DNA from: Phycisphaerales bacterium | GTDB taxonomy: Bacteria; Planctomycetota; Phycisphaerae; SM23-33 | Direction: 5' to 3' | Assembly: GCA_018644725.1 (NCBI GenBank) | Contig: JABGPZ010000044.1 | Location: 1 to 64,000, forward strand | Length of the DNA stretch: 64,000 bases | Shown: piece after piece, positions 1-64,000 of the stretch | How positions within the stretch are numbered: position 1 is the stretch's first letter | How the letters are laid out: every line of letters begins with the position of its first letter | Notes under the pieces: model-generated | What the model was told of the DNA's origin: nothing | What the model saw: only the letters and a program-made list of their open reading frames with translations | Database searches by the model: none | Program-made: the position numbers and the translations under genes

Positions 1-892
1 CGTCTTCGATCAGCTTCACCGCCGCCGCACCCGCCGCCGCGCAGACGGGATTGCCGCCGAGCGTGCAGCCGTGCGTGCCGGGGACGAGAACGTCGGCGTA
101 TTTCGGACTCGCAACGCACACGCCCACAGGCATTCCGCCGCCGATGGCCTTGGCGAGGGTCATTACGTCCGGTTCGATACCGAAGTGCTGATAGGCAAAG
201 TATTTACCCGTCCGCGCCGGGCCGGTCCACACTTCGTCGCAGCAAAGCAGTAAATCCTTGTCAGTACAGAGTTTACGCAATTCTTGCATAAATTCGACCG
301 TCGGGACATTCATGCCGCCTTCGGCTTGGATGGGTTCGATAATCACGCCAGCGGTTTCGTCGTCGATGGCGGCTTTGACGGCTTCGATATCGCCGTAGGG
401 GACCATGACATTGCCGGGGAGCATGGGCTCGAAACCCTTCTGGAACGACTCGGGCGTGAGCGACAGGCTGCCCATGGTTCGGCCGTGGAAGCAGCTGTGG
501 AAGCTGATGATTTTGTAGCGGCCTTCGCCGGCGGCGAGGCGCATGAGCTTCAGGGCGGCTTCGTTGGCTTCCGCGCCGGAGTGGCAATAGAAGACCTTAC
601 CGCCGAATGCGTGTTTGGTGATGCGCTCGGCGAGGTCGACCTGCGGGGCGTTGGTGAAGAGGTTGCCGTGGGAGACGAGGGTTTGGGCCTGGTCAACGAT
701 GGCGGCCGTGATGGCCGGGTGACAGTGGCCCGCCACGCCGCCCGCGCCGAAGCCCGGGAAGAAGTCGAGGTACTCGCGCCCGTCGGCGTCGTAGAGTTTC
801 ACGCCGTCGCCGCGGGTCATCGCGAGGGGAAGGCGGCCATAGTTTTCGATCAGCACAGCCTGCGAGGCCGCGACGAGTTGGTCATTGGTCAT
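1..892 (-). CDS. argD: acetylornithine aminotransferase-like class III aminotransferase (truncated by window start)
   Basis: Reverse-strand translation starts MTNDQLVAASQAVLIENYGRLPLAMTRGDGVKLYDADGREYLDFFPGFGAGGVAGHCHPAI and contains HSGAEANEAALK and CDEVWTGPARTGKYFAYQHF; start could also be 904. Confidence 0.85.
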   Translation of the reverse strand, partial: MTNDQLVAASQAVLIENYGRLPLAMTRGDGVKLYDADGREYLDFFPGFGAGGVAGHCHPAITAAIVDQAQTLVSHGNLFTNAPQVDLAERITKHAFGGKVFYCHSGAEANEAALKLMRLAAGEGRYKIISFHSCFHGRTMGSLSLTPESFQKGFEPMLPGNVMVPYGDIEAVKAAIDDETAGVIIEPIQAEGGMNVPTVEFMQELRKLCTDKDLLLCCDEVWTGPARTGKYFAYQHFGIEPDVMTLAKAIGGGMPVGVCVASPKYADVLVPGTHGCTLGGNPVCAAAGAAAVKLIED

Positions 893-1060
893 GTGAGTCT
901 CCATGGGAAATGAGAATGCCACAGTATACCCAAAAGCGCGAAACAAAAAAAGCCCACATTGTCGCATCTGCCGTGTGGGGATTGTGGAAAGGCCTTGCAA
1001 ACAGGGGCGTTTTCTGCGAAAATGCCTCGCTAATTCTATTGACTTTTAAGGAGACCCACG

Positions 1061-4051
1061 ATGGGCAAGAAAAACCAGTACAAAGCGACTCTCAACCTTC
1101 CCAAGACCAGCTTCGACATGCGCGCGGGGCTACTGACCAAGGAACCCGCGACCCAGCAGCGCTGGACCGAGGAAGACCTGTATGGCCAGATTCGCGAAGC
1201 ACGTAAAGGCAGTGAACGCTTTATTTTGCATGACGGTCCGCCCTATGCCAACGGCAACATTCACATCGGGCACGTGCTGAACAAAGTCCTCAAGGACCTC
1301 GTGATCCGTACGAAGACGATGGCTGGATTCGACGCGCCGTTTATCCCCGGGTGGGACTGCCACGGTCTGCCGATCGAGGCGAAGGTCATGGAGAAGCTCG
1401 GCGAGAAAGCCAAGACGCTCGACGCGGTGGTCATCCGCCGAATTTGTCGTGAGTACGCCGAGAAGTTTGTCACGCTGCAGAGCGACCAGTTCGAGCGCCT
1501 CGGCTGCTACGGCGAATTTGATGATCCCTACATCACGATGGATCCCGGCTACGAGTCGGCGACCCTTGGCGTGTTTGCCCAGCTCATCGAGCGCGGGCTG
1601 GTCTTCCGCCAGCTCAAGCCGGTCCACTGGTCAATCGCGAACCAAACCGCGCTTGCCGAGGCGGAACTGGAATATCAGGACCGCACCGACACGAGCATCT
1701 TCGTGGCGTTTGACGTGGTGGCTGGGCTCGAAGCGATTCCGCACACCCCCGGCGATACGGTCGGGCTGCTGATCTGGACGACCACGCCCTGGACGCTGCC
1801 GGCGAACCGCGCGGTGGCCGTTGGCCCGAATATCGAATACGTCGCCGTTCGCACCACCACGCCCGACGGGCCGATGACGGTGGTCTGTGCGGCGGAACTG
1901 CTCGAGAAGGTCAAAGCCGCCGCCGAAGACGGCTGGCTGGCAGACGCCGAAATCGTCGGCACGGTGCGCGGGGAAGACCTCGCCAGCGCCAACATTCAAT
2001 ATGCCCACCCGCTGTCCGAGGGCATGACCTGCCCGTTGGTCGCCGCGGATTATGTCACGCTCGAAGACGGCACGGGCCTGGTGCACACCGCGCCCGGCCA
2101 CGGCACGGATGACTATTTCACTGGCCTGAAGAACGGCTTGGAAACCTACTGCCCGGTTCTCGCCGATGGCATGTTCGACGCGACCGTGCCGGGCTGGCTG
2201 ACCGGGAAAAGCGTGTGGGACGGCAACACGGCCGTGATCGAATTCCTCCGCAACAAGGCCCGCCTGGTTTCGGCGACGGACATCGAACACAGTTACCCCC
2301 ACGATTGGCGCAGCAAGACGCCGACGATTTTCCGCGCGACCGAACAGTGGTTCATCGGCGTGGATCGCCCGCTGGGCAGCGAGGCCGACGCGTTCACGCT
2401 CCGTAGCCTCGCCCAAGACGTGACGGGCAAGCCCCTCGCCGAGGGCGGCGTGGACTTCATCCCCGACTGGGGCCGCAACCGCCTCGGCGGGATGCTCGAA
2501 TCGCGCCCGGACTGGTGCGTCAGCCGTCAGCGCAGCTGGGGCCTGCCGATTCCCGCGTTCTTCACGCCCGATGGCGACGTGCTGTGCACGGCCGAAACGG
2601 TTCGCACCGTGGCCGCGTGCTTCGGGGAACATGGCAGCGACGCATGGTACACGATGACTCCGGCGGAAATCCTGTCGGGCTATGATCTTACCGAAGACGA
2701 CGCGGTCGAAGATGCGTCGAAATTTGACCTCGCGACCCTGACCAAGGGCGGCGACATTTTCGACGTTTGGTTCGAGTCCGGCAGCAGCTGGGCCGCCGTC
2801 GCGAAACTCCGCGGCCTCGTCGAGGACATCCCCGTGGACCTCTATCTTGAAGGGTCCGACCAACACCGCGGCTGGTTCCAACTTTCGCTGTTGCCCGCGC
2901 TGGGCGCACAGGGAGTCCCGCCGTTCAAGACGGTCCTCACCCACGGCTTTATCAACGACGCCGAGGGCAAGAAAATGTCCAAAAGCCTCGGCAACGGCGT
3001 CGACGTGCAAGAGCAGCTGTCCAAGCGCGGCGCGGATATTCTGCGCCTGTGGGTAGCCAGCCAGGACTATCGCGACGACGACCGCTGCAGCGACGAACTC
3101 ATCGCGCAGTGCGAAGATACCTACCGCAAAATCCGAAACACGATCCGCTTCTGCCTCGGCTCGATTGGCGACTACAATCCGGCCGACGGCGTATGCGAGC
3201 CAGCCGAGCACTCGCTGGACCGCTGGATGCGTCTGGAGCTGGAACTGCTGATCCGCGACGTGCGCGGCATGTTCGACCGCTACGAATTCCACGTCGCGAT
3301 GCGTCGGCTGTTCGAGTTCTGCACCGTGCAGGTTTCGAGCGTCTACCTCGCGGCGATCAAGGACCGGCTGTACTGCGAGCTGCCCAACAGCCCGCGCCGC
3401 CGTGCGACCCAGGGCGTCCTGCGCGACGTGGTGGTCACGCTGATCAAGCTTCTCGCGCCGATCATCCCGTTCACCGCCGAAGAGGCCTGGGCGAGCATTC
3501 CCCACGCCGACGAGGCCGAGCCAAAGAGCGTCCACCTCTCGATCCTCCCCCAGAGCGACGCGGACATGCTCGAAATCGCCGAGGACATCCGCCCGGTCGA
3601 CCACAAACTGCTCACCGAGCCGGATCTGGAATTGGTCTTCGGGCCGGGCTGGATCTGGGAACGGCTGATGGACCTGCGCAGCAAGGCGCTGGTGAAGCTC
3701 GAAGACATGAAGGCCGCCGGCGTGAAAAACTCGATGGATGCCGAAGTCGTCTTCGCGATTCCCGAGAACCTCCCGGGTCTGCGAACGATTGTCGAATCCT
3801 ATCTGCCGGAACTCGAAGACCTTTGCGGCGTGGGCTTTGCCCGCATCGAAGCGGCCGAGGCCGTCGAAGATGCCGCCGCCGGTGTCGAGTCGATCGCCGT
3901 CAGCGTGGTCGATACGCGCGAGAGCTATGAATGCTGCGAACGCAGCTGGAAGCGCCGTCCGGACGTCGGTTCCGACGCGGCCTACCCCACGCTTTCGGCC
4001 CGTGACGCCGCCGTAGTGGCTGAACTCGGCTTTGTGCCTGACAGCGAATAG
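1061..4051 (+). CDS. ileS: isoleucyl-tRNA synthetase
   Basis: HDGPPYANGNIHIGHVLNKVLKD, WDCHGLPIE and KMSKSLGN motifs; full-length 996 aa. Confidence 0.97.
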   Translation: MGKKNQYKATLNLPKTSFDMRAGLLTKEPATQQRWTEEDLYGQIREARKGSERFILHDGPPYANGNIHIGHVLNKVLKDLVIRTKTMAGFDAPFIPGWDCHGLPIEAKVMEKLGEKAKTLDAVVIRRICREYAEKFVTLQSDQFERLGCYGEFDDPYITMDPGYESATLGVFAQLIERGLVFRQLKPVHWSIANQTALAEAELEYQDRTDTSIFVAFDVVAGLEAIPHTPGDTVGLLIWTTTPWTLPANRAVAVGPNIEYVAVRTTTPDGPMTVVCAAELLEKVKAAAEDGWLADAEIVGTVRGEDLASANIQYAHPLSEGMTCPLVAADYVTLEDGTGLVHTAPGHGTDDYFTGLKNGLETYCPVLADGMFDATVPGWLTGKSVWDGNTAVIEFLRNKARLVSATDIEHSYPHDWRSKTPTIFRATEQWFIGVDRPLGSEADAFTLRSLAQDVTGKPLAEGGVDFIPDWGRNRLGGMLESRPDWCVSRQRSWGLPIPAFFTPDGDVLCTAETVRTVAACFGEHGSDAWYTMTPAEILSGYDLTEDDAVEDASKFDLATLTKGGDIFDVWFESGSSWAAVAKLRGLVEDIPVDLYLEGSDQHRGWFQLSLLPALGAQGVPPFKTVLTHGFINDAEGKKMSKSLGNGVDVQEQLSKRGADILRLWVASQDYRDDDRCSDELIAQCEDTYRKIRNTIRFCLGSIGDYNPADGVCEPAEHSLDRWMRLELELLIRDVRGMFDRYEFHVAMRRLFEFCTVQVSSVYLAAIKDRLYCELPNSPRRRATQGVLRDVVVTLIKLLAPIIPFTAEEAWASIPHADEAEPKSVHLSILPQSDADMLEIAEDIRPVDHKLLTEPDLELVFGPGWIWERLMDLRSKALVKLEDMKAAGVKNSMDAEVVFAIPENLPGLRTIVESYLPELEDLCGVGFARIEAAEAVEDAAAGVESIAVSVVDTRESYECCERSWKRRPDVGSDAAYPTLSARDAAVVAELGFVPDSE

Positions 4052-4077
4052 CAACGCCAACATAGAGAATCTCGTTC

Positions 4078-4108
4078 GGGCGGTCTGATTCAGGCCGTCC
4101 GTTTTTTA
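4078..4108 (+). terminator. rho-independent terminator after ileS
   Basis: CGGGCGGTCTG-ATT-CAGGCCGTCCG stem followed by TTTTTT. Confidence 0.85.
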
Positions 4109-4140
4109 TGCGCACAAAAAAGCCCTATGGCAGATTAGAG

Positions 4141-4455
4141 TGGACTGATAAATATGCGACAGGATTGTCTCAAGCGCCGGAGGCGCGAAAGTATTTAGCC
4201 GGGGGCGTAAGCCCCCGGAATGAGGCATAATAAAAAGAGCCCCGAAGGGGCGAAAGAAACACCCATCTTACATTTCTCTTTCGCCCTTCCAAGGCTTGTG
4301 GAATTCGCCGGGGCTTGCCTTAGTCTTTCCGGTCACAAGCTCCCTCCAAGAAACTAAGGCCCCGGCTTTTTGACACCCACTACCGAGGGCTTACGCCCCC
4401 GGCTAAACACTGTTGCCCTTTCAGGGCAAAGACTAGCCCAGCCCAACCGGGCGAG
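4141..4455 (-). repeat. composite palindromic intergenic repeat, copy A (inverted relative to copies B and C, with extra nested hairpin)
   Basis: Shares CTTTGCCCTGAAAGGGCAACAG / TTTAGCCGGGGGCGTAAGCCC / TTTCGCCCCTTCGGGGCTC / CCGGGGGCTTACGCCCCCGGCTAAA / GCGCTTGAGACAATCCTGTCGCATA modules (reverse complement) with copies at 31.3 and 37.2 kb. Confidence 0.85.
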
Positions 4456-4524
4456 CCATTGAACCGAGTGAATCATTGAGTCAAATGGTATGCTTTGCTT
4501 CCACGCTATTCGTCGATGAACGCA

Positions 4525-4554
4525 CAAAAAAAGCCCCGGCCGGATGGTCGGGGC
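4525..4554 (-). terminator. rho-independent terminator of ppiC-like gene
   Basis: GCCCCGGCCGGATGGTCGGGGC with A-run on + strand (T-run on - strand). Confidence 0.75.
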
Positions 4555-4584
4555 GTTTGTGTGTCGTATGTCGTCAGAAGACGA

Positions 4585-5922
4585 TTACTTTTTCGCAGGG
4601 GCTTCGGCAGCTTTGGCAGCGGCCTCAGGAGCGGCCTTGGTAGCGTCTTTGGCTTCGGCCTTCTTGAGGGTCTCGACGAGCTTCTTCGCTTCGGCGTCTT
4701 TTACGGCTTTGGCTTCGGCTTCGGCTATGGCTTCGATGGCTTTGGCCTTGGCTTCGGCGGCGGCACGGGCTTTGGCCATGGTGCGCATCTGATCGGCTTG
4801 TTTTTGCTTTTCTGCGGCGTCTTTGTCCATCTTGGCCTGAACGGTCGGCGCGTAGGCGATGGGGCAGGAGCCCAGTGCCTGGTCAAAGATTTTGTTCTGG
4901 AGCAGGGTGCCGAGCAGCTGCTGGGCGGACTGGATGTTGGTTTGTTCGGCGGCGGCCGCTTGGGCCTTATCGGGTGCGGCGGCGGTGGGCGCGGGGATTT
5001 CTTTGCCGGCCTGGATCAGGTGGAATCCGAAGTTGGTGCGGATGGGGGTGATGACACCGCCGAGTTTGCACTGGAACGTGCCATAGCTGAAGGTGGGGAC
5101 CATGCGGTTCTGGGCACCGAGGCAGACGATGTCACCCAGCGAACCCTTGGCGGTGACGCCCGAGGGGCAAACCGAGTACTTGGCGGCTTCGGCCCCGAAG
5201 GTGGTCTTCTTGGCCTCGATGTCGGCGCCGATTTTGGCGAGCTGGGCAATGATCGCTTTTTGGATCGTGGTCGCAGCCAGCGCATCGCAGGCAATCAGGA
5301 TGTGGCTGGAGCTGCGCTTGGTGCCATCGAAGTAGGTGGGGTTGGCTTTGATGAACGCCTTGGCCTTTTCGGGGCTCAGCTGGACCTTGGCATAGGTTTC
5401 CCACGCAACGAAGTCGCGGAAGTCCGCGAGGGACATGCCCTGTTCCTTCAGTGCGGTTTCGAGGGTCATGCCCTGGGGCAGGCGCGTCTTGATCGTCGCA
5501 ACGAAGTCGGCGTATTCCTTGTCGGTGCAGGTGATCTTGTTGCGCTTGATGTACTGGGACTGGAGCTTGAGGAAGACTTCGCCCTTGAGGTAGGAGTAGG
5601 GCATCTTGTCGATTTGGCCCTGGAAGTACTTCTTGGCCGCGCCGTGGCTTTGGGCGGGGATGCGCGCGAACTGCTGGCTGATGCTAGCGAGCATGTTCTT
5701 GTATTCCTTGGCGACGGCGGTGTTGATCTTCTTGCCGTCGATCTTTACATCACCCACGGTGGCGGGGACTTCGGGAAGGAGTGGCGGAAGCGCGAACTTC
5801 GGCATCGGTGCGGGCGCGGGCATCGGCATCGGCATCGGTGCGGGCGCGGGTTGGGCAATGCTAAGCGCGGGCAGGATCAGGGCGGTCAGCAACAGGGCGA
5901 ATTTGAGATACGTGCGGTTCAT
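4585..5922 (-). CDS. PpiC/SurA-type (parvulin) peptidyl-prolyl cis-trans isomerase, secreted
   Basis: Signal peptide, SSSHILIACD...GSLGDIVCLG...GTFQCKLGGVITPIRTNFGFHLIQAGKE rotamase pattern; Ala/Lys-rich C-terminal tail. Confidence 0.8.
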   Translation of the reverse strand: MNRTYLKFALLLTALILPALSIAQPAPAPMPMPMPAPAPMPKFALPPLLPEVPATVGDVKIDGKKINTAVAKEYKNMLASISQQFARIPAQSHGAAKKYFQGQIDKMPYSYLKGEVFLKLQSQYIKRNKITCTDKEYADFVATIKTRLPQGMTLETALKEQGMSLADFRDFVAWETYAKVQLSPEKAKAFIKANPTYFDGTKRSSSHILIACDALAATTIQKAIIAQLAKIGADIEAKKTTFGAEAAKYSVCPSGVTAKGSLGDIVCLGAQNRMVPTFSYGTFQCKLGGVITPIRTNFGFHLIQAGKEIPAPTAAAPDKAQAAAAEQTNIQSAQQLLGTLLQNKIFDQALGSCPIAYAPTVQAKMDKDAAEKQKQADQMRTMAKARAAAEAKAKAIEAIAEAEAKAVKDAEAKKLVETLKKAEAKDATKAAPEAAAKAAEAPAKK

Positions 5923-6197
5923 TCGATTCTCCTTTCATTCCCCGCGGGCAACGCCGTGTCGCGCACGAGGCAATGAAGATGTATGTGCCAGTGTAAAGTA
6001 GAACGTAGCATTGTTCATATTTTTGCAGGAATGTCCCGAAAAAAATCGCCCGACGCGGAATTTTTTCCCGCCAGCGGCCTTGGTATCGATGTTGACTTTC
6101 ACAGTGAGTTGCTATACCCCTCGCACGACAACTACATAATAGATGAACCGAGGAGGGCGGAATTTGCGAAAATGGTGGAAAAAAGTGGAGAATGGGG

Positions 6198-6225
6198 TTG
6201 AAGCCGGCCGATAAAAGGATATAAT
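6198..6225 (+). promoter_or_regulatory. candidate sigma70 promoter for the PEP-CTERM transcription unit
   Basis: TTGAAG-N16-TATAAT. Confidence 0.45.
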
Positions 6226-6231
6226 GGGACT

Positions 6232-7353
6232 CGATCGAGCAACACCGCTCAGTGGCGCTCATCGACAACAACCGAGAATACAGGCCGAAACGCTTGTTCC
6301 TGTGAGATTTTCGAAGTCCAAAAAACTTCTGAAAAATTTCAGAAAACGGGAAAAAGGCCTTGACTCGACCCTCGAAATGGCTTACTTTACGTAGGCTCAG
6401 ACCGCGAGGTCTATAAAGACATCTATATAAAAACAAAAGGAAGAGGTTTTCTCCGGACTACTGCTCAACACTTCAGTCCATTCGAACCTCTTGAACCCGC
6501 GAAGATTTTCTGCGAACTCAGGCTGCAGCTCATTGCACCCGCCGCAACGAATCGAGCGGATCACAATTGAACAAGAGGATCCAGACCCCCTCGGCTATTT
6601 CTCCAGGCTCCCAGTGCGGATTCTGCGTGGGATGGTGCGAAATGGTTTGGAATTTCCTGGAATGCGAACCGCGACCTCACGAGGTCCGTCTATGCCCGCT
6701 TTGGGTGTGTCGGCCTGGAAGTGTCGCACGGTCTATCGCTCGACGCCTACCAATGTGGGTAGGGCGGGCAGTGGCCAGATTCGCAAACCGTGCCTTGGAA
6801 GACGACGAGAAGAGACCGTGCCTTGGACGACGAGGCTCAGAGAGACACCATTCAACCCTGGCTCAGCCCTGCAGCATGGGACGCTCAATCCCGCAGGACG
6901 CATTGACACAAAGGAGGACACGTCGAATAACGAACGCTCAGTTCGGACGCCGCATGCCAAGCCATAGCTCATGGCCGCCGCAGACCGGCATCCACCGTCT
7001 CGGGGTGTTGCGCCACTGGTGCGCAAGGGACCCGTCAGAGATGCGCCAAGAAGACCCGCATCGTACTGGCAAACGAAGAGATCTAGGCATCTACAGATGT
7101 ACACATGACTGGATTTGCATATAAGCCGCTTCCTCAGGCCACTCAAGCCTGATCCGGGACCTCACAAGGCGCAAGACCAATCGCATCCGTCGGGATGGGC
7201 CGCAAGGCCGAAGCGAATTGCAGGACTCACCTGCAGACAACACAACCAACAGGACTCACCTGTTGCCCCTGGCCGGATTGCTCCCCGGCACGAACAGGGA
7301 CGCTCAATGCTCAACAGAGGCCGGCACGACCGGTCCAACGAAAGGACGCTCAA
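6232..7353 (+). ncRNA. long structured non-coding 5' leader with CTCA-loop hairpins
   Basis: No convincing ORF; hairpins e.g. 6878-6892, 6931-6945, 6961-6975, 7134-7152, 7219-7235, 7247-7265, each with GCTC/CTCA in or at the edge of the loop. Confidence 0.5.
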
Positions 7354-8667
7354 ATGAAACGCTCTACTATGGGAACCCGAATTGCATTAGGAATTGTGAT
7401 GTTTGTCCTTGCCGCCAGCAGTGCGCTCGCGGCTGTTCCGACTCGAGAACTCTCCTCCGCCGTGCGCAATTGGTACATCTATTCTGATGGCGACGGGTCA
7501 CAACCGATTGACCCCTCCCAAACCAATGGGATTCTCGACGTGAACGACGACCCGTTCATCGCAACCTTCCAGAACCGCAAGACCACCGACGACAACGCCG
7601 TGGCCTTGACTTCGGCCTCGGCCAGCGCCAACACCACCTCGTTCTACATGAACTATTCCGGCGCGGAAAACCAAAGCTCGATCTACTACCTCACCCAGTC
7701 CAACGGCATCGGCGGCTACAACCGCGCACAGCACGAGCGCTATTCCGACGCCAACGGCCACGCGCTGGGTTGGACGACTCAGTCGGACGCGGGTGGATTT
7801 AACCTGATGACCGTTTCGGTCCACAATGGCGCGAACACCATCAACGATGGTGGCCAGACCTACAACGCCAACCCGCAGGTTGCTTCGGCAACGGGGATGA
7901 ACAACGCCTCCAAAGACCCCATCACCGGCGCACACTACACCCCCAAGTACAACGAGGCGACCGACGCCTACGACGAAGCTGTCAACTACTGGCGCCACAC
8001 CTACCAGGAAGCTGCCTGGGTCGCACAGGACAAGAACACCGAGAACGACAGCTACCGTGGTCTGAAGCTCTTTGATCGCGAAGGCCAAGCGTATGACGGC
8101 GCGCTCAACCCCGCCACCGGCGTCTACAGCGCACTTTACGAACAAGCTGGCACGACCGTGGGCGACTATGGCTACCAAGACACCTTCGTCAACGAAGGCC
8201 AAGGCGGCGTAATCAACGGCCTCGCCGGCACCGAGTTCGAATCGAGCGATCCCGACCGCGTTGAAAACCAACAGGTCATCCGGATCGACTTCGAAGACTT
8301 CAACATGACCTTTGCCGAAGCGACCAGCGAAGGCTTCCTCCTGGAAGAACAGTGGATGGGCGCCTATGACGCAGCTGACCTGGTCAACGCCGTTGACGAG
8401 TTGGTCTTCTACGACTACGGCGCAGCGGGCGATGCCGAAATGATCGCGCTTCTGCTGAACGTTGACCGCAGCCGCACCATGGCCGAAGGTCAAATCTACC
8501 TCGACAACAACGATAACGACATCTTCGACGCAGGCGACTACGCCTTTGCAGACAACCGCGTGTTCATCGCCGAGTTGGACCAGGTTCCTGAACCGGCCAC
8601 GATGAGCCTTCTGGCTCTGGGCGGGCTGGGAATGTTGCGCCGCCGCAAGGCACGCAAGAACGCCTAA
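7354..8667 (+). CDS. PEP-CTERM sorting-domain protein
   Basis: Signal peptide MKRSTMGTRIALGIVMFVLAASSALA and C-terminal VPEPATMSLLALGGLGMLRRRKARKNA; SD AAAGGA 7 nt before ATG. Confidence 0.9.
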   Translation: MKRSTMGTRIALGIVMFVLAASSALAAVPTRELSSAVRNWYIYSDGDGSQPIDPSQTNGILDVNDDPFIATFQNRKTTDDNAVALTSASASANTTSFYMNYSGAENQSSIYYLTQSNGIGGYNRAQHERYSDANGHALGWTTQSDAGGFNLMTVSVHNGANTINDGGQTYNANPQVASATGMNNASKDPITGAHYTPKYNEATDAYDEAVNYWRHTYQEAAWVAQDKNTENDSYRGLKLFDREGQAYDGALNPATGVYSALYEQAGTTVGDYGYQDTFVNEGQGGVINGLAGTEFESSDPDRVENQQVIRIDFEDFNMTFAEATSEGFLLEEQWMGAYDAADLVNAVDELVFYDYGAAGDAEMIALLLNVDRSRTMAEGQIYLDNNDNDIFDAGDYAFADNRVFIAELDQVPEPATMSLLALGGLGMLRRRKARKNA

Positions 8668-8691
8668 CCCCAACTGATGGATCGAAGATGA

Positions 8692-8715
8692 CCCGCCGGA
8701 GCAGAATCCGGCGGG
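8692..8715 (+). other. strong hairpin just after the PEP-CTERM stop codon, without a T-run
   Basis: CCCGCCGGA-GCAGAA-TCCGGCGGG perfect 9-bp stem. Confidence 0.6.
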
Positions 8716-9000
8716 GAGGGCGGACAACGACTGCCCAAAGAGAACCGACAGAACCCCTCCAGGCTGGTTGAGCCGGAGACCCCGATTGACAACTACAGAC
8801 GACCAGGCCGCCGGGGCAACGAATCTCCCGCCCTAGCGCTGCTCCCTGACGCGACAGACAACCACACCTCAGGTTGAGCTGCACGCCAGGGCGGGCAACC
8901 TTCGAGGACCCGACGGCCTGCGATGCGATGAATGCATCGGGAGACACGAGAGGCGCGAGAAACCGCCGCCTCTCCCAACATTCCCTTCGAGCGCGACACC

Positions 9001-9554
9001 GCGCTCAGGACCAACTATCCCAGAGAGCGCGGGCGCTCACAAAACGCGCCACACTATGCAGCACTCAGGAAAAACTATCCCAGAGAGCACAGAGCACCAT
9101 GAGCATGAATTTAGGGGGCCGGATTGAGCCCCGGCTCCCCCTAAATTCCCCCAAGAGTGCCGAGCTTCAAACAACTATCCCAGAGAGCGCGGGCGCGTCC
9201 CGCGAGTATTTGAGCAATGAAGAAGAGTGGATTGAGCTCCACTCGACCCCAGGGCGCCTGAGAGACCGCCCGACGACAGAGCTGAGAGCCTGTCGGCCGC
9301 AGACGTGAGAACTCTGCGCCTCTCAAACATTTCGGGCGCGAATCAAACCGCGACCACGATACATCCCAACGCAAAATTTTCCCAGAGAGCGCGGGCGCGT
9401 CCCGCGAGCATTTGAGCAATGAAGAAGAGTGGATTGAGCTCCACTCAACCCCAGGGCGGAGGTGAGAGACCGCCCGCGACAGAGGTGAGAGCCTGTCGAA
9501 GGCCGCGAGCCTGAGAACTCGCGCCACCATACCGCAGGGCCTGAGAATCCTGCG
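9001..9554 (+). ncRNA. array of TGAG-loop hairpins and internal direct repeats (3' UTR or independent ncRNA)
   Basis: At least nine hairpins with TGAG in the loop plus 66-nt direct repeat 9179-9244 / 9381-9446 (1 mismatch). Confidence 0.6.
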
Positions 9555-9625
9555 ATCAGACTGAACTTCAAGGTTCCGTCTGACGAGAGAGCCCGTGGCC
9601 TGCTGAACGCAGGTCGCTAACGAAG

Positions 9626-9663
9626 AACCCCACCGGATTAGCCTGACATCGGTGGGGTTTTTC
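9626..9663 (+). terminator. rho-independent terminator ending the PEP-CTERM/hairpin-array transcript
   Basis: AACCCCACCG...CGGTGGGGTTTTT. Confidence 0.85.
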
Positions 9664-9740
9664 TATGCGCACACGGAATGGGGGACTCTTGTGGTTTGCT
9701 GCTGGCTGCGGCGTCGGCCTATGCGCACACGGAATGGGGG
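9663..9740. repeat. 22-bp perfect direct repeat pair, 56-bp offset
   Basis: CTATGCGCACACGGAATGGGGG at 9663-9684 and 9719-9740. Confidence 0.85.
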
Positions 9741-9866
9741 TCCGAGGAGAGAGGAGAGAGCGGAAGGGGAGATCGTGGTGTTGTGAGGGATTTTGTGTGT
9801 TTTATGTGGGATTGATATGATATGATGATCAAGGATACCAATCACCCGAAAGGAAGTTCTCTCTCC

Positions 9867-11372
9867 ATGAATATTCAACACAACCGTCGACGTTTTCTGC
9901 AACTGATGGGCACTACTGCAGCCGGCATGGCGTTGCCACGTGCCGCTCGGGCGGCTGATGCCAAACTCGCGACAGCTCCCAAATCGGCCACGCCCAACTT
10001 TATCGTCATTTTAGCTGACGACCAGGGCTATCAGGACATGGGGTGTTTCGGGTCGCCGAAGATCAAGACGCCGAACCTCGATCAGATGGCCAAAGAGGGC
10101 ATGCGGTTCACCGATTTCTATTCGGCCTGTTCGATCTGCTCGCCATCGCGCGCGGCATTGCTGACGGGCTGCTATCCGCCGCGCATCGGCTTGACGCGAG
10201 TTCTTTTTCCGCGTGATCCCGCCGGCCTGAACCCCCAAGAGACCACCATTGCCGACCTGCTCAAGACGCGCGGCTATGCCACGGCCTGTGTGGGCAAATG
10301 GCACATCGGCCACCTGCCGAAATTCCTGCCGACCAGCCAGGGCTTCGACAGCTACTTCGGCATTCCGTATTCCAACGACATGACGATCGCGAAGAACATG
10401 ACCGCCGCCAAGGACGCGAAACTGCCCGACGGCATGACGGCCAAGTCGATGAAAACCGCGCCGGAGAAAAAGAACCACGTCCCGCTTATGCGCGACACCG
10501 AGGTCATCGAATATCCCTGCGACCAGTCCACGCTCACCCAGCGCTACACGGCCGAGGCGATCAAGTTTATCACCGCGAGCAAGGACAAGCCGTTCTTCCT
10601 CTACATGCCCCACACCATGCCCCATACTCCGCTGTTCGCGTCGCCAAAGTTCAAGGGTAAATCTGCGCGCGGGCTCTATGGCGACGTGATCGAGGAGATG
10701 GACTGGTCGGTCGGTGAGATCCGCAAGACGCTCAAGGCGCTCGGGATCGACAAGAACACGCTCGTGATCTACACGTCCGACAACGGCCCGTGGTTGAGCA
10801 AGGGCAAAGATGGCGGCTGTGCTAAACCCTTGCGCGGCGCGAAATTCGATACGTGGGATGGCGGGATGCGCGAACCGACCGTGATGAGTTGGACCGGGAC
10901 GATCCCGGCCGGGACGGTGTGCAAAGAGGTCGCTTCGACCATTGATCTCCTGCCGACGCTCGCGAAACTCGCCGGCGCGAAATTGCCCGAGGTGACGATT
11001 GATGGGAAGGACATTTACCCGCTGCTGGCGGGGACACCGGACGCGAAATCGCCCCACGACGCATTCTATTTTTACCGTCACGATAACCTTGAAGCCGTCC
11101 GCTCGGGGCAATGGAAACTGCGCAAGGGCGCACTGTACAATCTGCGCGCGGACATTTCCGAGAGCAAGGACGTGGCCGCGAAGCATCCCGATGTCGTCAA
11201 GCGTCTCAAGGCGATGATGAAGACCTTCGATGCCAAGCTCAAGGCCAACTCCAGGCCTCTTGGTGGGGCCCTCGCTGCAAAGAAACCGAAATCGAAGCCG
11301 AAAAACAAACCAAAGCCAAAGCCAAAACCGAAGTCGAAAAAGAAAAAATCCCGCACGGCGGAGAGCATCTAG
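9867..11372 (+). CDS. formylglycine-type sulfatase (arylsulfatase A family), Tat-like signal
   Basis: RRRFLQLMGTTAAGMALPRAARA signal; CSPSRAALLTG sulfatase signature; CVGKWHIG; K/P-rich C-terminal tail. Confidence 0.93.
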   Translation: MNIQHNRRRFLQLMGTTAAGMALPRAARAADAKLATAPKSATPNFIVILADDQGYQDMGCFGSPKIKTPNLDQMAKEGMRFTDFYSACSICSPSRAALLTGCYPPRIGLTRVLFPRDPAGLNPQETTIADLLKTRGYATACVGKWHIGHLPKFLPTSQGFDSYFGIPYSNDMTIAKNMTAAKDAKLPDGMTAKSMKTAPEKKNHVPLMRDTEVIEYPCDQSTLTQRYTAEAIKFITASKDKPFFLYMPHTMPHTPLFASPKFKGKSARGLYGDVIEEMDWSVGEIRKTLKALGIDKNTLVIYTSDNGPWLSKGKDGGCAKPLRGAKFDTWDGGMREPTVMSWTGTIPAGTVCKEVASTIDLLPTLAKLAGAKLPEVTIDGKDIYPLLAGTPDAKSPHDAFYFYRHDNLEAVRSGQWKLRKGALYNLRADISESKDVAAKHPDVVKRLKAMMKTFDAKLKANSRPLGGALAAKKPKSKPKNKPKPKPKPKSKKKKSRTAESI

Positions 11373-11510
11373 GGACAATGGCGGGCAGTAAGTTTCCCGT
11401 CATTGGTGTCCCTGAATTCGTGCAGGCAGGATGCTCGCACCACAAAAAACACGGCCTGCGGAAATTACCCGCAACAGGGTAAGAAAGGCCGGAGGAAAGA
11501 CAGGCGTAGA

Positions 11511-11552
11511 AAATGGGCATGATTTGACATGAAATGGGCATGATTTGACATG
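11511..11552. repeat. tandem 21-bp duplication upstream of deoC
   Basis: AAATGGGCATGATTTGACATG x2 (11511-11531, 11532-11552). Confidence 0.9.
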
Positions 11553-11608
11553 ATAGGACGTTATACTCAACTGGGACCGCTACGATTCCACGACCAAAGG
11601 ACTCTATA

Positions 11609-12307
11609 ATGAAGTTGGATAGCAAAGAACTCGCGCGCATGATCGACCTGAGTTGCGTTCGCGCCGACAGCACACTCGCCGAGCTGTCGGATGCGGTGGC
11701 CCTCGCCAAGCGCTATGACATCTTCTGCCTGTTTGCGCTCCCGGCGCACACGGCGCAGCTGGTGGAGATGATCGCCGACCGCGACGACATGATCGTCGGC
11801 GGGGTGGTCGGTTTCCCTGATGGCGGGGCGACGACGGCCGGCAAAGTGTCCGAGGCGAAGGAACTCATTGCCGCGGGCGTCAGCGAGCTGGACATGGTGA
11901 ACAATATTGCGTGGCTCAAGGGCGGCGATGATACTGCCTATGAGGCCGACATCCGCGCGGTCGTCGAGACCGGTGCCCAAGCGGGGATTCCCGTGAAGGT
12001 GATCCTTGAATGCCACTATCTGACCGACGCGGAGATTTCGCGCGCGTGCGAGCTTGCGGCCAATGCGGGCGCGGCGTGGGTGAAAACCGGCACGGGCTGG
12101 GCACCGACTGGCGCGACGCTGGAGAACGTGGCGCTGATGAAGAAGACCGTTGGCGAGCGCTGTAAGGTCAAAGCGGCCGGCGGCGTGCGCGATATCGAAA
12201 CCATCGAAGCGATGATCGACCGCGGCGTCGAGCGCTTCGGTATTGGCGTGCGAACCGCCCAGGCCATCCTCGAAGGCCTCGCCGCTCCGGCGGATGCGAC
12301 CTACTAA
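11609..12307 (+). CDS. deoC: deoxyribose-phosphate aldolase
   Basis: AAWVKTGTGW Schiff-base Lys motif, VKAAGGVRD, overall DeoC pattern. Confidence 0.92.
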   Translation: MKLDSKELARMIDLSCVRADSTLAELSDAVALAKRYDIFCLFALPAHTAQLVEMIADRDDMIVGGVVGFPDGGATTAGKVSEAKELIAAGVSELDMVNNIAWLKGGDDTAYEADIRAVVETGAQAGIPVKVILECHYLTDAEISRACELAANAGAAWVKTGTGWAPTGATLENVALMKKTVGERCKVKAAGGVRDIETIEAMIDRGVERFGIGVRTAQAILEGLAAPADATY

Positions 12308-12353
12308 TAGGCACGACGAATACACTCCCACTGAAGATTTTAGCGAAAGACAA

Positions 12354-14972
12354 ATGATGCAGATTAACACGATAACGAAACGAACGATGATGACCCTCGT
12401 GGCCGTTTTGGCCGCCGGCGCGATTTGTTTGTGTGCGACTCAAACGATGGCCGTGCCCAAGACCAAAGCAAAAGCGAAGGCCAAACCCAGACTCAAGGCC
12501 AAGGCTTCCAAACCCGTTTCCAAGGCTACTCCCAAGGCGATCTCTGCCGAATCGATCCAGGCCGCGATCAGCGCGCTCGAAGTGAAGTTCGGCGATACCT
12601 ATGACGGTGAAGGCTTCCTCAAGACACTCGCCGCTGCGAAAACGCCGGCCGAGCTTGCCGCAGTCCAACGCGCCGCGCTGATTACGAATAACCCTTATTT
12701 TGCGGGCAAGGAACTGCTCTACGTCGTCCGCAAGCAGTATCGCAAGGACCACCACAACACCGCGACGCTGTTCATGAAGAACGAAGTCAATTCCGGCAGC
12801 TTCGATGGCGGCGGGACGATGAAAGCGTTCGACATCGCGACGGAAAAAACCCGCACATTGGTCGATTCCCCCACTGGGGTCGTGCGCGATCCGGACGTGA
12901 GTTACGACGGAAAGACCGTCCTGTTCTCGTGGCGCAAATCCAAGGCCGACGAGTATCATATTTACGAAATGAACGCTGACGGCAGCAATGTCCGGGCGCT
13001 CACCAGCCATCCGGAAGTGGCCGATGTCGATCCGATCTACATGGGCGATGGCGACATCGTGTTCACCTCGACGCGCGAGCCGAAATATTGCATGTGCAAC
13101 GTCCACATCATGGCGAACCTGTATCGTATGAAGCCCGACGGAGCGAACATTCATCAGATCGGCCGCAGCACGCTTTTCGAAGGCCACCCGGCCGTATTGC
13201 CTGATGGGCGCATTATTTATGATCGATGGGAATATGTCGACCGGAACTTTGGCGACGCCCAGGGCCTGTGGGTGGTCAACCCCGATGGCACGAACCACGC
13301 GATTTTCTATGGCAACAACACGCCCAGCCCCGGCGGCGTGATCGACCCGCAGCCGATCCCTGGCAGCAAGAAAATCGTCGCGATTTTCAGCTCGTGTCAC
13401 GATCGGGCGTGGGGCGCGATGGCGATGATCGACCGCACCAAAGGTGTCGATGGCAAAGCGCCCGTCGTGCGCACCTGGCCGGAATCGGCAAAGGCACTCG
13501 TGCGCGACCCCGGACAGGCCAACGGCGTGTGGGACACCTTCTGTCGCGTCAAGCCGAGATACGAAGATCCCAAGCCGCTGGACGAAAATTTCATCCTCGT
13601 CAGTCGCGAAGTTGCACCCGGCAAGGAGATCATGGGTCTGTTTCTCGTGGACACGTTCGGCAACGAAATCCTGATCCACACCGAGGGCGCGGGATGCTTC
13701 GATCCGATGCTGATCGCTACGCGCGCCAAGCCGCACCCCCTTGCGCTCCACCGCGACTTCAACGGCAAGAATGGCCGATTCTATGTGATGAACGCGCACG
13801 AAGGCACGCACATGGAAGGCGTCAAGCCCGGCGATGTGAAGTTCCTCCGCGTGTGCGAAACGCCCGCAAAACTTGCGTGGACTGTTCCGAAATGGGGCGG
13901 CCAGGGCGTGCATCGCCCGGCGATCAACTGGCACGATTTTTCCACCAAGCGCGTACTCGGCACGGTCCCGATTGAATCCGACGGCAGTTGCCATTTTGAA
14001 GTGCCGCACGATCGATTCGTCTTCTTCCAGCTGCTCGACGAAAACCGCCAGCTCGTCCAGACGATGCGCAGTGGCGTGATCGTCCAGTCGGGCGAATTGC
14101 TCGGCTGCGTCGGCTGTCATGAAGACCGCATCAAGAGTTCCACCCGTGGCCGCGCTATGCCCATCGCGCTCAAAAACAAGGCCGTCAAACTCCAATCGCC
14201 CGACGGCGAAGCGATGAACTATCTCAAGCACGTCCAGCCCGTGTTCGATCGCAACTGTATTAAGTGTCACGACTTCGGCAAGCCTGGCGCGAAGCGTGTG
14301 ATCCTCGCGGGCGACATGACGATGGTGTTCAATGCGTCCTACATTTCGATGTGGTCGCAGTGGAAATCGAAGAAGCCGATCATTCGTCCCATCGGCGCAG
14401 GCCCGGCGGAAATCCTTCAGCCGCGCACCTGGGGCAGTCACGGATCGCTGCTGTCGAAGGTGTACATGGGCAAGCATCCCACGCACCCGAAGATTACCGT
14501 TCCCGAGGCCGACCAGCACATGCTGTCGATGTGGCAGGACCTCAATTGCCCGTATTACCCGGACTATCTCTCGGCCTATCCCAACGGCCTCGGCGGGCGC
14601 TGTCCGCTGACGGGTGCCCAGCTCAAGAAACTCGGGAGCCTCACGGGCAAGAATCTGTCGGGTCGCGAGATGTGGGGACATATCCGCAAGGTCGGTCCGC
14701 TGGTGAGCTTCAGCCGACCGGAGATCTCGCCGTGTCTCGCGAAGCTCAAAAAGGGGGCCGCGAAATACAAACAGGCCCTCGCGATTATCCAGGCCGGCGC
14801 GGCGATGTTGAAGAAAACACCGCGCGCGGAGATGGCCGGCTTTGTGCCGTGCGAAGACAACCGCAAGCGGCTGGAGAAGTATACCCGTTTGATGGAGCAG
14901 GAACGCGCCAGCCGTGACGCACTGCGCGACGGCACGAAGGTCTACGATCCCGGCCTCGCCCCGAAGAAATAA
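12354..14972 (+). CDS. secreted TolB/WD40-like propeller protein with c-type haem motifs, HzsA-like
   Basis: Signal peptide; repeated propeller segments (DPDVSYDGKTVLFSWR, GHPAVLPDGRIIYDRWEYVDR); CVGCH and CIKCH haem-binding motifs. Confidence 0.7.
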   Translation: MMQINTITKRTMMTLVAVLAAGAICLCATQTMAVPKTKAKAKAKPRLKAKASKPVSKATPKAISAESIQAAISALEVKFGDTYDGEGFLKTLAAAKTPAELAAVQRAALITNNPYFAGKELLYVVRKQYRKDHHNTATLFMKNEVNSGSFDGGGTMKAFDIATEKTRTLVDSPTGVVRDPDVSYDGKTVLFSWRKSKADEYHIYEMNADGSNVRALTSHPEVADVDPIYMGDGDIVFTSTREPKYCMCNVHIMANLYRMKPDGANIHQIGRSTLFEGHPAVLPDGRIIYDRWEYVDRNFGDAQGLWVVNPDGTNHAIFYGNNTPSPGGVIDPQPIPGSKKIVAIFSSCHDRAWGAMAMIDRTKGVDGKAPVVRTWPESAKALVRDPGQANGVWDTFCRVKPRYEDPKPLDENFILVSREVAPGKEIMGLFLVDTFGNEILIHTEGAGCFDPMLIATRAKPHPLALHRDFNGKNGRFYVMNAHEGTHMEGVKPGDVKFLRVCETPAKLAWTVPKWGGQGVHRPAINWHDFSTKRVLGTVPIESDGSCHFEVPHDRFVFFQLLDENRQLVQTMRSGVIVQSGELLGCVGCHEDRIKSSTRGRAMPIALKNKAVKLQSPDGEAMNYLKHVQPVFDRNCIKCHDFGKPGAKRVILAGDMTMVFNASYISMWSQWKSKKPIIRPIGAGPAEILQPRTWGSHGSLLSKVYMGKHPTHPKITVPEADQHMLSMWQDLNCPYYPDYLSAYPNGLGGRCPLTGAQLKKLGSLTGKNLSGREMWGHIRKVGPLVSFSRPEISPCLAKLKKGAAKYKQALAIIQAGAAMLKKTPRAEMAGFVPCEDNRKRLEKYTRLMEQERASRDALRDGTKVYDPGLAPKK

Positions 14973-15042
14973 AGAGACAGAAACGGGCAGGCGAGATGCC
15001 TGGACCACAATACGACAAGAACCATATATTCTGTATCGGGAG

Positions 15043-16569
15043 ATGATGATGGACCATGTGATTGCCTACGACTTCGGAACGGGCGGCATTAAGGCCTCGC
15101 TTTATACCCCTGCGGGCGAGTGCGTCGCGAGCCATTTTGCGACGTATGAGACGAGCTATCCCAACACGGGCTGGCACGAGCAGCGCCCCGAAGATTGGTG
15201 GGTGGCGACCGTCGATGCCACGCGCAGTTTGCTGGCGGAAACCGATGTCGACCCCGCTGGCATTGGCGCAATTGGCATTTCCGGGCACTCCCTCGCACTG
15301 GTTCCCCTCGGCGCCGAAGGCGAATTGTTGCGCGATCAGGCGATGATCTGGTCGGACTCTCGGCCGGACACCCAGCCGGCGGATTTCTTTCAGCACATCA
15401 GCGAGGAAGAATGGTATCGGATCACGGGCAACGGTTTCCCGCCGTCGTTGTATACCGCGTTTAAGATCATGTGGTTGCGCGACAACGAGCCAGATGTCTA
15501 CGCGAAAATCGACAAAGTGCTCGGCTCGAAGGACTATATTAATTTCCGCATGACGGGCGCGGTGGCGACGGACTATTCCTATGCGTCGGGTTGCGGCGTG
15601 TGGGACTTGCACAATTGGTGTTACAGCGAGACCCTGCTCACGGCGAGCGGGTTGGACCGTTCGATCTTCCCCGACGCGGTTGCCTCCAGCGAGGTCGTCG
15701 GAAAATTGACGGCCGATGCTGCGGGTGAACTGGGCCTGGCAGCGGGCGTGAAAGTGGTCGCGGGCGGCGTGGACAATTCGTGCATGGCCCTGGGCGCTCG
15801 CGCCTTCCGCGAGGGCGACGTCTACAACTCGATGGGCTCGTCGAGCTGGATCGCAGTCACCAGCGAAACTCCGCTCTTGGACGATTCGTCCCGGCCGTAT
15901 GTGTTCGCGCATGTGGTCCCCGACAAATTCACATCCGCGATTGGCGTGTTCAGCACCGGCTCGAGCTTGCGCTGGATCCGTGAGCCCCTCGGGACGAACC
16001 TCGACGCCCCGGCCGAGGCCGCCGGAAAGCGCGTCTTTGAACTGATTCTCGACATGGCCTACGCGTCGGAAATTGGTGCCAAGGGTGCGCTGTTTCTGCC
16101 GACGATGGCGGGAGGCTCCAGCCTCGATCCGAGCCAGAACGTGCGCGGCGCGTTTGTCGGGCTCGACCTCGGCCAAGGCCAGGGCGATCTGTTCCGCGCG
16201 GTGATCGAGGGGATTTCGATGAGCCAGGCGCTGGCAGTGCGGGCGCTGGGATCGTTGACGGCGCTCTCGGGCGAAATGCTCGCTGTGGGCGGCGGGAATC
16301 GCGGCGACGCGTGGATGCAGATCTACGCGGACCTCTATGACAAGGCGATGGTCCGCACGAACATCGGCCAACAGGCAGCCGCTCTCGGCGCGGCCGCGGT
16401 GGCGCTGGTGGGTGTGGGGCTGTGGGACGATTATTCACCCATCGCGGACATCCACAAGGTCCAGAGTGTTATTCGCCCAAACCACGAAACTCAGGGCGAG
16501 TACCAAACCCTTCTGGCGAAATTTAAACGCCTCAATGAACACCTCTGCCAATTTGCGGAGGAGGGTTAA
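15043..16569 (+). CDS. FGGY-family carbohydrate (xylulose-type) kinase
   Basis: AYDFGTGGIKASLY, GISGHSLALVP, GGVDNSCMALGA, GGGNRGDAWMQIYAD. Confidence 0.9.
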   Translation: MMMDHVIAYDFGTGGIKASLYTPAGECVASHFATYETSYPNTGWHEQRPEDWWVATVDATRSLLAETDVDPAGIGAIGISGHSLALVPLGAEGELLRDQAMIWSDSRPDTQPADFFQHISEEEWYRITGNGFPPSLYTAFKIMWLRDNEPDVYAKIDKVLGSKDYINFRMTGAVATDYSYASGCGVWDLHNWCYSETLLTASGLDRSIFPDAVASSEVVGKLTADAAGELGLAAGVKVVAGGVDNSCMALGARAFREGDVYNSMGSSSWIAVTSETPLLDDSSRPYVFAHVVPDKFTSAIGVFSTGSSLRWIREPLGTNLDAPAEAAGKRVFELILDMAYASEIGAKGALFLPTMAGGSSLDPSQNVRGAFVGLDLGQGQGDLFRAVIEGISMSQALAVRALGSLTALSGEMLAVGGGNRGDAWMQIYADLYDKAMVRTNIGQQAAALGAAAVALVGVGLWDDYSPIADIHKVQSVIRPNHETQGEYQTLLAKFKRLNEHLCQFAEEG

Positions 16570-17864
16570 GAGACGTCGAAATTCAGGTTGGCCTGGTCTC
16601 CGAACAGTCGCTCGATTTCGAGAATGTGGACCGACGGGAGAATCGCTTCCAGCGTAGCGGTGGTGTCGGTGTAGTCCTGGCGGAGAATTTCGCCGTGTTG
16701 TGTGATGTACTGAATCAGCTTGCCATTGCGGACGTCGGTGGAAATTTCCACCTGCCGATTCAGCCCCGCCGCGCGGTGGGCGACGGCCTCGATCAGCGCG
16801 TCAGTCCCCTCGCCGGTAACGGCCGAGACGTGAATCGCGTCGGGGAATTTCGCTGACAACACCTGATACACCGTCGGATCTTGGACGCAGTCAATTTTGT
16901 TCAGCAGCAACACCGTGCGCCGGGGGTCACAGTCAAGCTCTTCCAGCACATCTTCCACGGCGCAGATCTGCTCCATGACCATGTGGCTGGAGGCGTCGGC
17001 AACGTGCAGTAGCAAATCCGCGTGGATCGCTTCTTCGAGCGTCGCGCGGAAGCTGGCGACGAGGTGGTGGGGCAGGTCGCGAATGAATCCGACGGTGTCG
17101 CTGAGGAGGACTTCGGTCTTGCCATCAATGCCCCAGCGGCGGGTGCGCGTTTCGAGCGTCGCGAAAAGTTTGTTCTCCGCGAGCACATCCGAACCCGTCA
17201 GCAGATTCAGCATTGTCGACTTGCCGACGTTGGTATAGCCCACGAGGCAGACGCAGAACTGGTCCTGGCGCCGCTTGACTTCGCGGACTTTGCGCTTGTC
17301 GATTTCGGTCAACTTTTTCTTGAGGAACGAGATCCGTTTTTGGACGATCCGGCGGTCGGTTTCGATCTGCCGTTCCCCCGGGCCGCGCGTGCCCACGCCG
17401 CCGCCGTGGCGGTCGAGGTGGGTCCACATGCCCGTCAGGCGCGGGTAGGTATATTCCAGCTGGGCGAGTTCAACTTGCAGACTCGACTGGGCAGATTTCG
17501 AGTGCGCCGCGAAGATGTCGAGGATTAACTCGCTGCGGTCAATGACTTTCGCCTGGGTGATGCGTTCGAGTTCGCGGATCTGCGCGGGGGAGAGGTCGTT
17601 GTCGAAAATCACGACGTCGATCTCGTTCATTTCCACGCGCAGGGCAATTTCCTCGGCCTTGCCTTTGCCGATATAGTGCCCGGAGTGGGGGAGTCTGCGT
17701 TTGCACACAATTTCATCGCACACCATCGCATCGGCCGTCTTGGCCAGCGAACGCAACTCGCCCAAGGGGTCGTGGGGGTCGGCGGTGGATTCCGGAAGCA
17801 GCACGCACACAAGCAGGGTTCGTTCCTGCTGGACAGCCATATCGTCACGAAGGTCGGTATTCAT
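16566..17864 (-). CDS. hflX: GTPase HflX
   Basis: LDRHGGGVGTRGPGERQIETDRR and GYTNVGKSTMLNLLTG. Confidence 0.95.
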   Translation of the reverse strand: MNTDLRDDMAVQQERTLLVCVLLPESTADPHDPLGELRSLAKTADAMVCDEIVCKRRLPHSGHYIGKGKAEEIALRVEMNEIDVVIFDNDLSPAQIRELERITQAKVIDRSELILDIFAAHSKSAQSSLQVELAQLEYTYPRLTGMWTHLDRHGGGVGTRGPGERQIETDRRIVQKRISFLKKKLTEIDKRKVREVKRRQDQFCVCLVGYTNVGKSTMLNLLTGSDVLAENKLFATLETRTRRWGIDGKTEVLLSDTVGFIRDLPHHLVASFRATLEEAIHADLLLHVADASSHMVMEQICAVEDVLEELDCDPRRTVLLLNKIDCVQDPTVYQVLSAKFPDAIHVSAVTGEGTDALIEAVAHRAAGLNRQVEISTDVRNGKLIQYITQHGEILRQDYTDTTATLEAILPSVHILEIERLFGDQANLNFDVS

Positions 17865-18097
17865 CAGTCTCCTTGGGAGGGAAGAAAATAGGATTGAGGG
17901 GTTATTATAGCGATCCACCATGAGAAAAAATATGATTTTTTTGACTCTGACGGTGGAAACTATGGATTGGAACGAGTATAGTTAAATAAGAAGTTTACGG
18001 AGCGGGTCAGACAGACGGGACTATCTGCTGATGCCGAAGGGCGTATTGAAGAGTTGTCTTACAATTACAATGATGGTTTGACCCCAAGCGAAAGGAA

Positions 18098-18757
18098 ATG
18101 GCTATGTCTCTGATTGGACGCGTTAAATGGTATGACAAGCAAAAAGGTTATGGTTTTATCGAGAGCCCCGAAGGTGACGTGTTTTTCCACTTCACCGACA
18201 TTCAGATGGACGGCTTTAAGTCGCTCACTGAAGAACAACGCGTGAACTATACGCTTGTTCGCGGTCCCCAGGGACTCAAGGCCAAAGATATCAGCCCGCT
18301 GGATCAGCGCACCGCGCCGCGCCAGTCCGCGCGCTATCGTGCCGTGGTCCAGGTGAACATCAAGCCTGATAAAATCGAAGAATACGAAGAATTCATCCTC
18401 GACATTCCCGCATGGTACGAAGCGATGGAACAGCAGCTCGGCATGCGTCGCCTCGGCACATGGCGCAACGATTCGATCGGTGTGACGCTGCTGGAATGTG
18501 ACTTGCCGTATGACGAGTGCATGGAAAAAGCGAAGGACCTCGCCGTTTGGCCTCGCTATGAAAAATGGCTTTCCCAGCTGGCAGAACTCATCGAAGGCGA
18601 ACCCTCGTCGCTCGATCCGATCCAGCATCCCTTCGAAGTCGAAGAAGAGCCCGTCGTCGAAGACACCGATGACGATGATGAATACGAAATCATCGAAGTT
18701 GGCGAAGACGAAGTGCTCGACGACGATGACGAGTACGAATACGTCGAAGTCGAATAG
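18098..18757 (+). CDS. cold-shock-domain protein with additional C-terminal domain and acidic tail
   Basis: GRVKWYDKQKGYGFIESPEGDVFFHFTDIQ (RNP1/RNP2) then ~100 aa alpha/beta domain and Asp/Glu tail. Confidence 0.8.
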   Translation: MAMSLIGRVKWYDKQKGYGFIESPEGDVFFHFTDIQMDGFKSLTEEQRVNYTLVRGPQGLKAKDISPLDQRTAPRQSARYRAVVQVNIKPDKIEEYEEFILDIPAWYEAMEQQLGMRRLGTWRNDSIGVTLLECDLPYDECMEKAKDLAVWPRYEKWLSQLAELIEGEPSSLDPIQHPFEVEEEPVVEDTDDDDEYEIIEVGEDEVLDDDDEYEYVEVE

Positions 18758-18880
18758 TCCTGCCGAGTGCGGATGAGGGAATCCTGCGGGTTTCTTTTGG
18801 CGGAGGCTTTGGCCGACGTCGTCCGTCTTGCTTGATGACTTAGAACATATATGGGGCGTCCTTTATGGGCGTCCCTTTTT

Positions 18881-19903
18881 TTATTTGAGGCCGGGCCAGG
18901 AGTCGGGCGTGGCCCAGAAGCCCGCGGGGCGTGCGCCGTAGTAGGGCGCGAGGGTGGCGTCCATGAACTCGGCGGTGCGCAGCGCAGAGTGGCCGGTGGA
19001 CGGGCAGCGTGTGTCGAGGCCATTGAGTTCGTCGACCATCGATTGGATCAGCGGCAGCTGGATGTGTGGCGGGTTGGAGCAGACATCTCCCTCGCGGGGA
19101 TCATCGTTTTGGTGGCGGATTTTCATCGCATCATCGCCGAAGCAGCTCATCGTAATTACGCCATTCGTGCCGCGGAATTCCAGTTCATCGGACCGATGGT
19201 CGGCCGTGAAGTCCCATACGCCTCGGCCTGTGACCTCGCCAGCGGTGAATGTTAAATCGACAAAATCGTCCACGAGATAGTGCTGCGTATCGCGCCGCTC
19301 GACCGTGGAATTCGTCAGCGTCAACGGCCCGACGAGCCAGTCGAGCAGGTCGAGGGTGTGACTGCCGAGGTCCATGAAAAATCCGCCGCCGGCGTGTTCG
19401 GCCTCGAGTCGCCAGGGGAGATCCCCGCCGGGAAACGGGGTGCGCGTGAGGGTGTGACGCACGTTCTGCAACTCGCCAATCGTACCGTTCTGCAGGTGCG
19501 TTTTGAGTTCGACAAAGCGCGGCAGGGCGCGGCGATAGTAGGCCACGAACAGCGGTAACCCCGCCTCGGCAAAGGCGTTGTGCAGTGTGCTGGCCTCTTC
19601 GACGCAGCGGGCGATGGGCTTTTCGACGTAGCATGGTTTTCCGGCCGCCGCCACTTCCAGCGCGTAGTCGAGGTGCGTGGAGACGGGCGTGGCGATGTAG
19701 ACGGCATCGACGTCGTCGGCGTGGATGATCTCGGCCGGATCGGTGGTCCAGCGCGGGACGTTGTGACGCGCGGCATAGCTCTCGGCCGTCGCGGCAGTGC
19801 GCGCCATGACCGCCGCGAGTGACGAGCCGGTCGCCTTGGCGAGCGCGGGTGCGGATTTGACCTCGCACACCGACCCGCAGCCGATGGTCCCCCAGCGAAT
19901 CAC
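18881..19903 (-). CDS. Gfo/Idh/MocA family oxidoreductase (GTG start)
   Basis: VIRWGTIGCGSVCEVKSAPAL Rossmann motif; AVYIATPVSTHLDYALEVAAAGKPCYVEKP. Confidence 0.9.
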   Translation of the reverse strand: MIRWGTIGCGSVCEVKSAPALAKATGSSLAAVMARTAATAESYAARHNVPRWTTDPAEIIHADDVDAVYIATPVSTHLDYALEVAAAGKPCYVEKPIARCVEEASTLHNAFAEAGLPLFVAYYRRALPRFVELKTHLQNGTIGELQNVRHTLTRTPFPGGDLPWRLEAEHAGGGFFMDLGSHTLDLLDWLVGPLTLTNSTVERRDTQHYLVDDFVDLTFTAGEVTGRGVWDFTADHRSDELEFRGTNGVITMSCFGDDAMKIRHQNDDPREGDVCSNPPHIQLPLIQSMVDELNGLDTRCPSTGHSALRTAEFMDATLAPYYGARPAGFWATPDSWPGLK

Positions 19904-19905
19904 AG

Positions 19906-21231
19906 TTATTTCACCGCGTCGGTAGGACAGACATCGGAGCATTTTCCGCAGCTGACGCAATTGAATTGATCGATGCACTGGGTTTCGTTTTCACCCTCGC
20001 CCTCGGCGGGCAGGGTTTTGATGGCGGCCGTCGGGCACACCTTCGTGCAGAGTTTGCAGTTGACGCAGGCCGATGTCTCGATGCGGCGGTGAAGGAAGCT
20101 GACCTTCGACAGCAGCCCCAGCAGGATGCTGTAGGGGCACAGCCACCGGCAGAACGGCCGGGCGATTACGACGCATAGCAGCAGGAACGAGATTGGGAGT
20201 GCCCAGAGCGTCGCGTCGGCATAGTCGCCCATTGCGACCGTGGGTTGTCCCGTGATCGCGTTGGCTGCGTTGTTCAGCGCGACACCGCCGAACTGGAAGA
20301 TTGGCAAAAACGGGTCCACTTTGCACAGCGCACACGCCGAGAACCATCCCGCCGCGACGATCACGATCAGCAGCATCGCCCAGCGGCCAAAGCGCAGGAT
20401 TGGGTCGAGCGGATGAGCGCGCAGCGAGCGCTTGGTCATCAGCAGGTGTTGGATCGCGCCCATCGGGCAGACCCCGCCGCAGAACACGCGCCCAAACAGC
20501 AGCGCGAACACCAGCGGCAATAGAAACAGCATCACGATGCCCTTGTGGATCAGCCAGCCTTGGCCTCCCATCAGCGTTCCGGCGATATTACTCACCGAGC
20601 CGACCGGGCAGATACAGCCATAGCGCAACAGCCCGAGGACCAGCAACGATACGCCCAGCGTCACGCCCATCCACCATGCTCGGCGGCGGCTGCGGACGAT
20701 CAGCGTCGCCACGATCAGCAGCGCGAGGAGATAGACCACGGTCTCGCCCGCGAAGAGGTGGTCCTTGTGAGTATAGCGTTTTGCCGATTGCTCAGCCAGC
20801 GCGGTGCGATAGGCTTCAAAGTCTTCCTGGCCCTCGATGGTTTCGGGCAGGCCTTCGGGGGTGCGCAGCGAATCATCACCGCCCATGCCGAATCCGCCGC
20901 CGAAGCCGGTGTCTCCGCCAAACCCTCCGCCGAAGCCGCTGTCTTCGCCAAACCCGCCGTCTGTCGGTGGCGGGGGGGAGCTGTCGGGTTCGTCCATGGC
21001 CGCGCCGGGTTCGGTCTCGTCGGGGTCATCGAGGAAGGGGATTTTGTCTTCCCCGGCGGGCGGTTCGCTGGCGGCTTGGTCGTCATCCAGGAAGGGGATT
21101 TCGTCACGATAGGAAGGCTCCTCTCCATGGGAGGGAGGGCACATGGGTCCGTTGTTGGCCGCTTGGGCCCAGACGTTTCCGCAAAGGAACCCGCCCACGA
21201 GAAGCGTCAGAATCATCGTCGAGCGGTTCAT
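19906..21231 (-). CDS. NapH/NosR-like membrane polyferredoxin (4Fe-4S)
   Basis: RYGCICPVGS, CGGVCPMGA, RPFCRWLCPYS, CVNCKLCTKVCPTAA, CVSCGKCSDVCPTDA; multiple TM segments; Gly/Phe-rich N-terminal region. Confidence 0.85.
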   Translation of the reverse strand: MNRSTMILTLLVGGFLCGNVWAQAANNGPMCPPSHGEEPSYRDEIPFLDDDQAASEPPAGEDKIPFLDDPDETEPGAAMDEPDSSPPPPTDGGFGEDSGFGGGFGGDTGFGGGFGMGGDDSLRTPEGLPETIEGQEDFEAYRTALAEQSAKRYTHKDHLFAGETVVYLLALLIVATLIVRSRRRAWWMGVTLGVSLLVLGLLRYGCICPVGSVSNIAGTLMGGQGWLIHKGIVMLFLLPLVFALLFGRVFCGGVCPMGAIQHLLMTKRSLRAHPLDPILRFGRWAMLLIVIVAAGWFSACALCKVDPFLPIFQFGGVALNNAANAITGQPTVAMGDYADATLWALPISFLLLCVVIARPFCRWLCPYSILLGLLSKVSFLHRRIETSACVNCKLCTKVCPTAAIKTLPAEGEGENETQCIDQFNCVSCGKCSDVCPTDAVK

Positions 21232-21905
21232 ACGAGATCCTTTCGGCCGAAGTGGGGGCGGTGGACAAATTCGGTGCAGCTACGGCAGTCGCGGGTCCGG
21301 CAGGCGTTGCAGTCTTCAGGGAACATCTCGGTGGTTGTCTCGCGAGATTCCAGCACCTCGGACGACGAAACGCGAACGATTGCATCTTCGGGGCAGACCC
21401 GGGCGATGGCACATTCGTTGCAACCGTGACACAGCGTCGGCAGAATCGAGAGGAACATCGATCCCATTCCGATGGCAGTGCACCGTTCTACGCAGTCACC
21501 GCAGCCCACGCAAAGATCGTGGTTGATGGTGTAGGTGTAGCGATTGGATCGGTTGATGCGCGTCCGATCTACCGCGTCGAGGCGGCAGATCAGCGGATCG
21601 TTTTCGGGGTCGCAGTCGAGGACCGATTTGCCGTATTCATTCTGGCGTTTGTTTTTCGACGTGTGGACGTGCCCGTGGCAGGCGAAGCAGTTCGCGCACA
21701 TTTCCAGGTCGTTGAGGGCCTTGACGGCGGAGGGTTTGCGGACACATGCTGTTTCACATTTTCCGCAGCGTACACATTTGTCGGGGTCGATCTGCCAGCG
21801 CGGGCGGACGGCTCCCGCCGCGTTCCCGGCGCACACGCCTACCGTTGCGAGCGCAACGACGCCGGCGCCCCGGCCGGTCCATTTCAAAAAGGTTCGACGA
21901 TCCAT
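21228..21905 (-). CDS. secreted (Tat-like) multi-cluster 4Fe-4S ferredoxin
   Basis: MDRRTFLKWTGRGAGVVAL signal; CVRCGKCETAC, CVGCGDCVERC, CHGCNECAIARVC. Confidence 0.85.
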   Translation of the reverse strand: MDRRTFLKWTGRGAGVVALATVGVCAGNAAGAVRPRWQIDPDKCVRCGKCETACVRKPSAVKALNDLEMCANCFACHGHVHTSKNKRQNEYGKSVLDCDPENDPLICRLDAVDRTRINRSNRYTYTINHDLCVGCGDCVERCTAIGMGSMFLSILPTLCHGCNECAIARVCPEDAIVRVSSSEVLESRETTTEMFPEDCNACRTRDCRSCTEFVHRPHFGRKDLV

Positions 21906-22147
21906 AGCGAGGTCTCCTGTCTCATTCTTGGGTGTATCTTCCCTCATACTAACAAATTGGAACGGGTTTTGTTTCGCCAAACCGCGAAAAAAACAGCGAT
22001 TTTCACCCTTTTTTGATCCGTTAGAAAATTTTCCCAAAATTTCAGATGAATCTGAACGGATTTCCGATTACATAGTCTATAGACTTATGTGTCTCTGGGG
22101 AAGGACCCAGGGCGAATTACAGAATCAAGGAAGAAATGGAGAATCAC

Positions 22148-24739
22148 ATGAAGCGGAGAAAATTTAGCATTGCAGTGTTGGCCTGTCTTTTGACCGCGCA
22201 GGTGGGATTGGGAGATCCCAAGTGGTTGACGGCAACAGGGACAAGCGTATCGAGTCGCCAGTCGTACAGCGACTCCAAAGGCTTTCAGTGGGACGTGAAC
22301 TGCTATAACGGGTGTCTCGCGCGGGGGACGAGTCATGTCTTCAGCGACGCGGCCGATCTTCATGTCAACGGCAGCTCGTTCAACTCGTCCTCGGGGCGGG
22401 GGACGCGCGTGACCCACACCGACGGCGTGGAGTTTGTATTCGGCCCGACGACCAAGAGCAATTTGAAAGTGTATCGGCGTGTGAAGTTCTTTAAGTCTGG
22501 CCTGTGCCGCATTGTCGACAGCTACTACAATGCCTCTGGCTCGGAGCAGACCCCTCGCATCGAAGTTCGCTCCAGCACCAACTATGGCATGCAAAACGTC
22601 ACCAAAGTGGGCGATGATGGCAAAAAAAATCCCACGGGTGTGGTCCTCGAGTCGTATGACGACGATTGCCCCCTGGTGCTCCTGCTGGCGCGCGGCAAGC
22701 AAACAGAACAGCCGCCGATGATTTCGGCTTCGAGCAATTCGAGCAGCTATCACCTGCGCTGGGCAAAACTCACCGTGCCTGCTGGCGACGTGGTTTCGGT
22801 GGTCTATTTCTTTCGTCAGGACAATTCGCAGGACGATCTGCAAAAGTTCGCCACCACGTTCGACGTCCGCAAATGGACGAAGGACCTGCCCGCCGAGCTG
22901 CGCAATTCGGTCGTCAACTTCGATTTGCACATCGGCAGTTTTCATGTGAGCATTCCCCGTTCGACGCTGGCAGACCGCGTTGAGCTGGTCACAGGCAACA
23001 CGATTTACGGCACGATTCGCAACAAGAGTTACAAGATCAAAACACCGCTGGGCCCTCTCACGCTCGATGCGTCCAAGGTCATCGGCCTTGCGCGCGCCAA
23101 AGACGCCAAGGGCAATATCGGTACGATCTTGCTGGCAGACGGCCAGGTTGTCACCGGCTCGATGCTGGAAAAAACCATGACGATTGAAGTTCCCGGTGCG
23201 GGCATACTGACGATTCCCTTCGAGAAGATGCGCAGCTTCGGCTATGTCATCAGCAAGGTCCGCCCCGAAGAAGTGAAATTCCAAGGTCCGTACATGGGGC
23301 TGCGTTCGGGGATGCGGATTCGTTTTGCGCCCGAAAGCATGGCGTTGAAGCTCAAACGGTCCACCGGCGAAGTGAATCTTCCGCCCAAGGTCATCACCAA
23401 GATCACCTGCACACCCGACGCAGAGACGACGGTGCTGTTCTCCAATCGCTCGGTGATTGCCGGCAAGTTGCATTGCGACGCCAAAGCTGTCAAAACCGAT
23501 CTCTGGGGCCCGCGCGCGCTTGACGCTGGCGGCATTGTTTCGATTTCCTATGCCGAATCCGTCGACCGCAAGACGACGCTCCCGCTTCGCATCCAATGTG
23601 GCAAGGAGATCATTTACGGTGAGATCGTTGCCGAGTCGCTGAAATTTGCCACGCCCTATGGCGAGTGCAAAATTGCACCGATGAACATTACGAATATCGG
23701 TCCCGACCCGGCGATGCTCCGGTCGGTGGCCTCGGCCGAGTCCCACCAGGTAGCGCAGAAGTCCCAACTCAAACGCGCGGTCGAGCTGAGCCTTCAAAAA
23801 GCGTCCCAACTTCACTCGACCCACCTCCAGACCGAGCGGAACATTCAGCCGTACTGGGTCAAGGTCAATGCAGGAACGCTCCCCGCGACCGACGCGAACT
23901 ACAAAAAGTGCAAGGACCGCTGTGATGCCGCCCAAAAGGCCCTCGACACGGAACTCAATAAACTTCGCTCCAATGCCACCGCACTCTGGGCCATGGGCGA
24001 AAAAGCCAACAGCCGCAAAATGTCCGGGTTCAAAAACTATGCCGCGATGTGGAGCGAAAAGGTCAAAAAGTCCCAGATCCAAATTAACGACATCGACCAG
24101 AAGTTGGCCACCGAAGAGACCAAACTCGCCAAGCTCAAAAAAGATCTCGATGCCGAACAAGCCAAGATCAAACCTGCGAAAGGGGCTAAATCCAAAAAGG
24201 CTCTCACCAAGGCCCATACCGATTTGAAGGCGAGCTATGATGCGCAGGAAAAGATAATCCAGGACCTGAAACTTCAGAAGGCTGGATATGCCCACGCGAT
24301 GCGCCTGGTGAAACTCTCCAGCGACTTCTATGACAGGATGCTCGCAGCCTACACCGCGATGCCCGACAAGACCGCCAAGGTCAACTTGAAAACTCGCCCC
24401 ACGGTCGCTGTGAAATTCGCCGGCACTGGTACGGTCCTCGTTGGCCACTTCGTCGACCCGACCGTCAGCGTCAAAATTACGGACGATGTGGTCCTCTCGT
24501 TGAACCCAGCGACGATCACGATCATGACCAACTCGGCTGCGTTGCCCGTGGGCGTGGTCAACGACAGTGTCAAGAAACTGATCTCCCAGCTCGGCAGCGG
24601 GAACTACGTCGATCGCAAAGAAGCCTTCGAGGCGCTGAAGAAAATGGGACCCGGTATCAAGCCGATCCTCCTCGAACACAAAAACAGTCCCGATGCGGAA
24701 GTTCGCATGCGCGTGGAAGAACTCCTTAAAGGATTGTAA
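22148..24739 (+). CDS. large secreted protein with repeated small beta domains, central coiled coil and C-terminal HEAT-like segment
   Basis: Signal peptide; repeated DRVELVTGNTIYGTI / ILLADGQVVTGSML / VLFSNRSVIAGKLH units; K/E-rich coiled coil. Confidence 0.6.
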   Translation: MKRRKFSIAVLACLLTAQVGLGDPKWLTATGTSVSSRQSYSDSKGFQWDVNCYNGCLARGTSHVFSDAADLHVNGSSFNSSSGRGTRVTHTDGVEFVFGPTTKSNLKVYRRVKFFKSGLCRIVDSYYNASGSEQTPRIEVRSSTNYGMQNVTKVGDDGKKNPTGVVLESYDDDCPLVLLLARGKQTEQPPMISASSNSSSYHLRWAKLTVPAGDVVSVVYFFRQDNSQDDLQKFATTFDVRKWTKDLPAELRNSVVNFDLHIGSFHVSIPRSTLADRVELVTGNTIYGTIRNKSYKIKTPLGPLTLDASKVIGLARAKDAKGNIGTILLADGQVVTGSMLEKTMTIEVPGAGILTIPFEKMRSFGYVISKVRPEEVKFQGPYMGLRSGMRIRFAPESMALKLKRSTGEVNLPPKVITKITCTPDAETTVLFSNRSVIAGKLHCDAKAVKTDLWGPRALDAGGIVSISYAESVDRKTTLPLRIQCGKEIIYGEIVAESLKFATPYGECKIAPMNITNIGPDPAMLRSVASAESHQVAQKSQLKRAVELSLQKASQLHSTHLQTERNIQPYWVKVNAGTLPATDANYKKCKDRCDAAQKALDTELNKLRSNATALWAMGEKANSRKMSGFKNYAAMWSEKVKKSQIQINDIDQKLATEETKLAKLKKDLDAEQAKIKPAKGAKSKKALTKAHTDLKASYDAQEKIIQDLKLQKAGYAHAMRLVKLSSDFYDRMLAAYTAMPDKTAKVNLKTRPTVAVKFAGTGTVLVGHFVDPTVSVKITDDVVLSLNPATITIMTNSAALPVGVVNDSVKKLISQLGSGNYVDRKEAFEALKKMGPGIKPILLEHKNSPDAEVRMRVEELLKGL

Positions 24740-24773
24740 AGTCCTAAACATTTTTTAAGACAAGACGATTGCG

Positions 24774-24811
24774 AACATAACCCACTTTTTAAAAGTGGGT
24801 TATGTTTTTTT
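24774..24811 (+). terminator. rho-independent terminator
   Basis: AACATAACCCACTTTT-TA-AAAAGTGGGTTATGTT followed by T-run. Confidence 0.9.
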
Positions 24812-24967
24812 ATGGGATGGCGCTTTTCTTCCTTCGTGAAAGAAAATCGAGAATCTACTTCGCCCCATCAGCGGGACTCGGTATAATTCGTGTACCGTTG
24901 GCGGCGAGGAATGTCGTCACACTTTTGTACTCAATTCCCAGGCTGCGCGGGAGAATGCGCGGCGAGA

Positions 24968-26281
24968 ATGGACTGGTCAATGACGCAAGCGGAGGACAGG
25001 AAGGGCAGACACAAGCTCCTGGCGATGGCGGGTGCCTATGGCATGGGCGTGTTCAATGACAGCTTCTACCGCACGGCGGCGATGTTGCTGGCGCTCTCTG
25101 CGTTTAAGAATATCGAGGGTGAAGGCGAAAAGATGCAGTCGTGGATCATGGCGATTTTCACCGTGCCCTATCTTCTGTTTCCGTGGGTGGCGGGTTGGTT
25201 GGCGGATCGCTTTTCCAAGCGCCGCGTCGTGATCGGCTCGAAGTTCATGGAACTCGTCGCGATGAGTTGTGGCGCGGTGGGGATCTGGACCGAGACGTGG
25301 TGGCTGGTCTTGGTCATGGCGTTTATGATGGGCTTTCAGTCGTGTGTCTTCGGGCCCGCGCTCAATGGATCCGTGCCCGAGCTGTTTGACGAAAAGCGCG
25401 TCGTGATGGTCAATTCACGCTTGAAGATGGTCATGGCGATCATGATTGTGCTGGGCATTGCCGTCAGCGGCGAGGTCCTCAGCCTCAATGGAGATGGGAC
25501 GACGTTGAATACGATTATGGGGGTTCCCAGCGGGCAGTTTTTTGTCGGCGTGGGAGTGATCGTTTTGGCCTTGATGGGTTGGATTGTGAGTTTCGGCGTT
25601 CCCTATCATCCCCCGGCGGCCCCGAATGCAAAGTTTCCCATCGGCGGCCCGGTTCATACCATCCGCACGCTGTGGGAAATTTTTCATGACCGCGATTTTC
25701 GCACCATTTTGCTGATCGACGTCTGGATTTGGACGTTCGGCGCGATGTTACTTTTAGGGATCAATCCGTTGCCGAGCGAGTTGAACATTGCGGGCGAAGA
25801 CGCCGCCATGCGCCTCGCTGCGCGTCTCAACGCAGTGGAAATGCTGGGCCTGGCAGTGGGGGGCGTCTTGAGTGTATACCTTTCGCGACGCAAGCACTGG
25901 ATCCACCTTCTCGGCGTGGGGATGCTTCTGCTTGGCCTCTCTGCGACGGGGATGAAGAGCCTCGCGTATGTGCCCGAGTCGTTCTGCTGGCCATTGGCCT
26001 ATCTGTTTCAGGCCATCACGGGCCTGGCGGTGGGGTTGGTGATGATTCCGTGCGAGTCGTTTTTGCAGATTCGCCCGCCCGCCGACCGCAAAGGCGAAAT
26101 GCTCGCAGCGGGCAATTTCCTGGTTTTCGCCGGGATCACGGCTGGGGCGCTGGGGATGGGTGAGATGACGACCTGTTTCGGCGCGGCAAACTCGATTATG
26201 ATGTTGGGAATTGTTGCCTTCCCGATGGGGCTGTGGCTACTATTCTATCGGAGCCGGGATACGGAGGAACCGCATGTCTGA
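24968..26281 (+). CDS. MFS transporter, LplT-like
   Basis: 12-TM MFS pattern (FNDSFYRTAAMLLA, GWLADRFSKRRVVIGSK, GPALNGSVPELFDEKRVVMVNS); overlaps an aas-like gene. Confidence 0.8.
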   Translation: MDWSMTQAEDRKGRHKLLAMAGAYGMGVFNDSFYRTAAMLLALSAFKNIEGEGEKMQSWIMAIFTVPYLLFPWVAGWLADRFSKRRVVIGSKFMELVAMSCGAVGIWTETWWLVLVMAFMMGFQSCVFGPALNGSVPELFDEKRVVMVNSRLKMVMAIMIVLGIAVSGEVLSLNGDGTTLNTIMGVPSGQFFVGVGVIVLALMGWIVSFGVPYHPPAAPNAKFPIGGPVHTIRTLWEIFHDRDFRTILLIDVWIWTFGAMLLLGINPLPSELNIAGEDAAMRLAARLNAVEMLGLAVGGVLSVYLSRRKHWIHLLGVGMLLLGLSATGMKSLAYVPESFCWPLAYLFQAITGLAVGLVMIPCESFLQIRPPADRKGEMLAAGNFLVFAGITAGALGMGEMTTCFGAANSIMMLGIVAFPMGLWLLFYRSRDTEEPHV

Positions 26282-28958
26282 TCCCACGGCCAAATCGCGT
26301 CGTCACGGCCCGGTTCGCTGGGCGATCAATTGCCTGTGGATTTTGTTTGTGCGCGGGCTGCTGTGGCTGCGCTATCGGATTTCCCTTCGCGGCGCGGGAG
26401 CGATTCGCCCGCGCGGAGAGAAAGGCCGCGGGACGCTGTTTCTCGCGAACCATCCGGCGCTGATTGATCCGGTGATGCTTCTCACGCGCTTGTACCCGAA
26501 ATTTCACATTCGTCCGCTGGCCGAGCGCGAGCAGATCGTCGGCCCCGTCATTCGCCAATGCGCGGGGCTTTTGGGCGTGATCCCGCTGGATTCGATCGCT
26601 TCGGGCGGAACGACTCGCGGCGTGCGCGAAACGATGGGCGAGGTGATTTCCGCGCTCGAGGAGGGCGAGAATATTTTGCTGTATCCGGCCGGGCGGCTGA
26701 TGCGCAGCGCTCACGAATCGTTCGGTGCCAACAGTGGCGTCGAGCGGATTTTGGCCGAGTTGCCCGATGTGCGAATCGTGCTGGTGCGCACGCGCGGGCT
26801 GTGGGGCAGTCGCCTGGGACGCGCGAGCGGCGAACAGCCGTCGATGATGCAGACGCTTCTGCGCGGGGTGGGGGCGATGGCCCTGAGCCTGATCCTGTTC
26901 CTGCGACGGCGACGGGTGGAGATCGATCTTGTCGAGCCGGACGACTTTCCGCGCGATGCCGACCGGGCTGGAATCAATCGCTATCTCGAAGCACACTATA
27001 ACGCTGTGGAGGCCTCGCGCCTGCATATTCCGATGACGCTGTGGGACCGTCGGGGCGTGCGCGAGTTGCCCGAACCCGCCGCGCCAGAATCCACCGCCGA
27101 TGTCCGAACCGTGCCCATTGCCGTCCGCGAAAGCGTCTTGGCGATGTTGCGCGAGATGACCGGCGAGAAGACGTTCGACAACCAGACGACCCTCGCGGAC
27201 GACCTCGGACTCGATTCTCTGCAGATGATGGAGTTGATCGAGCGAGTCACCGCCGAGATCGGCGAAGTCACCGCCGAGGTCGAAACGATTCGTACCGTCG
27301 GCGACGTGTTGCTCGCCGCGAGTGGGGCGATGCTCGCGAGCAGCCAGCGCATTCCCGCCGCGCCCGAGGCGTGGTTCAGCCGCAACGTTACGCCGTGGTG
27401 GCCGGTGGAACTCACCGAGCGAAATCTCTGCGAGTCGCTGTTGGTTCAGGCGCGACGCTTGGGGGATGAACCGATTTTCGCCGACGGGGCCAAGGCCCAG
27501 ACCCGCACCTGGCGGGAGATGATTCTCGGGATCGAACTTCTGCGCCATCCCATTGCCAAGCTCTCCGGCGAGGCGGTGGGCGTGTTGCTGCCAGCGTGTG
27601 GCGCGGCGACGACGGTGTATTACGCGACACTGTTCGCGGGGAAAATTCCCGCGATGATCAACTGGACCGTCGGCCGAAAGAACCTCGAGCATTGTGTCGA
27701 TCTCATCGGACTCAAAACGATCCTCACGTCGAAACTTCTGCTGGCCAAACTTCGCAAACAGGGCGTGGACCTTTCGGGCATCGAGGACAAGCTCCTCTGC
27801 ATCGAAGACGTCGTCGCTGGCTGCGGCCTGTGGCCCAAGCTCCGCGCGAAGCTCCGCAGCCGGCTGAACTGGCGCCCGCTCGACCGCGCCGCCAAGCGCA
27901 CACTTCCTACCGCGGCGATTCTGTTTACCTCCGGCTCGGAGAATCTGCCCAAGGCCGTACCGCTGACGCACACGAATCTCGCGGCGAATGTCGATGCCGT
28001 GCAGCACGTTCTGACCGACCTCGACGCGGACGATGTGCTGCTTTCCGCGCTGCCGCCGTTCCACTCGTTCGGCCTGACCGTCGGCGTCGTTCTCCCTGCG
28101 TGCATCGGCCTCCGCGTTGCATATCACCCCAGCCCCACCGACGGGGGGATTCTTGGCGAGATCATCCACGAATATCGCGCGTCGCTACTAACCTCGACGC
28201 CCACCTTTTTCAACGGTATTGTCCGCCGCAGCAACCCGCATCAGCTTTCGCCGTTGCGGATGGTCGTCGTCGGCGCGGAAAAATGTCCCGACCGCCTGTT
28301 CGACACCCTCGAGACCTACTGCCCCCAGGTCGAGTTGCTCGAAGGGTATGGCACGACGGAGTGTTCGCCGATTGTCTCGGTGAATCCGCGCGGGAAAGTT
28401 CGTCGCGGCACGATTGGTCTGCCGATGCAAAATCTCCACGTCGCACTGGTAAACGAAGAGCATACCGCACGGGTCGCTCCGGGTGGGGAGGGGCTGTTGT
28501 TGCTGCGCGGGCCGTCGATCTTCGGCGGCTATCTCGGCGATGCCCCCACGCCGTTTGTATCGTTCGAAGGCGAGTTGTGGTACAATACCGGCGATATCGT
28601 ATCCGAAGATTCCGATGGATATCTCACCTTCCGTGGCCGACGCAAACGCTTCATCAAGCGCGGCGGGGAGATGATTTCTCTGCCCGCGATCGAGGCCATC
28701 CTGACCGAGCAGTATCCCGCAGGGGACAATGGCCCGGTCCTTGCCATCGAGGCCGCCGGCGGAGACGAATCGCCCGAAATCGTTCTGCTGACCACTGATG
28801 AATCGCTGACCAAAGAGATCGCCAACACCCTGTTGCGCGAGGCGGGGATGGGGAACCTGTCCGCCGTCCGCCGCGTGAGGCAACTCGACTCGATTCCGCT
28901 GCTGGGCACAGGAAAAACCAACTACCGAGCCCTCAAGGAGATTCTCGCCCATGCGTGA
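26274..28958 (+). CDS. PlsC acyltransferase - ACP - AMP-binding (acyl-ACP synthetase) fusion, Aas-like
   Basis: NHPALID acyltransferase motif; DDLGLDSLQMMELIERV carrier motif; ILFTSGSENLPKAVPLTH and YGTTECSP AMP-binding motifs. Confidence 0.88.
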   Translation: MSDPTAKSRRHGPVRWAINCLWILFVRGLLWLRYRISLRGAGAIRPRGEKGRGTLFLANHPALIDPVMLLTRLYPKFHIRPLAEREQIVGPVIRQCAGLLGVIPLDSIASGGTTRGVRETMGEVISALEEGENILLYPAGRLMRSAHESFGANSGVERILAELPDVRIVLVRTRGLWGSRLGRASGEQPSMMQTLLRGVGAMALSLILFLRRRRVEIDLVEPDDFPRDADRAGINRYLEAHYNAVEASRLHIPMTLWDRRGVRELPEPAAPESTADVRTVPIAVRESVLAMLREMTGEKTFDNQTTLADDLGLDSLQMMELIERVTAEIGEVTAEVETIRTVGDVLLAASGAMLASSQRIPAAPEAWFSRNVTPWWPVELTERNLCESLLVQARRLGDEPIFADGAKAQTRTWREMILGIELLRHPIAKLSGEAVGVLLPACGAATTVYYATLFAGKIPAMINWTVGRKNLEHCVDLIGLKTILTSKLLLAKLRKQGVDLSGIEDKLLCIEDVVAGCGLWPKLRAKLRSRLNWRPLDRAAKRTLPTAAILFTSGSENLPKAVPLTHTNLAANVDAVQHVLTDLDADDVLLSALPPFHSFGLTVGVVLPACIGLRVAYHPSPTDGGILGEIIHEYRASLLTSTPTFFNGIVRRSNPHQLSPLRMVVVGAEKCPDRLFDTLETYCPQVELLEGYGTTECSPIVSVNPRGKVRRGTIGLPMQNLHVALVNEEHTARVAPGGEGLLLLRGPSIFGGYLGDAPTPFVSFEGELWYNTGDIVSEDSDGYLTFRGRRKRFIKRGGEMISLPAIEAILTEQYPAGDNGPVLAIEAAGGDESPEIVLLTTDESLTKEIANTLLREAGMGNLSAVRRVRQLDSIPLLGTGKTNYRALKEILAHA

Positions 28959-30747
28959 CCTGCGCGACATCGTCAGCCGTGAATTGCTTCCGTATCTCGA
29001 CCAACCCAGCCAGTACGTCGGCCTCGAACACAACGCCCGCGCGAAGGCCCCGCTTTCTGCGGAGGTCCGCTGCGTGATGGCGTTTCCCGATGCCTACACC
29101 GTCGGCATCAGCCACCTCGGCAGCCAGTTGCTCTACGCGACGCTCAACGACATCGACTGGTGCATGTGCGACCGCGCCTATTGCCCGCCGCCCAGCGGGG
29201 AGGCCGTGTTTCGCGACAAGGGCGTCCCGCTATTCGGGTGGGAGTCCCGCCACGCACTGGCCGACTTTGATCTCATCGGCGTGTCGATGGGGTACGAACT
29301 TGGCATCACGAACCTGCTGACAATGCTCGACCTCGCGGGGATTCCGCTGCTCGCGGCCGACCGCGACGACAGCCATCCGCTGATCATCCTTGGCGACGCG
29401 ATGGCCGATACGCCCGAACCGCTGGCGGACTTTGTGGACGTGGTCGTCCCCGGCGACGGGGAGGAAGTGTTGACGAAGCTTGTTGCGCTATTGCGCGAGA
29501 CCAAAGCCGCCGCCACGTCTCGCGAAGAGACGCTTCGGCGCATCGCCACCGAGGTTGAAAGTTGCTACGTTCCGCGTTTCTATGCGCCCGACGAGTTCGG
29601 CCATCCCCGGCCGATGTCTGACGAATTTCCGGCCGAAATTCCGCGTGCCATGTGGACCGGGTTCGCGGAGTCATCCGCCTATACGGACCTGCTCGTGCCA
29701 CTCGCCGAAGCGGTTCACGAGCGCGTCGTGATCGAGGTCATGCGCGGCTGTCCGAATCTCTGCCGGTTCTGCCAGGCGGGCCATACGCGCCTGCCCGTGC
29801 GCCTGCGCAGCGTCGAAGACATTATTTCTGCCGCCCGCGAAGGCCTTGCCGCGACGGGCTATGACGAGATCACGCTGCTGAGTTTGTCCACGGGCGACTA
29901 TCCCGACCTCGAAGGGCTCATCGCGCGGCTGAACGAAGAATTCGCCGACAAGCACGTCTCGATTTCTCTGCCGTCGCTCAAGGTCGACAAACAACTTTCC
30001 GCACTGAGCGAACTCACCGCCGCCGTCCGCAAGGGCGGGCTGACCATCGCCGCCGAGGGCGGGTCCGAGCGGCTGCGGCGTGCGATCAAAAAGGGCATCA
30101 CCGAAGAGGACATGCTGGCCGGTGTCGCTGGCGCGTGGCGCAGCGGCTATCGGAGTGTGAAGATGTATTTCATCGCGGGGCTGCCCGGCGAAACGCCCGC
30201 CGACCTCGACGACATTTCCGCGCTCTGCCGCCGGCTGAGCAATACGCGGCGCGAGTTCGACAACAAACGCGGCAACATTACCGCGAGTGTGTCGTGGCTG
30301 GTCCCCAAGCCCCACACGCCCCTCCAGTGGGAGGCGATGGTCGACGAGGACTATTGCTGGGGCGTGCGCGAGCGGCTGATCGAAGCATTCAAAAAAACGC
30401 CCAACACCGTAAAATTTCACACCATCGAACAGTCGCAGCTCGAGTCGCTTCTGTGTCGTGGCGGGCGAGAGATCGCGGGCGTGATTCTCCGCGCGTGGCA
30501 ACTCGGCGCACGGATGGACAGCTGGAACGAACATTGGGACTGGTCGATCTGGCAACAGGCCATCGCCGAGAGCGACGTCGATTTCGGCGCGATCGTCCAC
30601 ACCGCGTTCGACCCCGAGCTGCCCACGCCGTGGGGCCATATTCGCTGCCACCTCGACGGGGCCTATTACCGCAAACAGCGTGAGGCGATGTGGGACGTTT
30701 TGGACGAAACGGCCGACGAGCCGCCCGCGCCGGAGACGGACGAATGA
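28951..30747 (+). CDS. B12-binding-type radical SAM protein, TIGR03960-like
   Basis: MRGCPNLCRFCQAGHTRLPVR CxxxCxxC cluster motif; GVSMGYELGITNLLTMLDLAGIPL N-terminal region. Confidence 0.88.
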   Translation: MRDLRDIVSRELLPYLDQPSQYVGLEHNARAKAPLSAEVRCVMAFPDAYTVGISHLGSQLLYATLNDIDWCMCDRAYCPPPSGEAVFRDKGVPLFGWESRHALADFDLIGVSMGYELGITNLLTMLDLAGIPLLAADRDDSHPLIILGDAMADTPEPLADFVDVVVPGDGEEVLTKLVALLRETKAAATSREETLRRIATEVESCYVPRFYAPDEFGHPRPMSDEFPAEIPRAMWTGFAESSAYTDLLVPLAEAVHERVVIEVMRGCPNLCRFCQAGHTRLPVRLRSVEDIISAAREGLAATGYDEITLLSLSTGDYPDLEGLIARLNEEFADKHVSISLPSLKVDKQLSALSELTAAVRKGGLTIAAEGGSERLRRAIKKGITEEDMLAGVAGAWRSGYRSVKMYFIAGLPGETPADLDDISALCRRLSNTRREFDNKRGNITASVSWLVPKPHTPLQWEAMVDEDYCWGVRERLIEAFKKTPNTVKFHTIEQSQLESLLCRGGREIAGVILRAWQLGARMDSWNEHWDWSIWQQAIAESDVDFGAIVHTAFDPELPTPWGHIRCHLDGAYYRKQREAMWDVLDETADEPPAPETDE

Positions 30748-31253
30748 AGATCGGCGTCCTCAGCGACACCCACGGCTATGCCGGCGTGATGGAATGGGCC
30801 ATCGAGACCTTCCGCCGCCACGACGTCGAGGCCGTGATCCACTGTGGCGACATCCATCGCGCCAGCCACGCAGAATTGCTGCTCGAGGAATTTGGCCGAT
30901 TGCTGATCGCGGCGGGGAATTGCGATTATTACGCCCGAGACAAACTTGCCCAGCTCGCCGAGTGCGACCCGCGGATGACCTATGGCGAGGACTTTGCCGC
31001 CACACAGTTTGACGGCGTGTGGATCGCCGTGACCCACGGCCACCATCGCGGCCTGCTGGAAGACCTCGCCGGCGGGGGGGAATATCGCTACGTCTGCTAT
31101 GGCCATTCGCATCGGCGCGACAACCGCCGCTATGGCGATACGCGCGTGATCAACCCCGGCAGCCCGGCCGAGTCTCGCCGCGGACCAGAGTCCGTCGCCA
31201 TCCTCGACACCACCGAAGACACCGTCGAATTTGTCGATTATCTCCGCCGCTGA
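30744..31253 (+). CDS. YfcE/MJ0936-type metallophosphoesterase
   Basis: MKIGVLSDTHG, VIHCGDI, AAGNCD, THGHHRG, YGHSHRR, INPGSP. Confidence 0.92.
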   Translation: MKIGVLSDTHGYAGVMEWAIETFRRHDVEAVIHCGDIHRASHAELLLEEFGRLLIAAGNCDYYARDKLAQLAECDPRMTYGEDFAATQFDGVWIAVTHGHHRGLLEDLAGGGEYRYVCYGHSHRRDNRRYGDTRVINPGSPAESRRGPESVAILDTTEDTVEFVDYLRR

Positions 31254-31282
31254 AATGGCGGGTAACGAGTTACCCGCCCTAC
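31254..31282. repeat. short perfect inverted repeat downstream of phosphoesterase
   Basis: GGCGGGTAAC-GA-GTTACCCGCC. Confidence 0.7.
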
Positions 31283-31299
31283 AGCTTTCATCCTTCTGA

Positions 31300-31534
31300 A
31301 TTGGGCTTGTCTTTGCCCTGAAAGGGCAACAGGATTTAGCCGGGGGCGTGAGCCCCCGGTAGTGGTACCCCAAAAATAAGCCCTGAAAGGGCGAAAGAGG
31401 AATGTAGGATGGCCGCTTCTTTCGCCCCTTCGGGGCTCTTTTCATTATCCCGCATTCCGGGGGCTTACGCCCCCGGCTAAATCCTTTCGCACCTTCGGCG
31501 CTCGAACCAACCTTGTCGCATAATCAGTCCACTT
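31300..31534 (+). repeat. composite palindromic intergenic repeat, copy B
   Basis: CTTTGCCCTGAAAGGGCAACAGGATTTAGCCGGGGGCGTGAGCCCCCGG ... TTTCGCCCCTTCGGGGCTC ... CCGGGGGCTTACGCCCCCGGCTAAATCC. Confidence 0.9.
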
Positions 31535-31672
31535 AAATCCTTTCGCGCCTTCGGCGCTTGAACCAACCTTGTCGCATAATCAGTCCACTTAAATCCTTTC
31601 GCGCCTCCGGCGTTCAATTAAACCTTTTCGCGCCTTTGGTGCTTGATGCAATCTCGTTGCAGAATAAGTGCG
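31479..31672 (+). repeat. 56-bp tandem repeat extending copy B
   Basis: AAATCCTTTCGC(A/G)CCTTCGGCGCT(C/T)GAACCAACCTTGTCGCATAATCAGTCCACTT starting at 31479 and 31535, partial unit at 31591, degenerate unit near 31619. Confidence 0.9.
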
Positions 31673-31947
31673 GTGCAACGGATTTCGCGTAGAATTGGGT
31701 AGGGCGGAGGGAAAAAGAATGGAAATCATGAAATAAAGGGTGTCGGGCGGTGTTTGTCCTGACATGAGACGATGGAACAGGCCTTTGCGTTGGAACTCAA
31801 GTGCCTCGTTCCTGATGCAGAATGTGGAAATGGACAGTCCAGAAAAGGAAAATAACTGTTTCCACACTGGCGGAGGTTTGGTATAATCTCTGCTGTATTC
31901 GTGGTGGCTGTACCCCACGGAGCCTACGACACCTTGAAAGGACAACA

Positions 31948-32184
31948 ATGAATACTCCCCATATCCTCGCATTCCTCGGCAACCTCGGCGTTTGGGAAAT
32001 CGTCATGATTCTCGTGGTGATCCTTCTGCTGTTCGGCGGCAAGAAGATCCCGGAACTTTCGCGCGGCGTTGCTCGCGGCCTGAAGGTCTTCAAGAGCGAA
32101 ATGAACGATGTGAAGAAGCAGTTCAAAGAAGCGGCTGACGAGGCCGATAAAGAAGAAGAAACCAAGACCGACGACAAGGCCTAG
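31948..32184 (+). CDS. tatA: Sec-independent translocase TatA/E
   Basis: [39 protein letters not shown]. Confidence 0.93.
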
Positions 32185-32209
32185 GCAATTTGCCCAATCG
32201 GCCTGAGTT

Positions 32210-32653
32210 CTATTTCCCATCGCCAGCGAGGAATGCGTCCAGCAATTCTTGCTGGCGTTGGTGCATGATGGAGCGCTCGGGTTTGCTGAGATCATCATAG
32301 CCCATCAGGTGCAATAGCCCGTGGGTGAGATAGAGCAGCAGCTCGGTTTGAGGCCGATTTCCGAACGTCGGACCGGCCTTGCGCGCGACCTCGCCGCAAA
32401 GAATGAGCTGCCCGACGATGGGTTCGCCGGGCTCGGACAGCTCGAAGCTGATCACGTCGGTCGTGCCGCTGTGCTGGAGATAGGCTTGGTTCATCTCGGC
32501 CATCTCGGGCGAATCGACCACGAGAATATCCAGCGCGCCGATGCGCTGAGTCTCGCGGTGGGCGACAAACTCGACCAGCGCCAAAGCGCGTTTGCGCGGC
32601 GTCCGCAATGAGCGGCATCGCGTAGTGATCGAAATGGAATCGTTCATGGCCAT
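32210..32653 (-). CDS. ybeY: YbeY-family rRNA maturation endonuclease
   Basis: TTDVISFELSEPGEPIVGQLILCGEVA and THGLLHLMGYDDLS. Confidence 0.87.
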   Translation of the reverse strand: MAMNDSISITTRCRSLRTPRKRALALVEFVAHRETQRIGALDILVVDSPEMAEMNQAYLQHSGTTDVISFELSEPGEPIVGQLILCGEVARKAGPTFGNRPQTELLLYLTHGLLHLMGYDDLSKPERSIMHQRQQELLDAFLAGDGK

Positions 32654-32704
32654 GGCTGGATCGTATCGCAATGGCGTAACAAATGCAAGCCCGCGGAGAC
32701 CGCA

Positions 32705-33391
32705 ATGAAACTCTCAACCTATGGCAAACATGAATGGCAACTTCTGAATGTGCCGATGGTGCTGTTCGCGGCATTGTGGCTGGGTGGCGAAGCGCCTTCG
32801 CTGGTCTGGCTGATTGCCTTTGTGGTCTATATTCCGATTTTCCTGTTCACGTTGTGGTTTTTCCGTGACCCGGACCGCCAAATGCCCGATGGGGCAGGGT
32901 TGTTTATTGCCCCGGCCGACGGTGTCGTCGCCGATATCACGCCCTTGGGTGTCGAGTCGCGCCTAGGGTGCGAAGGGACGCAGATCGGCGTGTTCATGAG
33001 CGTTTTCAGCGTTCACGTCAACCGCGCCCCATGTGACGCGGTGGTCACGAACATCGAACACAAGCCCGGCTCGTTCCTCGATGTCCGCAAGCCCGAGGCG
33101 TATGAGATGAACGAATCAACGACGATCTGGCTGGACTACGAATACAACGGGCAGACCTATCCCGTCGTGATGCGTCAGATTTCCGGGCTCGTCGCCCGTC
33201 ATATCGTGACTGATCTCGATATCGGCCAGCGAATTTCCCGTGGTGAGCGGATCGGAATGATCAAATTTGGCTCACGCGTAGAGTTGTGTTTGCCGAAAGA
33301 ACTTCTGGAGGCGATTCCCGTTGAGATCGGCCAGCCGGCGATTGCGGGTGAGACCGTCCTCGCCCAACACGCCGTCGGAGACACCGCATGA
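32705..33391 (+). CDS. psd: phosphatidylserine decarboxylase (short form)
   Basis: FFRDPDR, APADGVVADI, VFMSVFSVHVNRAP, MIKFGSRVEL. Confidence 0.93.
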   Translation: MKLSTYGKHEWQLLNVPMVLFAALWLGGEAPSLVWLIAFVVYIPIFLFTLWFFRDPDRQMPDGAGLFIAPADGVVADITPLGVESRLGCEGTQIGVFMSVFSVHVNRAPCDAVVTNIEHKPGSFLDVRKPEAYEMNESTTIWLDYEYNGQTYPVVMRQISGLVARHIVTDLDIGQRISRGERIGMIKFGSRVELCLPKELLEAIPVEIGQPAIAGETVLAQHAVGDTA

Positions 33392-34284
33392 CAAACGACT
33401 CGACCCAATTGAAAGACGAACTGGTTCCGCGCGAAGATGTGGATGATGTTGGTCAGCGCCGCTATTTGCAATCGACGGCCGTGCTGCCCGCGTTCTTCAC
33501 ACTCCTCAATGCGATGTTCGGATTCGGCGCGATCCACTTTGCTACGCGCGTTTCTCAGGGCACGCCCCTGACCGCCGGCAGCAAGGCAATCGACTATCTC
33601 ACCTATGCGGTGCTGCTGATTCTCGCGGGCATGGTCTGTGACATGCTTGACGGGCACATCGCGCGCCTGACCAATTCCACGAGCGAATTTGGTGCCCAGC
33701 TCGACAGCATGTGCGACGTGGTGACCTTCGGGATTGCTCCGGCGATGATTACGTTGCGCTGCGGGATTTCGATCTTGCGCAGCTATCACACGGACCCGAA
33801 CATTCCCATCGAGCGCGTGTTCTGGTGCATTTCGGCTTTGTATGTCGCCTGCGCGGTTCTGCGCCTGGCGCGGTTCAATGTCGAAACCGAACGCGACGAC
33901 GAGGATCATCGTTTTTTTCACGGCCTGCCGACCCCCGGTGCGGCGGCGATGGTTTGCTCGGTGGTGCTGCTGTTCCTCTATGTGCTGGACAAACCCATGA
34001 ACCTTCACGTGGACCCTGAGATCGCACTGCTGACGATGTCCATCGTCCTGTCGGTGGCGACGTTCTTCGGCGGGTTGCTGATGGTTTCGCGCGTGCGCTA
34101 TCCTCACTTTGCCAACAACTTGATCCGAGGCCGCAAGCCGTTTAGCTATCTCGTGTGGCTGGTGTCGCTGGGGCTGGTACTCTATCTGTTCTTCTATCCT
34201 GCCGTGGCGATGTTGTGCATCGGGTACGCGTTGAGTGGCCCGATTATGCTCCTTCTCCACCGCCGCAAGGAGAAACGCGCATGA
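33388..34284 (+). CDS. pssA: CDP-diacylglycerol--serine O-phosphatidyltransferase
   Basis: [35 protein letters not shown]. Confidence 0.94.
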
Positions 34285-35450
34285 TGCCCCAAATTCTCCT
34301 CCTGACTTTTATCGCGACCTTTGGCGCGTGTGTGGGCAGTTTTCTCAACGTCGTGATTTGGCGAGTGCCGCGCGGCGGGAGTATCGTCTTTCCCCCAAGT
34401 CACTGTCCCAAGTGCGGCTTTGCGATTCGCTGGCACGACAACATTCCGCTATTGGGGTGGCTGATTCTCCGCGGGAAGTGCCGCTTCTGCAAATTGCCGA
34501 TTTCCGCACGCTATCCGCTGATTGAACTTCTCACGTCGCTCCTGTTTGTTGGCGTCTATCTCGCACAATATCCCCTCGACGCCGAAGGCGCGATGCTGTT
34601 GCGCAGCAATTGGCCGCTCTACGTCGGCCAGATTCTACTCGTCGCGGCCCTGGTGGTCTGCTCGGCCGTCGATATCGACATCTGGCAGGTCCCGCTGGAA
34701 GTGTGTTGGCTGGTCTCGGCGGTCGGGATTCTCGGCGCGACGATCTGGACATCCAGTACGCAGTGGATTCCGTCGGTGAGCCCGCAGGCAGGCATCGCGG
34801 CGGGGGGCATGGTCATTGGCCTTGTGATCTCCAATAGTCTTCAGGCGCGCAGTCTTTTCCTGCCGAGCTTCCTCGACGCGGACCCCATTCGCGAAGGCGG
34901 CGTGGACTCGGAAGACGATCGGACCAGTTTTGCCGCGACGGCTGACGACGGGATCAATCCCCGTCTGGAAGTGATGCGCGAAGTGTTGTTCCTCGCGCCG
35001 GCAGTGATTTTGGGCGTTCTGGCCTGGTGGCTGGCGGGGACTCTTCTTCCCGCAGGAGCGACCTGGAGCGGACCCAACGCGATTCTCCCCGGCGCATGGG
35101 GCCTTCGCGCGGCCGGTTTGTCGGCTGCGATGGTGGGCTATCTCGCAGGCGGAGGGCTGATCTGGGGTATCCGAATCTTTGGAACGCTGGCCTTTGCCAA
35201 AGAGGCGATGGGCCTTGGCGACGTACACATTCTCGCGATGGCCGGAGCCGTTCTCGGCTGGAAAGTGCCGCTGTTGGCATTTTTCCTTGCGCCGGTGTTT
35301 GGTCTGCTGTGGGCATTGACGGTGCTGTTCCGCAAGAATCAGCGCGAATTGCCCTACGGCCCGTGGCTGAGCGTGGGTGTGTTGCTGGCGATGCTGTGGG
35401 GCGATGTGATCCTCGCCTGGTGGCTTAATTCGATGGGCATGCAGAAGTAA
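34281..35450 (+). CDS. prepilin peptidase (type IV leader peptidase)
   Basis: [61 protein letters not shown]. Confidence 0.92.
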
Positions 35451-35603
35451 CCGATTTTTTTCTCTCTTTGCGATCTGGTAAAAAAAATGGTAAAGAGGGT
35501 GCAAAAATTGTGACGATAGATATAATTGACGAGGACGAGTGACAATTTGATTTGAAAACCTAACCCCAAATGCCGCCCAGCGCGGCCCTACGGAGGACGA
35601 CCC

Positions 35604-36305
35604 ATGAAGCGAATGATGATGATGACCGTGGCAGTGAGTATTGCAGCGATGCTTGGTGGCTGCTGCACGGCCCAGGAAAACCAAATTAATACCATGCGAA
35701 GCAAGATGGACCTGCTGATGAATCAGGCCAACAGCTCCAAGAATCAAATTGCGGAGTTGGACCGGTTCAACCAGACCCTCACCGCCGAAAGCCAGGCCAA
35801 AGATGCCCAGATCGGGAATCTGAATCTGCGCGTGAGCGAGTTGGAAGAAGAAAACACGACCCTGAAGTCGACTGGACCGGTTGTGACGAATAAAGCCACT
35901 GGCAAGACGGCGATTGGTTGGATGGAAGGCACCGTCGGCGACAAGATTTCCGTCGGCAGTGACGTGCTGTTCAGTTCCGGCCGTGCCACGCTGACCACGG
36001 GCGGCAAGGGTGCGCTGCGGAGCGTCGCCAACGCCATCAAGGCCAACTATGCAGGTCTGCCGGTGCGCATCTACGGCTTTACCGACTCGGACCCCATTGT
36101 CAAGAGCAAGAAACTCTGGTCGGACAACCTCGACCTTTCGGCCAACCGGGCCATGGCGGTCACGCGCTATCTCATCAGCCAGGGCATTAGCGGCGAACGC
36201 ATCGAAACGATTGCCATGGGCGCGACGCGCTATGTCACCTCCAACGCCTCCAAGACCGGCAAGGCGCGCAACCGTCGCGTCGAGATCATGGTCGTCAAGC
36301 AATAG
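35604..36305 (+). CDS. OmpA/MotB-domain lipoprotein
   Basis: Lipobox LGGC; IYGFTDSDPI...NLDLSANRAMAVTRYL...KARNRRVEIMV. Confidence 0.88.
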   Translation: MKRMMMMTVAVSIAAMLGGCCTAQENQINTMRSKMDLLMNQANSSKNQIAELDRFNQTLTAESQAKDAQIGNLNLRVSELEEENTTLKSTGPVVTNKATGKTAIGWMEGTVGDKISVGSDVLFSSGRATLTTGGKGALRSVANAIKANYAGLPVRIYGFTDSDPIVKSKKLWSDNLDLSANRAMAVTRYLISQGISGERIETIAMGATRYVTSNASKTGKARNRRVEIMVVKQ

Positions 36306-36320
36306 TCGAATCACACCCCA

Positions 36321-36347
36321 AGCCCCACCGCGTGTGGGGCTTTTTTA
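36321..36347 (+). terminator. rho-independent terminator
   Basis: AGCCCCACCGCGTGTGGGGCTTTTTT. Confidence 0.85.
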
Positions 36348-36375
36348 TGACCCCAGAGAAAGAGTTGTAAATCGC

Positions 36376-37011
36376 ATGTCGAACGAAACGATCGCCATTA
36401 TCGATTACGGAATGGGCAACCTGCGCAGCGTGCAGAAGGCCATTGAGCATGTCGGCGGCCGCGCCGAAATCGTGACCACACCCGAGGCCGTCCGCAAGGC
36501 CGAGAAGGTGATTCTGCCGGGTGTCGGCGCGTTTGAAGATGCCATCGCCCGTCTGCGCGAAACGGGCCTCGACGACGCCATCCGTGACGAAATTGCCACG
36601 GGCAAGTGGTTTCTCGGGATCTGCCTGGGCTTCCAGTTGCTCTTTGAGCGCTCCAGCGAACACGGCGAGCACGAAGGGCTCGGGCTGCTTGCGGGCGAAG
36701 TGCGCCACTTTGATTTTTCCGTTCTCGGAGCGGATCATGAACACCTCAAGATTCCGCACATGGGATGGAATACGCTGGACTATCGCCGCAGTTGTCCGCT
36801 GTTTGCGGGGCTGGGCGACGAGCCGAGCGTCTATTTCGTCCACAGCTATCACGCGGCCGGCTGTGTCGAGGCCGAGGTCGCTGCATGGTGTGACTATGGC
36901 TATCGATTCCCCGCGGCGATGCGTAAAGACAACATTCTCGCGACGCAGTTCCACCCGGAAAAATCGCAGGCCATCGGCCTAAAAATGGTAGAGAACTTCG
37001 TCAAACTCTAA
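36376..37011 (+). CDS. hisH: imidazole glycerol phosphate synthase glutaminase subunit
   Basis: IIDYGMGNLRSVQKAIE, LPGVGAFEDA, GICLGFQLLFE, QFHPEKSQ. Confidence 0.95.
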   Translation: MSNETIAIIDYGMGNLRSVQKAIEHVGGRAEIVTTPEAVRKAEKVILPGVGAFEDAIARLRETGLDDAIRDEIATGKWFLGICLGFQLLFERSSEHGEHEGLGLLAGEVRHFDFSVLGADHEHLKIPHMGWNTLDYRRSCPLFAGLGDEPSVYFVHSYHAAGCVEAEVAAWCDYGYRFPAAMRKDNILATQFHPEKSQAIGLKMVENFVKL

Positions 37012-37039
37012 CGACGTTTACTAAATCTTGACTCATTGA

Positions 37040-37069
37040 AAAATGGTGGAGAACTTTGTCAAGTTGTAA
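37040..37069 (+). pseudogene. relic duplicate of the hisH 3' end (KMVENFVKL stop)
   Basis: AAAATGGTGGAGAACTTTGTCAAGTTGTAA versus AAAATGGTAGAGAACTTCGTCAAACTCTAA at 36982-37011; all differences synonymous. Confidence 0.65.
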
Positions 37070-37122
37070 GGACGCGCGGCGAGGCAATAAGACAAACGAT
37101 ATCAGAAATCCAATGCACCCCA

Positions 37123-37148
37123 GGCACTCTTCGGAGTGTCTTTTTTTT
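37123..37148 (+). terminator. rho-independent terminator with TTCG tetraloop
   Basis: GGCACTC-TTCG-GAGTGTC followed by T8. Confidence 0.88.
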
Positions 37149-37199
37149 AGGATCAGGGCAGAGTAAAATGGGGAAGTATTCCATTCTACTCAATGACTC

Positions 37200-37446
37200 A
37201 CCCGGTTGGATCGGGTTGCCTTTGCCCTGAAAGGGCAACAGGATTTAGCCGGGGGCGTAAGCCCCCGGTGGATGATCATTAGAATCTGAGCCCTGAAAGG
37301 GCGAAAGAAGAATGAAGGAGAGGTGTTTCTTTCGCCCCTTCGGGGCTCTTTTCTTTTTTTCCGCATTCCGGGGGCTTACGCCCCCGGCTAAACCCTTTCG
37401 CGCCTTCGGCGCTTGAGACAATCCTGTCGCATAATTATCAGTTCAC
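37200..37446 (+). repeat. composite palindromic intergenic repeat, copy C
   Basis: Same modules and order as copy B; ends GCGCTTGAGACAATCCTGTCGCATAATTATCAGTTCAC. Confidence 0.9.
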
Positions 37447-37459
37447 TAAAACCATGCGA

Positions 37460-38071
37460 TTATTCAACGATTTGTGTGGTTTGGTCGGCGGGTTTGCGGG
37501 TGAGGTTGGGCAAGGGCGCACCGGCGGGATAGCCGACGGGAAAAATCACCAGCGGATCGTAGGTTTCGTCCAGGCCGAGCGCGGTTGCGATGGCGCGTGT
37601 CGGGCGCGGCGTGTAGGGCACGGTCGAAAGCCCCTCGGCCGTGATGGCGGCAAGCAATACACCCGCCGCCAGCCAAGTCGATTGCGCGGGATAGTAAAAC
37701 CGTTCCCGGGCGGTGGCGATGCGGCGCGAAATCACGATCACCCACGGCGCGTCGGTGAGCATGGGCTTTTGAGCGTGAACAGGCAGATGCGCGAGGTCGT
37801 CGCGTTGGGTCGCGGTGGCATCGCTGGCGTAGAAATCCTGCTCGACGGCCTCACACGCGTCCCGCAAGGTTAGCTTGGCGGCGGCGTTGCCGAGGGCGAG
37901 AAAGTGGAACGGCTGACAGTTTGCGCCGCTGGGCGCGTTTCGTGCGACCTCCAAAAGACGCTCGATCACATCCCGCGAAACTGTGCGGGCGGGGTCAAAA
38001 CTGCGCACCGACCGGCGGTCTGCCAGCAGGCGGGAACACTCCGAACGCGAAATGAGAGTCTCGTTGTCCAT
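37460..38071 (-). CDS. nitroreductase family protein
   Basis: RRSVRSFDPARTVSRDVIERLLEVARNAPSGANCQPFHF. Confidence 0.9.
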   Translation of the reverse strand: MDNETLISRSECSRLLADRRSVRSFDPARTVSRDVIERLLEVARNAPSGANCQPFHFLALGNAAAKLTLRDACEAVEQDFYASDATATQRDDLAHLPVHAQKPMLTDAPWVIVISRRIATARERFYYPAQSTWLAAGVLLAAITAEGLSTVPYTPRPTRAIATALGLDETYDPLVIFPVGYPAGAPLPNLTRKPADQTTQIVE

Positions 38072-38079
38072 AGGATTGG

Positions 38080-38733
38080 TTAGGCGAATCCGGCCTGGCG
38101 AAGTTTGTCGAGGCTGAGCGTTCCTCCCGCGGCGGGGTTGGCGAGCAATTCGCTGAGGTAGCGGCGGATGTATTTTCCGAGGATGTCGGTCTCGATGTTG
38201 ACTTGCTGTCCGACGGCGAGCTCGCCGAGGGTGGTTTCGCGCAGCGTCGCGGGAATCACCGCGATGGAAAATCCGCTCGTGGTGACATTGGCGAGTGTCA
38301 GCGAGACCCCCGCGATGGCGATCGATCCCTTGGGGACCATCAGCGCGAGGATGTCGGCGGGGGCCTTGAAGGTGATCTCCCAGCTCATCTCGCCGCGGCG
38401 GATGTTGGAGACGGTGGCGAGGCCGTCGACGTGGCCCTGGACGATGTGGCCGTCGAATCGGCCCGTTGCAGCGAGGGCGCGTTCGAGATTGACCTTGCCG
38501 GCGGACTGGAGCTTGCCCAGCGTCGTGCGCGAAAGCGATTCGCTGACGACGTCGAAACTTGCGACGGTCTTGTCGATCGTCGTGGCGGTCAGGCAGACCC
38601 CGTCCACGGCGACGCTATCGCCAAGGCGCAGGTCTTCGGTGAGTGGCCCGAGATCGATGACAAGAGACTTCCCCGCGCCTGAGCTGCGAATGCTCTGAAG
38701 GCGGCCGACGTGTTGAATAATTCCGGTGAACAT
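38080..38733 (-). CDS. ribE: riboflavin synthase alpha chain
   Basis: MFTGIIQHVGRL, DGVCLT, FDGHIVQGHVDG, ETDILGKYIRRY. Confidence 0.95.
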   Translation of the reverse strand: MFTGIIQHVGRLQSIRSSGAGKSLVIDLGPLTEDLRLGDSVAVDGVCLTATTIDKTVASFDVVSESLSRTTLGKLQSAGKVNLERALAATGRFDGHIVQGHVDGLATVSNIRRGEMSWEITFKAPADILALMVPKGSIAIAGVSLTLANVTTSGFSIAVIPATLRETTLGELAVGQQVNIETDILGKYIRRYLSELLANPAAGGTLSLDKLRQAGFA

Positions 38734-38778
38734 GCCCCTATGGTATCGCCCCCGGGCGCGAAAGGCAATTGTCCGCAT

Positions 38779-38804
38779 AAAAAAAGACCGCCGGGTGGCG
38801 GTCT
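38779..38804 (-). terminator. rho-independent terminator of the VWA gene
   Basis: AGACCGCCGGGTGGCGGTCT with A-run on + strand. Confidence 0.8.
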
Positions 38805-38825
38805 GAACACGGCATGCGGTCGTCA

Positions 38826-40826
38826 TTATTTCCTGGGGTCGGGCGATTGGGCATATTCAACCAGAACATTGATAACGGGATCGACGCGGTCGAGGTAGTC
38901 CTTGTTGATCATGCCTTTGATGATTGCGACGGTGAGCTTGCGGAAGTTGTCGCTGGAGTCGTGTGGCGGGGCGATCTGGCCATGCGGGGCGGACGTTTCC
39001 TTGTTGAAGTCCCCCACGAGTGACGTGCCGCCGCCGAGCTTTGCGACCTTGATGAAGTTCGGCAAAAAGTCTTCAGCGTCGTAGTATTTGGGCGTGGCTT
39101 CGGTGACAACGCGCATCGAGTGAAACGTGATGTTGCGCTCGCTGTGCTCCCCGCTGACGAGTGTTTCAATGGCGGGGATTGTCCCTTTCGTGGGCATGGC
39201 ATCGCCCATGAGAACGATGATTTTTTTAGCGGTGGCGTTCTTGGACCACTTCATTGTCTTGGTGGCCGAGAGGAGCCCGCCGTGGAGCGCCCCGGGGTTC
39301 TCTCCGACATCGGGATTGTAGTGAGCGCCGTCTGCCCTCTGGGCCAGCATGGTCGCGGCGAGTTTGGTGATTTGACTCGTCAGCGGGAGAGAGGACGTGC
39401 GATAGTCTTTGAAATTGTAGGCCTTGCCGCCCGCTGGCTCATAGCGGCTGACCTTTCCCAACGCCGCTTTGCAGCAGGACATCTGAAGCGCGGGGTCTTC
39501 TTCGTGGCGATAGTAGACGGCGCCGATTTTCGGGGTGCGGCTGAACAGCTTCAATGTATTGAGGATGCCGGTGACGTTCTTGGCGAGTTTGGTCATCACC
39601 AATTGCATCGAGCCGGTCGAGTCGATCACGAAAACCAGATCGATGTCGTTGATTGTAAGCTTGCCCAATTCGAGGTCTTTTTTCCATTTGGGGTCGTCGG
39701 GGTCGGTAATGGTCTCGGCCTGCGGGAAATAGGTGCTTTTTCCGACATAGGGTGTTTTGGGCGCTTGGCTGCTTTCGGTCTTCGTCTTCAGGTTCTCTTT
39801 GATCCACGCATCCCATTGGGTGCGGACCTTGACCCATTCCCTGGAGGGCGTGACCTTGGAATAGATTCCCACGGGGGCGATCGTGTCGGTGAGCCCGCCG
39901 AGGAGATATTCGGCCTTGTTGGCGGTTTTCGCGCTGGAAAGCATCTGCGCAATCGTTTGAGTGAGCTCGGGGTCTTTCCAGGTCGCGACGAGTTCGCGCA
40001 GCGCCTTGAGTGTGCGCGAATCACTCGGCCGGCTCGGAGAGAGTGTCTTCAGAAGCATCGGAATCAGCTCGTGGGGCGTGACTTCGAAGCCCGGCGGTTT
40101 GGGGCCATAGGCGGCGATGGCGTTGATCAGTCCTACGCGCAAATCGCCACGGAACCCGCCACGATAGGCGGCCTCGGCACCGTTGGCGACCCAGCGGCGA
40201 TGATAGCTCGGCATTTTCGCCAGCGATGCGCTGCGGGCGTGGAGCACTTCCCACGCGTACATCCGAACCATCGGGTCGCGGTCGGTTTCGAGAACCTTCA
40301 TCAATTCGTCGGTGCTCTCCTTGCAGTCAATCTTTCCCATCTCCGCGAGGGCAACTGCGCGGACAAACCAGTCGGTGTGTTTGAGGTGCTGGCCATACAC
40401 CATTGTGTAGTATGCTTCGAGCTTTTTGATGCGTTTGGTGCGGTCCGCCTTTTGCCTGGGGGTGAGCTTTTTGGGTTGTTCGGCGGCCTTGGGCTTGGGG
40501 ATGGGTTTGGCGTTGGGATTGGGGTTCGACGCATAGACCTTGGGGAGAGCCACTTTGCATTTGGAACAGTTCGCCGTGCCGAGATCGAATGGGTGTTGAC
40601 ACTTGCTGCATCCCAGAGTAAAGGTGGTGGAATAGTTGCAGCTGTAGCATTTATTGAGGCCTGCGGTTGCGGCGTTGTTTACTTTGCATTTCGGGCAGAT
40701 CCAGCGAACGTATCCGTCTTTGAGCTCGAATTGAATCGCGACTTGCTGGGCTTGCAGAGTGACCACAGGGATGCTCAACAGCGACAGGAAAGCGAGAAGA
40801 GGAAGAAGAATTCGTTTCATGGTCAT
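38826..40826 (-). CDS. secreted zinc-ribbon / HEAT-like / VWA-domain protein
   Basis: Signal peptide; CPKCKVNNAATAGLNKCYSC and CSKCQHPFDLGTANCSKCK ribbons; VFVIDSTGSMQ MIDAS motif. Confidence 0.75.
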   Translation of the reverse strand: MTMKRILLPLLAFLSLLSIPVVTLQAQQVAIQFELKDGYVRWICPKCKVNNAATAGLNKCYSCNYSTTFTLGCSKCQHPFDLGTANCSKCKVALPKVYASNPNPNAKPIPKPKAAEQPKKLTPRQKADRTKRIKKLEAYYTMVYGQHLKHTDWFVRAVALAEMGKIDCKESTDELMKVLETDRDPMVRMYAWEVLHARSASLAKMPSYHRRWVANGAEAAYRGGFRGDLRVGLINAIAAYGPKPPGFEVTPHELIPMLLKTLSPSRPSDSRTLKALRELVATWKDPELTQTIAQMLSSAKTANKAEYLLGGLTDTIAPVGIYSKVTPSREWVKVRTQWDAWIKENLKTKTESSQAPKTPYVGKSTYFPQAETITDPDDPKWKKDLELGKLTINDIDLVFVIDSTGSMQLVMTKLAKNVTGILNTLKLFSRTPKIGAVYYRHEEDPALQMSCCKAALGKVSRYEPAGGKAYNFKDYRTSSLPLTSQITKLAATMLAQRADGAHYNPDVGENPGALHGGLLSATKTMKWSKNATAKKIIVLMGDAMPTKGTIPAIETLVSGEHSERNITFHSMRVVTEATPKYYDAEDFLPNFIKVAKLGGGTSLVGDFNKETSAPHGQIAPPHDSSDNFRKLTVAIIKGMINKDYLDRVDPVINVLVEYAQSPDPRK

Positions 40827-40864
40827 GAGTTCCGATCCATAGGATGATTTCAGCTGGGGTTGGG

Positions 40865-42334
40865 TTATCGTCGGCCGAGAACCGCTTTCTGCCACGCGAT
40901 AAGAAGGGCTTGATAGTCCATCTTGTAAATGTCTTTGAGAGATTTTTCGACGTCGGAGCCTTTTTTGATTTCCAGCACGAGCTTCAAAAAGCCCTTCATG
41001 TCTCGTTTTGCGAGATAGCGCGCCAGACTTTGGGCGGCGCCATAGGAAACGCCATTGTCGTCGAGTGCGACCCGTTCGGTGAAGAAGCTCGTGTTGAAGC
41101 GCTTTCCCTTTCGGATGGCATCGTGGGCGAGTCCCATTTTTCGGATCGTGTTTCCGCGCGGGGAAAGAATCGAAGCGACGATTTCGGCGAGGCCTTCGTT
41201 CAGCCAACTCGGAACGCTGCGATGGCCATGGTAGCGCGAGAGGAAGGCGTGGGAGGTTTCGTGGCTGAGCAATTCCGCGAACCAGATTTGGGCTTGGGCG
41301 CGCGTGAGTCCATTGCGCATGACTGGGCCGAGGACGATGTAGTTAAAGTGGCCACGTTGGGCGGCGAACCCGGCGGCGGCCAGGTTGACCCCGCAAGCAT
41401 CCTTGCTGAATTTCTGAAATCGTTCCATGGTCCAGAAGGCATAAATGGGAAGCTTCCCCGCCCAGATATGCTCGCGGGAGTCCATGAGGTATTGCTTGCA
41501 GATCAGCGGATAGAGGCGATTGTAGATCTTGACCAGGACGGCATCGTCTTTTTTGGCCCAGGCCGAGTAAATCACGAAGTGATCCGTTTCCACGCGGTGG
41601 GTCAAGGGCGCGATGGCTTTCATCTGGGTCGCGTACGCCATTTCCTGTTTTTTGTTCTCTTCGAGGATGGCGCGGGTGGTGGGCATGATGCGCGGAAGCA
41701 GTTCCTCGGCCGAAGTGACTCCGCGGGGGAGCTTGCCGCCGAACAGGGGCGGAATGGCCCGCTTTTTTTCTTTGTAGAGGGCGGCAATGGGGGGATACTT
41801 TGTCGTGTGGAGCTTGCCACCCAAAAACGAATTCAGGAGATGGTATTCCGCAAATTTGAGGAGGTAGCGGTCCAGCATCCATCCCGCGAGAATCAGAGTT
41901 TGCTCCTCCTGGCTCAGAGCGTCGAGTTTGGTTTGCAGGGCGTCGGGGACCGTGATCTTGATCTCCACGATGTTCGTCGGATAGAGCGTGATTGTTTTTT
42001 TCTTGGGGGTGCGCAGGTAGAGAAGGCCTCCCCCTTCGCGATAGGGCGTTCCCTCGAATTCTACGAATGTGTTGCTGAGGCCCTTGATGGTGATGGTGGG
42101 ATTTTTGGTGGCCTTGAGTTCTTCGATCAGAGCATCCCGTTTTTCCTTGGAGAGCGCGGGTTTTTTGGGAGCGCTCTCGGCGGCCGCAGCGGCAGGCGTT
42201 GTCTTGGGTTTGCGGGCGAGGGGCTTGGTTGGTTTGGCCGCGGGTTTCTTGTTTCGTGCCGCCGAGACCGGGAACGCAATGACTCCCGTCAGAAGGATCA
42301 GACAAATCAATGGCAGATGGCGTTTCATGGGCAT
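40865..42334 (-). CDS. secreted gluzincin-like metallopeptidase candidate
   Basis: Signal peptide; LLSHETSHAFLSRYHGHRSVPSWLNEGLAE (HExxH plus downstream NEGLAE). Confidence 0.65.
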   Translation of the reverse strand: MPMKRHLPLICLILLTGVIAFPVSAARNKKPAAKPTKPLARKPKTTPAAAAAESAPKKPALSKEKRDALIEELKATKNPTITIKGLSNTFVEFEGTPYREGGGLLYLRTPKKKTITLYPTNIVEIKITVPDALQTKLDALSQEEQTLILAGWMLDRYLLKFAEYHLLNSFLGGKLHTTKYPPIAALYKEKKRAIPPLFGGKLPRGVTSAEELLPRIMPTTRAILEENKKQEMAYATQMKAIAPLTHRVETDHFVIYSAWAKKDDAVLVKIYNRLYPLICKQYLMDSREHIWAGKLPIYAFWTMERFQKFSKDACGVNLAAAGFAAQRGHFNYIVLGPVMRNGLTRAQAQIWFAELLSHETSHAFLSRYHGHRSVPSWLNEGLAEIVASILSPRGNTIRKMGLAHDAIRKGKRFNTSFFTERVALDDNGVSYGAAQSLARYLAKRDMKGFLKLVLEIKKGSDVEKSLKDIYKMDYQALLIAWQKAVLGRR

Positions 42335-42422
42335 GCTCCGTGGGTCAATGAAATGGAAAAGGCGTGCTTTTCACTTGCACTAGAGTAATCGAGTCAGGCC
42401 TTGCCTTCCAGTGAAATTAGAT

Positions 42423-42447
42423 AAAAAAACACCCTCGAAAGGGTGTT
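42423..42447 (-). terminator. rho-independent terminator
   Basis: ACACCCTCGAAAGGGTGT with A-run on + strand. Confidence 0.8.
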
Positions 42448-42472
42448 GTGAAGTTGTGTATGGCGGCGCAGA

Positions 42473-43858
42473 TTAGTGGTCGACGGGTTCGCCGAGGATC
42501 CCCTTGAGGAGGGCGAGTTTTTCCGCGAGAGCGTCGGGGCTTTTGGCTTCGAGGCTCAACCGCAAGAGCGGTTCGGTGTTCGAGGGGCGCACGTTGCACC
42601 ACCAGTCCTCGGCCGTGCAGGTCACGCCGTCGAGATGGTCGATGGTGGTTTCGTCGGAGAAGCGGTCTTGGACTTCTTGCATTTTGGCGTCTTTGTCCTC
42701 GACTTGGAAATTCAGCTCGCCGGAGTGGGAGTAGACCGACAGCGGCGCGACGAGTTCGCTGAGGGGCTTGTTTTCGCGTGCGAGCAGCGAGCAAACCGTC
42801 GCGAAGACGATCGCCGCACTGTCGGCGTGGAAGTTGTCGCGGAAATAGCTGTGTCCGGAAAGCTCGCCGCCGAAGATGCCATTGTTCTCGGCCATCGCTT
42901 TTTTGAGGAACGAGTGTCCGACGCGTTCGCGCACGGGTTTTCCGCCCGCTGCGGCGACCAGTTCGGGCAGAATCATGCTGCTGCGCAGGTCATAGATGAT
43001 CGCGCTGCCGGGGTCGGTTTTGAGGAAGTCCAGCGCCAGAAGCGTCGTCATGATGTCGCAGCGGATGATCTGGCCTTTTTCGTCGACAAACATGCAACGG
43101 TCTGCGTCGCCGTCGAGGCAGATGCCCATGTCGGCGCCTTGGGCGATTACGGCGTCCTGGGTCCATTTCAGGTTGGATTCGACCAGCGGGTTGGGCGGGT
43201 GAACAAAGCCGTTGTCCATGTCATAGTGCATGCCGGTGAGTTCGAGATTCTCGACGCCTTCGAAGAGCTCCGGTAACATTTTCCCGGCCATGCCGTTGGA
43301 GGCGTCAGCGACGACCTTCAGCGGGCGAGGGAGAGAAAGGAATTGATGGACGTGACCGCGATATTCATCCCAGAGATCCACTTCGGAATAGTCGCCGTAG
43401 ACGGCCGAGTCGGGCATGACGTGGATGGCCTTGACGAAATTCTTGATCTCGTTGAGGCCCGTGTTGGCCGCGACAGGCTTGGCCTTGTAGCCGGAAATTT
43501 TCATCCCGTTGTATTCGATCGCATTGTGGCTGGCGGTGACCTGGATCCCGCCGGCGGTGTGGAGATGGTTGATCGCAAAATAGATCATCGGCGTGTCGCA
43601 CATCCCGATATTGATGCACGCCATGCCCGTCGAGCGGATGCCCTTGACCAGCGCCTCGACCAGCCCCGGCGAGTGAGGCCGCATGTCATAGCCGACCACG
43701 ATCGCGTTGGAATTTTTGCCCCCGGAGTCAAATCCGGAAACTTGTTTGCGGAGGAAATTTGCAGCCGCATGGCCAATGCGCCAGGCAAGCTCTTCGTCGA
43801 GGTGTTCGGGGTACAATCCGCGTACGTCGTAGGCCTTGAATGCTTTGTCGATGTCCAT
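42473..43858 (-). CDS. phosphomannomutase/phosphoglucomutase
   Basis: FKAYDVRG, VTASHNAIEYNGMK, DGDADRCMFVDE, RPSNTEPLLRLSLEA. Confidence 0.93.
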   Translation of the reverse strand: MDIDKAFKAYDVRGLYPEHLDEELAWRIGHAAANFLRKQVSGFDSGGKNSNAIVVGYDMRPHSPGLVEALVKGIRSTGMACINIGMCDTPMIYFAINHLHTAGGIQVTASHNAIEYNGMKISGYKAKPVAANTGLNEIKNFVKAIHVMPDSAVYGDYSEVDLWDEYRGHVHQFLSLPRPLKVVADASNGMAGKMLPELFEGVENLELTGMHYDMDNGFVHPPNPLVESNLKWTQDAVIAQGADMGICLDGDADRCMFVDEKGQIIRCDIMTTLLALDFLKTDPGSAIIYDLRSSMILPELVAAAGGKPVRERVGHSFLKKAMAENNGIFGGELSGHSYFRDNFHADSAAIVFATVCSLLARENKPLSELVAPLSVYSHSGELNFQVEDKDAKMQEVQDRFSDETTIDHLDGVTCTAEDWWCNVRPSNTEPLLRLSLEAKSPDALAEKLALLKGILGEPVDH

Positions 43859-43964
43859 GCAATGACTCCTGTGGTGCGTCGGTTTACAGGTTAGTTATGG
43901 GCGCAAATCACCCACGGGTTAGTATGCGGATTTTTGGATACAAATGCAAGGGCGGGAAAGGATT

Positions 43965-44537
43965 TTAGTCAGATTGTGTGGAGATTCGCGTTCGTTTTTC
44001 CAAACGGATCACGGTATAGAGCGCGATTCCCGCTACGATGCTGAAAACGGTTCCCGCCCCGAGGATCAGCGCCGTGGTGTGTCCGAGGAGTTCCCAGAAT
44101 CGGTTGGCCGTGGTCCAGCGGTCCAGGACGGTGGTGTGCAGCGCCGCGACGAGGCTCAAGAATCCGACCGTCACCCCCAGCGCGACACCGGCGGCTTTGG
44201 CGATGGATTCGGCGAGGAGCAGTCGGTCGGCCGGCTTGGGCGGCGTGTTGAGTTTGGCGTGAGAACTTCGGAGAACCCACGCGCACCAGGCGCTGACCGC
44301 CAGAAGTCCCAACAGGGACCCCGCCAGTGGAATGATGGGGTGATGGCGAATCAAAAGAGGGGGGACGGGCAAGGGCGGGGCCGTTGGGACCAGTTCCCCC
44401 GTCGAAGCAGTCAGCTCGGTGGTGGCGAGGTGTTCCAAGGCCGCAGGTGCGAACTGCCAACCCGCGACGGTTCCTGCGGGCAGCAACACCAGAACGACCA
44501 GCAGGCCCAAGCGGGATGTGAAAATCCGCGAGATCAT
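43965..44537 (-). CDS. hypothetical membrane protein
   Basis: Uninterrupted ORF directly downstream of ispH with overlapping start/stop region and several TM segments. Confidence 0.5.
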   Translation of the reverse strand: MISRIFTSRLGLLVVLVLLPAGTVAGWQFAPAALEHLATTELTASTGELVPTAPPLPVPPLLIRHHPIIPLAGSLLGLLAVSAWCAWVLRSSHAKLNTPPKPADRLLLAESIAKAAGVALGVTVGFLSLVAALHTTVLDRWTTANRFWELLGHTTALILGAGTVFSIVAGIALYTVIRLEKRTRISTQSD

Positions 44538-44538
44538 G

Positions 44539-45687
44539 CTACTGCAAAAACTCCGCCAATGTTTGGAGGACTTCGCCGATGACAATTTCCGGGCTGGACG
44601 CGCCTGCGAGGATGGCGATGTTCAGCGGGCGCTTTTGCGGAAGCCAGCCGGTCTGCTCGGTGGCGTGTCCATTGGCGGGATCCCATGCGAAAATGGTTTC
44701 TCGCGATCGAATGGCGGTAGCGTCTTCAATATGGTAGGCCGGCGCGAATTGGCGCGCGAGTTCATAGAGGTGGCGCGTGTTGGAGCTGGTGTGCCCGCCG
44801 ACGACGATCACCAGGTCGCATCCACTTTGGCACAGTTCGACGGCGGCATTTTGGCGGTCCTGGGTCGCCCGGCAGACGGTGGGCTGAAAGATCAGCCGCT
44901 GCTCGATCTCGCCAAAGCGGGTCGTGAACGCGTCGGTCAGAATTTGGCGGACCTCTTCGGTGTGGCTATAGAGCATGGTCGTCTGGGAGACCTGCGCGAG
45001 GTGGGCGAGGTCGGCCGGGGATTGTGCGTTGGTCGCATCGGGGTCAAACAGCTCGGCGAAACGCTCGGGCGAATCGTTGCCCGTCGCGATCAGGTTCGCA
45101 AAATCGTGGACTTTGTCGATCGACTCGGCGACGATGAATTTCCCGCCTGCTTGATCGAGGCGCGACTTGGTCACGACGGTTTCGTCGTGGCGTGGCTTGC
45201 CGAAAATCAGTACGCCAAATCCGTCCTTTACCGCGTGAGTCGACCAGTGCCACAGGCGGATCACATCGCCGCAACTGCAATCGACGACCTCGCACCCAAG
45301 CTGCTTGAGGTGCGCTTCCGTGGCCACCCCCGCGCCAAAGGCGGGAATCACGGCTGTGTCGTTGGCGCTGAGGTGCTTGTCGATATTCTTTGGCTTGCGT
45401 TGCTCCGGCAAGAGAATCGTTCCACCCAGACGGCGGAAATGATCGTTCACCCAGGGATTGTGAATGATCTCGCCGAGGAGGATCAGTCGCCCCTTATTGG
45501 GGTCGTGCAGGCTGGCGGCCTGTTCGGCCATGGACAGCGCACGCTTGACTCCGCGGCAAAACCCAAAGACGCGCGGCAGACGGAGTGTGCCGCCCGGAAG
45601 AGACCACTGGTTTGCCGGTGTCGCCGCGAGAAGGCGGTCCACCACGGGCGAACCGAACGCGTCAAGATGGGCATCGTGTGGATTCAT
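44539..45687 (-). CDS. ispH: 4-hydroxy-3-methylbut-2-enyl diphosphate reductase
   Basis: FGFCRGVKRALSMA, GEIIHNPWVND, SQTTM, VVGGHTSSNTRHLYELA. Confidence 0.9.
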   Translation of the reverse strand: MNPHDAHLDAFGSPVVDRLLAATPANQWSLPGGTLRLPRVFGFCRGVKRALSMAEQAASLHDPNKGRLILLGEIIHNPWVNDHFRRLGGTILLPEQRKPKNIDKHLSANDTAVIPAFGAGVATEAHLKQLGCEVVDCSCGDVIRLWHWSTHAVKDGFGVLIFGKPRHDETVVTKSRLDQAGGKFIVAESIDKVHDFANLIATGNDSPERFAELFDPDATNAQSPADLAHLAQVSQTTMLYSHTEEVRQILTDAFTTRFGEIEQRLIFQPTVCRATQDRQNAAVELCQSGCDLVIVVGGHTSSNTRHLYELARQFAPAYHIEDATAIRSRETIFAWDPANGHATEQTGWLPQKRPLNIAILAGASSPEIVIGEVLQTLAEFLQ

Positions 45688-47378
45688 CAGGAGCCTTGGG
45701 GTGCGGGGGGCGAAGCGGGGCCTTGACCACCGTCGGAGGGTTTGCGTCGGCGTCGGCGACGACGCTTGATCAGGCGCTTGGGTTTGGCTTCACCCGAGGG
45801 GGAATCGGATTTGCCTTGGGGCGATTTTTCTTGCCCACCCTGAGGTTGGCCCTGTTTGGGTTGGCCTTGGGATTGCTTTTGCCCTTGCCCCTGCCCTTGT
45901 TCTTGGCCGGCCGGTTTGCGCCGCCGGCGACGACGTTTTCCGCCGCCTTCGCGTTTGGGTTGATCGCCTTTGGGCTGTTCTTTGCGGCCCGAATTTCGCT
46001 TGGGTTTGTCGGCGGGTTTCTCGGCGGCAGGTGCTGGCGCGGGCTGATAGCTCCCCGTCGCGGCGGCCTGGGCCTGGCGGCGTGCGCGGTTCATGTCGCG
46101 CACGGCATTGTTCAGATCGTCCTCGGAGGGCTCGGGTAAATCGCGTTCGATGATGTCCGCGATGGGAACCACCGTGAGGGTCCGGTCGGGCAGGGCAATG
46201 CGGGTGAGCTGGGTGAGGATCTGTGAATCCAGGACGCGCCCGAGAAGAGTTTCGGTGCGGATCCACGAACTTTTCCGCGGGAGGTTTTTCTTCAGCGTGG
46301 TATAGGTCTCATCCTCATAGCGCAGGCAGCACATCAGGCGGCCGCACCGGCCCGAAATTTTCGACGGGTCGAGGGTCGCTTTTTGGACCTTCGCCATCCG
46401 CATTGAAATCGGCTTGAGGTGTTTGAGATATTGCTGGCAGCAGCAGCGTTGGCCGCATCGTTCATAGTCCGCCACCAGTCGCGCTTCGTCGCGTGCGCCG
46501 ACTTGTCGCATCTCGATTCGGGTGCGGAAGCGGCTGGCGAGATCTTTCACCAGGATGCGGAAGTCCACGCGTTCTTCGGAGTTGAAGTAGAAAATAATCC
46601 GTTCGCCGCCGATGAGGTGTTCGACCGAGACCAGACGCATCGCGAGTTTCATCTCCGCGATTTTTTCTTTGCAGTAGTGCGACGCCTCGGTGGAGGATTT
46701 CTTGAAGTGGCGAAAGTCGATCAGGTCTTGCGGGTTGGCTGCGCGAAGGATGCGCCCGCCGCGCCGGAAGGGATAGTCGTTGCCTTCGGCTTTGATGTAC
46801 TCGCGGAGACGGTCAGAGTCAATGGCCATCGGCGAGCTGGCTCCGCCGCATCCGCCGCCACATCCGCCGCTGGCATTGCCGCACCCACAGGATTTGTCCT
46901 CGGGCGAGGGGGCGGGTTTGTCGCGCGTGACCGGGCTGACCACCGTGCCAAGCTCGACGCCGCGTTCGGTTCGCACGACGACTTTCTGGCTGGGGATCGG
47001 GCAGATTTTCGAGGGGTTGTAGCGGAATTCGCCAAGATTGCGATTCAGACCATAGCGCACCACGGCCGTGGGTTGCTCGGGCTGTTTGCGCTCGGGCCTG
47101 CGCTCGGGCTTGGGAGCGGGGGAGTCTTCCTGGGCGGGTTGCTCAGGGGCCTGCGATGCCGTGGGCTCCTCGGCGGGGCTCGACGGTGCGGGCTGTTCTG
47201 CGGGAGTTTCCGCCAGAGTTTCTGCGGGAGCGGGGGACTCTGCGGGCGGAGGAGAGACGGAGTCCTGCGATTGCACATTCAAATCGCCCGGCTCGGAATT
47301 TTCAATGGGGGGAGAGACGGGGGCCGATGATTGTACATCTAAACCATCCGGCTTGGACTTTGGTTCCTGGTCGGTCAT
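45687..47378 (-). CDS. PSP1-domain (RicT/YaaT-like) protein with low-complexity extensions
   Basis: KLAMRLVSVEHLIGGERIIFYFNSEERVDFRILVKDLASRFRTRIEMRQVGARDEA and ISGRCGRLMCCLRYEDETY. Confidence 0.88.
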   Translation of the reverse strand: MTDQEPKSKPDGLDVQSSAPVSPPIENSEPGDLNVQSQDSVSPPPAESPAPAETLAETPAEQPAPSSPAEEPTASQAPEQPAQEDSPAPKPERRPERKQPEQPTAVVRYGLNRNLGEFRYNPSKICPIPSQKVVVRTERGVELGTVVSPVTRDKPAPSPEDKSCGCGNASGGCGGGCGGASSPMAIDSDRLREYIKAEGNDYPFRRGGRILRAANPQDLIDFRHFKKSSTEASHYCKEKIAEMKLAMRLVSVEHLIGGERIIFYFNSEERVDFRILVKDLASRFRTRIEMRQVGARDEARLVADYERCGQRCCCQQYLKHLKPISMRMAKVQKATLDPSKISGRCGRLMCCLRYEDETYTTLKKNLPRKSSWIRTETLLGRVLDSQILTQLTRIALPDRTLTVVPIADIIERDLPEPSEDDLNNAVRDMNRARRQAQAAATGSYQPAPAPAAEKPADKPKRNSGRKEQPKGDQPKREGGGKRRRRRRKPAGQEQGQGQGQKQSQGQPKQGQPQGGQEKSPQGKSDSPSGEAKPKRLIKRRRRRRRKPSDGGQGPASPPAPQGS

Positions 47379-47619
47379 GATAAAGCCTATCGATTGCCAC
47401 TGCGGCGCCCCGCAGATCAGTTTGAGGTTTCACGTCTCCAGCCGTCGCCAGAGGTCCAAACGCCCTTTGGGCATCCACCCGCAACATCCGCATGAAAGCA
47501 GCAGCAACGGGCAGGCCTATAGTATACCAAGTTGGACAAACCAATCGAAAGCTCTTTTTTTGAATCCCAGAAAAATTCCGCCACCATTGTTACTCTGCGG
47601 ATTGACTCGCGGGGGCGAG

Positions 47620-48501
47620 TTATTCGGGGATGGTTGGCCTTTCGCTACAAACGTGATCAAGGGTTTGGGCGTACGAGGCCGCGATTCGGTTTGTGATCGG
47701 GCCAACTTGTCCATCGGCGATGGTGTGCTGTTCGACCTGGACCACCGGCCGAATCCCCATACAGCTCGACGTGAGGAACACTTCCTTCGCGCCGAGGAGG
47801 TCTTGCAACGTCAGCGGCCGGTCGTCAATGACGTCGATCTCCAGCGTCGCGGCGAGTTGCATGACCGTTTCGCGAAGAATCCCCGGCAACACGGGCGTGT
47901 GGATCGGCGGGGTCAGCAGCAGGCCGCTTTCGGTCACGAGGAAGATGTTCGAGAAGCAGCTCTCGGCGAGTTGCTCTTCGGTGTTGAACCATAACGCATC
48001 GGTGCAGCCCGCCGCCGCTGCCTGTTGCCGCGCGAGGAGGCGCGGGAGATAGCAGCCCGTTTTCAGGCCGAAAATAACATCCTCCGTGAGCTGGCGCATC
48101 GGCGTGATGATCACCTTGATGCCGTCGGTATACCATTCGGCCGGATACTCCGGCAGGGCGTCGGCGGTGATGAGTGTCGTCGAGCCGCGCGTCGCCGTCC
48201 CCGGCGTGAGGGTGATCCGCACGCGCGCTTCGCTCAGGCCGTTGGCGTCGAGCACGGCGTAGGTGTTGTCGTACAGCTCGCGCGTGGTCGCGCCGACAGT
48301 CAGGCCAAGCTGGGCCACGGTATCGCCGAGGCGCGCGAGGTGATGCTCAAAGCCGAAGATCACGCCGTTGTGGGCGCGCATGGTCGTGAAGGTGCTCGCG
48401 CCATGGAGAAAGCCCGGGTCGTCGATCGAGACGCTGGCGTCGCTGCGGGGGATAAGTTGGCCGTTGAGATACACGATGGGATGGGTGGTAGTTTCGCTCA
48501 T
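47620..48501 (-). CDS. class IV aminotransferase (branched-chain aminotransferase / ADC-lyase-like)
   Basis: VYLNGQLIPRSDASVSIDDPGFLHGASTFTTMRAHNG, ESCFSNIFLV, TPVLPGILRETV. Confidence 0.88.
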   Translation of the reverse strand: MSETTTHPIVYLNGQLIPRSDASVSIDDPGFLHGASTFTTMRAHNGVIFGFEHHLARLGDTVAQLGLTVGATTRELYDNTYAVLDANGLSEARVRITLTPGTATRGSTTLITADALPEYPAEWYTDGIKVIITPMRQLTEDVIFGLKTGCYLPRLLARQQAAAAGCTDALWFNTEEQLAESCFSNIFLVTESGLLLTPPIHTPVLPGILRETVMQLAATLEIDVIDDRPLTLQDLLGAKEVFLTSSCMGIRPVVQVEQHTIADGQVGPITNRIAASYAQTLDHVCSERPTIPE

Positions 48502-48582
48502 AACTCCAGTGTAGCGACCGCGCGGGGTGCCTGCAACCAAATTGCGGTTGGAAACCGCCCGCCGCTCGGATACAATCAGGCC

Positions 48583-49047
48583 ATGATCTATACGAGCAAA
48601 GCATGGTCCACCGCCCGTCGTCGATGGGTGGGTGGGACGCTGGCGGCAGTGGTTCTCGCGGCGATGGCCGTGTTGTATTCTCTTTCCCCGACCGACCGGG
48701 GGCGGGGGACGCATCGCCAGCTGGGCCTGTCGCCGTGTGCGTCGATTGTCCAAACGGGCTATCCGTGTGTCGGTTGCGGGGTGACGACGTCGCTGACGGC
48801 GATGTCCCGCGGGCGATTTGTCTATGCCGCACAATGTCACCTGTTTGGTGTGTTTGCGTTTTTGGCGGTGATTGCGTTGGGCATGATGGGGGCGGCGCAG
48901 GCGATTTCCGGACGAAATTTTCTGAAAATCGTGCGCATTGGAGTGTGGAAATGGTATAGTCTCGCAGGGGTTGTTGTGCTTCTGGGCGGCTGGAAGCTCA
49001 AGCTGGCGATTGGAATCGCCGACGGAACCTACCCCATAGGCCGCTAA
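48583..49047 (+). CDS. DUF2752 membrane protein
   Basis: GYPCVGCGVTTSLTAMSRGRF motif. Confidence 0.75.
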   Translation: MIYTSKAWSTARRRWVGGTLAAVVLAAMAVLYSLSPTDRGRGTHRQLGLSPCASIVQTGYPCVGCGVTTSLTAMSRGRFVYAAQCHLFGVFAFLAVIALGMMGAAQAISGRNFLKIVRIGVWKWYSLAGVVVLLGGWKLKLAIGIADGTYPIGR

Positions 49048-49075
49048 CGAAGCTACATGAAAGAGGATAGACGTT

Positions 49076-49810
49076 ATGAACAAACGAATGATACTGGCCT
49101 TGGTGCTGGTAGGAATGATGATTTCGGGATGCAATGTCGCCGGATTTGGGCTTTGGCTTTTCGGGGAGCGGCCGACGCACTATGTCGACTCGACCTTTGA
49201 TATGGAGACCGGCCTGAGCCTCGAAGGCAAAACCGTCGCAGTGTTGATCTACGTCGAGGACGAAATCAAGATTGAGTACGGCTACATTCCCCAAACCCTC
49301 GGGCGCTGGATTCGCGAAGGCCTGGAATATCAGGACAAAGAGCGCACCGACCCGGCCGTGAAAAACATCCGCGTGATCCACCCTGACACCGTTGTGCGGT
49401 ATATGCAGTCGAACCCGGAGTGGGAATCGACCGACAAGCGGAAAATCGCGCGTGACCTCAAGGCGGACTATCTGATTTATGTCCCGCTGACGGCCTATAC
49501 GACCCGCGAGCCCGGCATGCTTGATGCGTACCGTGGCACGGTCGTGGGCGACGTGGAAGTCTATGGCGCCGAGGATACGTCCGAGGACCGCGATCCGCTG
49601 TTCATGTCCGATGGCGGGATGGAAGTTTCCTATCCCGAGAGTCGTGACAAAATCAGCTATAACCGTGCGAGCGAGCGGATGATTCAGGTCGAAATGGAAA
49701 AGCAGTTCGGCACGAAGATTGCCAAGCTGTTCTACGGCCGTGAGGAATTGACACTCACCGAAGATGAGCAGTTTACTGAACCGAACCAACCGACCCGGGA
49801 GAGAAACTGA
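49076..49810 (+). CDS. lipoprotein of unknown function
   Basis: Signal peptide with lipobox ISGC. Confidence 0.65.
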   Translation: MNKRMILALVLVGMMISGCNVAGFGLWLFGERPTHYVDSTFDMETGLSLEGKTVAVLIYVEDEIKIEYGYIPQTLGRWIREGLEYQDKERTDPAVKNIRVIHPDTVVRYMQSNPEWESTDKRKIARDLKADYLIYVPLTAYTTREPGMLDAYRGTVVGDVEVYGAEDTSEDRDPLFMSDGGMEVSYPESRDKISYNRASERMIQVEMEKQFGTKIAKLFYGREELTLTEDEQFTEPNQPTRERN

Positions 49811-50514
49811 TGCGAACGATTTGCCTATGGATGTGCGGTGTGATCCTCTGTGGGGCGACGGGCTGTGCGCCGATTGCCTGGCTACAGACGGCGGCGGGCA
49901 ACGACGATGTGCCTGCGGAGTTTACCTTTCACGAGGAGCCTCCGTCGAAGGTGCTCGTGCTGGTCGATGATCCCCGCGAAGCCGACCGGACCCATCCCGT
50001 CGTGCCGGATTTGATGCGGGCGATCAACTCCAATTTCGACAAGAAGGAACTCGCCGCGAGCACGATTCCGTATGACTCGTTTAAGCGCTATAGCACGACG
50101 GTGAGTTATTTTCAGCAGCGCATCCAGCGCGATTCGGGCATTCTGAAGATCGCCGAAGCGTTGGAGGTCACCCATGTGCTGATCGTGCGCGTGGAGGAGT
50201 TCCGCCTCGTGAAAAATATGGCTGATAGTGTGTACGAGCCGCTATTGGAAGTGTCTTGCCGGATTCTCAACGTCCACGACGAAGAGCAAGTTTGGCCGCG
50301 CACGCAGATGTGGTTCCACGTCGATAAGGTCGATTTGCGGACCGTGCCGATGAAAGACGAGCGTCATTTTGCGTCGAAGATGGTCCGTGAGATGGCCCAG
50401 ACGATTTCCGGCCGCATTACCGACCTGTTCCGCACGTCGCCAGGCCGCGATCCTTCGAGCTTCCCCAAAGAAAACACCGTCCACCCCGATTGGGATCACC
50501 CCACAGGAAACTGA
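49810..50514 (+). CDS. lipoprotein of unknown function
   Basis: Signal peptide with lipobox ATGC; start overlaps stop of the upstream lipoprotein gene. Confidence 0.65.
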   Translation: MRTICLWMCGVILCGATGCAPIAWLQTAAGNDDVPAEFTFHEEPPSKVLVLVDDPREADRTHPVVPDLMRAINSNFDKKELAASTIPYDSFKRYSTTVSYFQQRIQRDSGILKIAEALEVTHVLIVRVEEFRLVKNMADSVYEPLLEVSCRILNVHDEEQVWPRTQMWFHVDKVDLRTVPMKDERHFASKMVREMAQTISGRITDLFRTSPGRDPSSFPKENTVHPDWDHPTGN

Positions 50515-50540
50515 CACGATTCCTTTGCGAACTTGATATA

Positions 50541-50572
50541 AAAAAGCCCGGGCAATTGCTAGGGCTTTTTTT
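50541..50572 (+). terminator. rho-independent terminator, possibly bidirectional
   Basis: AAAAAAGCCCGGGCAATTGCTAGGGCTTTTTTT. Confidence 0.8.
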
Positions 50573-50601
50573 AGTGTTTTTTTGTGGTGCGGGCTTCGGG
50601 C

Positions 50602-51354
50602 CTACTCGTTCAGTGCGGCCATGATTTCGTCGGTGAGTTCGACGTTGGTGTAGACCTTCTGGACATCTTCGTGTTCGTCGATATTTTCCATGAGCGTGAG
50701 GGCTTTTTTTCCGGTTTCGACGTCGACGGCCATCGGGTTCTGCGCGATCATGGCGACTTCGGCGGTTTCGAGCTCGAGGCCTTTTTCTTCCAGGGCGGCC
50801 TTGACGGTCGAAAACGCGCTCGGCTCACAGGTCACTTCGAAGACGTCCCCGTCGAGCGCGACATCATCTGCGCCTGCATCGAGGGCGATCTCCATCAGCG
50901 TGTCTTCGTCGGTGGAGTCGGCCTTGATCGTGAACGTGCCGGTCTGCTGGAACATGTACGCCACGCAGCCGGTGGAACCCATCTGCCCGCCCGCGCGCTC
51001 GAAGAGCTTGCGCAGCTCGGGGGCGGTGCGGTTGCGATTGTCGGTGAGGGTGAGGACCATAAACGCCGTGCCGCCCGGGCCGTAGCCCTCGTAGACAACT
51101 TCCTCAAAGCTCACGCCTTCGCTGCCCGCGCCGGAAGCCTTCTTGATGGCGTTCTTGATCGTGTCCTTGGGCATGTTGACTTTTTTTCCCTCGTCGATGG
51201 CATAGCGCAGCGTGAGGTTCGAGTCCGGGTCAGGCCCGCCGGCTTTGGTCGCGGCCATGATCGCCTTGGAAATCTTCGACCACATTTTGCCGCGGAGTGC
51301 GTCCTGACGGCCTTTGCGGTGCTTGATGTTTGCCCATTTACTATGTCCAGCCAT
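50602..51354 (-). CDS. yebC: YebC/TACO1 family translation/transcription factor
   Basis: MAGHSKWANIKHRKGRQDALRGKMWSKISKAIMAATKAGG. Confidence 0.96.
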   Translation of the reverse strand: MAGHSKWANIKHRKGRQDALRGKMWSKISKAIMAATKAGGPDPDSNLTLRYAIDEGKKVNMPKDTIKNAIKKASGAGSEGVSFEEVVYEGYGPGGTAFMVLTLTDNRNRTAPELRKLFERAGGQMGSTGCVAYMFQQTGTFTIKADSTDEDTLMEIALDAGADDVALDGDVFEVTCEPSAFSTVKAALEEKGLELETAEVAMIAQNPMAVDVETGKKALTLMENIDEHEDVQKVYTNVELTDEIMAALNE

Positions 51355-51544
51355 GGTTCTCTCCAGTGATGGGTGGGTTGGAATTGCTTGAAAACAAGGG
51401 CAGGATTATAGCAGAACCGCCGACGGGGTTCCAGAAGTTTCCCCGCCGGGGAGGGGCGTTTGAAAATGAATCTTGGAATTGCAATCGCAATTCGCTACCA
51501 TCGGTACTCACAGAGACTCGATACTCTTTTTGAAGGAGATACTG

Positions 51545-53059
51545 ATGCAACGACGTGACTTTCTTCGCGTGGCGGCCTTTGCCTCGACCGGTGCGGTTCT
51601 GACCGGATGCCAACCCAACGCCATGGCCATCAGCAAGGCGAAATCCAAAGCCAAGATCAAGAACGTACTTCTGATCGTGGCCGACGACTATGGGTATATG
51701 GATGTGGGCTTCAACAATCCCAACTCGTTCTACGACACGCCGTGCCTGGACAAACTCGCCAAGAGCGGCTTGGTCCTCAAAGACGCCTACGCCGCGTGCC
51801 CGGTGTGCAGCCCCACGCGCTACAGCATCCAGACCGGCCGATATCCCACCCGTGGCCCGGCGACCGACTTTTTCGGTGGCAAGCGCGCGGTGAAATTCCT
51901 TCCCGCGCAATACGACCCGCGCATGGCCCTGTCCGAAGTGACCATCGCCGAAGCACTCAAGCCCTACGGCTACAAGTCGATCTTCGCGGGCAAGTGGCAT
52001 CTTGGCGACACAGAGACCCACTGGCCCGAAGGACAGGGCTATGACGTCAATAAGGGCGGCTGGACCAAGGGCGGGCCGTATGGCGGCAAGAGATATTTCT
52101 CGCCCTATGGCAACCCGCGCCTCGAAGACGGCCCCGATGGCGAACACCTGCCCAAGCGACTCGCCGACGAGATCATTAAGTCGATGACCGACTGGTCCAA
52201 GGCCGACACGCCGTTCTTCGCGAACCTGTCCTTTTACTCGGTCCACACGCCGCTGATGGGCCGGAAAGACCTCGTCGCAAAATACAAAAAACGCGCCAAA
52301 CAATTGCACGAAGGCAAGGAGATCAAAACATTCCGCAAAGCCGGGTATACCAGCAAACGGCGGGAGCGCATCGTCCAGGACCACGCCATCTACGGTGCGA
52401 TGGTCGAAGCGATGGACGAGCAGATTGGCCGTGTCCTCGGCGCGCTCGATACGCTGGGCATTGCCGACGAAACGCTGGTGATTTTCTTCAGCGACAACGG
52501 CGGGCTGAGCACCTCCGAAGGCTCGCCCACCAGCAACATGCCGCTGCGTTGCGGCAAGGGCTGGATGTACGAAGGCGGAATTCGCGAGCCGGGCATCATC
52601 CGCGCTCCAGGCCTGACCACGCCGGGCAGCAGCTCCGTCGCGCCAGTGACATCGACCGACTTCTATCCGACGATTCTCGATTTGCTCGGCAAGAAGCTCT
52701 TGCCCGATCAGCACAAAGATGGCGTTTCGCTGCGGCCGATCCTCGATGGCAGCTATCCGAAGGAATTTGCCACGCGTCCGATTTTCTGGCACTACCCGCA
52801 CTATGGCAATCAGGGCGGCTTCCCGTCTTCGGCGATCCGCAAGGGCGACTGGAAACTCATTCAGAGCCTCGAAGACGGCCACTTTGAACTGTACAATCTC
52901 AAGACCGATATCGGCGAACAGAAAAACCTCGCCAAGACGAACAAAGCGAAGCTGGCCGAGTTGTTCGAGCACATGAAGCAGATTCGCAAAGACACCAAAG
53001 CGCGCTTCCTGCGTCCCAAACCCGGCCAAAAAGAAAAACCGTATACACAGAAGTATTAG
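51545..53059 (+). CDS. formylglycine-type sulfatase
   Basis: MQRRDFLRVAAFASTGAVLTGC signal; CPVCSPTRYSIQTGRYPTRG; GKWHLG. Confidence 0.92.
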   Translation: MQRRDFLRVAAFASTGAVLTGCQPNAMAISKAKSKAKIKNVLLIVADDYGYMDVGFNNPNSFYDTPCLDKLAKSGLVLKDAYAACPVCSPTRYSIQTGRYPTRGPATDFFGGKRAVKFLPAQYDPRMALSEVTIAEALKPYGYKSIFAGKWHLGDTETHWPEGQGYDVNKGGWTKGGPYGGKRYFSPYGNPRLEDGPDGEHLPKRLADEIIKSMTDWSKADTPFFANLSFYSVHTPLMGRKDLVAKYKKRAKQLHEGKEIKTFRKAGYTSKRRERIVQDHAIYGAMVEAMDEQIGRVLGALDTLGIADETLVIFFSDNGGLSTSEGSPTSNMPLRCGKGWMYEGGIREPGIIRAPGLTTPGSSSVAPVTSTDFYPTILDLLGKKLLPDQHKDGVSLRPILDGSYPKEFATRPIFWHYPHYGNQGGFPSSAIRKGDWKLIQSLEDGHFELYNLKTDIGEQKNLAKTNKAKLAELFEHMKQIRKDTKARFLRPKPGQKEKPYTQKY

Positions 53060-53231
53060 GCCGTAGGGGATAGGCTGTAGGCTGAAGGAAATAGACAACG
53101 GAAAAGAAAACGATTGGGCGAAAGATTTTTCGCCCCTACGAAAGAAAGAAAAGAAAAAGGCAGGCTGGAAGCCTGCACCACAATGAAGCAGACAGAAACT
53201 ATAAAAAAAAAGAATAGAATGGTCGTTCACG

Positions 53232-53267
53232 CCTGGCCTCTTGCACGCAAAGAGGTCAGGTTTTTTT
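53232..53267 (+). terminator. rho-independent terminator
   Basis: CCTGGCCTCTTGCACGCAAAGAGGTCAGGTTTTTTT. Confidence 0.8.
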
Positions 53268-54150
53268 ATTCCGTGAATTTGGCGTGGTCGGTTTTGGCGG
53301 GTGTTTTTCCGACGACGGCGATTTTGAGCGAGTCGGCGAGTTCCAGCGTGGCGGGTTTGTCGGCGATGAGGGTCATGCCCGCCTGAATGACGAGCGTGTT
53401 GCAGCCAGCGGCGTGGAGGTTGCGGATGGTTTTGGGTCCGACGGTGGGGACGTCGAAGCGGGGGTCCTGCTCCGGGCGGGCGACTTTGATCATCGTCCAG
53501 CCGCCGGATTTGCACAGCTCGCCGGCGCGGGCGATCATGCGGTCGGTGCCTTCGACGGCTTCGACGGCGATGATGTCGCGCTCTTTGACTGCGAGGGCCT
53601 GGCCGATGTCGAGGTCGGCCGAGGCGATGGCAATGTGCCAGCCGAACTCGATGTCGGCGGCGGCGGTGGCGGCGGGTTGGGTCTGGGTCATCACGCCTTC
53701 GGTGGCGAGGTGGTCGGCGCAAAATTCGATGCTACTCATGAGTGGTACTCCCTGGGAAGCGAGGTCGTCGGCGATGGCCATCAGCACGGCGTTGTCGCGT
53801 TTGTCGTGGCGGAGGCGGTGATACCAGATGCGGATCGCACGGAGGTCGGGCAAAAATTTCAGCCAGCGAAATCGGCAGTGCATCGCGGACTTATGGACCG
53901 AGCCGATCATCACCGCTTGCTGGCAACCGTGCGATTTGAGGAAGCGCAGCCAGCTGCCGGGCTTGGCGAGTCCGACGCTACGATAGTCGTCGCAATAGTG
54001 GTTCAGGCGCGGATGGGCGAACCCGTCCAGGCCGCAGCAGATCACCCGTCGGCCGGATTCGACGATGCCCTCGGCCACCAAAAGCGGCAGGCGGCCCGCG
54101 CCAGCAATCAGCCCGATTGGCTCGTCCAGATTGGTTGCAATGTCATTCAT
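53266..54150 (-). CDS. lpxI: UDP-2,3-diacylglucosamine pyrophosphatase LpxI (DUF1009)
   Basis: IGLIAGAGRLPLLVAEG, DIGQALAVKERDIIAVEAVEGTDRMI, KVARPEQDPRFDVPTVGPKTI. Confidence 0.92.
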   Translation of the reverse strand: MNDIATNLDEPIGLIAGAGRLPLLVAEGIVESGRRVICCGLDGFAHPRLNHYCDDYRSVGLAKPGSWLRFLKSHGCQQAVMIGSVHKSAMHCRFRWLKFLPDLRAIRIWYHRLRHDKRDNAVLMAIADDLASQGVPLMSSIEFCADHLATEGVMTQTQPAATAAADIEFGWHIAIASADLDIGQALAVKERDIIAVEAVEGTDRMIARAGELCKSGGWTMIKVARPEQDPRFDVPTVGPKTIRNLHAAGCNTLVIQAGMTLIADKPATLELADSLKIAVVGKTPAKTDHAKFTE

Positions 54151-54272
54151 CGCGTCCGAGTATCGCCAAATCTCGCCAGCAGGTCAATCAATTCCTGCGT
54201 CGAAATGCAAATTTGCTTGACAATCTGCCCCCAAATCGCGATTCTGGAGGGCCAGAATTGAAGGAGAATGCT

Positions 54273-54707
54273 ATGAAAACCCACTTTGCCCTGTTGCTGT
54301 CGTTTTCGATGCTTGCTGTCGGAGGCTGTAACCTCTTGGCACCCGAGACGGGATATGTCCCGCAGGTGGCCCCGCCGATGGCCGACATCCCCGTGCCCGT
54401 TGGCTTTGACATGGAACACGACACCAGCCGCGACCGGAGCGACGGCGGGCTGCGTTGGGTCGATCATCGCTACTCGGGCAAAGGCCCCATCGCGCCGCTG
54501 GCGAACTTCTACGAAAAACAAATGCCTCAGTATCGATGGAACCTCGTGACCCGCGGCTTTGCGCGCGGCGCGGCGACCCTTGATTTTGAAAAAGCCCGTG
54601 AGCGATGCCGGATTACAATTTCCCGCAAAAACTCACTGCTGAATACGATCCAGATTCATGTGGATGTCTGGACGCACACAATCGCAACATCGCCCGCGAC
54701 GAACTGA
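54273..54707 (+). CDS. small lipoprotein of unknown function
   Basis: MKTHFALLLSFSMLAVGGC lipobox. Confidence 0.65.
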   Translation: MKTHFALLLSFSMLAVGGCNLLAPETGYVPQVAPPMADIPVPVGFDMEHDTSRDRSDGGLRWVDHRYSGKGPIAPLANFYEKQMPQYRWNLVTRGFARGAATLDFEKARERCRITISRKNSLLNTIQIHVDVWTHTIATSPATN

Positions 54708-54733
54708 CGCGGGATCGAAAGGACACAGAGCAG

Positions 54734-55570
54734 ATGGATTCTGAACATCGTCACGAACTCCAGAAAAACGACCTCGAAACCGAACTCAAGGCCATTTGGG
54801 CGTGGATCAAGCGCAGCGGCAGCAAACTCTTTTTCTATGCCGCGCTCACGACGCTGATCTTGGTGGGGATCTCCAAGTTCCGCACGATGCGTGCCGCCGA
54901 CCTGGCTGGCGTGCAGATCGAATCGGCCCGCTACGAGTACGCATTTTCGAACCCGACCGACGAAGTGGTCACGAATCTTGTTGCGTTGAGCAACCAGGAT
55001 ACGGACGAGCGCATCGCAGTTCTGAGCCAATATCGCCTTGGTCAGGTCCGCATGGCCCAGGCCGCCAACGCCTTCGGCGAGGCCATGATTGCCAAGGACG
55101 CCAAAGAGGCTGACGCCGCAACCAAGCGGGGAATGGGCTTGCGTGCCCAGGCCAAAAGCCAGCTCCAAACGGCCAACACCAACGCCGGCCAGAACTACCC
55201 GATGATCGCTGCCAAGGCGAAAATCGCTCTGGTTCACATCGCCGTCGACGAAGGAGATTTTGCGACGGCCAAGGCATTCCTTAAGGACCTCAAGGCCCTC
55301 GAGCTTGATGGCCACCCGATGATGGAGTCCATCAAAGTTGCCGACCGGATGGTCAAGGCCCTCGGCGACAAGCCCATCGTTCTCGCCAATCGCGCTGCGT
55401 GGCTGCCCAAGCCCGTCGCGAAAGATCCCGCCGAGGACGAAAACTTCCTCGACATCCCCAAGACCGCGCCGCACGATTCCACGATCGAGACCGAGAAAAC
55501 CATGAAGACGCTGTTGGACGTTCCCACGTCCATCACGCCCATCACGCCCGAAGCGCCCGCGCCGAAATAG
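54734..55570 (+). CDS. YfgM-like tetratricopeptide membrane-anchored protein
   Basis: N-terminal TM after charged segment; repeated helical units RLGQVRMAQAANAFGEAM, AKAKIALVHIAVDEGDFATAKAFL. Confidence 0.6.
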   Translation: MDSEHRHELQKNDLETELKAIWAWIKRSGSKLFFYAALTTLILVGISKFRTMRAADLAGVQIESARYEYAFSNPTDEVVTNLVALSNQDTDERIAVLSQYRLGQVRMAQAANAFGEAMIAKDAKEADAATKRGMGLRAQAKSQLQTANTNAGQNYPMIAAKAKIALVHIAVDEGDFATAKAFLKDLKALELDGHPMMESIKVADRMVKALGDKPIVLANRAAWLPKPVAKDPAEDENFLDIPKTAPHDSTIETEKTMKTLLDVPTSITPITPEAPAPK

Positions 55571-55587
55571 TCGATTTCGAATCTATC

Positions 55588-55611
55588 AGCCCGCCTCGCG
55601 CGGGCTTTTTT
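55588..55611 (+). terminator. rho-independent terminator
   Basis: AGCCCGCCTCGCGCGGGCTTTTTT. Confidence 0.85.
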
Positions 55612-55700
55612 ATTGGAATATGGGTCTGTTCTCGCTATAATCCTTCGACTTTGACCAACCTGTGGCCCGACGGGTCCGACATTTTTCTACAAGGATAATC

Positions 55701-57353
55701 ATGGCTAAGAAACCTCTCGTTTTGATCGTACGCGACGGCTGGGGCATCGGCACCGGCGACGCAGGTGACGCTGTTTCGGCGGCGAACACCCCCAACATGG
55801 ACGCGATTCTCGACACCTGCCCGACCTGCACCATCGACGCCGCCGGCTCGCCAGTGGGCGTGCGTGACGGCAGCCAGGGCTCGAGCGAAGTCGGCCACCT
55901 CAATCTCGGCGCAGGCCGGATCGTCAAGCAGGAAATTCTCCGCGTGGACGACATGATCGCCGACGGCTCGCTCTTCCAGGTACCGCGCTATCGCGAGGCC
56001 ATCGAGCGCTGCAAGACCACCGGCGCGGCATTCCACCTCATGGGCCTCGTGCAGGACCAGGGCGTTCACGCCACCGAAGATCACCTCCACGCGTTCCTGC
56101 GCGAACTCGCCGCCGAAGGCGTGAGCAATGTCGTGGTCCACTTCTTCAGCGATGGCCGGGACACCGCGCCCCAAAGCGCACTGGGTTTCCTCGACAAGCT
56201 CGAAGCTGTCCTCGCCGAAACCGGTGGCCGCATCGGCACCCTCATGGGCCGCTACTACGCCATGGACCGCGCCGAAAATTGGGACCGCACCAAACGCGCC
56301 TACGACCTGCTTCTCTGCGGGACGGGACACGCTGTCCACTCTGCCCGCGAGGCCATCGAACTGGCCTATGCCCGCGCCGAAACGCAAAAGGCCGAAGGGG
56401 CGGACATTGTCGAAAATGACGAATTCATCGATCCGAGCGTCATCGTTGACGCCGAGGGCGCACCCGTCGGCATCATCAAGCCCGGCGATTGCGTGCTGCA
56501 CTTGAACTATCGTCAAGACCGTGCGCTGCAGCTGACCAACGCGTTCGTCGACGAGCCGTTCGGCGGGTTCGACCGCGCCAAGCCCGACGTGTTCTACATG
56601 GGCCTCACGCGCTACTTCGACGAATTCACTTTCGAACTCGTGCCGCCGATGAATATGGCGAACCTGCTGGGTGAAGTGATTTCGGCCAAGGGTCTGCGCC
56701 AGCTGCGCATCGCGGAGTTCCAGAAATACAAACACGTCACGAGCTTTTTCAACGGAAAATTGCTCGAGCCCTACACCGGCGAAGACCGCATCCTTGTGGA
56801 CTCGATTTCGATCCCCGAAGACCAGAAGCCCGCGATGAGCGCCTATGAAGTGACGGACCTTGCGTTGGTGGCGATTTCCGAATCGATTGGCGCCGCCCGC
56901 GACGCTGCCGAATCGCACGAGATCGGCCACTATGAAGGCAAGGACCCCGAAGACGCCTGCGCGTGCGAACTCAAGGACACCTACGACGTGATCGTGCTGA
57001 ACTATGCCAACTGCGACATGGTCGGGCACACCGGCGTGTTCGAGGCCGCGCGCCAGTCCGTCGAAGTCACTGATGAATGCCTCGGCAAGGTCGTCGAAGC
57101 CACGCTCGAACGTGGCGGGGCGCTTCTGATTACCTCGGACCACGGAAACGCCGAACGAATGGCCGACGAGCAGGGCAACGTCCAGACCGCGCACACCACG
57201 AACCTGGTGACGTGCTCGCTGGTGAGCAACGACCCGGCCGAGTACAAACTCGTCGAACACGGAAAGCTCGCTGACATCGCCGTGACGATGCTCGACCTGC
57301 TCGACATTCCCGCCCCGGCCGAAATGACCGCGACCAGCCTCTTGGCAAAATAA
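55701..57353 (+). CDS. gpmI: 2,3-bisphosphoglycerate-independent phosphoglycerate mutase
   Basis: PLVLIVRDGWGIG, GSQGSSEVGHLNLGAGRIV, HFFSDGRDTAPQSA, ITSDHGNAERM. Confidence 0.95.
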   Translation: MAKKPLVLIVRDGWGIGTGDAGDAVSAANTPNMDAILDTCPTCTIDAAGSPVGVRDGSQGSSEVGHLNLGAGRIVKQEILRVDDMIADGSLFQVPRYREAIERCKTTGAAFHLMGLVQDQGVHATEDHLHAFLRELAAEGVSNVVVHFFSDGRDTAPQSALGFLDKLEAVLAETGGRIGTLMGRYYAMDRAENWDRTKRAYDLLLCGTGHAVHSAREAIELAYARAETQKAEGADIVENDEFIDPSVIVDAEGAPVGIIKPGDCVLHLNYRQDRALQLTNAFVDEPFGGFDRAKPDVFYMGLTRYFDEFTFELVPPMNMANLLGEVISAKGLRQLRIAEFQKYKHVTSFFNGKLLEPYTGEDRILVDSISIPEDQKPAMSAYEVTDLALVAISESIGAARDAAESHEIGHYEGKDPEDACACELKDTYDVIVLNYANCDMVGHTGVFEAARQSVEVTDECLGKVVEATLERGGALLITSDHGNAERMADEQGNVQTAHTTNLVTCSLVSNDPAEYKLVEHGKLADIAVTMLDLLDIPAPAEMTATSLLAK

Positions 57354-57377
57354 TCCGAGACAAGACAAACGTAACAG

Positions 57378-57404
57378 GAGCGGCCCAATGGGTCGCTCTT
57401 TTTT
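57378..57404 (+). terminator. rho-independent terminator
   Basis: GAGCGGCCCAATGGGTCGCTCTTTTTT. Confidence 0.8.
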
Positions 57405-58296
57405 ATCGGCTGGCGGATTCGCTGGTTCCGCCGAGAAGGACATAGTCGGCGGCGGCGAGGTGGGGCGCGAGCGCTTTGTGTTTGAGAATGTCGGAATGGC
57501 CCCATTCCATCGGGTCGATACCGCTGTCGACGAGGTCGAACGTACGCACGGTTTGAAATTCTGACCCAAGCTCCAGCTTCCGCGCGAGCAGGTCGGTCAT
57601 CTTTGACGCGATGGTTTTTCCGGCGGGGGAGCGCCGACGGTTGCGGAAGGAGATCACTGCCAGCCGGCCGTCGGGCCATTGGGTTTGGATGCGCTTGGCG
57701 AGGAGGTCTCCCAGTGCGTCACGGTCGCTCCATGTGCCTAGCGTACTGGCGTGGATCAGTGTCGCGCCGTCTTTCATGCGGACCAGGCGCACTTCGCAAT
57801 TGAAGCGGATTGCGCTGGTGGGCGCTTGTGCGTCGAGGCGCTGGACAAGGATCGGGGCGGCGGGGCCGGTCTCGGCTGGCGGCGAGGGTTCCTCAGGCGG
57901 CGAAACGGGGTCCTGCACCAGCGGTCTGGCCGTCGGGATCTCGTCCGGGATTGGTGCGGGGTTGGGCCTCGGCGCGGCAGGGGGCGCGAGCAGGGCCGTA
58001 CCCTCCATCGGCGTGAGCTTGAGGTGGACCTCCTCCACGGCCATCGACGACTTGCGCCTGGGCGGGAGATAGTACATCACCGGCAAATGGTTCTCGGCCG
58101 TGGCTTCAATAATGTACGGATCGGAAAACAATTCGTCGCGCTGGGGTGGAACTTTGATCTCGCACGGACTTATGCCCACGGGCTGGTCATTCACGAACAC
58201 CATCACGCCGTCGGGCTGGGTCGAGATCCGCACCCGGCGTTCCATGCAGCCGCCACACAGCAGCGCCAGCATCGAAATGTAGAGCAAACGATTCAT
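57403..58296 (-). CDS. PEGA-like lipoprotein
   Basis: Lipobox CGGC; VRISTQPDGVMVFVNDQPVGISPCEIKVPP. Confidence 0.65.
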   Translation of the reverse strand: MNRLLYISMLALLCGGCMERRVRISTQPDGVMVFVNDQPVGISPCEIKVPPQRDELFSDPYIIEATAENHLPVMYYLPPRRKSSMAVEEVHLKLTPMEGTALLAPPAAPRPNPAPIPDEIPTARPLVQDPVSPPEEPSPPAETGPAAPILVQRLDAQAPTSAIRFNCEVRLVRMKDGATLIHASTLGTWSDRDALGDLLAKRIQTQWPDGRLAVISFRNRRRSPAGKTIASKMTDLLARKLELGSEFQTVRTFDLVDSGIDPMEWGHSDILKHKALAPHLAAADYVLLGGTSESASR

Positions 58297-58321
58297 CCTT
58301 GGACAGCTCCATTGCGGGACT

Positions 58322-59980
58322 TTATTTCGCGTCGGTTCCAATGGCATCGGGCACCGCGAGTTTCACCCGGCGGGTCTCCAGCATCACCCCCGTCACCTCG
58401 GAGAGTTCAACGATGGCGGTGTTGTATTCGTAGATCGCCTGAACGAGTCTTTGCTCGCTGGCGGCGACTTGGCGCTGGGCCTGGAGTTTGAGGTTGAGGA
58501 ACTCGGGCGTGAGCTGGGCGCGGATGCGCTCCATGTCCTCGAGGCCTTTGAGCTCTTCGCGATAGGCCTCAGCGGCATCTTGTCGCGCGACGATTTCCTT
58601 CTGGGCGATCTGGATGCGGCGGACGTGCTCGCGGACAGATTGGACGACGTCGTCGGCGGTGGCCTGGAGCTGGGCAAGGGTTTGGCGGCGGACCAGACGC
58701 GCACTGCGCAGTTCCGATTTCGCCATGCGATTGCCGAGGGGATATTCAAATTGTACGCCGACTTGGTAGGCCGCGTTGTCTGCGCCGGCTACTTCGTTGA
58801 AGCTGTCTTTTTGGCTACCGGTTCGTCCCATGAGTTCCACGGCCGTGTAGAGGTCCAGGCTCGGAAGGGTTTCATTTTTCGCCACGCGCACGCCAATGCC
58901 AGCCTGTTCGACCGCGAGGCGAATCTGCTCGAGGGCGGGACTGTTCTTCAGGGCGACGATGATCTGATCTTTGGCGCTGAGGGTTAGTTTGTCGACCGCC
59001 ATTTTGGTCGCGGGGAGCACTTGAACATCCGAGATCAGATTGAGCTGCGCGTCGCCGAGGAGCTTGACCAGTGTGTCCTGGGCATCGGCGGCTTCGTTGC
59101 GATTGACCAGCAGCGTCGCGAGGGCATCTTTGCTGGCGGCTTCGGCCTGCTTGCGCTGGACCTTGGTCGCATCGAGATTCTTACGCGCTTCGAGGCGCTT
59201 GAACGTTTCCTGTGTGCGTTTGTAGAGGCGCTGGGTGATCGCGACCTTTTCGCGCGCCTGAAGCAGGTCATAGTAGGCGATGGTGGTTTGAGTGAGAATG
59301 TCCTCGACCTCGGCGCGGAATTCGCTCAGCGAGATGCGATGTTCAAGGTTGGCAATTTTCAGGTCGGCCAGGTTCACTTCCGTCCCCGCGCCGCGCAGCA
59401 ACGGTTGGGAGAACATCAGCCCGAGTGCGTTGGAATATCTCTTGTCGCCATCGTTGCTCCAGTCCCGTGACAGGCTGTTTCGGATTTGCCACGTGCCGCC
59501 TGTGGCAAGTTTTTGTTGCAGGCCCCAACCGAAGTCAACACCGTGGCCTTCGTGGGCTTTGGAGGAGTGCATGGAGTGACTCATACGGGAATACCCATAG
59601 CCAATCTCGCCGAAGAGCGAGACGTCGAACTCGGCCGCTTCCTGGATCGCTTCTTCGCGACTGATCGAAGGAGCAAAGCTGACCACGGCGATTTGCGGGT
59701 TGTTCGCCAGTGCGCGACGCACGGCCTCGTCGAGACTCAGCGAAACGATCTTGCGTCCGCCCGGCCCGGTTTTCACAGGCAGCTTGCCCAGACTGATCCC
59801 ATTGGGTGTTGCCAGCGAGATCCCGCTATGCTTGCGCGATTGGGGACTGCGTTCGCGGATGGCTTGCTGGAGGCGGAACAGTTCGTTCACTTCCTCATTG
59901 CCTGGCTGAATACAGCCGGAAACCAGCAGGGCGGCAAGGCCCAGAAGCGCGATACGACGTAAACGTGTTGCTTGGATCAT
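58322..59980 (-). CDS. TolC-family outer-membrane efflux protein
   Basis: Lipobox VSGC; SLDEAVRRALANNPQI; paired coiled-coil repeats; QVGVQFEYPLGNRMAKSELRSARL. Confidence 0.88.
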   Translation of the reverse strand: MIQATRLRRIALLGLAALLVSGCIQPGNEEVNELFRLQQAIRERSPQSRKHSGISLATPNGISLGKLPVKTGPGGRKIVSLSLDEAVRRALANNPQIAVVSFAPSISREEAIQEAAEFDVSLFGEIGYGYSRMSHSMHSSKAHEGHGVDFGWGLQQKLATGGTWQIRNSLSRDWSNDGDKRYSNALGLMFSQPLLRGAGTEVNLADLKIANLEHRISLSEFRAEVEDILTQTTIAYYDLLQAREKVAITQRLYKRTQETFKRLEARKNLDATKVQRKQAEAASKDALATLLVNRNEAADAQDTLVKLLGDAQLNLISDVQVLPATKMAVDKLTLSAKDQIIVALKNSPALEQIRLAVEQAGIGVRVAKNETLPSLDLYTAVELMGRTGSQKDSFNEVAGADNAAYQVGVQFEYPLGNRMAKSELRSARLVRRQTLAQLQATADDVVQSVREHVRRIQIAQKEIVARQDAAEAYREELKGLEDMERIRAQLTPEFLNLKLQAQRQVAASEQRLVQAIYEYNTAIVELSEVTGVMLETRRVKLAVPDAIGTDAK

Positions 59981-60027
59981 TCCGAATCTCCTTCGGGTAG
60001 TGTTGATGAGGCGTTCGATCTTTGCTT

Positions 60028-60056
60028 AAGATACCCCTAGGGGGTATGCAAGTCAA
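60028..60056 (-). promoter_or_regulatory. candidate sigma70 promoter with CsoR-like palindrome in the spacer, upstream of tolC-like gene
   Basis: Minus strand TTGACT-N17-TATCTT with palindrome ATACCCC-TAG-GGGGTAT (60031-60047) spanning the spacer and part of the -10. Confidence 0.55.
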
Positions 60057-60217
60057 ATAGATATTTGAATTTTTACAGAAAATGGGTCCGATTGCAAGGT
60101 CCATGTGAGAAATGAAGTGAGAATTTTTCGATGGGGTTTGATTTTCGTCGGAAGATTGGTACAGTAGTAATATCACGGCCGTGGGCTGTGAACCATTCTA
60201 CTTATCTGGAGAGACTT

Positions 60218-60469
60218 ATGACCGATCCGCACACGATTCTCGGCATTCACATCACCGACCGCCTCGAAGAAGCCGTTCCCGTTCAGCAGGCGCTGACGGA
60301 GTTTGGCAACACGATCAAGACCCGCCTTGGCCTGCATGAACCCGGCGATAGCAAGAACGGCCTGGTGCTGCTCGAAGTCGTCGCCGAGGCCGAGAAAATT
60401 CAGCAGATTTGCGACAAGCTCAACGCGATCGACGGTGTCGAAGTCCAGACCATGGTCTTTCACCACTAA
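60218..60469 (+). CDS. small ACT-like protein resembling the TM1266 / iron-only hydrogenase system regulator family
   Basis: Compact ferredoxin-fold-like 83 aa protein MTDPHTILGIHITDRLEEAVPVQQALTEFGNTIKTRLGLHE. Confidence 0.55.
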   Translation: MTDPHTILGIHITDRLEEAVPVQQALTEFGNTIKTRLGLHEPGDSKNGLVLLEVVAEAEKIQQICDKLNAIDGVEVQTMVFHH

Positions 60470-60475
60470 TCGCAG

Positions 60476-61606
60476 ATGTTAACCTGGGAACCCAAAGCCA
60501 CCTGCGGCGCGGCGCGACGCGGAGTGTTGAAGACGGACCACGGCTCGGTGGAAACGCCGATTTTTATGCCCGTGGGGACGTGCGGTAGCGTCAAAGGCCT
60601 CACGGCCGCGCAACTGCACGATACCGGCTCGCGCATGATTCTGGCCAACACCTATCATATGTTGTTGCGCCCCGGGCCGGAAATCGTCCGCGAACTCGGC
60701 GGGCTGCATTCGATGATGGCGTGGGACGGGCCGATTTTGACCGACTCGGGCGGCTATCAGGTCTTCAGCCTAGCGCATATGCGGAAAATCGCTGGCGACA
60801 GTGTGACGTTCCGCTCGCACATTGACGGCCGACGCGTGGAACTCACGCCTGAGAACGTTGTTGATACCCAGCATCAGCTTGGCCCGGATGTGATGATGCA
60901 GCTGGACATTTGCGCCGCCGCCGACGCGACACGCGAACAGTTTGCCGACGCGATGGAGACCTCCGTGCGTTGGGCGATTCAGTCGCGCGACGCGTGGGAC
61001 CAGCGAGGCCGCAAAAGCGTGCAGGGTCACAGCCAGGCGCTTTTTGCGATTCAGCAGGGCGGCATTCATCAAGACCTCCGCCGCGAATCGGCTGAGCGAC
61101 TTGTCGAACTCGATTTGCCGGGCTATGCGGTCGGCGGACTCGCCATCGGCGAAGGCCACGAGGTGATGTGCCACGTTCTCGACGAGGTCGACGAGCTTCT
61201 GCCCCAGCACAAGCCGCGCTACCTTATGGGCGTCGGTGAGCCGCGGGACATCCTCGCCGCCATCGCGCGCGGGATCGACATGTTCGACTGCGTCATGCCC
61301 ACACGCAACGCCCGCAACACCCAGGCCTTCACATGGAATGGCCGTGTGAAAATGAAAAACGCAAAACACGCCCGCGCCGCCGAGCCGATTGACCCAACCT
61401 GCACATGCTACGCCTGCCGGAACTATTCGCGCGGCACGATTCGTCACCTCTTCGCCGCGAACGAAATGCTTGCGCCGACGCTGATGACGATTCATAATCT
61501 CCATTTCTTTGCGGAATTTCTCGCGGCGATCCGCGAGTCGATCTCGGCGGGGACCTATGCCGAGGATTCGGCGCGCTGGCTGGCGCAGATGTATCCCGGG
61601 GTCTAA
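60476..61606 (+). CDS. tgt: queuine tRNA-ribosyltransferase
   Basis: TPIFMPVGTCGSVKGL, ILANTYHMLLRPG, LTDSGGYQVFSL, YLMGVGEPRDIL, CTCYACRNYSRGTIRHL zinc site. Confidence 0.95.
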   Translation: MLTWEPKATCGAARRGVLKTDHGSVETPIFMPVGTCGSVKGLTAAQLHDTGSRMILANTYHMLLRPGPEIVRELGGLHSMMAWDGPILTDSGGYQVFSLAHMRKIAGDSVTFRSHIDGRRVELTPENVVDTQHQLGPDVMMQLDICAAADATREQFADAMETSVRWAIQSRDAWDQRGRKSVQGHSQALFAIQQGGIHQDLRRESAERLVELDLPGYAVGGLAIGEGHEVMCHVLDEVDELLPQHKPRYLMGVGEPRDILAAIARGIDMFDCVMPTRNARNTQAFTWNGRVKMKNAKHARAAEPIDPTCTCYACRNYSRGTIRHLFAANEMLAPTLMTIHNLHFFAEFLAAIRESISAGTYAEDSARWLAQMYPGV

Positions 61607-61608
61607 CC

Positions 61609-62472
61609 ATGAAGACCGTATCTACTATACAGGAACTTCGCGCGGCGATGGCCGAGCTTCGTGCTGCGGGCCAAAGCGTGGGCTTTGTGCCGACGATGGG
61701 CGCGCTTCATGCGGGGCACTGCTCGCTGATCGATGCCGCGCGCGCGGAGTGTGACGCGGTGGTCGTGAGCATTTTTGTCAACCCGACCCAGTTTGCCCCG
61801 ACCGAAGACCTCAGCCAATATCCCAGGCCGATCGAGGCCGACCTCGCCGCGTGCGCCGAGTGCGATGTCGCGGTGGTTTTCACGCCAACGCCCGATGAAA
61901 TGTACACCGATGGCGCGGGCGGGGGACTGACGACGATCGCGGTCGCCCAGCTTGGCGAGGGGTTGTGTGGCCGCAGTCGGCCTACGCATTTTGACGGCGT
62001 GTGTACCGTCGTCGCGAAGCTGCTGAACCTCGTTGGGCCCGATGTGCTTTACCTCGGGCAGAAGGATTTTCAGCAGGCGGCGATCCTCAAACGCATGGTC
62101 GCGGATCTTGATTTTCCCGTTCGCGTGAACGTGTGTCCGATCGTGCGCGAGGCCTCCGGGCTTGCTCTGTCGAGCCGAAATGTCTATCTCGACGAAGAAA
62201 TTCGAAAAAAATTCGCCCCAAAAATTTACGAATGTTTGCAGGTGCTGGCGAAGAAAATTTCAGATTCAGCCCCTTCTGGTGCGGAGTTGCGCGATTTTGC
62301 GGATTCGTTTTTTGCCGAGTGCACGCCCGTATTTGAGTTGGAATATTTAGAATTGCTTGATGCGGAAACTCTGAAACCCCCTGCAAATAAAGGGCGAAAT
62401 CGGGTTCTTGTGATTGCGGGATGTTTCGGAAAAACGCGATTGATCGACAACGTGTTGATCGAGTGCGATTGA
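61609..62472 (+). CDS. panC: pantothenate synthetase
   Basis: GFVPTMGALHAGHCSLI, VSIFVNPTQFAP, YLGQKDFQQAAILKRMV, SSRNVYL. Confidence 0.96.
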   Translation: MKTVSTIQELRAAMAELRAAGQSVGFVPTMGALHAGHCSLIDAARAECDAVVVSIFVNPTQFAPTEDLSQYPRPIEADLAACAECDVAVVFTPTPDEMYTDGAGGGLTTIAVAQLGEGLCGRSRPTHFDGVCTVVAKLLNLVGPDVLYLGQKDFQQAAILKRMVADLDFPVRVNVCPIVREASGLALSSRNVYLDEEIRKKFAPKIYECLQVLAKKISDSAPSGAELRDFADSFFAECTPVFELEYLELLDAETLKPPANKGRNRVLVIAGCFGKTRLIDNVLIECD

Positions 62473-62719
62473 ACGTCAAGCAATTTGGCGTGTTCAAGTC
62501 AAGAGTGAGGCCGAGAAAATGTGAAATATTTTATTTACGAGAACCCCTGATTTTATTACATATTTTTCGCATTCTCTCTTGAAATGCCTGCCCGCAAAGT
62601 GCAATATGAAGATCGGATATCAAGCCGGGTGAGGCACTCGGCAACCGCGCGGAAGTCACGGATTGACCCAAAGCGCGGAGATAACATACTCAGGTTTGTT
62701 CACACAGAAGGAGCTCACC

Positions 62720-63004
62720 ATGGCACCCGCAAAACCGATGACCAAAGCACAAATCATTGCCAAACTGGCCGAAGACAACGAAATGACCAAGAAAGCCGCA
62801 GCTGCTTTCGTGGAAACCCTCGTCGGTCTCGCCTACACCGAAGCTAAAAAAGGCTTCACCATTCCCGGCCTCGGGAAACTGGTCATCCAGAACCGCAAGG
62901 CTCGCAAAGGTCGCAACCCTGCCACCGGCGAAGTCATCCAGATCAAGGCCAAGAAGGTCCTCAAGTTCCGCATCGCCAAGGCCGCCAAAGACAGCTGCCT
63001 GTAA
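62720..63004 (+). CDS. HU-family DNA-binding protein
   Basis: MTKAQIIAKLAEDNEMTKKAAAAFVETLV...FTIPGLGKLVIQNRKARKGRNPATGEVIQIKAKKVLKFR. Confidence 0.92.
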   Translation: MAPAKPMTKAQIIAKLAEDNEMTKKAAAAFVETLVGLAYTEAKKGFTIPGLGKLVIQNRKARKGRNPATGEVIQIKAKKVLKFRIAKAAKDSCL

Positions 63005-63029
63005 GCCGATCTTGAATCAAGATGTATTA

Positions 63030-63054
63030 AACCCGCTTTCGAGCGGGTTTTTTT
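63030..63054 (+). terminator. rho-independent terminator
   Basis: AACCCGCTTTCGAGCGGGTTTTTTT. Confidence 0.85.
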
Positions 63055-63128
63055 ATATCGACCACGGCTTGGGACCTCTTGATGTCTGTTTCAGCACCGG
63101 AGGTGTGACAGTGGAGCGTTGATCCTGA

Positions 63129-64000
<872 letters not shown>

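Follow-up and report, generated by a model that had tools for sequence, protein, structure and literature searches.

A candidate GCUCR leader element on the mRNA of an exported PEP-CTERM protein in Phycisphaerae, with complementary 3′ hairpin loops in a few species

Single-gene PEP-CTERM operons of Proteobacteria share a cis-element in their long upstream non-coding regions (Haft 2006, PMC1569441), the element of the PrsK/PrsR sigma-54 system being a site in DNA that combines a sigma-54 promoter (−24 GG/−12 GC) with an upstream 17-nt motif, and that study left both the upstream regions outside the sigma-54 class and the control elements outside Proteobacteria to be explained (PMC1569441). The Phycisphaerales locus described here likewise has a shared cis-element in a long non-coding region upstream of a PEP-CTERM gene, but with sigma-70-like promoters and with the element inside the transcript. 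Mechanistically, the nearest analogue would be the icaR mRNA of Staphylococcus aureus, in which a single 3′ UTR motif (UCCCCUG) pairs with the Shine–Dalgarno sequence (SD) of the same mRNA and translation control has been proposed (PMC3868564); the PEP-CTERM upstream regions (PMC1569441) would be the nearest biological problem. As in icaR, the 3′ UTR here carries a motif complementary to its own ribosome binding site region, the candidate partners being the GCTCA at 7348, which lies between SD and AUG, and the eight TGAGC copies downstream of the gene, but many copies of a 5-nt motif occur on both sides, the sequence is unrelated and the leader motif is common to other genes. Multi-site leader control is exerted by CsrA/RsmA and TRAP, whose motifs are GGA and GAG/UAG, respectively; our leader resembles theirs in its several short single-stranded motif copies, some over the SD, but the repeated motif differs, and GGA in hairpin loops is not its repeated core. 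The large ornate RNAs GOLLD, ROOL and OLE (PMC12286853) are, like this one, large structured bacterial RNAs, whereas in the present unit, an mRNA with no Rfam match, it is a motif that is conserved and not the global fold.

The window, that is, the whole 64,000-nt stretch analyzed, lies on contig C100 of a genome (G000) of 2.54 Mb in 112 contigs. A sequence-only reading had placed a promoter, a PEP-CTERM coding sequence and a terminator within it, and all three are borne out (Table 1), as is its estimate that ~60% of the transcript is non-coding (~62% of 6232–9663). The encoded protein matches PF07589 at residues 410–432 (28.5 bits, cut-off 20.7) and also TIGR02595, and has the PEP motif, transmembrane stretch and basic tail of PEP-CTERM proteins, and the ortholog alignment begins at the identical methionine. 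Neither flank of the gene holds a credible coding sequence, as had been claimed, and the leader contains no conserved upstream ORF, its ORFs being without protein similarity across four species. No viral contigs encoding the protein were found. The whole unit, from promoter to terminator, is best explained as a single mRNA that encodes an exported PEP-CTERM protein. The alternative promoter would give a leader of ~960 nt, near the 890–945 nt seen in relatives, and its GCTCA-at-+1 spacing likewise fits relatives.

Against the Rfam 15 covariance models, positions 6100–9750 gave nothing at gathering threshold and noise alone at E ≤ 5; the orthologous loci and other leaders were also negative, except for one tRNA and one SRP RNA. 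Elsewhere in the window, six intergenic Acido-Lenti-1 RNAs (RF01687) form three divergent pairs ~100–165 nt apart, which suggests that the unit of this RNA is the pair and not the single motif. Separately, contig C11 of genome G019 (L178) carries a repeated GATAGCTCAATTGGTAGAGCG in an array of tRNA-like fragments, apparently partial tRNA gene copies.

Table 1 Features of the PEP-CTERM unit and Acido-Lenti-1 RNAs in the window
Feature	Position	Strand	Basis or remark
Promoter TTGAAG-N16-TATAAT	6198..6225	+	Top-scoring promoter-like site in 1.35 kb upstream; GCTCR 0 in 230 nt before, 3 in 230 nt after
Alternative promoter TTGACT-N17-TACTTT	6360..6388	+	GCTCA 6395 comes 6 nt later; match conditioned on that spacing
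Untranslated leader	6232..7353	+	~1.1 kb; 13 GCTCA, 0 TGAGC
Tandem copies of (C/T)GCCTTGG...GACGACGAG element	6787..6842	+	Sequence; similar element in orthologs
Leader hairpin cgaac-GCTCA-gttcg, GCTCA in loop	6931..6945	+	Hairpin example
Leader hairpins with CTCA in loop	7134-7152, 7219-7235, 7247-7265	+	Further examples
Ribosome binding site AAGGA-CGCTCA-AATG-AAACGCTCT	7343..7365	+	GCTCA between SD and AUG, repeated right after AUG; several orthologs likewise
CDS, 437 aa, signal peptide and C-terminal PEP-CTERM	7354..8667	+	ATG 7354, TAA 8667
Structured 3′ untranslated region	8668..9625	+	~0.96 kb; TGAGC (8) and TGAGA (7) lie mainly in hairpin loops
Four copies of AACTATCCCAGAGAGCGCGGGCG opening 3′ modules	9012..9398	+	Repeats
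Three hairpins with TTGAGC in loop	9118-9135, 9225-9244, 9427-9446 (span 9118..9446)	+	Three hairpins
93 nt duplication	9173-9265 / 9375-9467	+	Repeats
Seven paralogous hairpins, invariant TGAGA loop, compensated stems	9252..9554 (9252, 9274, 9298, 9454, 9477, 9504, 9533)	+	Sequence/fold comparison
Intrinsic terminator, strong	9622..9663 (about)	+	Sequence
Acido-Lenti-1 pair 1	4173-4218 / 4383-4428	- / +	Rfam RF01687
Acido-Lenti-1 pair 2	31314-31359 / 31457-31502	- / +	Rfam RF01687
Acido-Lenti-1 pair 3	37223-37268 / 37368-37413	- / +	Rfam RF01687

The main feature of the leader, overlooked in the earlier reading, is an array of GCTCA and not a fold. Its copies (at 6247, 6257, 6395, 6463, 6528, 6835, 6861, 6883, 6936, 6967, 7302, 7309 and 7348) number 13 versus 1.8 expected (dinucleotide shuffles, p ≤ 3e-4), and the 3′ region holds two GCTCA and eight TGAGC, the latter versus 2.0 expected (p = 7e-4, or 0.0027 once an internal duplication is removed); in the remainder of the window, GCTCA and TGAGC occur at 0.73 and 0.91 per kb. 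GCTCA also ranks first at this locus in an unbiased 5-mer scan for upstream-enriched words with a downstream-enriched reverse complement. A chance origin of the GCTCA/TGAGC enrichment is excluded. Structurally, the leader folds weakly (z = −1.9), and CTCA lies in hairpin loops in 8 of 20 cases (p ~ 0.005).

Evolutionarily, the named orthologs are Planctomycetota/Phycisphaerae MAGs with ~26–34% identity to the window protein, and most of them, together with other exported or PEP-CTERM genes, carry GCTC[A/G] leader arrays across two families of one order of Phycisphaerae. The long leaders of G024, G017 and G012 (890–945 nt) contain 11–15 GCTCA and no TGAGC, and orthologs with short leaders (~200–350 nt) mostly still have 3–6 copies of GCTCA or GCTCG, which often lie in the interval from SD to AUG as well as just past the AUG. 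Within 300 nt of the start, 3–6 GCTCA are found in most orthologs (p ≤ 0.008 in 11 of 16; p = 0.044 in the window), and in four species GCTCA is the top upstream 5-mer, while its reverse complement does not occur there at all. In a pool of 12 leaders, GCTCA was counted 83 times versus 7.7 expected and GCTC 138 times versus 33, though pooled p values overstate the evidence because the ortholog loci are not phylogenetically independent; GAGC was the most depleted tetramer (10 versus 31 expected), the top enriched tetramers were GCTC and CTCA, and AGGA was moderately enriched, SDs included. The pooled consensus is near (A)(T)GCTC(A/G), the base after GCTC being A in 61%, G in 23% and T in 11%, and is unspecific beyond that. 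The leaders can otherwise barely be aligned between species, so what persists is the GCTCR motif. Rather than a large conserved fold, the leader is an array of motif copies with free divergence outside GCUCR, and its GCTCA copies show hairpin-loop enrichment in some species but not in all. As a genome-wide habit, the SD-GCTCA-ATG arrangement showed no clear excess in motif-bearing genomes versus other relatives. A second conserved leader element, (C/T)GCCTTGG(T/A)AGGAG or GACGACGAG, adjoins the SD in short-leader orthologs and lies ~600 nt upstream in long-leader ones.

Beyond the orthologs, GCTCA was rejected as a mark of every PEP-CTERM gene in G000, where it precedes only a minority of the 26. 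The same genome has GCTCA leaders before a trypsin-like PEP-CTERM protease gene (C49), a sigma-54 activator without receiver domain (C18 minus strand, L051; GCTCA-rich) and a 27-codon signal-peptide-like ORF (C9 minus strand, L035; ~1655–1738 of the reverse complement), and in G024 a GCTCR leader is followed by a similar 33-codon mini-ORF (C159, L152). These tiny ORFs encode scarcely more than a signal peptide. Through the C18 activator, the leader regulon may be linked with the sigma-54 control already known for PEP-CTERM genes. The 3′ UGAGC module was absent from the non-orthologous leaders checked.

Downstream of the gene, 8668–9625 has a folding energy of −396 kcal/mol, far better than that of 20 shuffles (z = −8.1), and all 15 of its TGAG are TGAGC (8) or TGAGA (7), with 11 of the 15 in hairpin loops on stems of at least 4 pairs versus a 14.5% background (p ~ 5e-7). 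The short hairpins with related loop cores claimed for both flanks thus stand for the 3′ region and are weaker for the leader. Among the paralogous UGAGA hairpins, three of six stem positions each show three different Watson–Crick pair types, and this internal compensatory change supports real hairpins presenting that loop. Their seven loops match only CUCA (4 nt) in the leader, from which TCTCA is absent. A reading of these hairpins as tRNA-Leu(GAG) anticodon-arm mimics was dropped because loops of 8–10 nt do not fit. Across species, complementary 3′ UGAGC is enriched in three of the four long-leader species (with internal duplications removed, p 0.003 in G000, 0.006 in G024 and 0.01 in G017), with TGAGC partly in loops in G017 and G024; G012 has 12 leader sites, a short 3′ UTR and a single TGAGC, and short-leader orthologs show no 3′ enrichment. 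The strongly folded 3′ module is present in few species only, and leader and 3′ site numbers are not significantly correlated across orthologs (rho 0.24, p 0.37). On contig C35 of G012 (L041), an intergenic 21-nt tandem repeat holds about nine TGAGC in 210 nt, possibly a multivalent UGAGC RNA.

Could pairing within the mRNA be the primary function, a 5′–3′ kissing-loop network closing the molecule for stability or autorepression with no need of a trans factor? The exact reverse-complement motifs at both ends, bounded by promoter and terminator, the UGAG displayed in 3′ loops and the GAGC depletion of leaders would all fit, as would the UGAGC-hairpin duplications that G000 and G017 each carry internally within otherwise dissimilar 3′ UTRs. 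Yet conservation of GCUCR leaders extends to genes and species that have no 3′ UGAGC module, and covariation extending past the 5-nt core is absent, complementarity within species being no better than with permuted flanks (p 0.1–0.4); we therefore regard this explanation as unlikely, though it is the strongest of the alternatives. More doubtful still is that the 3′ region forms a small RNA, either separate or released by processing, that uses its UGAGC loops to target in trans the GCUCA leaders of its own gene, the C49 protease and others. Such an RNA would be in keeping with the very strong fold of the region, its end at the terminator and the existence of GCUCA-bearing targets, as well as with its lack of a sequence relative elsewhere in the genome (no second copy was found there, and the flanks are unrepeated), but among the species that have GCUCA leaders, just three show the enriched module.

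Where the array begins and ends bears on the level at which it is read. At most of 18 loci, the best promoter-like site within 1.35 kb lies directly 5′ of the array, the best sites being sigma-70-like; GCTCR occurs 0–1 times in the 230 nt ahead of the site and usually 2–7 times in the 230 nt after it; at 6 of the 18, the first GCTCA falls 6–7 nt past the −10 box, at the expected +1 (binomial p ~ 1e-4). Arrays extend across SD, AUG and first codons, and the reverse complement is depleted in leaders. Array onset at the promoter together with the run across the start codon therefore favors recognition of RNA over DNA, and points to a motif acting in RNA. A search ignorant of the protein, for a promoter immediately followed by GCTCA, yielded 28 readable loci, six leading to PEP-CTERM ORFs within 1.5 kb (two of them in G036, from another family of the same order), three more belonging to the ortholog family with the C-terminus beyond 1.5 kb, and others encoding exported proteins; applied to the antisense upstream side, the PEP-CTERM regex matched once, spuriously, at a site without the remaining PEP-CTERM architecture. 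Because it is independent, this search weighs more than the pooled statistics.

The same boundaries also suit, to a degree, a transcription-elongation signal, a boxA/boxC-like Nus-factor site that would shield the long untranslated transcript from Rho, given that the array is restricted to untranslated transcript from +1 and that boxA contains GCUC. We consider it improbable, as boxA goes on with UUUA, missing from the motif (the consensus GCUCUUUA is not matched), and the array enters codons, while in the equally untranslated 3′ region it is replaced and not continued. Least probable is a DNA-level motif, either a set of transcription factor sites or inverted subterminal repeats of the transposon type. 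The opposite orientations that the motif takes on the two sides would suit it, but it fits poorly with an array that begins at the transcription start instead of ahead of the promoter and that runs through the start codon, and with flanks that show no transposase, terminal repeats or repetition in the genome.

From a functional perspective, the GCUCA leader motif marking exported-protein genes of related species looks like an undescribed RNA control element; our literature search, limited to open papers, found no published description of it. We favor, at roughly even odds, a post-transcriptional tag array with a trans partner, supplemented by 5′–3′ loop pairing in long-leader species. Single-stranded leader GCUCA (core GCUCR) would then be a tag shared by exported and PEP-CTERM genes in this order of Phycisphaerae, and a putative trans partner, either an RNA-binding protein or a small RNA with UGAGC, would bind the sites cooperatively and set translation initiation and mRNA life-time. 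The partner is proposed as the common function because leader arrays are conserved even where a 3′ complement is missing, and its role in initiation and life-time because some GCUCA sites occupy the ribosome binding site. Loop pairing is proposed as an added layer because exact complements occur in the 3′ hairpin loops of three long-leader species: in G000 and the two others, the long 3′ UTR of the same mRNA presents UGAGC/UGAG in loops that may pair with leader GCUCA (5–6 bp, kissing or loop-linear), closing the mRNA 5′ to 3′ and either competing with the trans partner or masking or protecting the ribosome binding site. The earlier proposal that the PEP-CTERM gene lies within a large cis-regulatory RNA is supported by the non-coding flanks between promoter and terminator, the empty Rfam result and a leader motif common to orthologs and other exported-protein genes; its variants, a scaffold RNA or two ncRNAs, gained no specific support.

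More broadly, the observations may define a new class of bacterial mRNA element, a tentative claim to which we give somewhat less than even odds: tandem GCUCR leaders running from +1 over the start codon would delimit a post-transcriptional regulon of exported and PEP-CTERM proteins in Phycisphaerae, and some members would also have, in the 3′ UTR, complementary hairpins with UGAG loops, whose multivalent pairing closes the mRNA. For the PEP-CTERM genes of one lineage, the motif offers a concrete, countable control-element candidate that is visible from sequence alone, and if the 5′–3′ pairing is true, it would be a many-site form of a mechanism known in bacteria from a single-site example.

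Follow-up and report, generated by a model that had tools for sequence, protein, structure and literature searches.

We analyzed a 64,000-nucleotide stretch of a Phycisphaerales bacterium genome (here, the window), in which a PEP-CTERM surface protein gene is followed directly, on the same strand, by an array of hairpins. The 437-amino-acid protein scores 28.5 bits against PF07589 (cut-off 20.7) and 22.8 against TIGR02595 (cut-off 16). Downstream of the array is a sulfatase gene (9867-11372), the C-terminal end of which (11270-11372) encodes a long lysine/proline-rich tail, KPKSKPKNKPKPKPKPKSKKKKS. The gene and the parts of the array are as follows.

7354-8667, + strand: PEP-CTERM surface protein gene, 437 aa, signal peptide-like N terminus (PF07589, TIGR02595)
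8668-9621, + strand: structured UGAG-rich RNA region, a 3'UTR or a separate RNA (fold z score, TGAG count)
9107-9148, + strand: long hairpin with inner loop ATTGAGCC (12-bp perfect inverted repeat, 9107-9118/9137-9148)
9173-9265, + strand: first copy of a ~202-nt tandem repeat, 93 nt aligned
9225-9244, + strand: hairpin GAGTGGA-TTGAGC-TCCACTC (hairpin scan)
9252-9271, + strand: hairpin GGGCG-CCTGAGAGAC-CGCCC (hairpin scan)
9274-9295, + strand: hairpin CGACAG-AGCTGAGAGC-CTGTCG (hairpin scan)
9298-9318, + strand: hairpin CGCAGA-CGTGAGAAC-TCTGCG (hairpin scan)
9375-9467, + strand: second copy of the ~202-nt tandem repeat, 91% identical
9409-9421, + strand: hairpin CATT-TGAGC-AATG, overlooked in the original prediction
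9427-9446, + strand: hairpin GAGTGGA-TTGAGC-TCCACTC, second copy (hairpin scan)
9454-9475, + strand: hairpin GGGCGG-AGGTGAGAGA-CCGCCC, which fits the pattern GGAGRTGAGMGMCC (hairpin scan)
9477-9498, + strand: hairpin CGACAG-AGGTGAGAGC-CTGTCG (hairpin scan)
9504-9523, + strand: hairpin CGCGAG-CCTGAGAA-CTCGCG, with compensated changes relative to the copy at 9298 (hairpin scan)
9533-9554, + strand: hairpin CGCAGG-GCCTGAGAAT-CCTGCG (hairpin scan)
9622-9663, + strand: terminator-like hairpin and TTTTTC closing the array (93% inverted repeat 9622-9635/9650-9663, predicted fold)

Directly after the array terminator is a 22-nt perfect direct repeat, CTATGCGCACACGGAATGGGGG (9663-9684 and 9719-9740), found nowhere else in the window. 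The window also contains three pairs of Rfam Acido-Lenti-1 RNAs (RF01687; 4173-4428, 31314-31502, and 37223-37413). The members of each pair lie in opposite orientation, 97 to 164 nt apart, around a smaller palindrome; this arrangement suggests dispersed REP- or MITE-like inverted elements more than independent RNA genes.

An array of UGAG-loop hairpins

We scanned mechanically for hairpins with TGAG within a 6- to 10-nt loop and a stem of at least 5 bp, and recovered on the + strand all ten of the TGAG-loop hairpins that the original prediction had placed between 9108 and 9554. Within 8680-9620, these 10 hairpins compare with a mean of 0.154 and a maximum of 2 in 500 dinucleotide-preserving shuffles, although they are not independent, given that 9173-9265 and 9375-9467 are 91% identical copies lying 202 nt apart; about half of the array hairpins are products of this tandem duplication. 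The objection raised with the prediction, that shuffled sequences might yield equally many TGAG hairpins, fails on this comparison. When we counted tetramers in the loops of perfect hairpins, with no word picked beforehand, TGAG was the most frequent (10 occurrences), and no tetramer exceeded 3 in the shuffles. TGAG occurs 15 times in the array compared to 6.1 expected; the five sites beyond the ten hairpins are at 8769, 8875, 9100, 9211, and 9413, the last of these within the CATT-TGAGC-AATG hairpin. The loops are of two types, UUGAGC (9118, 9225, and 9427) and nnUGAGAnn (the remainder), and the long hairpin at 9107-9148 encloses GCCGG-ATTGAGCC-CCGGC (9118-9135). The fold z score of 8680-9665 is -12.0 on the + strand and -6.1 on the - strand.

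A scan of both strands over approximately 391 kb of this genome found nine TGAG hairpins with stems of at least 6 bp; these show no RNA-like clustering, the sole close pair being within a coding gene. Searches for similar TGAG-array copies elsewhere in the genome and for a sigma54-type site near the array found none. No Rfam 15 family matched 8680-9665 at gathering level, the best sub-threshold matches scoring 16 to 17 bits. We also weighed reading UGAGA as a TPP-riboswitch/T-loop or GNRA element and set this aside; Rfam gave no TPP match.

The tandem duplication, together with the other REP-like palindromes in the window, could indicate a decaying, functionless cluster of duplicated REP-like palindromes. 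We give this reading almost no credence. Between the repeat copies, the stem CGCAGA/TCTGCG (9298-9318) has become CGCGAG/CTCGCG (9504-9523), a compensated change around the same loop, and the loops have been kept. In addition, similar copies are absent from the rest of the genome, and syntenic RNA is present in two other genera (below).

A CUCA-rich leader upstream of the same gene

Approximately 2 kb upstream of the UGAG array, the 5' leader of the PEP-CTERM gene contains a second cluster, which was absent from the original prediction.

6360-6388, + strand: weak sigma70-like leader promoter TTGACT-N17-TACTTT (by eye; placed from the TTGAC-N17-TATAAT-like promoters of orthologs)
6395-7353, + strand: CUCA-rich long 5' leader of the PEP-CTERM gene, ~960 nt (word counts)
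6524-6537, + strand: CUCA-loop hairpin TGCA-GCTCAT-TGCA
6878-6892, + strand: CUCA-loop hairpin GGGA-CGCTCAA-TCCC
6931-6945, + strand: CUCA-loop hairpin CGAAC-GCTCA-GTTCG
6961-6975, + strand: CUCA-loop hairpin GCCA-TAGCTCA-TGGC
7134-7152, + strand: CUCA-loop hairpin TCAGGC-CACTCAA-GCCTGA
7219-7235, + strand: CUCA-loop hairpin TGCAGG-ACTCA-CCTGCA
7247-7265, + strand: CUCA-loop hairpin CAACAGG-ACTCA-CCTGTTG
7344-7356, + strand: GGACGCTCAA followed by the ATG start codon, with GCUCA between the ribosome-binding site and the start (sequence, orthologs)

A scripted promoter scan did not accept the sigma70-like promoter at 6360-6388. In the leader (6395-7374), CTCA occurs 18 times compared to 6.0 expected, GCTCA 11 times compared to 1.7, and TGAG not at all compared to 4.0. 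The word GGACGCTCAA is present three times, and its third copy abuts the ATG. The seven CUCA-loop hairpins (6524-7265) form the sole cluster of four or more on one strand in the approximately 460 kb sampled, barring the reverse strand of the array. The leader fold is only moderate (z score -1.7). In the same loop-tetramer count, again with no preset word, CTCA was the top tetramer of the leader hairpin loops (4 occurrences, with 3 or fewer in shuffles).

The loop word of the leader, CTCA, and that of the array, TGAG, are exact reverse complements. Loop-loop pairs between leader and array with at least four complementary nucleotides number 54, compared to 1.36 (maximum 9) in shuffles. Two clusters that are both unusual in the approximately 390 to 460 kb of genome sampled flank one gene. 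The original prediction had proposed that the array is a repeated site for a protein or for a complementary RNA loop. The RNA-loop half of this proposal gains support from the CUCA leader hairpins and from the GCUCA-enriched ortholog leaders described below; regarding a protein partner, we found no evidence for or against.

GCUCA-rich leaders in orthologs from other genera

The leaders of PEP-CTERM orthologs in other genera are rich in the same word. GCTCA was observed 16 times compared to 0.6 expected in genome G024, 12 compared to 1.6 in G017, and 12 compared to 0.9 in G012, and by shuffling it is enriched at p <= 0.02 in 10 of the 13 ortholog leaders; these statistics lack phylogenetic independence, and the window had been seen before the motif words were picked. 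Two checks were blind in this respect: the loop-tetramer count and a gene-blind search for GCUCA clusters. The GCTCA-rich leaders come after sigma70-like, TTGAC-N17-TATAAT-like promoters. In several orthologs, GCUCA follows the ribosome-binding site, ahead of the AUG, and recurs in the first codons. The leader hairpin loops of G017 are CGCUCA(A), and CGCUCA complements UGAGCG.

Downstream of the ortholog, G017 has five UGAG-loop hairpins and G024 has three, in regions with fold z scores of -8.1 and -7.8, respectively. The layout of the window (gene order, strand, a strong fold, and UGAG loops 3' of the PEP-CTERM gene) therefore recurs in both genomes.

In the gene-blind search, which covered clustered TGCTCA across the family, a PEP-CTERM start lay just downstream in 7 of the 21 first-per-genome loci (L336, L337, L339, L346, L349, L350, and L353); for comparison, PEP-CTERM genes perhaps make up 1 to 3% of all genes, a share that is itself inferred. 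Among 48 unselected PEP-CTERM genes, there was no strong GCTCA signal, the best related word being CTGCTCA (6 of 48 compared to 6 of 630). The rule that every PEP-CTERM gene has GCUCA at its start was not upheld on this set, and an earlier positive result had been inflated, the loci having been picked by motif. Given that unselected PEP-CTERM genes lack GCTCA as a rule, only a subset is marked. The pattern of a Shine-Dalgarno sequence, GCUCA, and ATG was also tried on its own and set aside; it was approximately twofold over the reversed control, and its matches were mixed.

The GCTCA and TGAGC sites upstream and downstream of the gene are inverted relative to each other, as might be expected if a DNA-binding protein read them on both sides of the gene, in which case the hairpins would be cruciforms or by-products. 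We consider this very improbable. The strand asymmetry of the leader (18 CTCA, no TGAG) points to RNA, as do the strong fold bias toward the + strand, the compensated stems, and the position of the ortholog sites, which follow promoter-like sequences and adjoin start codons.

A family of structured RNAs with UGAGCG and UGAGCA loops

BLASTN with the whole array against 61 relatives gave no match. A shorter query gave one weak match (E 0.01, L011), which led to the word GGAGRTGAGMGMCC and from there to a structured RNA found in relatives (here, the family RNA). The word occurs in 22 of 36 family genomes, often as pairs approximately 90 to 110 nt apart, and the reversed word is nearly absent. In a GTDB scan, the paired form fell in Phycisphaerae/Planctomycetota metagenome-assembled genomes. 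Matches with two GAGATGAGCG words outside Planctomycetes appear to be coding sequence or simple repeats and were discarded, as were viral-contig matches to TCCCAGAGAGCGCGGG, which are loci without a TGAG array; the two-motif pattern was not found in viral contigs.

The family RNA is approximately 300 to 370 nt long. The loop AGAUGAGCGC occurs on two of its hairpins; a second hairpin comes after each of them, and in domain 2 the loop of this second hairpin has UCUCCUCC in nearly all copies. There is a long-range GGUAG..CUACC stem, and at the 3' end a hairpin whose loop is of the YUGAGCA type is followed by a U-run and GCGC. The GCGC is kept after the U-run at many loci (L072, L076, L083, L088, L090, L091, L096, and others). 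UUUGC could base-pair with the GC(A/G)AA that precedes the final hairpin, and the tail may thus form a structural stem as well as a terminator. The UCUCCUCC loop complements Shine-Dalgarno sequences and also the GGAGA flanking the neighboring UGAG loop, and an internal kissing state of the RNA via UCUCCUCC and GGAGA is possible.

The family RNA has no match in Rfam 15. We built a covariance model of its 3' end, R1 (GGGCGA-[stem]-YUGAGCA-[stem]-UCGCCC-U-run-GCGC), which gives strong matches in the majority of the 36 family genomes, frequently as two or three tandem copies, and none in 399 genomes of a phylum-wide sample (strict filters, E <= 1e-4). In the genome of the window, R1 has no match at E < 0.9; the best hit (E 0.96) lies elsewhere. 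A hairpin of the form stem-GGAGRUGAGMGMCC-stem has one copy in the window, at 9454-9475, a short single motif that is not proof of homology. Without an R1 match, homology of the array to the family RNA is unproven, and the two are linked by their loops, their layout, and their target.

The stems of the family UGAG hairpins covary. The covariation score is 0.723, compared to 0.304 for shuffled and at most 0.277 for slid alignments, and 64 cells are doubly changed compared to 18.8; the loop was fixed by how the sequences were picked, whereas the stems were not. The prediction's second objection, that homologous loci might keep the stems and lose the loops, is thus answered in the opposite direction, as the relatives keep the loop and their stems covary. 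An invariant loop on freely changing stems, in multiple copies per RNA, is also the classic appearance of a repeated RNA-binding-protein site, and the array might hold or titrate such a protein independently of the CUCA leader. We regard this explanation as fairly unlikely. It does not predict the exact complement of the loop in the neighboring leader, in ortholog leaders, and at GCUCA-cluster genes, and a protein decoy should share the motif of its target rather than carry its complement.

Genomic setting of the family RNA

The family RNA lies just downstream of a gene for a protein of approximately 150 amino acids in at least 12 of 20 loci. This gene is commonly preceded by one for a sigma54 activator with AAA+ and Fis domains and no receiver domain, and a histidine kinase and a receiver-GGDEF protein are encoded nearby. 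The ~150-aa protein has no match in Pfam. It is predicted to be a CheY-like receiver (pLDDT 80), and its top Foldseek matches are receiver domains. The idea that the RNA is an ANTAR target was dropped, given that the predicted fold of this protein is a CheY-like domain alone and that it lacks a Pfam match.

Sigma54-type sites (score of at least 9 of 11) are present upstream of 11 of 17 copies of the family RNA, compared to 6.7% of control stretches, and perfect sites precede extra copies of the RNA (L140 and L146). On contig C111 of genome G000, a diverged receiver-like gene stands behind a perfect sigma54-type site with a leader hairpin, TACGGC-CGTGAGAAA-GCCGTA, and no family RNA adjoins it. 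At this locus (L157:10168-10264, - strand), the perfect promoter, TGGCACGACAATTGCA, is followed by the hairpin, then by the receiver-like gene itself, and then by another PEP-CTERM gene.

The location of the family RNA bears on a further explanation, that leader and 3'UTR zip together within one mRNA and so circularize or protect the PEP-CTERM message, the RNA of relatives being independent. A single gene does lie between leader and array, all on the same strand and with no terminator evident in 8668-9621, and G017 and G024 show the same layout. In most relatives, however, genes with GCUCA leaders lack a 3' UGAG array and the UGAGC RNA is located elsewhere, which favors action in trans. We therefore judge zipping to be quite unlikely.

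Proposed mechanism

Our preferred reading, which the sequence patterns make reasonably likely, is that the array belongs to a structured, base-pairing RNA whose UGAG loops contact CUCA/GCUCA sites in the leader. The array would be the loop-presenting part of this RNA, which may be the 3'UTR of the PEP-CTERM mRNA or may be cut from that mRNA. The UGAG loops would make several short kissing contacts with CUCA/GCUCA loops and with single-stranded leader sites, among them the GCUCA that comes after the ribosome-binding site and before the AUG. The pairing seed is short (4 to 6 nt), and at the 7 of 15 array sites that are UGAGA rather than UGAGC, pairing with GCUCA extends over four letters only. 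Such weak contacts could sum to specific, additive, multivalent binding along the ~900-nt leader. The most likely effect of this pairing would be lowered or gated translation of the surface protein, and 30S binding at GGACGCUCAAAUG may be blocked. Transcription of the array, the pairing itself, its effect on translation and the direction of that effect, and action in cis, in trans, or both in the window are all what we infer from these patterns.

The structured RNA with UGAGCG/UGAGCA loops probably fills this role in relatives, acting in trans; its targets would be the GCUCA-marked subset of PEP-CTERM mRNAs. The loop order of the family RNA, UGAGCG followed by UCUCCUCC, is the antiparallel complement of the GGAG..GCUCA at target starts, which suggests a block of translation initiation as in Staphylococcus aureus RNAIII (PMC2837412).

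Comparison with known systems

Base-pairing RNAs with loop contacts are already known. RNAIII is a large structured RNA that represses exported and surface proteins by pairing near the Shine-Dalgarno sequence together with loop-loop contacts (PMC2837412). The array resembles it in having loops complementary to a candidate target mRNA. It differs in that a single four-letter loop core is repeated many times and faces many copies of its complement, in its phylum, and in its lack of an Rfam family match; in addition, repression has been shown for RNAIII, whereas here it is a prediction. The RNA of relatives resembles the sigma54/LuxO-dependent Qrr RNAs of Vibrio in several respects: it is encoded beside a sigma54 activator gene, many of its loci have a sigma54-type promoter in front, it occurs in multiple copies, and it apparently has several mRNA targets. 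It differs from Qrr in being approximately three times longer and highly folded, in its UGAG loops, in its position after a receiver-like gene, and in lacking an Rfam match. The CsrB/RsmZ sponges share with the array many hairpins bearing one repeated loop word; however, that word is UGAG rather than GGA in the array, its complement sits in the target leader, and the GG beside the loop in relatives is base-paired within the stem.

In Proteobacteria, the PrsK/PrsR/RpoN system connects sigma54 to PEP-CTERM genes with long upstream non-coding regions (PMC1569441; PMC9850573). There, sigma54 acts at the PEP-CTERM promoter; here, sigma70-like promoters precede the leaders, and it is the RNA loci that have sigma54-type sites. 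The activator of relatives is not PrsR, scoring 258.4 bits against TIGR02915 (cut-off 502.6). Unusually long PEP-CTERM upstream non-coding regions were noted in 2006, with an explanation for the proteobacterial sigma54 class alone (PMC1569441). Our literature search did not find a many-loop array facing a many-loop leader in an RNA family that lacks an Rfam entry and is directed at PEP-CTERM genes. We give roughly even chances to the broader proposal that this is an undescribed RNA regulatory system, belonging to one family of planctomycetes, in which UGAG arrays (in relatives, at sigma54-type promoters) pair with GCUCA arrays in the leaders of exosortase-sorted PEP-CTERM genes and in which specificity is a matter of many weak loop-loop contacts and not of a single long seed.

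Environmental bacteria have large sets of surface proteins of the PEP-CTERM/exosortase type. For some of the long PEP-CTERM leaders outside Proteobacteria, the pairing proposed here offers a testable reason. The family RNA adds one RNA family beyond Rfam 15, and the arrangement suggests multivalent short-loop pairing as a mode of target recognition by RNA.

Follow-up and report, generated by a model that had tools for sequence, protein, structure and literature searches.

The closest described relative, in function, of the locus analysed here is the icaR mRNA of Staphylococcus aureus, in which a single 7-nt anti-Shine-Dalgarno word in the 3'UTR is directed at the translation start region; pairing of this type is recognized by physical pairing together with compensatory mutants, and by RNase III cleavage (PMC3868564). 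Another system of interest is that of CsrA, with its CsrB/RsmZ sponge RNAs and the mRNA leaders that it binds (PMC7652899). For the genes of PEP-CTERM proteins, finally, a sigma-54 DNA element is known that has been found only in Proteobacteria, and the authors of the founding paper left the control elements outside Proteobacteria to be found (Haft et al. 2006, PMC1569441).

Here, we analyse a hairpin array in a 64,000-nt stretch of DNA from a Phycisphaerales bacterium (assembly GCA_018644725.1, contig JABGPZ010000044.1, forward strand), called the window below. We will argue that an RNA control element in two parts, situated in the mRNA of an exosortase-sorted surface protein, would have the array as its 3' untranslated half. 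As judged from the sequence, the arrangement looks like a previously undescribed control of surface (PEP-CTERM) protein genes.

The hairpin array and its loop word

The initial annotation had pointed out that the segment 9179-9244 recurs at 9381-9446, over 66 nt and with the single mismatch T9207/C9409, and this is exact. The repeat in fact reaches further (91% over 93 nt, at a spacing of 202), and the two copies continue as parallel hairpins, with small indels, up to about 9318 and 9523 (Table 1). The stem differences that had been listed are also present, namely CGCAGA/TCTGCG (9298-9318) against CGCGAG/CTCGCG (9504-9523), the extension of GGGCG/CGCCC (9252-9271) to GGGCGG/CCGCCC (9454-9475), and the change from U-G to C-G at the single mismatch, which closes a 4-bp stem around TGAGC.

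These differences had been taken as paralogous covariation. The covariation is real, and no pair is broken between the copies, but it comprises just one two-sided event, the first of the three, for which the best alignment consists of paired small indels on both arms and not of three independent double substitutions. The other two events are one-sided and keep the pairs, the GGGCGG extension having arisen through a change in the 5' arm alone. With so few stem differences, the covariation sample is very small and insufficient alone for a covariation test. Pair-keeping changes are found in other duplicated trailers too: an A-U pair has become G-U in unit C4 of the related genome G017, and one base pair is lost on both sides in unit C18 of the window genome. 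The additional argument that the wobble suggests RNA is not supported by the counts. Stems with TGAG loops in four trailers have 7 G-U against 6 A-C positions, and over all hairpins there are 18 against 12, which does not discriminate the strand (the former numbers were counted by hand).

The conserved feature of the array is the hairpin loops, with the stems free to vary. The hairpins at 9114, 9225, 9252, 9274, 9298, 9427, 9454, 9477, 9504 and 9533 have different stems, and all of their loops contain TGAG. When 1.48 Mb of this genome were scanned in 450-nt stretches, nine hairpins with the loop 4-mer TGAG were found in the stretch considered here, every other stretch had at most four hairpins with any one loop 4-mer in common, and no standalone UGAGC array was found elsewhere in the scanned 1.48 Mb. 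In the trailer as a whole, TGAG occurs 15 times (6 expected) and TGAGC 8 times (1.8 expected). Compared with shuffles, the segment 9173-9560 has a folding z-score of -4.5 and the complete trailer (8668-9667, about 1000 nt) one of -9.0, while the values for the coding sequence (-1.95) and the leader (-1.7) are far weaker.

Selection on structure, as concluded in the initial annotation, is supported, mainly by evidence beyond that annotation: the unrelated stems that carry the same UGAG(C) loop, both in the window and in trailers of other genera, the strong folding in three genera, and the sense-strand terminators (see below). What had been missed is the conservation of the loops and the context of leader, promoter, gene and terminator.

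We have also considered that the trailer may be a self-contained mRNA-stability or antitermination structure that arose by tandem duplication, in which case TGAG would be inherited from one amplified hairpin and its complementarity to the leader would be coincidental. Internal duplications are indeed present in the window trailer and in two trailers of G017, with copies 519 nt apart in C4 and three 105-nt units in C40. However, each copy in the window contains five TGAG hairpins with unrelated stems, and the same loop word appears in the non-alignable trailers of other genera, matching the leader word each time. This explanation is in our judgement quite improbable. Another option is that the hairpins sequester CsrA, as the trailer is a multi-hairpin RNA with a common loop word and one CsrA is encoded in the genome. 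However, GGA is depleted in the trailer (14 vs 24.7), AnGGA occurs once vs 6.3 expected, and GGA is present in none of the 16 trailer hairpin loops. The defining loops of a CsrA sponge are therefore absent; this identity was rejected, and we give it almost no weight.

The host gene and its predicted transcript

The array is located downstream of a PEP-CTERM protein gene. The C-terminal domain of the protein scores 28.3 bits with PF07589 (cut-off 20.7), and the genome encodes two exosortases and has 25 PEP-CTERM matches, such that the host gene has both the C-terminal domain and an exosortase in the genome, as defines a PEP-CTERM/exosortase system.

Between the gene and the array, the sense strand yielded no sigma-70-like promoter, so the array is most simply the 3'UTR, about 1 kb long, of the PEP-CTERM mRNA. 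The sense-strand terminators, which are also found downstream of the trailers in other units, likewise place the array within the mRNA of the predicted transcript. Array, gene and leader would in that case form one long mRNA with predicted ends.

The leader is rich in GCTCA, with some copies in hairpin loops (Table 1). In the start region, one GCTCA (7348-7352) lies between the Shine-Dalgarno sequence and the ATG, and GCTCT (7361-7365) falls in codons 3-4. The TGAGC loops of the trailer are complementary to the former, i.e. to a site in the initiation region of what is predicted to be the same mRNA, as in pairing of the icaR type.

Table 1. Positions of the features discussed, in window coordinates.
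Feature	Position	Strand	Remarks
Predicted promoter	6360..6399	+	TTGACT-17-TACTTT (6360-6388), then GCTCA (6395-6399) 6 nt past -10, predicted transcript 5' end
5' leader, about 960 nt, GCTCA-rich	6395..7353	+	11 GCTCA in 1030 nt vs 1.5 expected; TGAGC 0
Leader hairpin	6877..6893	+	TGGGA-cGCTCAa-TCCCG
Leader hairpin	6931..6945	+	CGAAC-GCTCA-GTTCG, loop exactly GCUCA
Leader hairpin	7134..7152	+	loop cACTCAa
Leader hairpin	7218..7236	+	loop ACTCA
Leader hairpin	7247..7265	+	CAACAGG-ACTCA-CCTGTTG
Start region	7343..7365	+	AGGAC-GCTCA-AATG-AAAC-GCTCT; both word positions conserved in orthologs
PEP-CTERM protein gene	7354..8667	+	437 aa; ortholog family in Phycisphaerae
3' trailer, about 1 kb	8668..9663	+	highly structured, z = -9.0; TGAG/TGAGC excess
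Trailer hairpin	9114..9139	+	loop ATTGAGCC
Duplication copy 1, trailer	9172..9318	+	hairpins 9207-9219, 9225-9244, 9252-9271, 9274-9295, 9298-9318; TGAG loop in each
Duplication copy 2, trailer	9374..9523	+	hairpins 9409-9421, 9427-9446, 9454-9475, 9477-9498, 9504-9523; TGAG loop in each
Trailer hairpin	9533..9554	+	loop CCTGAGAA
Intrinsic terminator	9622..9668	+	sense strand, 14-nt arms then TTTTT
Acido-Lenti-1 pair 1	4173-4218(-)/4383-4428(+)		Rfam
Acido-Lenti-1 pair 2	31314-31359(-)/31457-31502(+)		Rfam
Acido-Lenti-1 pair 3	37223-37268(-)/37368-37413(+)		Rfam

A number of other observations were made in the window. At 6787-6842, and in the leaders of the related units G023, G012 and G017, a second element is built around GCCTT(G/C)G, in many cases with GACGA(C)GAG after it; ACGAGAG occurs in the trailers of the window unit, G023 and G017 as well. 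Between the terminator and the next gene, a perfect 22-nt direct repeat, CTATGCGCACACGGAATGGGGG, is found at 9663-9684 and 9719-9740. The six Acido-Lenti-1 RNAs (RF01687) form three inverted pairs, the two starts of each pair being separated by 143-210 nt, an arrangement that looks meaningful in itself, and a large protein at 12243-14972 has a match to the middle domain of hydrazine synthase alpha (HZS_alpha, 102.8 bits).

Related units in other Phycisphaerae

In the following, W is the window unit, and the G numbers, Dive96 and ETNP2 are related genomes or units; nearly all of the genomes are MAGs. A pattern search of the genome contigs for the PEP-CTERM protein alone gave none, and orthologs of the window protein were instead recovered via alignment, in Phycisphaerae MAGs at 29-35% identity. 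No DNA homologs of the trailer were found among 60 relatives, and the flanks are not alignable between genera.

With no word chosen beforehand, the leaders of W, G023, G017, G012, G028 and G007 all have GCTCA as their top 5-mer, and TGAGC is absent or rare in these leaders, which amounts to a strong strand bias. Trailers enriched in TGAGC are those of W, G023 and G017 C4, plus that of a PEP-CTERM operon, G017 C40. Among 1024 jointly enriched reverse-complement 5-mer pairs, leader GCTCA with trailer TGAGC comes out on top in W, G023 and G017 C40. In G017 C4, it takes second place, with the overlapping TGCTC/GAGCA ahead of it. The leader word is enriched in most lineages, and leader and trailer arrays occur together in three genera, with folding z-scores of the trailers of -9.0 (W), -5.4 (G023) and -8.0 (G017). 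Trailer UGAG is located in strong hairpin loops in 38% of cases, to be compared with 4.5% in shuffles, and leader GCUCA shows a modest excess in such loops (13% vs 5%). The leader motif also occurs on its own, with no UGAGC trailer, in G012, G028, G007 and others. Beyond the 5-nt core, pairing scores between start region and trailer were not higher within a unit than across units. ETNP2 (L196) was considered as a fourth two-array unit and rejected, since its terminator about 130 nt past the stop leaves one TGAGC in the trailer.

The existence of leader-only units implies that the trailers act in trans, or that a second factor also reads GCUCA. One could accordingly imagine GCUCA as the site of an RNA-binding protein, with a logic similar to that of Csr but a different word; the trailer loops would then be involved indirectly, as anti-sites that mask or release the leader, or as sites of a second protein. 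The many spaced copies, of which one covers the start region and another marks the 5' end, are reminiscent of multi-site repressor leaders, and units with a leader array only are common. On the other hand, it would be left unexplained why leader and trailer words are exact reverse complements of each other (rank one among 1024 pairs in 3 of 4 units, rank two in the fourth), and no candidate protein was found. We regard such a protein as possible, though doubtful.

The word also occupies fixed positions. In 11 units, from this genome and related ones, GCTC(A) is located 6-7 nt past the -10 hexamer. With respect to the start codon, GCTCA is found at -6 to -8 in W, G023, G017, G012, G027, G030, Dive96 and ETNP2, and many units have GCTC at +6/+7; in at least seven lineages GCTC(A) lies between the Shine-Dalgarno sequence and the ATG.

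The DNA-only pattern TTGAC-N17/18-TANNNT-N6/7-GCTCA, used without gene information, has 23 matches in the family of the window genome, compared with 5 for the reversed pattern that served as control (hand-summed). It leads to PEP-CTERM genes in ten units, namely W, G017, G023 (two), G021, G033, G014, G003 and G001, and G035 of the sister family. Outside these two families, none of the 11 inspected loci with this pattern has a PEP-CTERM gene. For the ribosome-binding-site pattern AGGA-N-GCTCA-N-ATG, about half of the matches over the family are chance matches, and those with at least three GCTCA upstream are nearly all PEP-CTERM genes.

These positions also bear on a possible function at the DNA level, in which a transcription factor or another DNA-binding protein would recognize GCTCA/TGAGC as an oriented site, with the sites on either side of the gene facing inwards. 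The leader and trailer words are indeed the same double-stranded site in opposite orientation, and one copy is in the promoter discriminator. However, TGAGC is almost absent from the leaders, the trailer words are placed in hairpin loops, the position is fixed relative to the start codon and extends into the first codons, and the arrays are inside predicted transcripts. We therefore consider a DNA-level site unlikely.

Some units have additional features. The leader of ETNP2 contains, at about 3690-3885, a tandem duplication of about 100 nt with GGCTCAAGCC in each copy, and in that of G023 (L028, about 565-702) a good Shine-Dalgarno sequence (AGGAGAAACGATGGCTCAG...) accompanies what may be a leader ORF of about 45 aa. 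On contig C18 of the window genome (L251, minus strand, 3130-1600), a sigma-54 activator gene (Sigma54_activat, HTH_8) has a GCTCA-rich leader, with 6 copies in 300 nt, yet its trailer loops contain GCTC and not TGAG. The duplicated hairpins of this trailer read GGTGGGACTGCCC-TGCTC-GGGCGGTCCCACC and GGTGGGACTGCC-TGCTCA-GGCGGTCCCACC, with the paired loss of one base pair. The activator is far below the PrsR cut-off, and its best family is NorR. On contig C9 (L152, minus strand, 6690-6190), a promoter-like site, several GCTCA, a 27-aa signal-peptide-like ORF and a terminator make up a small unit, which might be what is left of a PEP-CTERM gene, or else a small regulatory RNA.

Proposed mechanism

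Post-transcriptional regulation in Planctomycetota has been little explored. We propose, with moderate confidence, that GCUCA is a control element of PEP-CTERM leaders, and that translation or decay is tuned by its pairing, in cis or in trans, with the UGAGC loops of the trailer. The leader half would present GCUCA at the 5' end of the transcript, many times along the leader and once or twice flanking the start codon, while in the trailer half many hairpins would carry the complementary UGAG(C) in their loops. The loops could pair with GCUCA in the leader of the same mRNA. An alternative route would be pairing in trans, either with another copy of the mRNA or through a piece of the trailer that is released as a 3'UTR-derived sRNA. 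In both cases, the pairing may alter the access of the ribosome to the start region, the decay of the mRNA, or both, and the many weak 5-bp contacts would act through multivalency. Other PEP-CTERM mRNAs of the genome might become targets via the common leader word. Such an element would widen the communication between 5' and 3'UTRs in bacteria, known from one anti-Shine-Dalgarno word, to a multivalent device at the level of a regulon.

The anatomy of the locus, its recurrence in other genera, the fixed positions, the complementarity, the placement in loops and the association with the PEP-CTERM regulon are features of the DNA itself. From them we infer the transcript ends, the action at the RNA level and the pairing of leader and trailer, with its sign (repression or protection) and timing.

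A more far-reaching version, which we find rather unlikely, would be a regulon-wide RNA code in Phycisphaerae, where surface-protein mRNAs start with GCUCA and are studded with it, and the multivalent UGAGC hairpin arrays in the tails of a few hub mRNAs pair with these leaders in trans, head-to-tail. If true, translation would be coordinated, or the mRNAs would be clustered into an assembly.

Comparison with known systems

Rfam 15 gives no match at the gathering score at the leader, the trailer or three related loci, and literature searches aimed at the element returned no description of it. Like icaR, the present locus has a long 3'UTR in which a short word is complementary to the region where translation of this mRNA starts; both are connected with a surface/biofilm function, and for both cis and trans action are considered (PMC3868564). 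The present locus differs in having many loops and many leader sites instead of one word, and in the position of the word beside, and not on, the Shine-Dalgarno sequence; here the word is found at the 5' end too, and a set of PEP-CTERM genes is marked by it. There is no homology between the two loci, and the pairing here is predicted from sequence.

With the CsrB/RsmZ sponges and the CsrA-bound leaders, the similarity lies in a repeated short loop word on differing stems and in sites over the ribosome-binding region; here, however, the word is UGAG/GCUCA and not AnGGA, and the array would be a 3'UTR and not a free sRNA (PMC7652899).

The proteobacterial PEP-CTERM site, finally, which involves sigma-54 and PrsK/PrsR, is likewise a shared cis element, lying upstream of numerous PEP-CTERM genes whose non-coding 5' regions are long (PMC1569441). 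There, it is a DNA enhancer with a sigma-54 promoter, whereas here a sigma-70-like promoter would be followed by an RNA word that is repeated up to the start codon.
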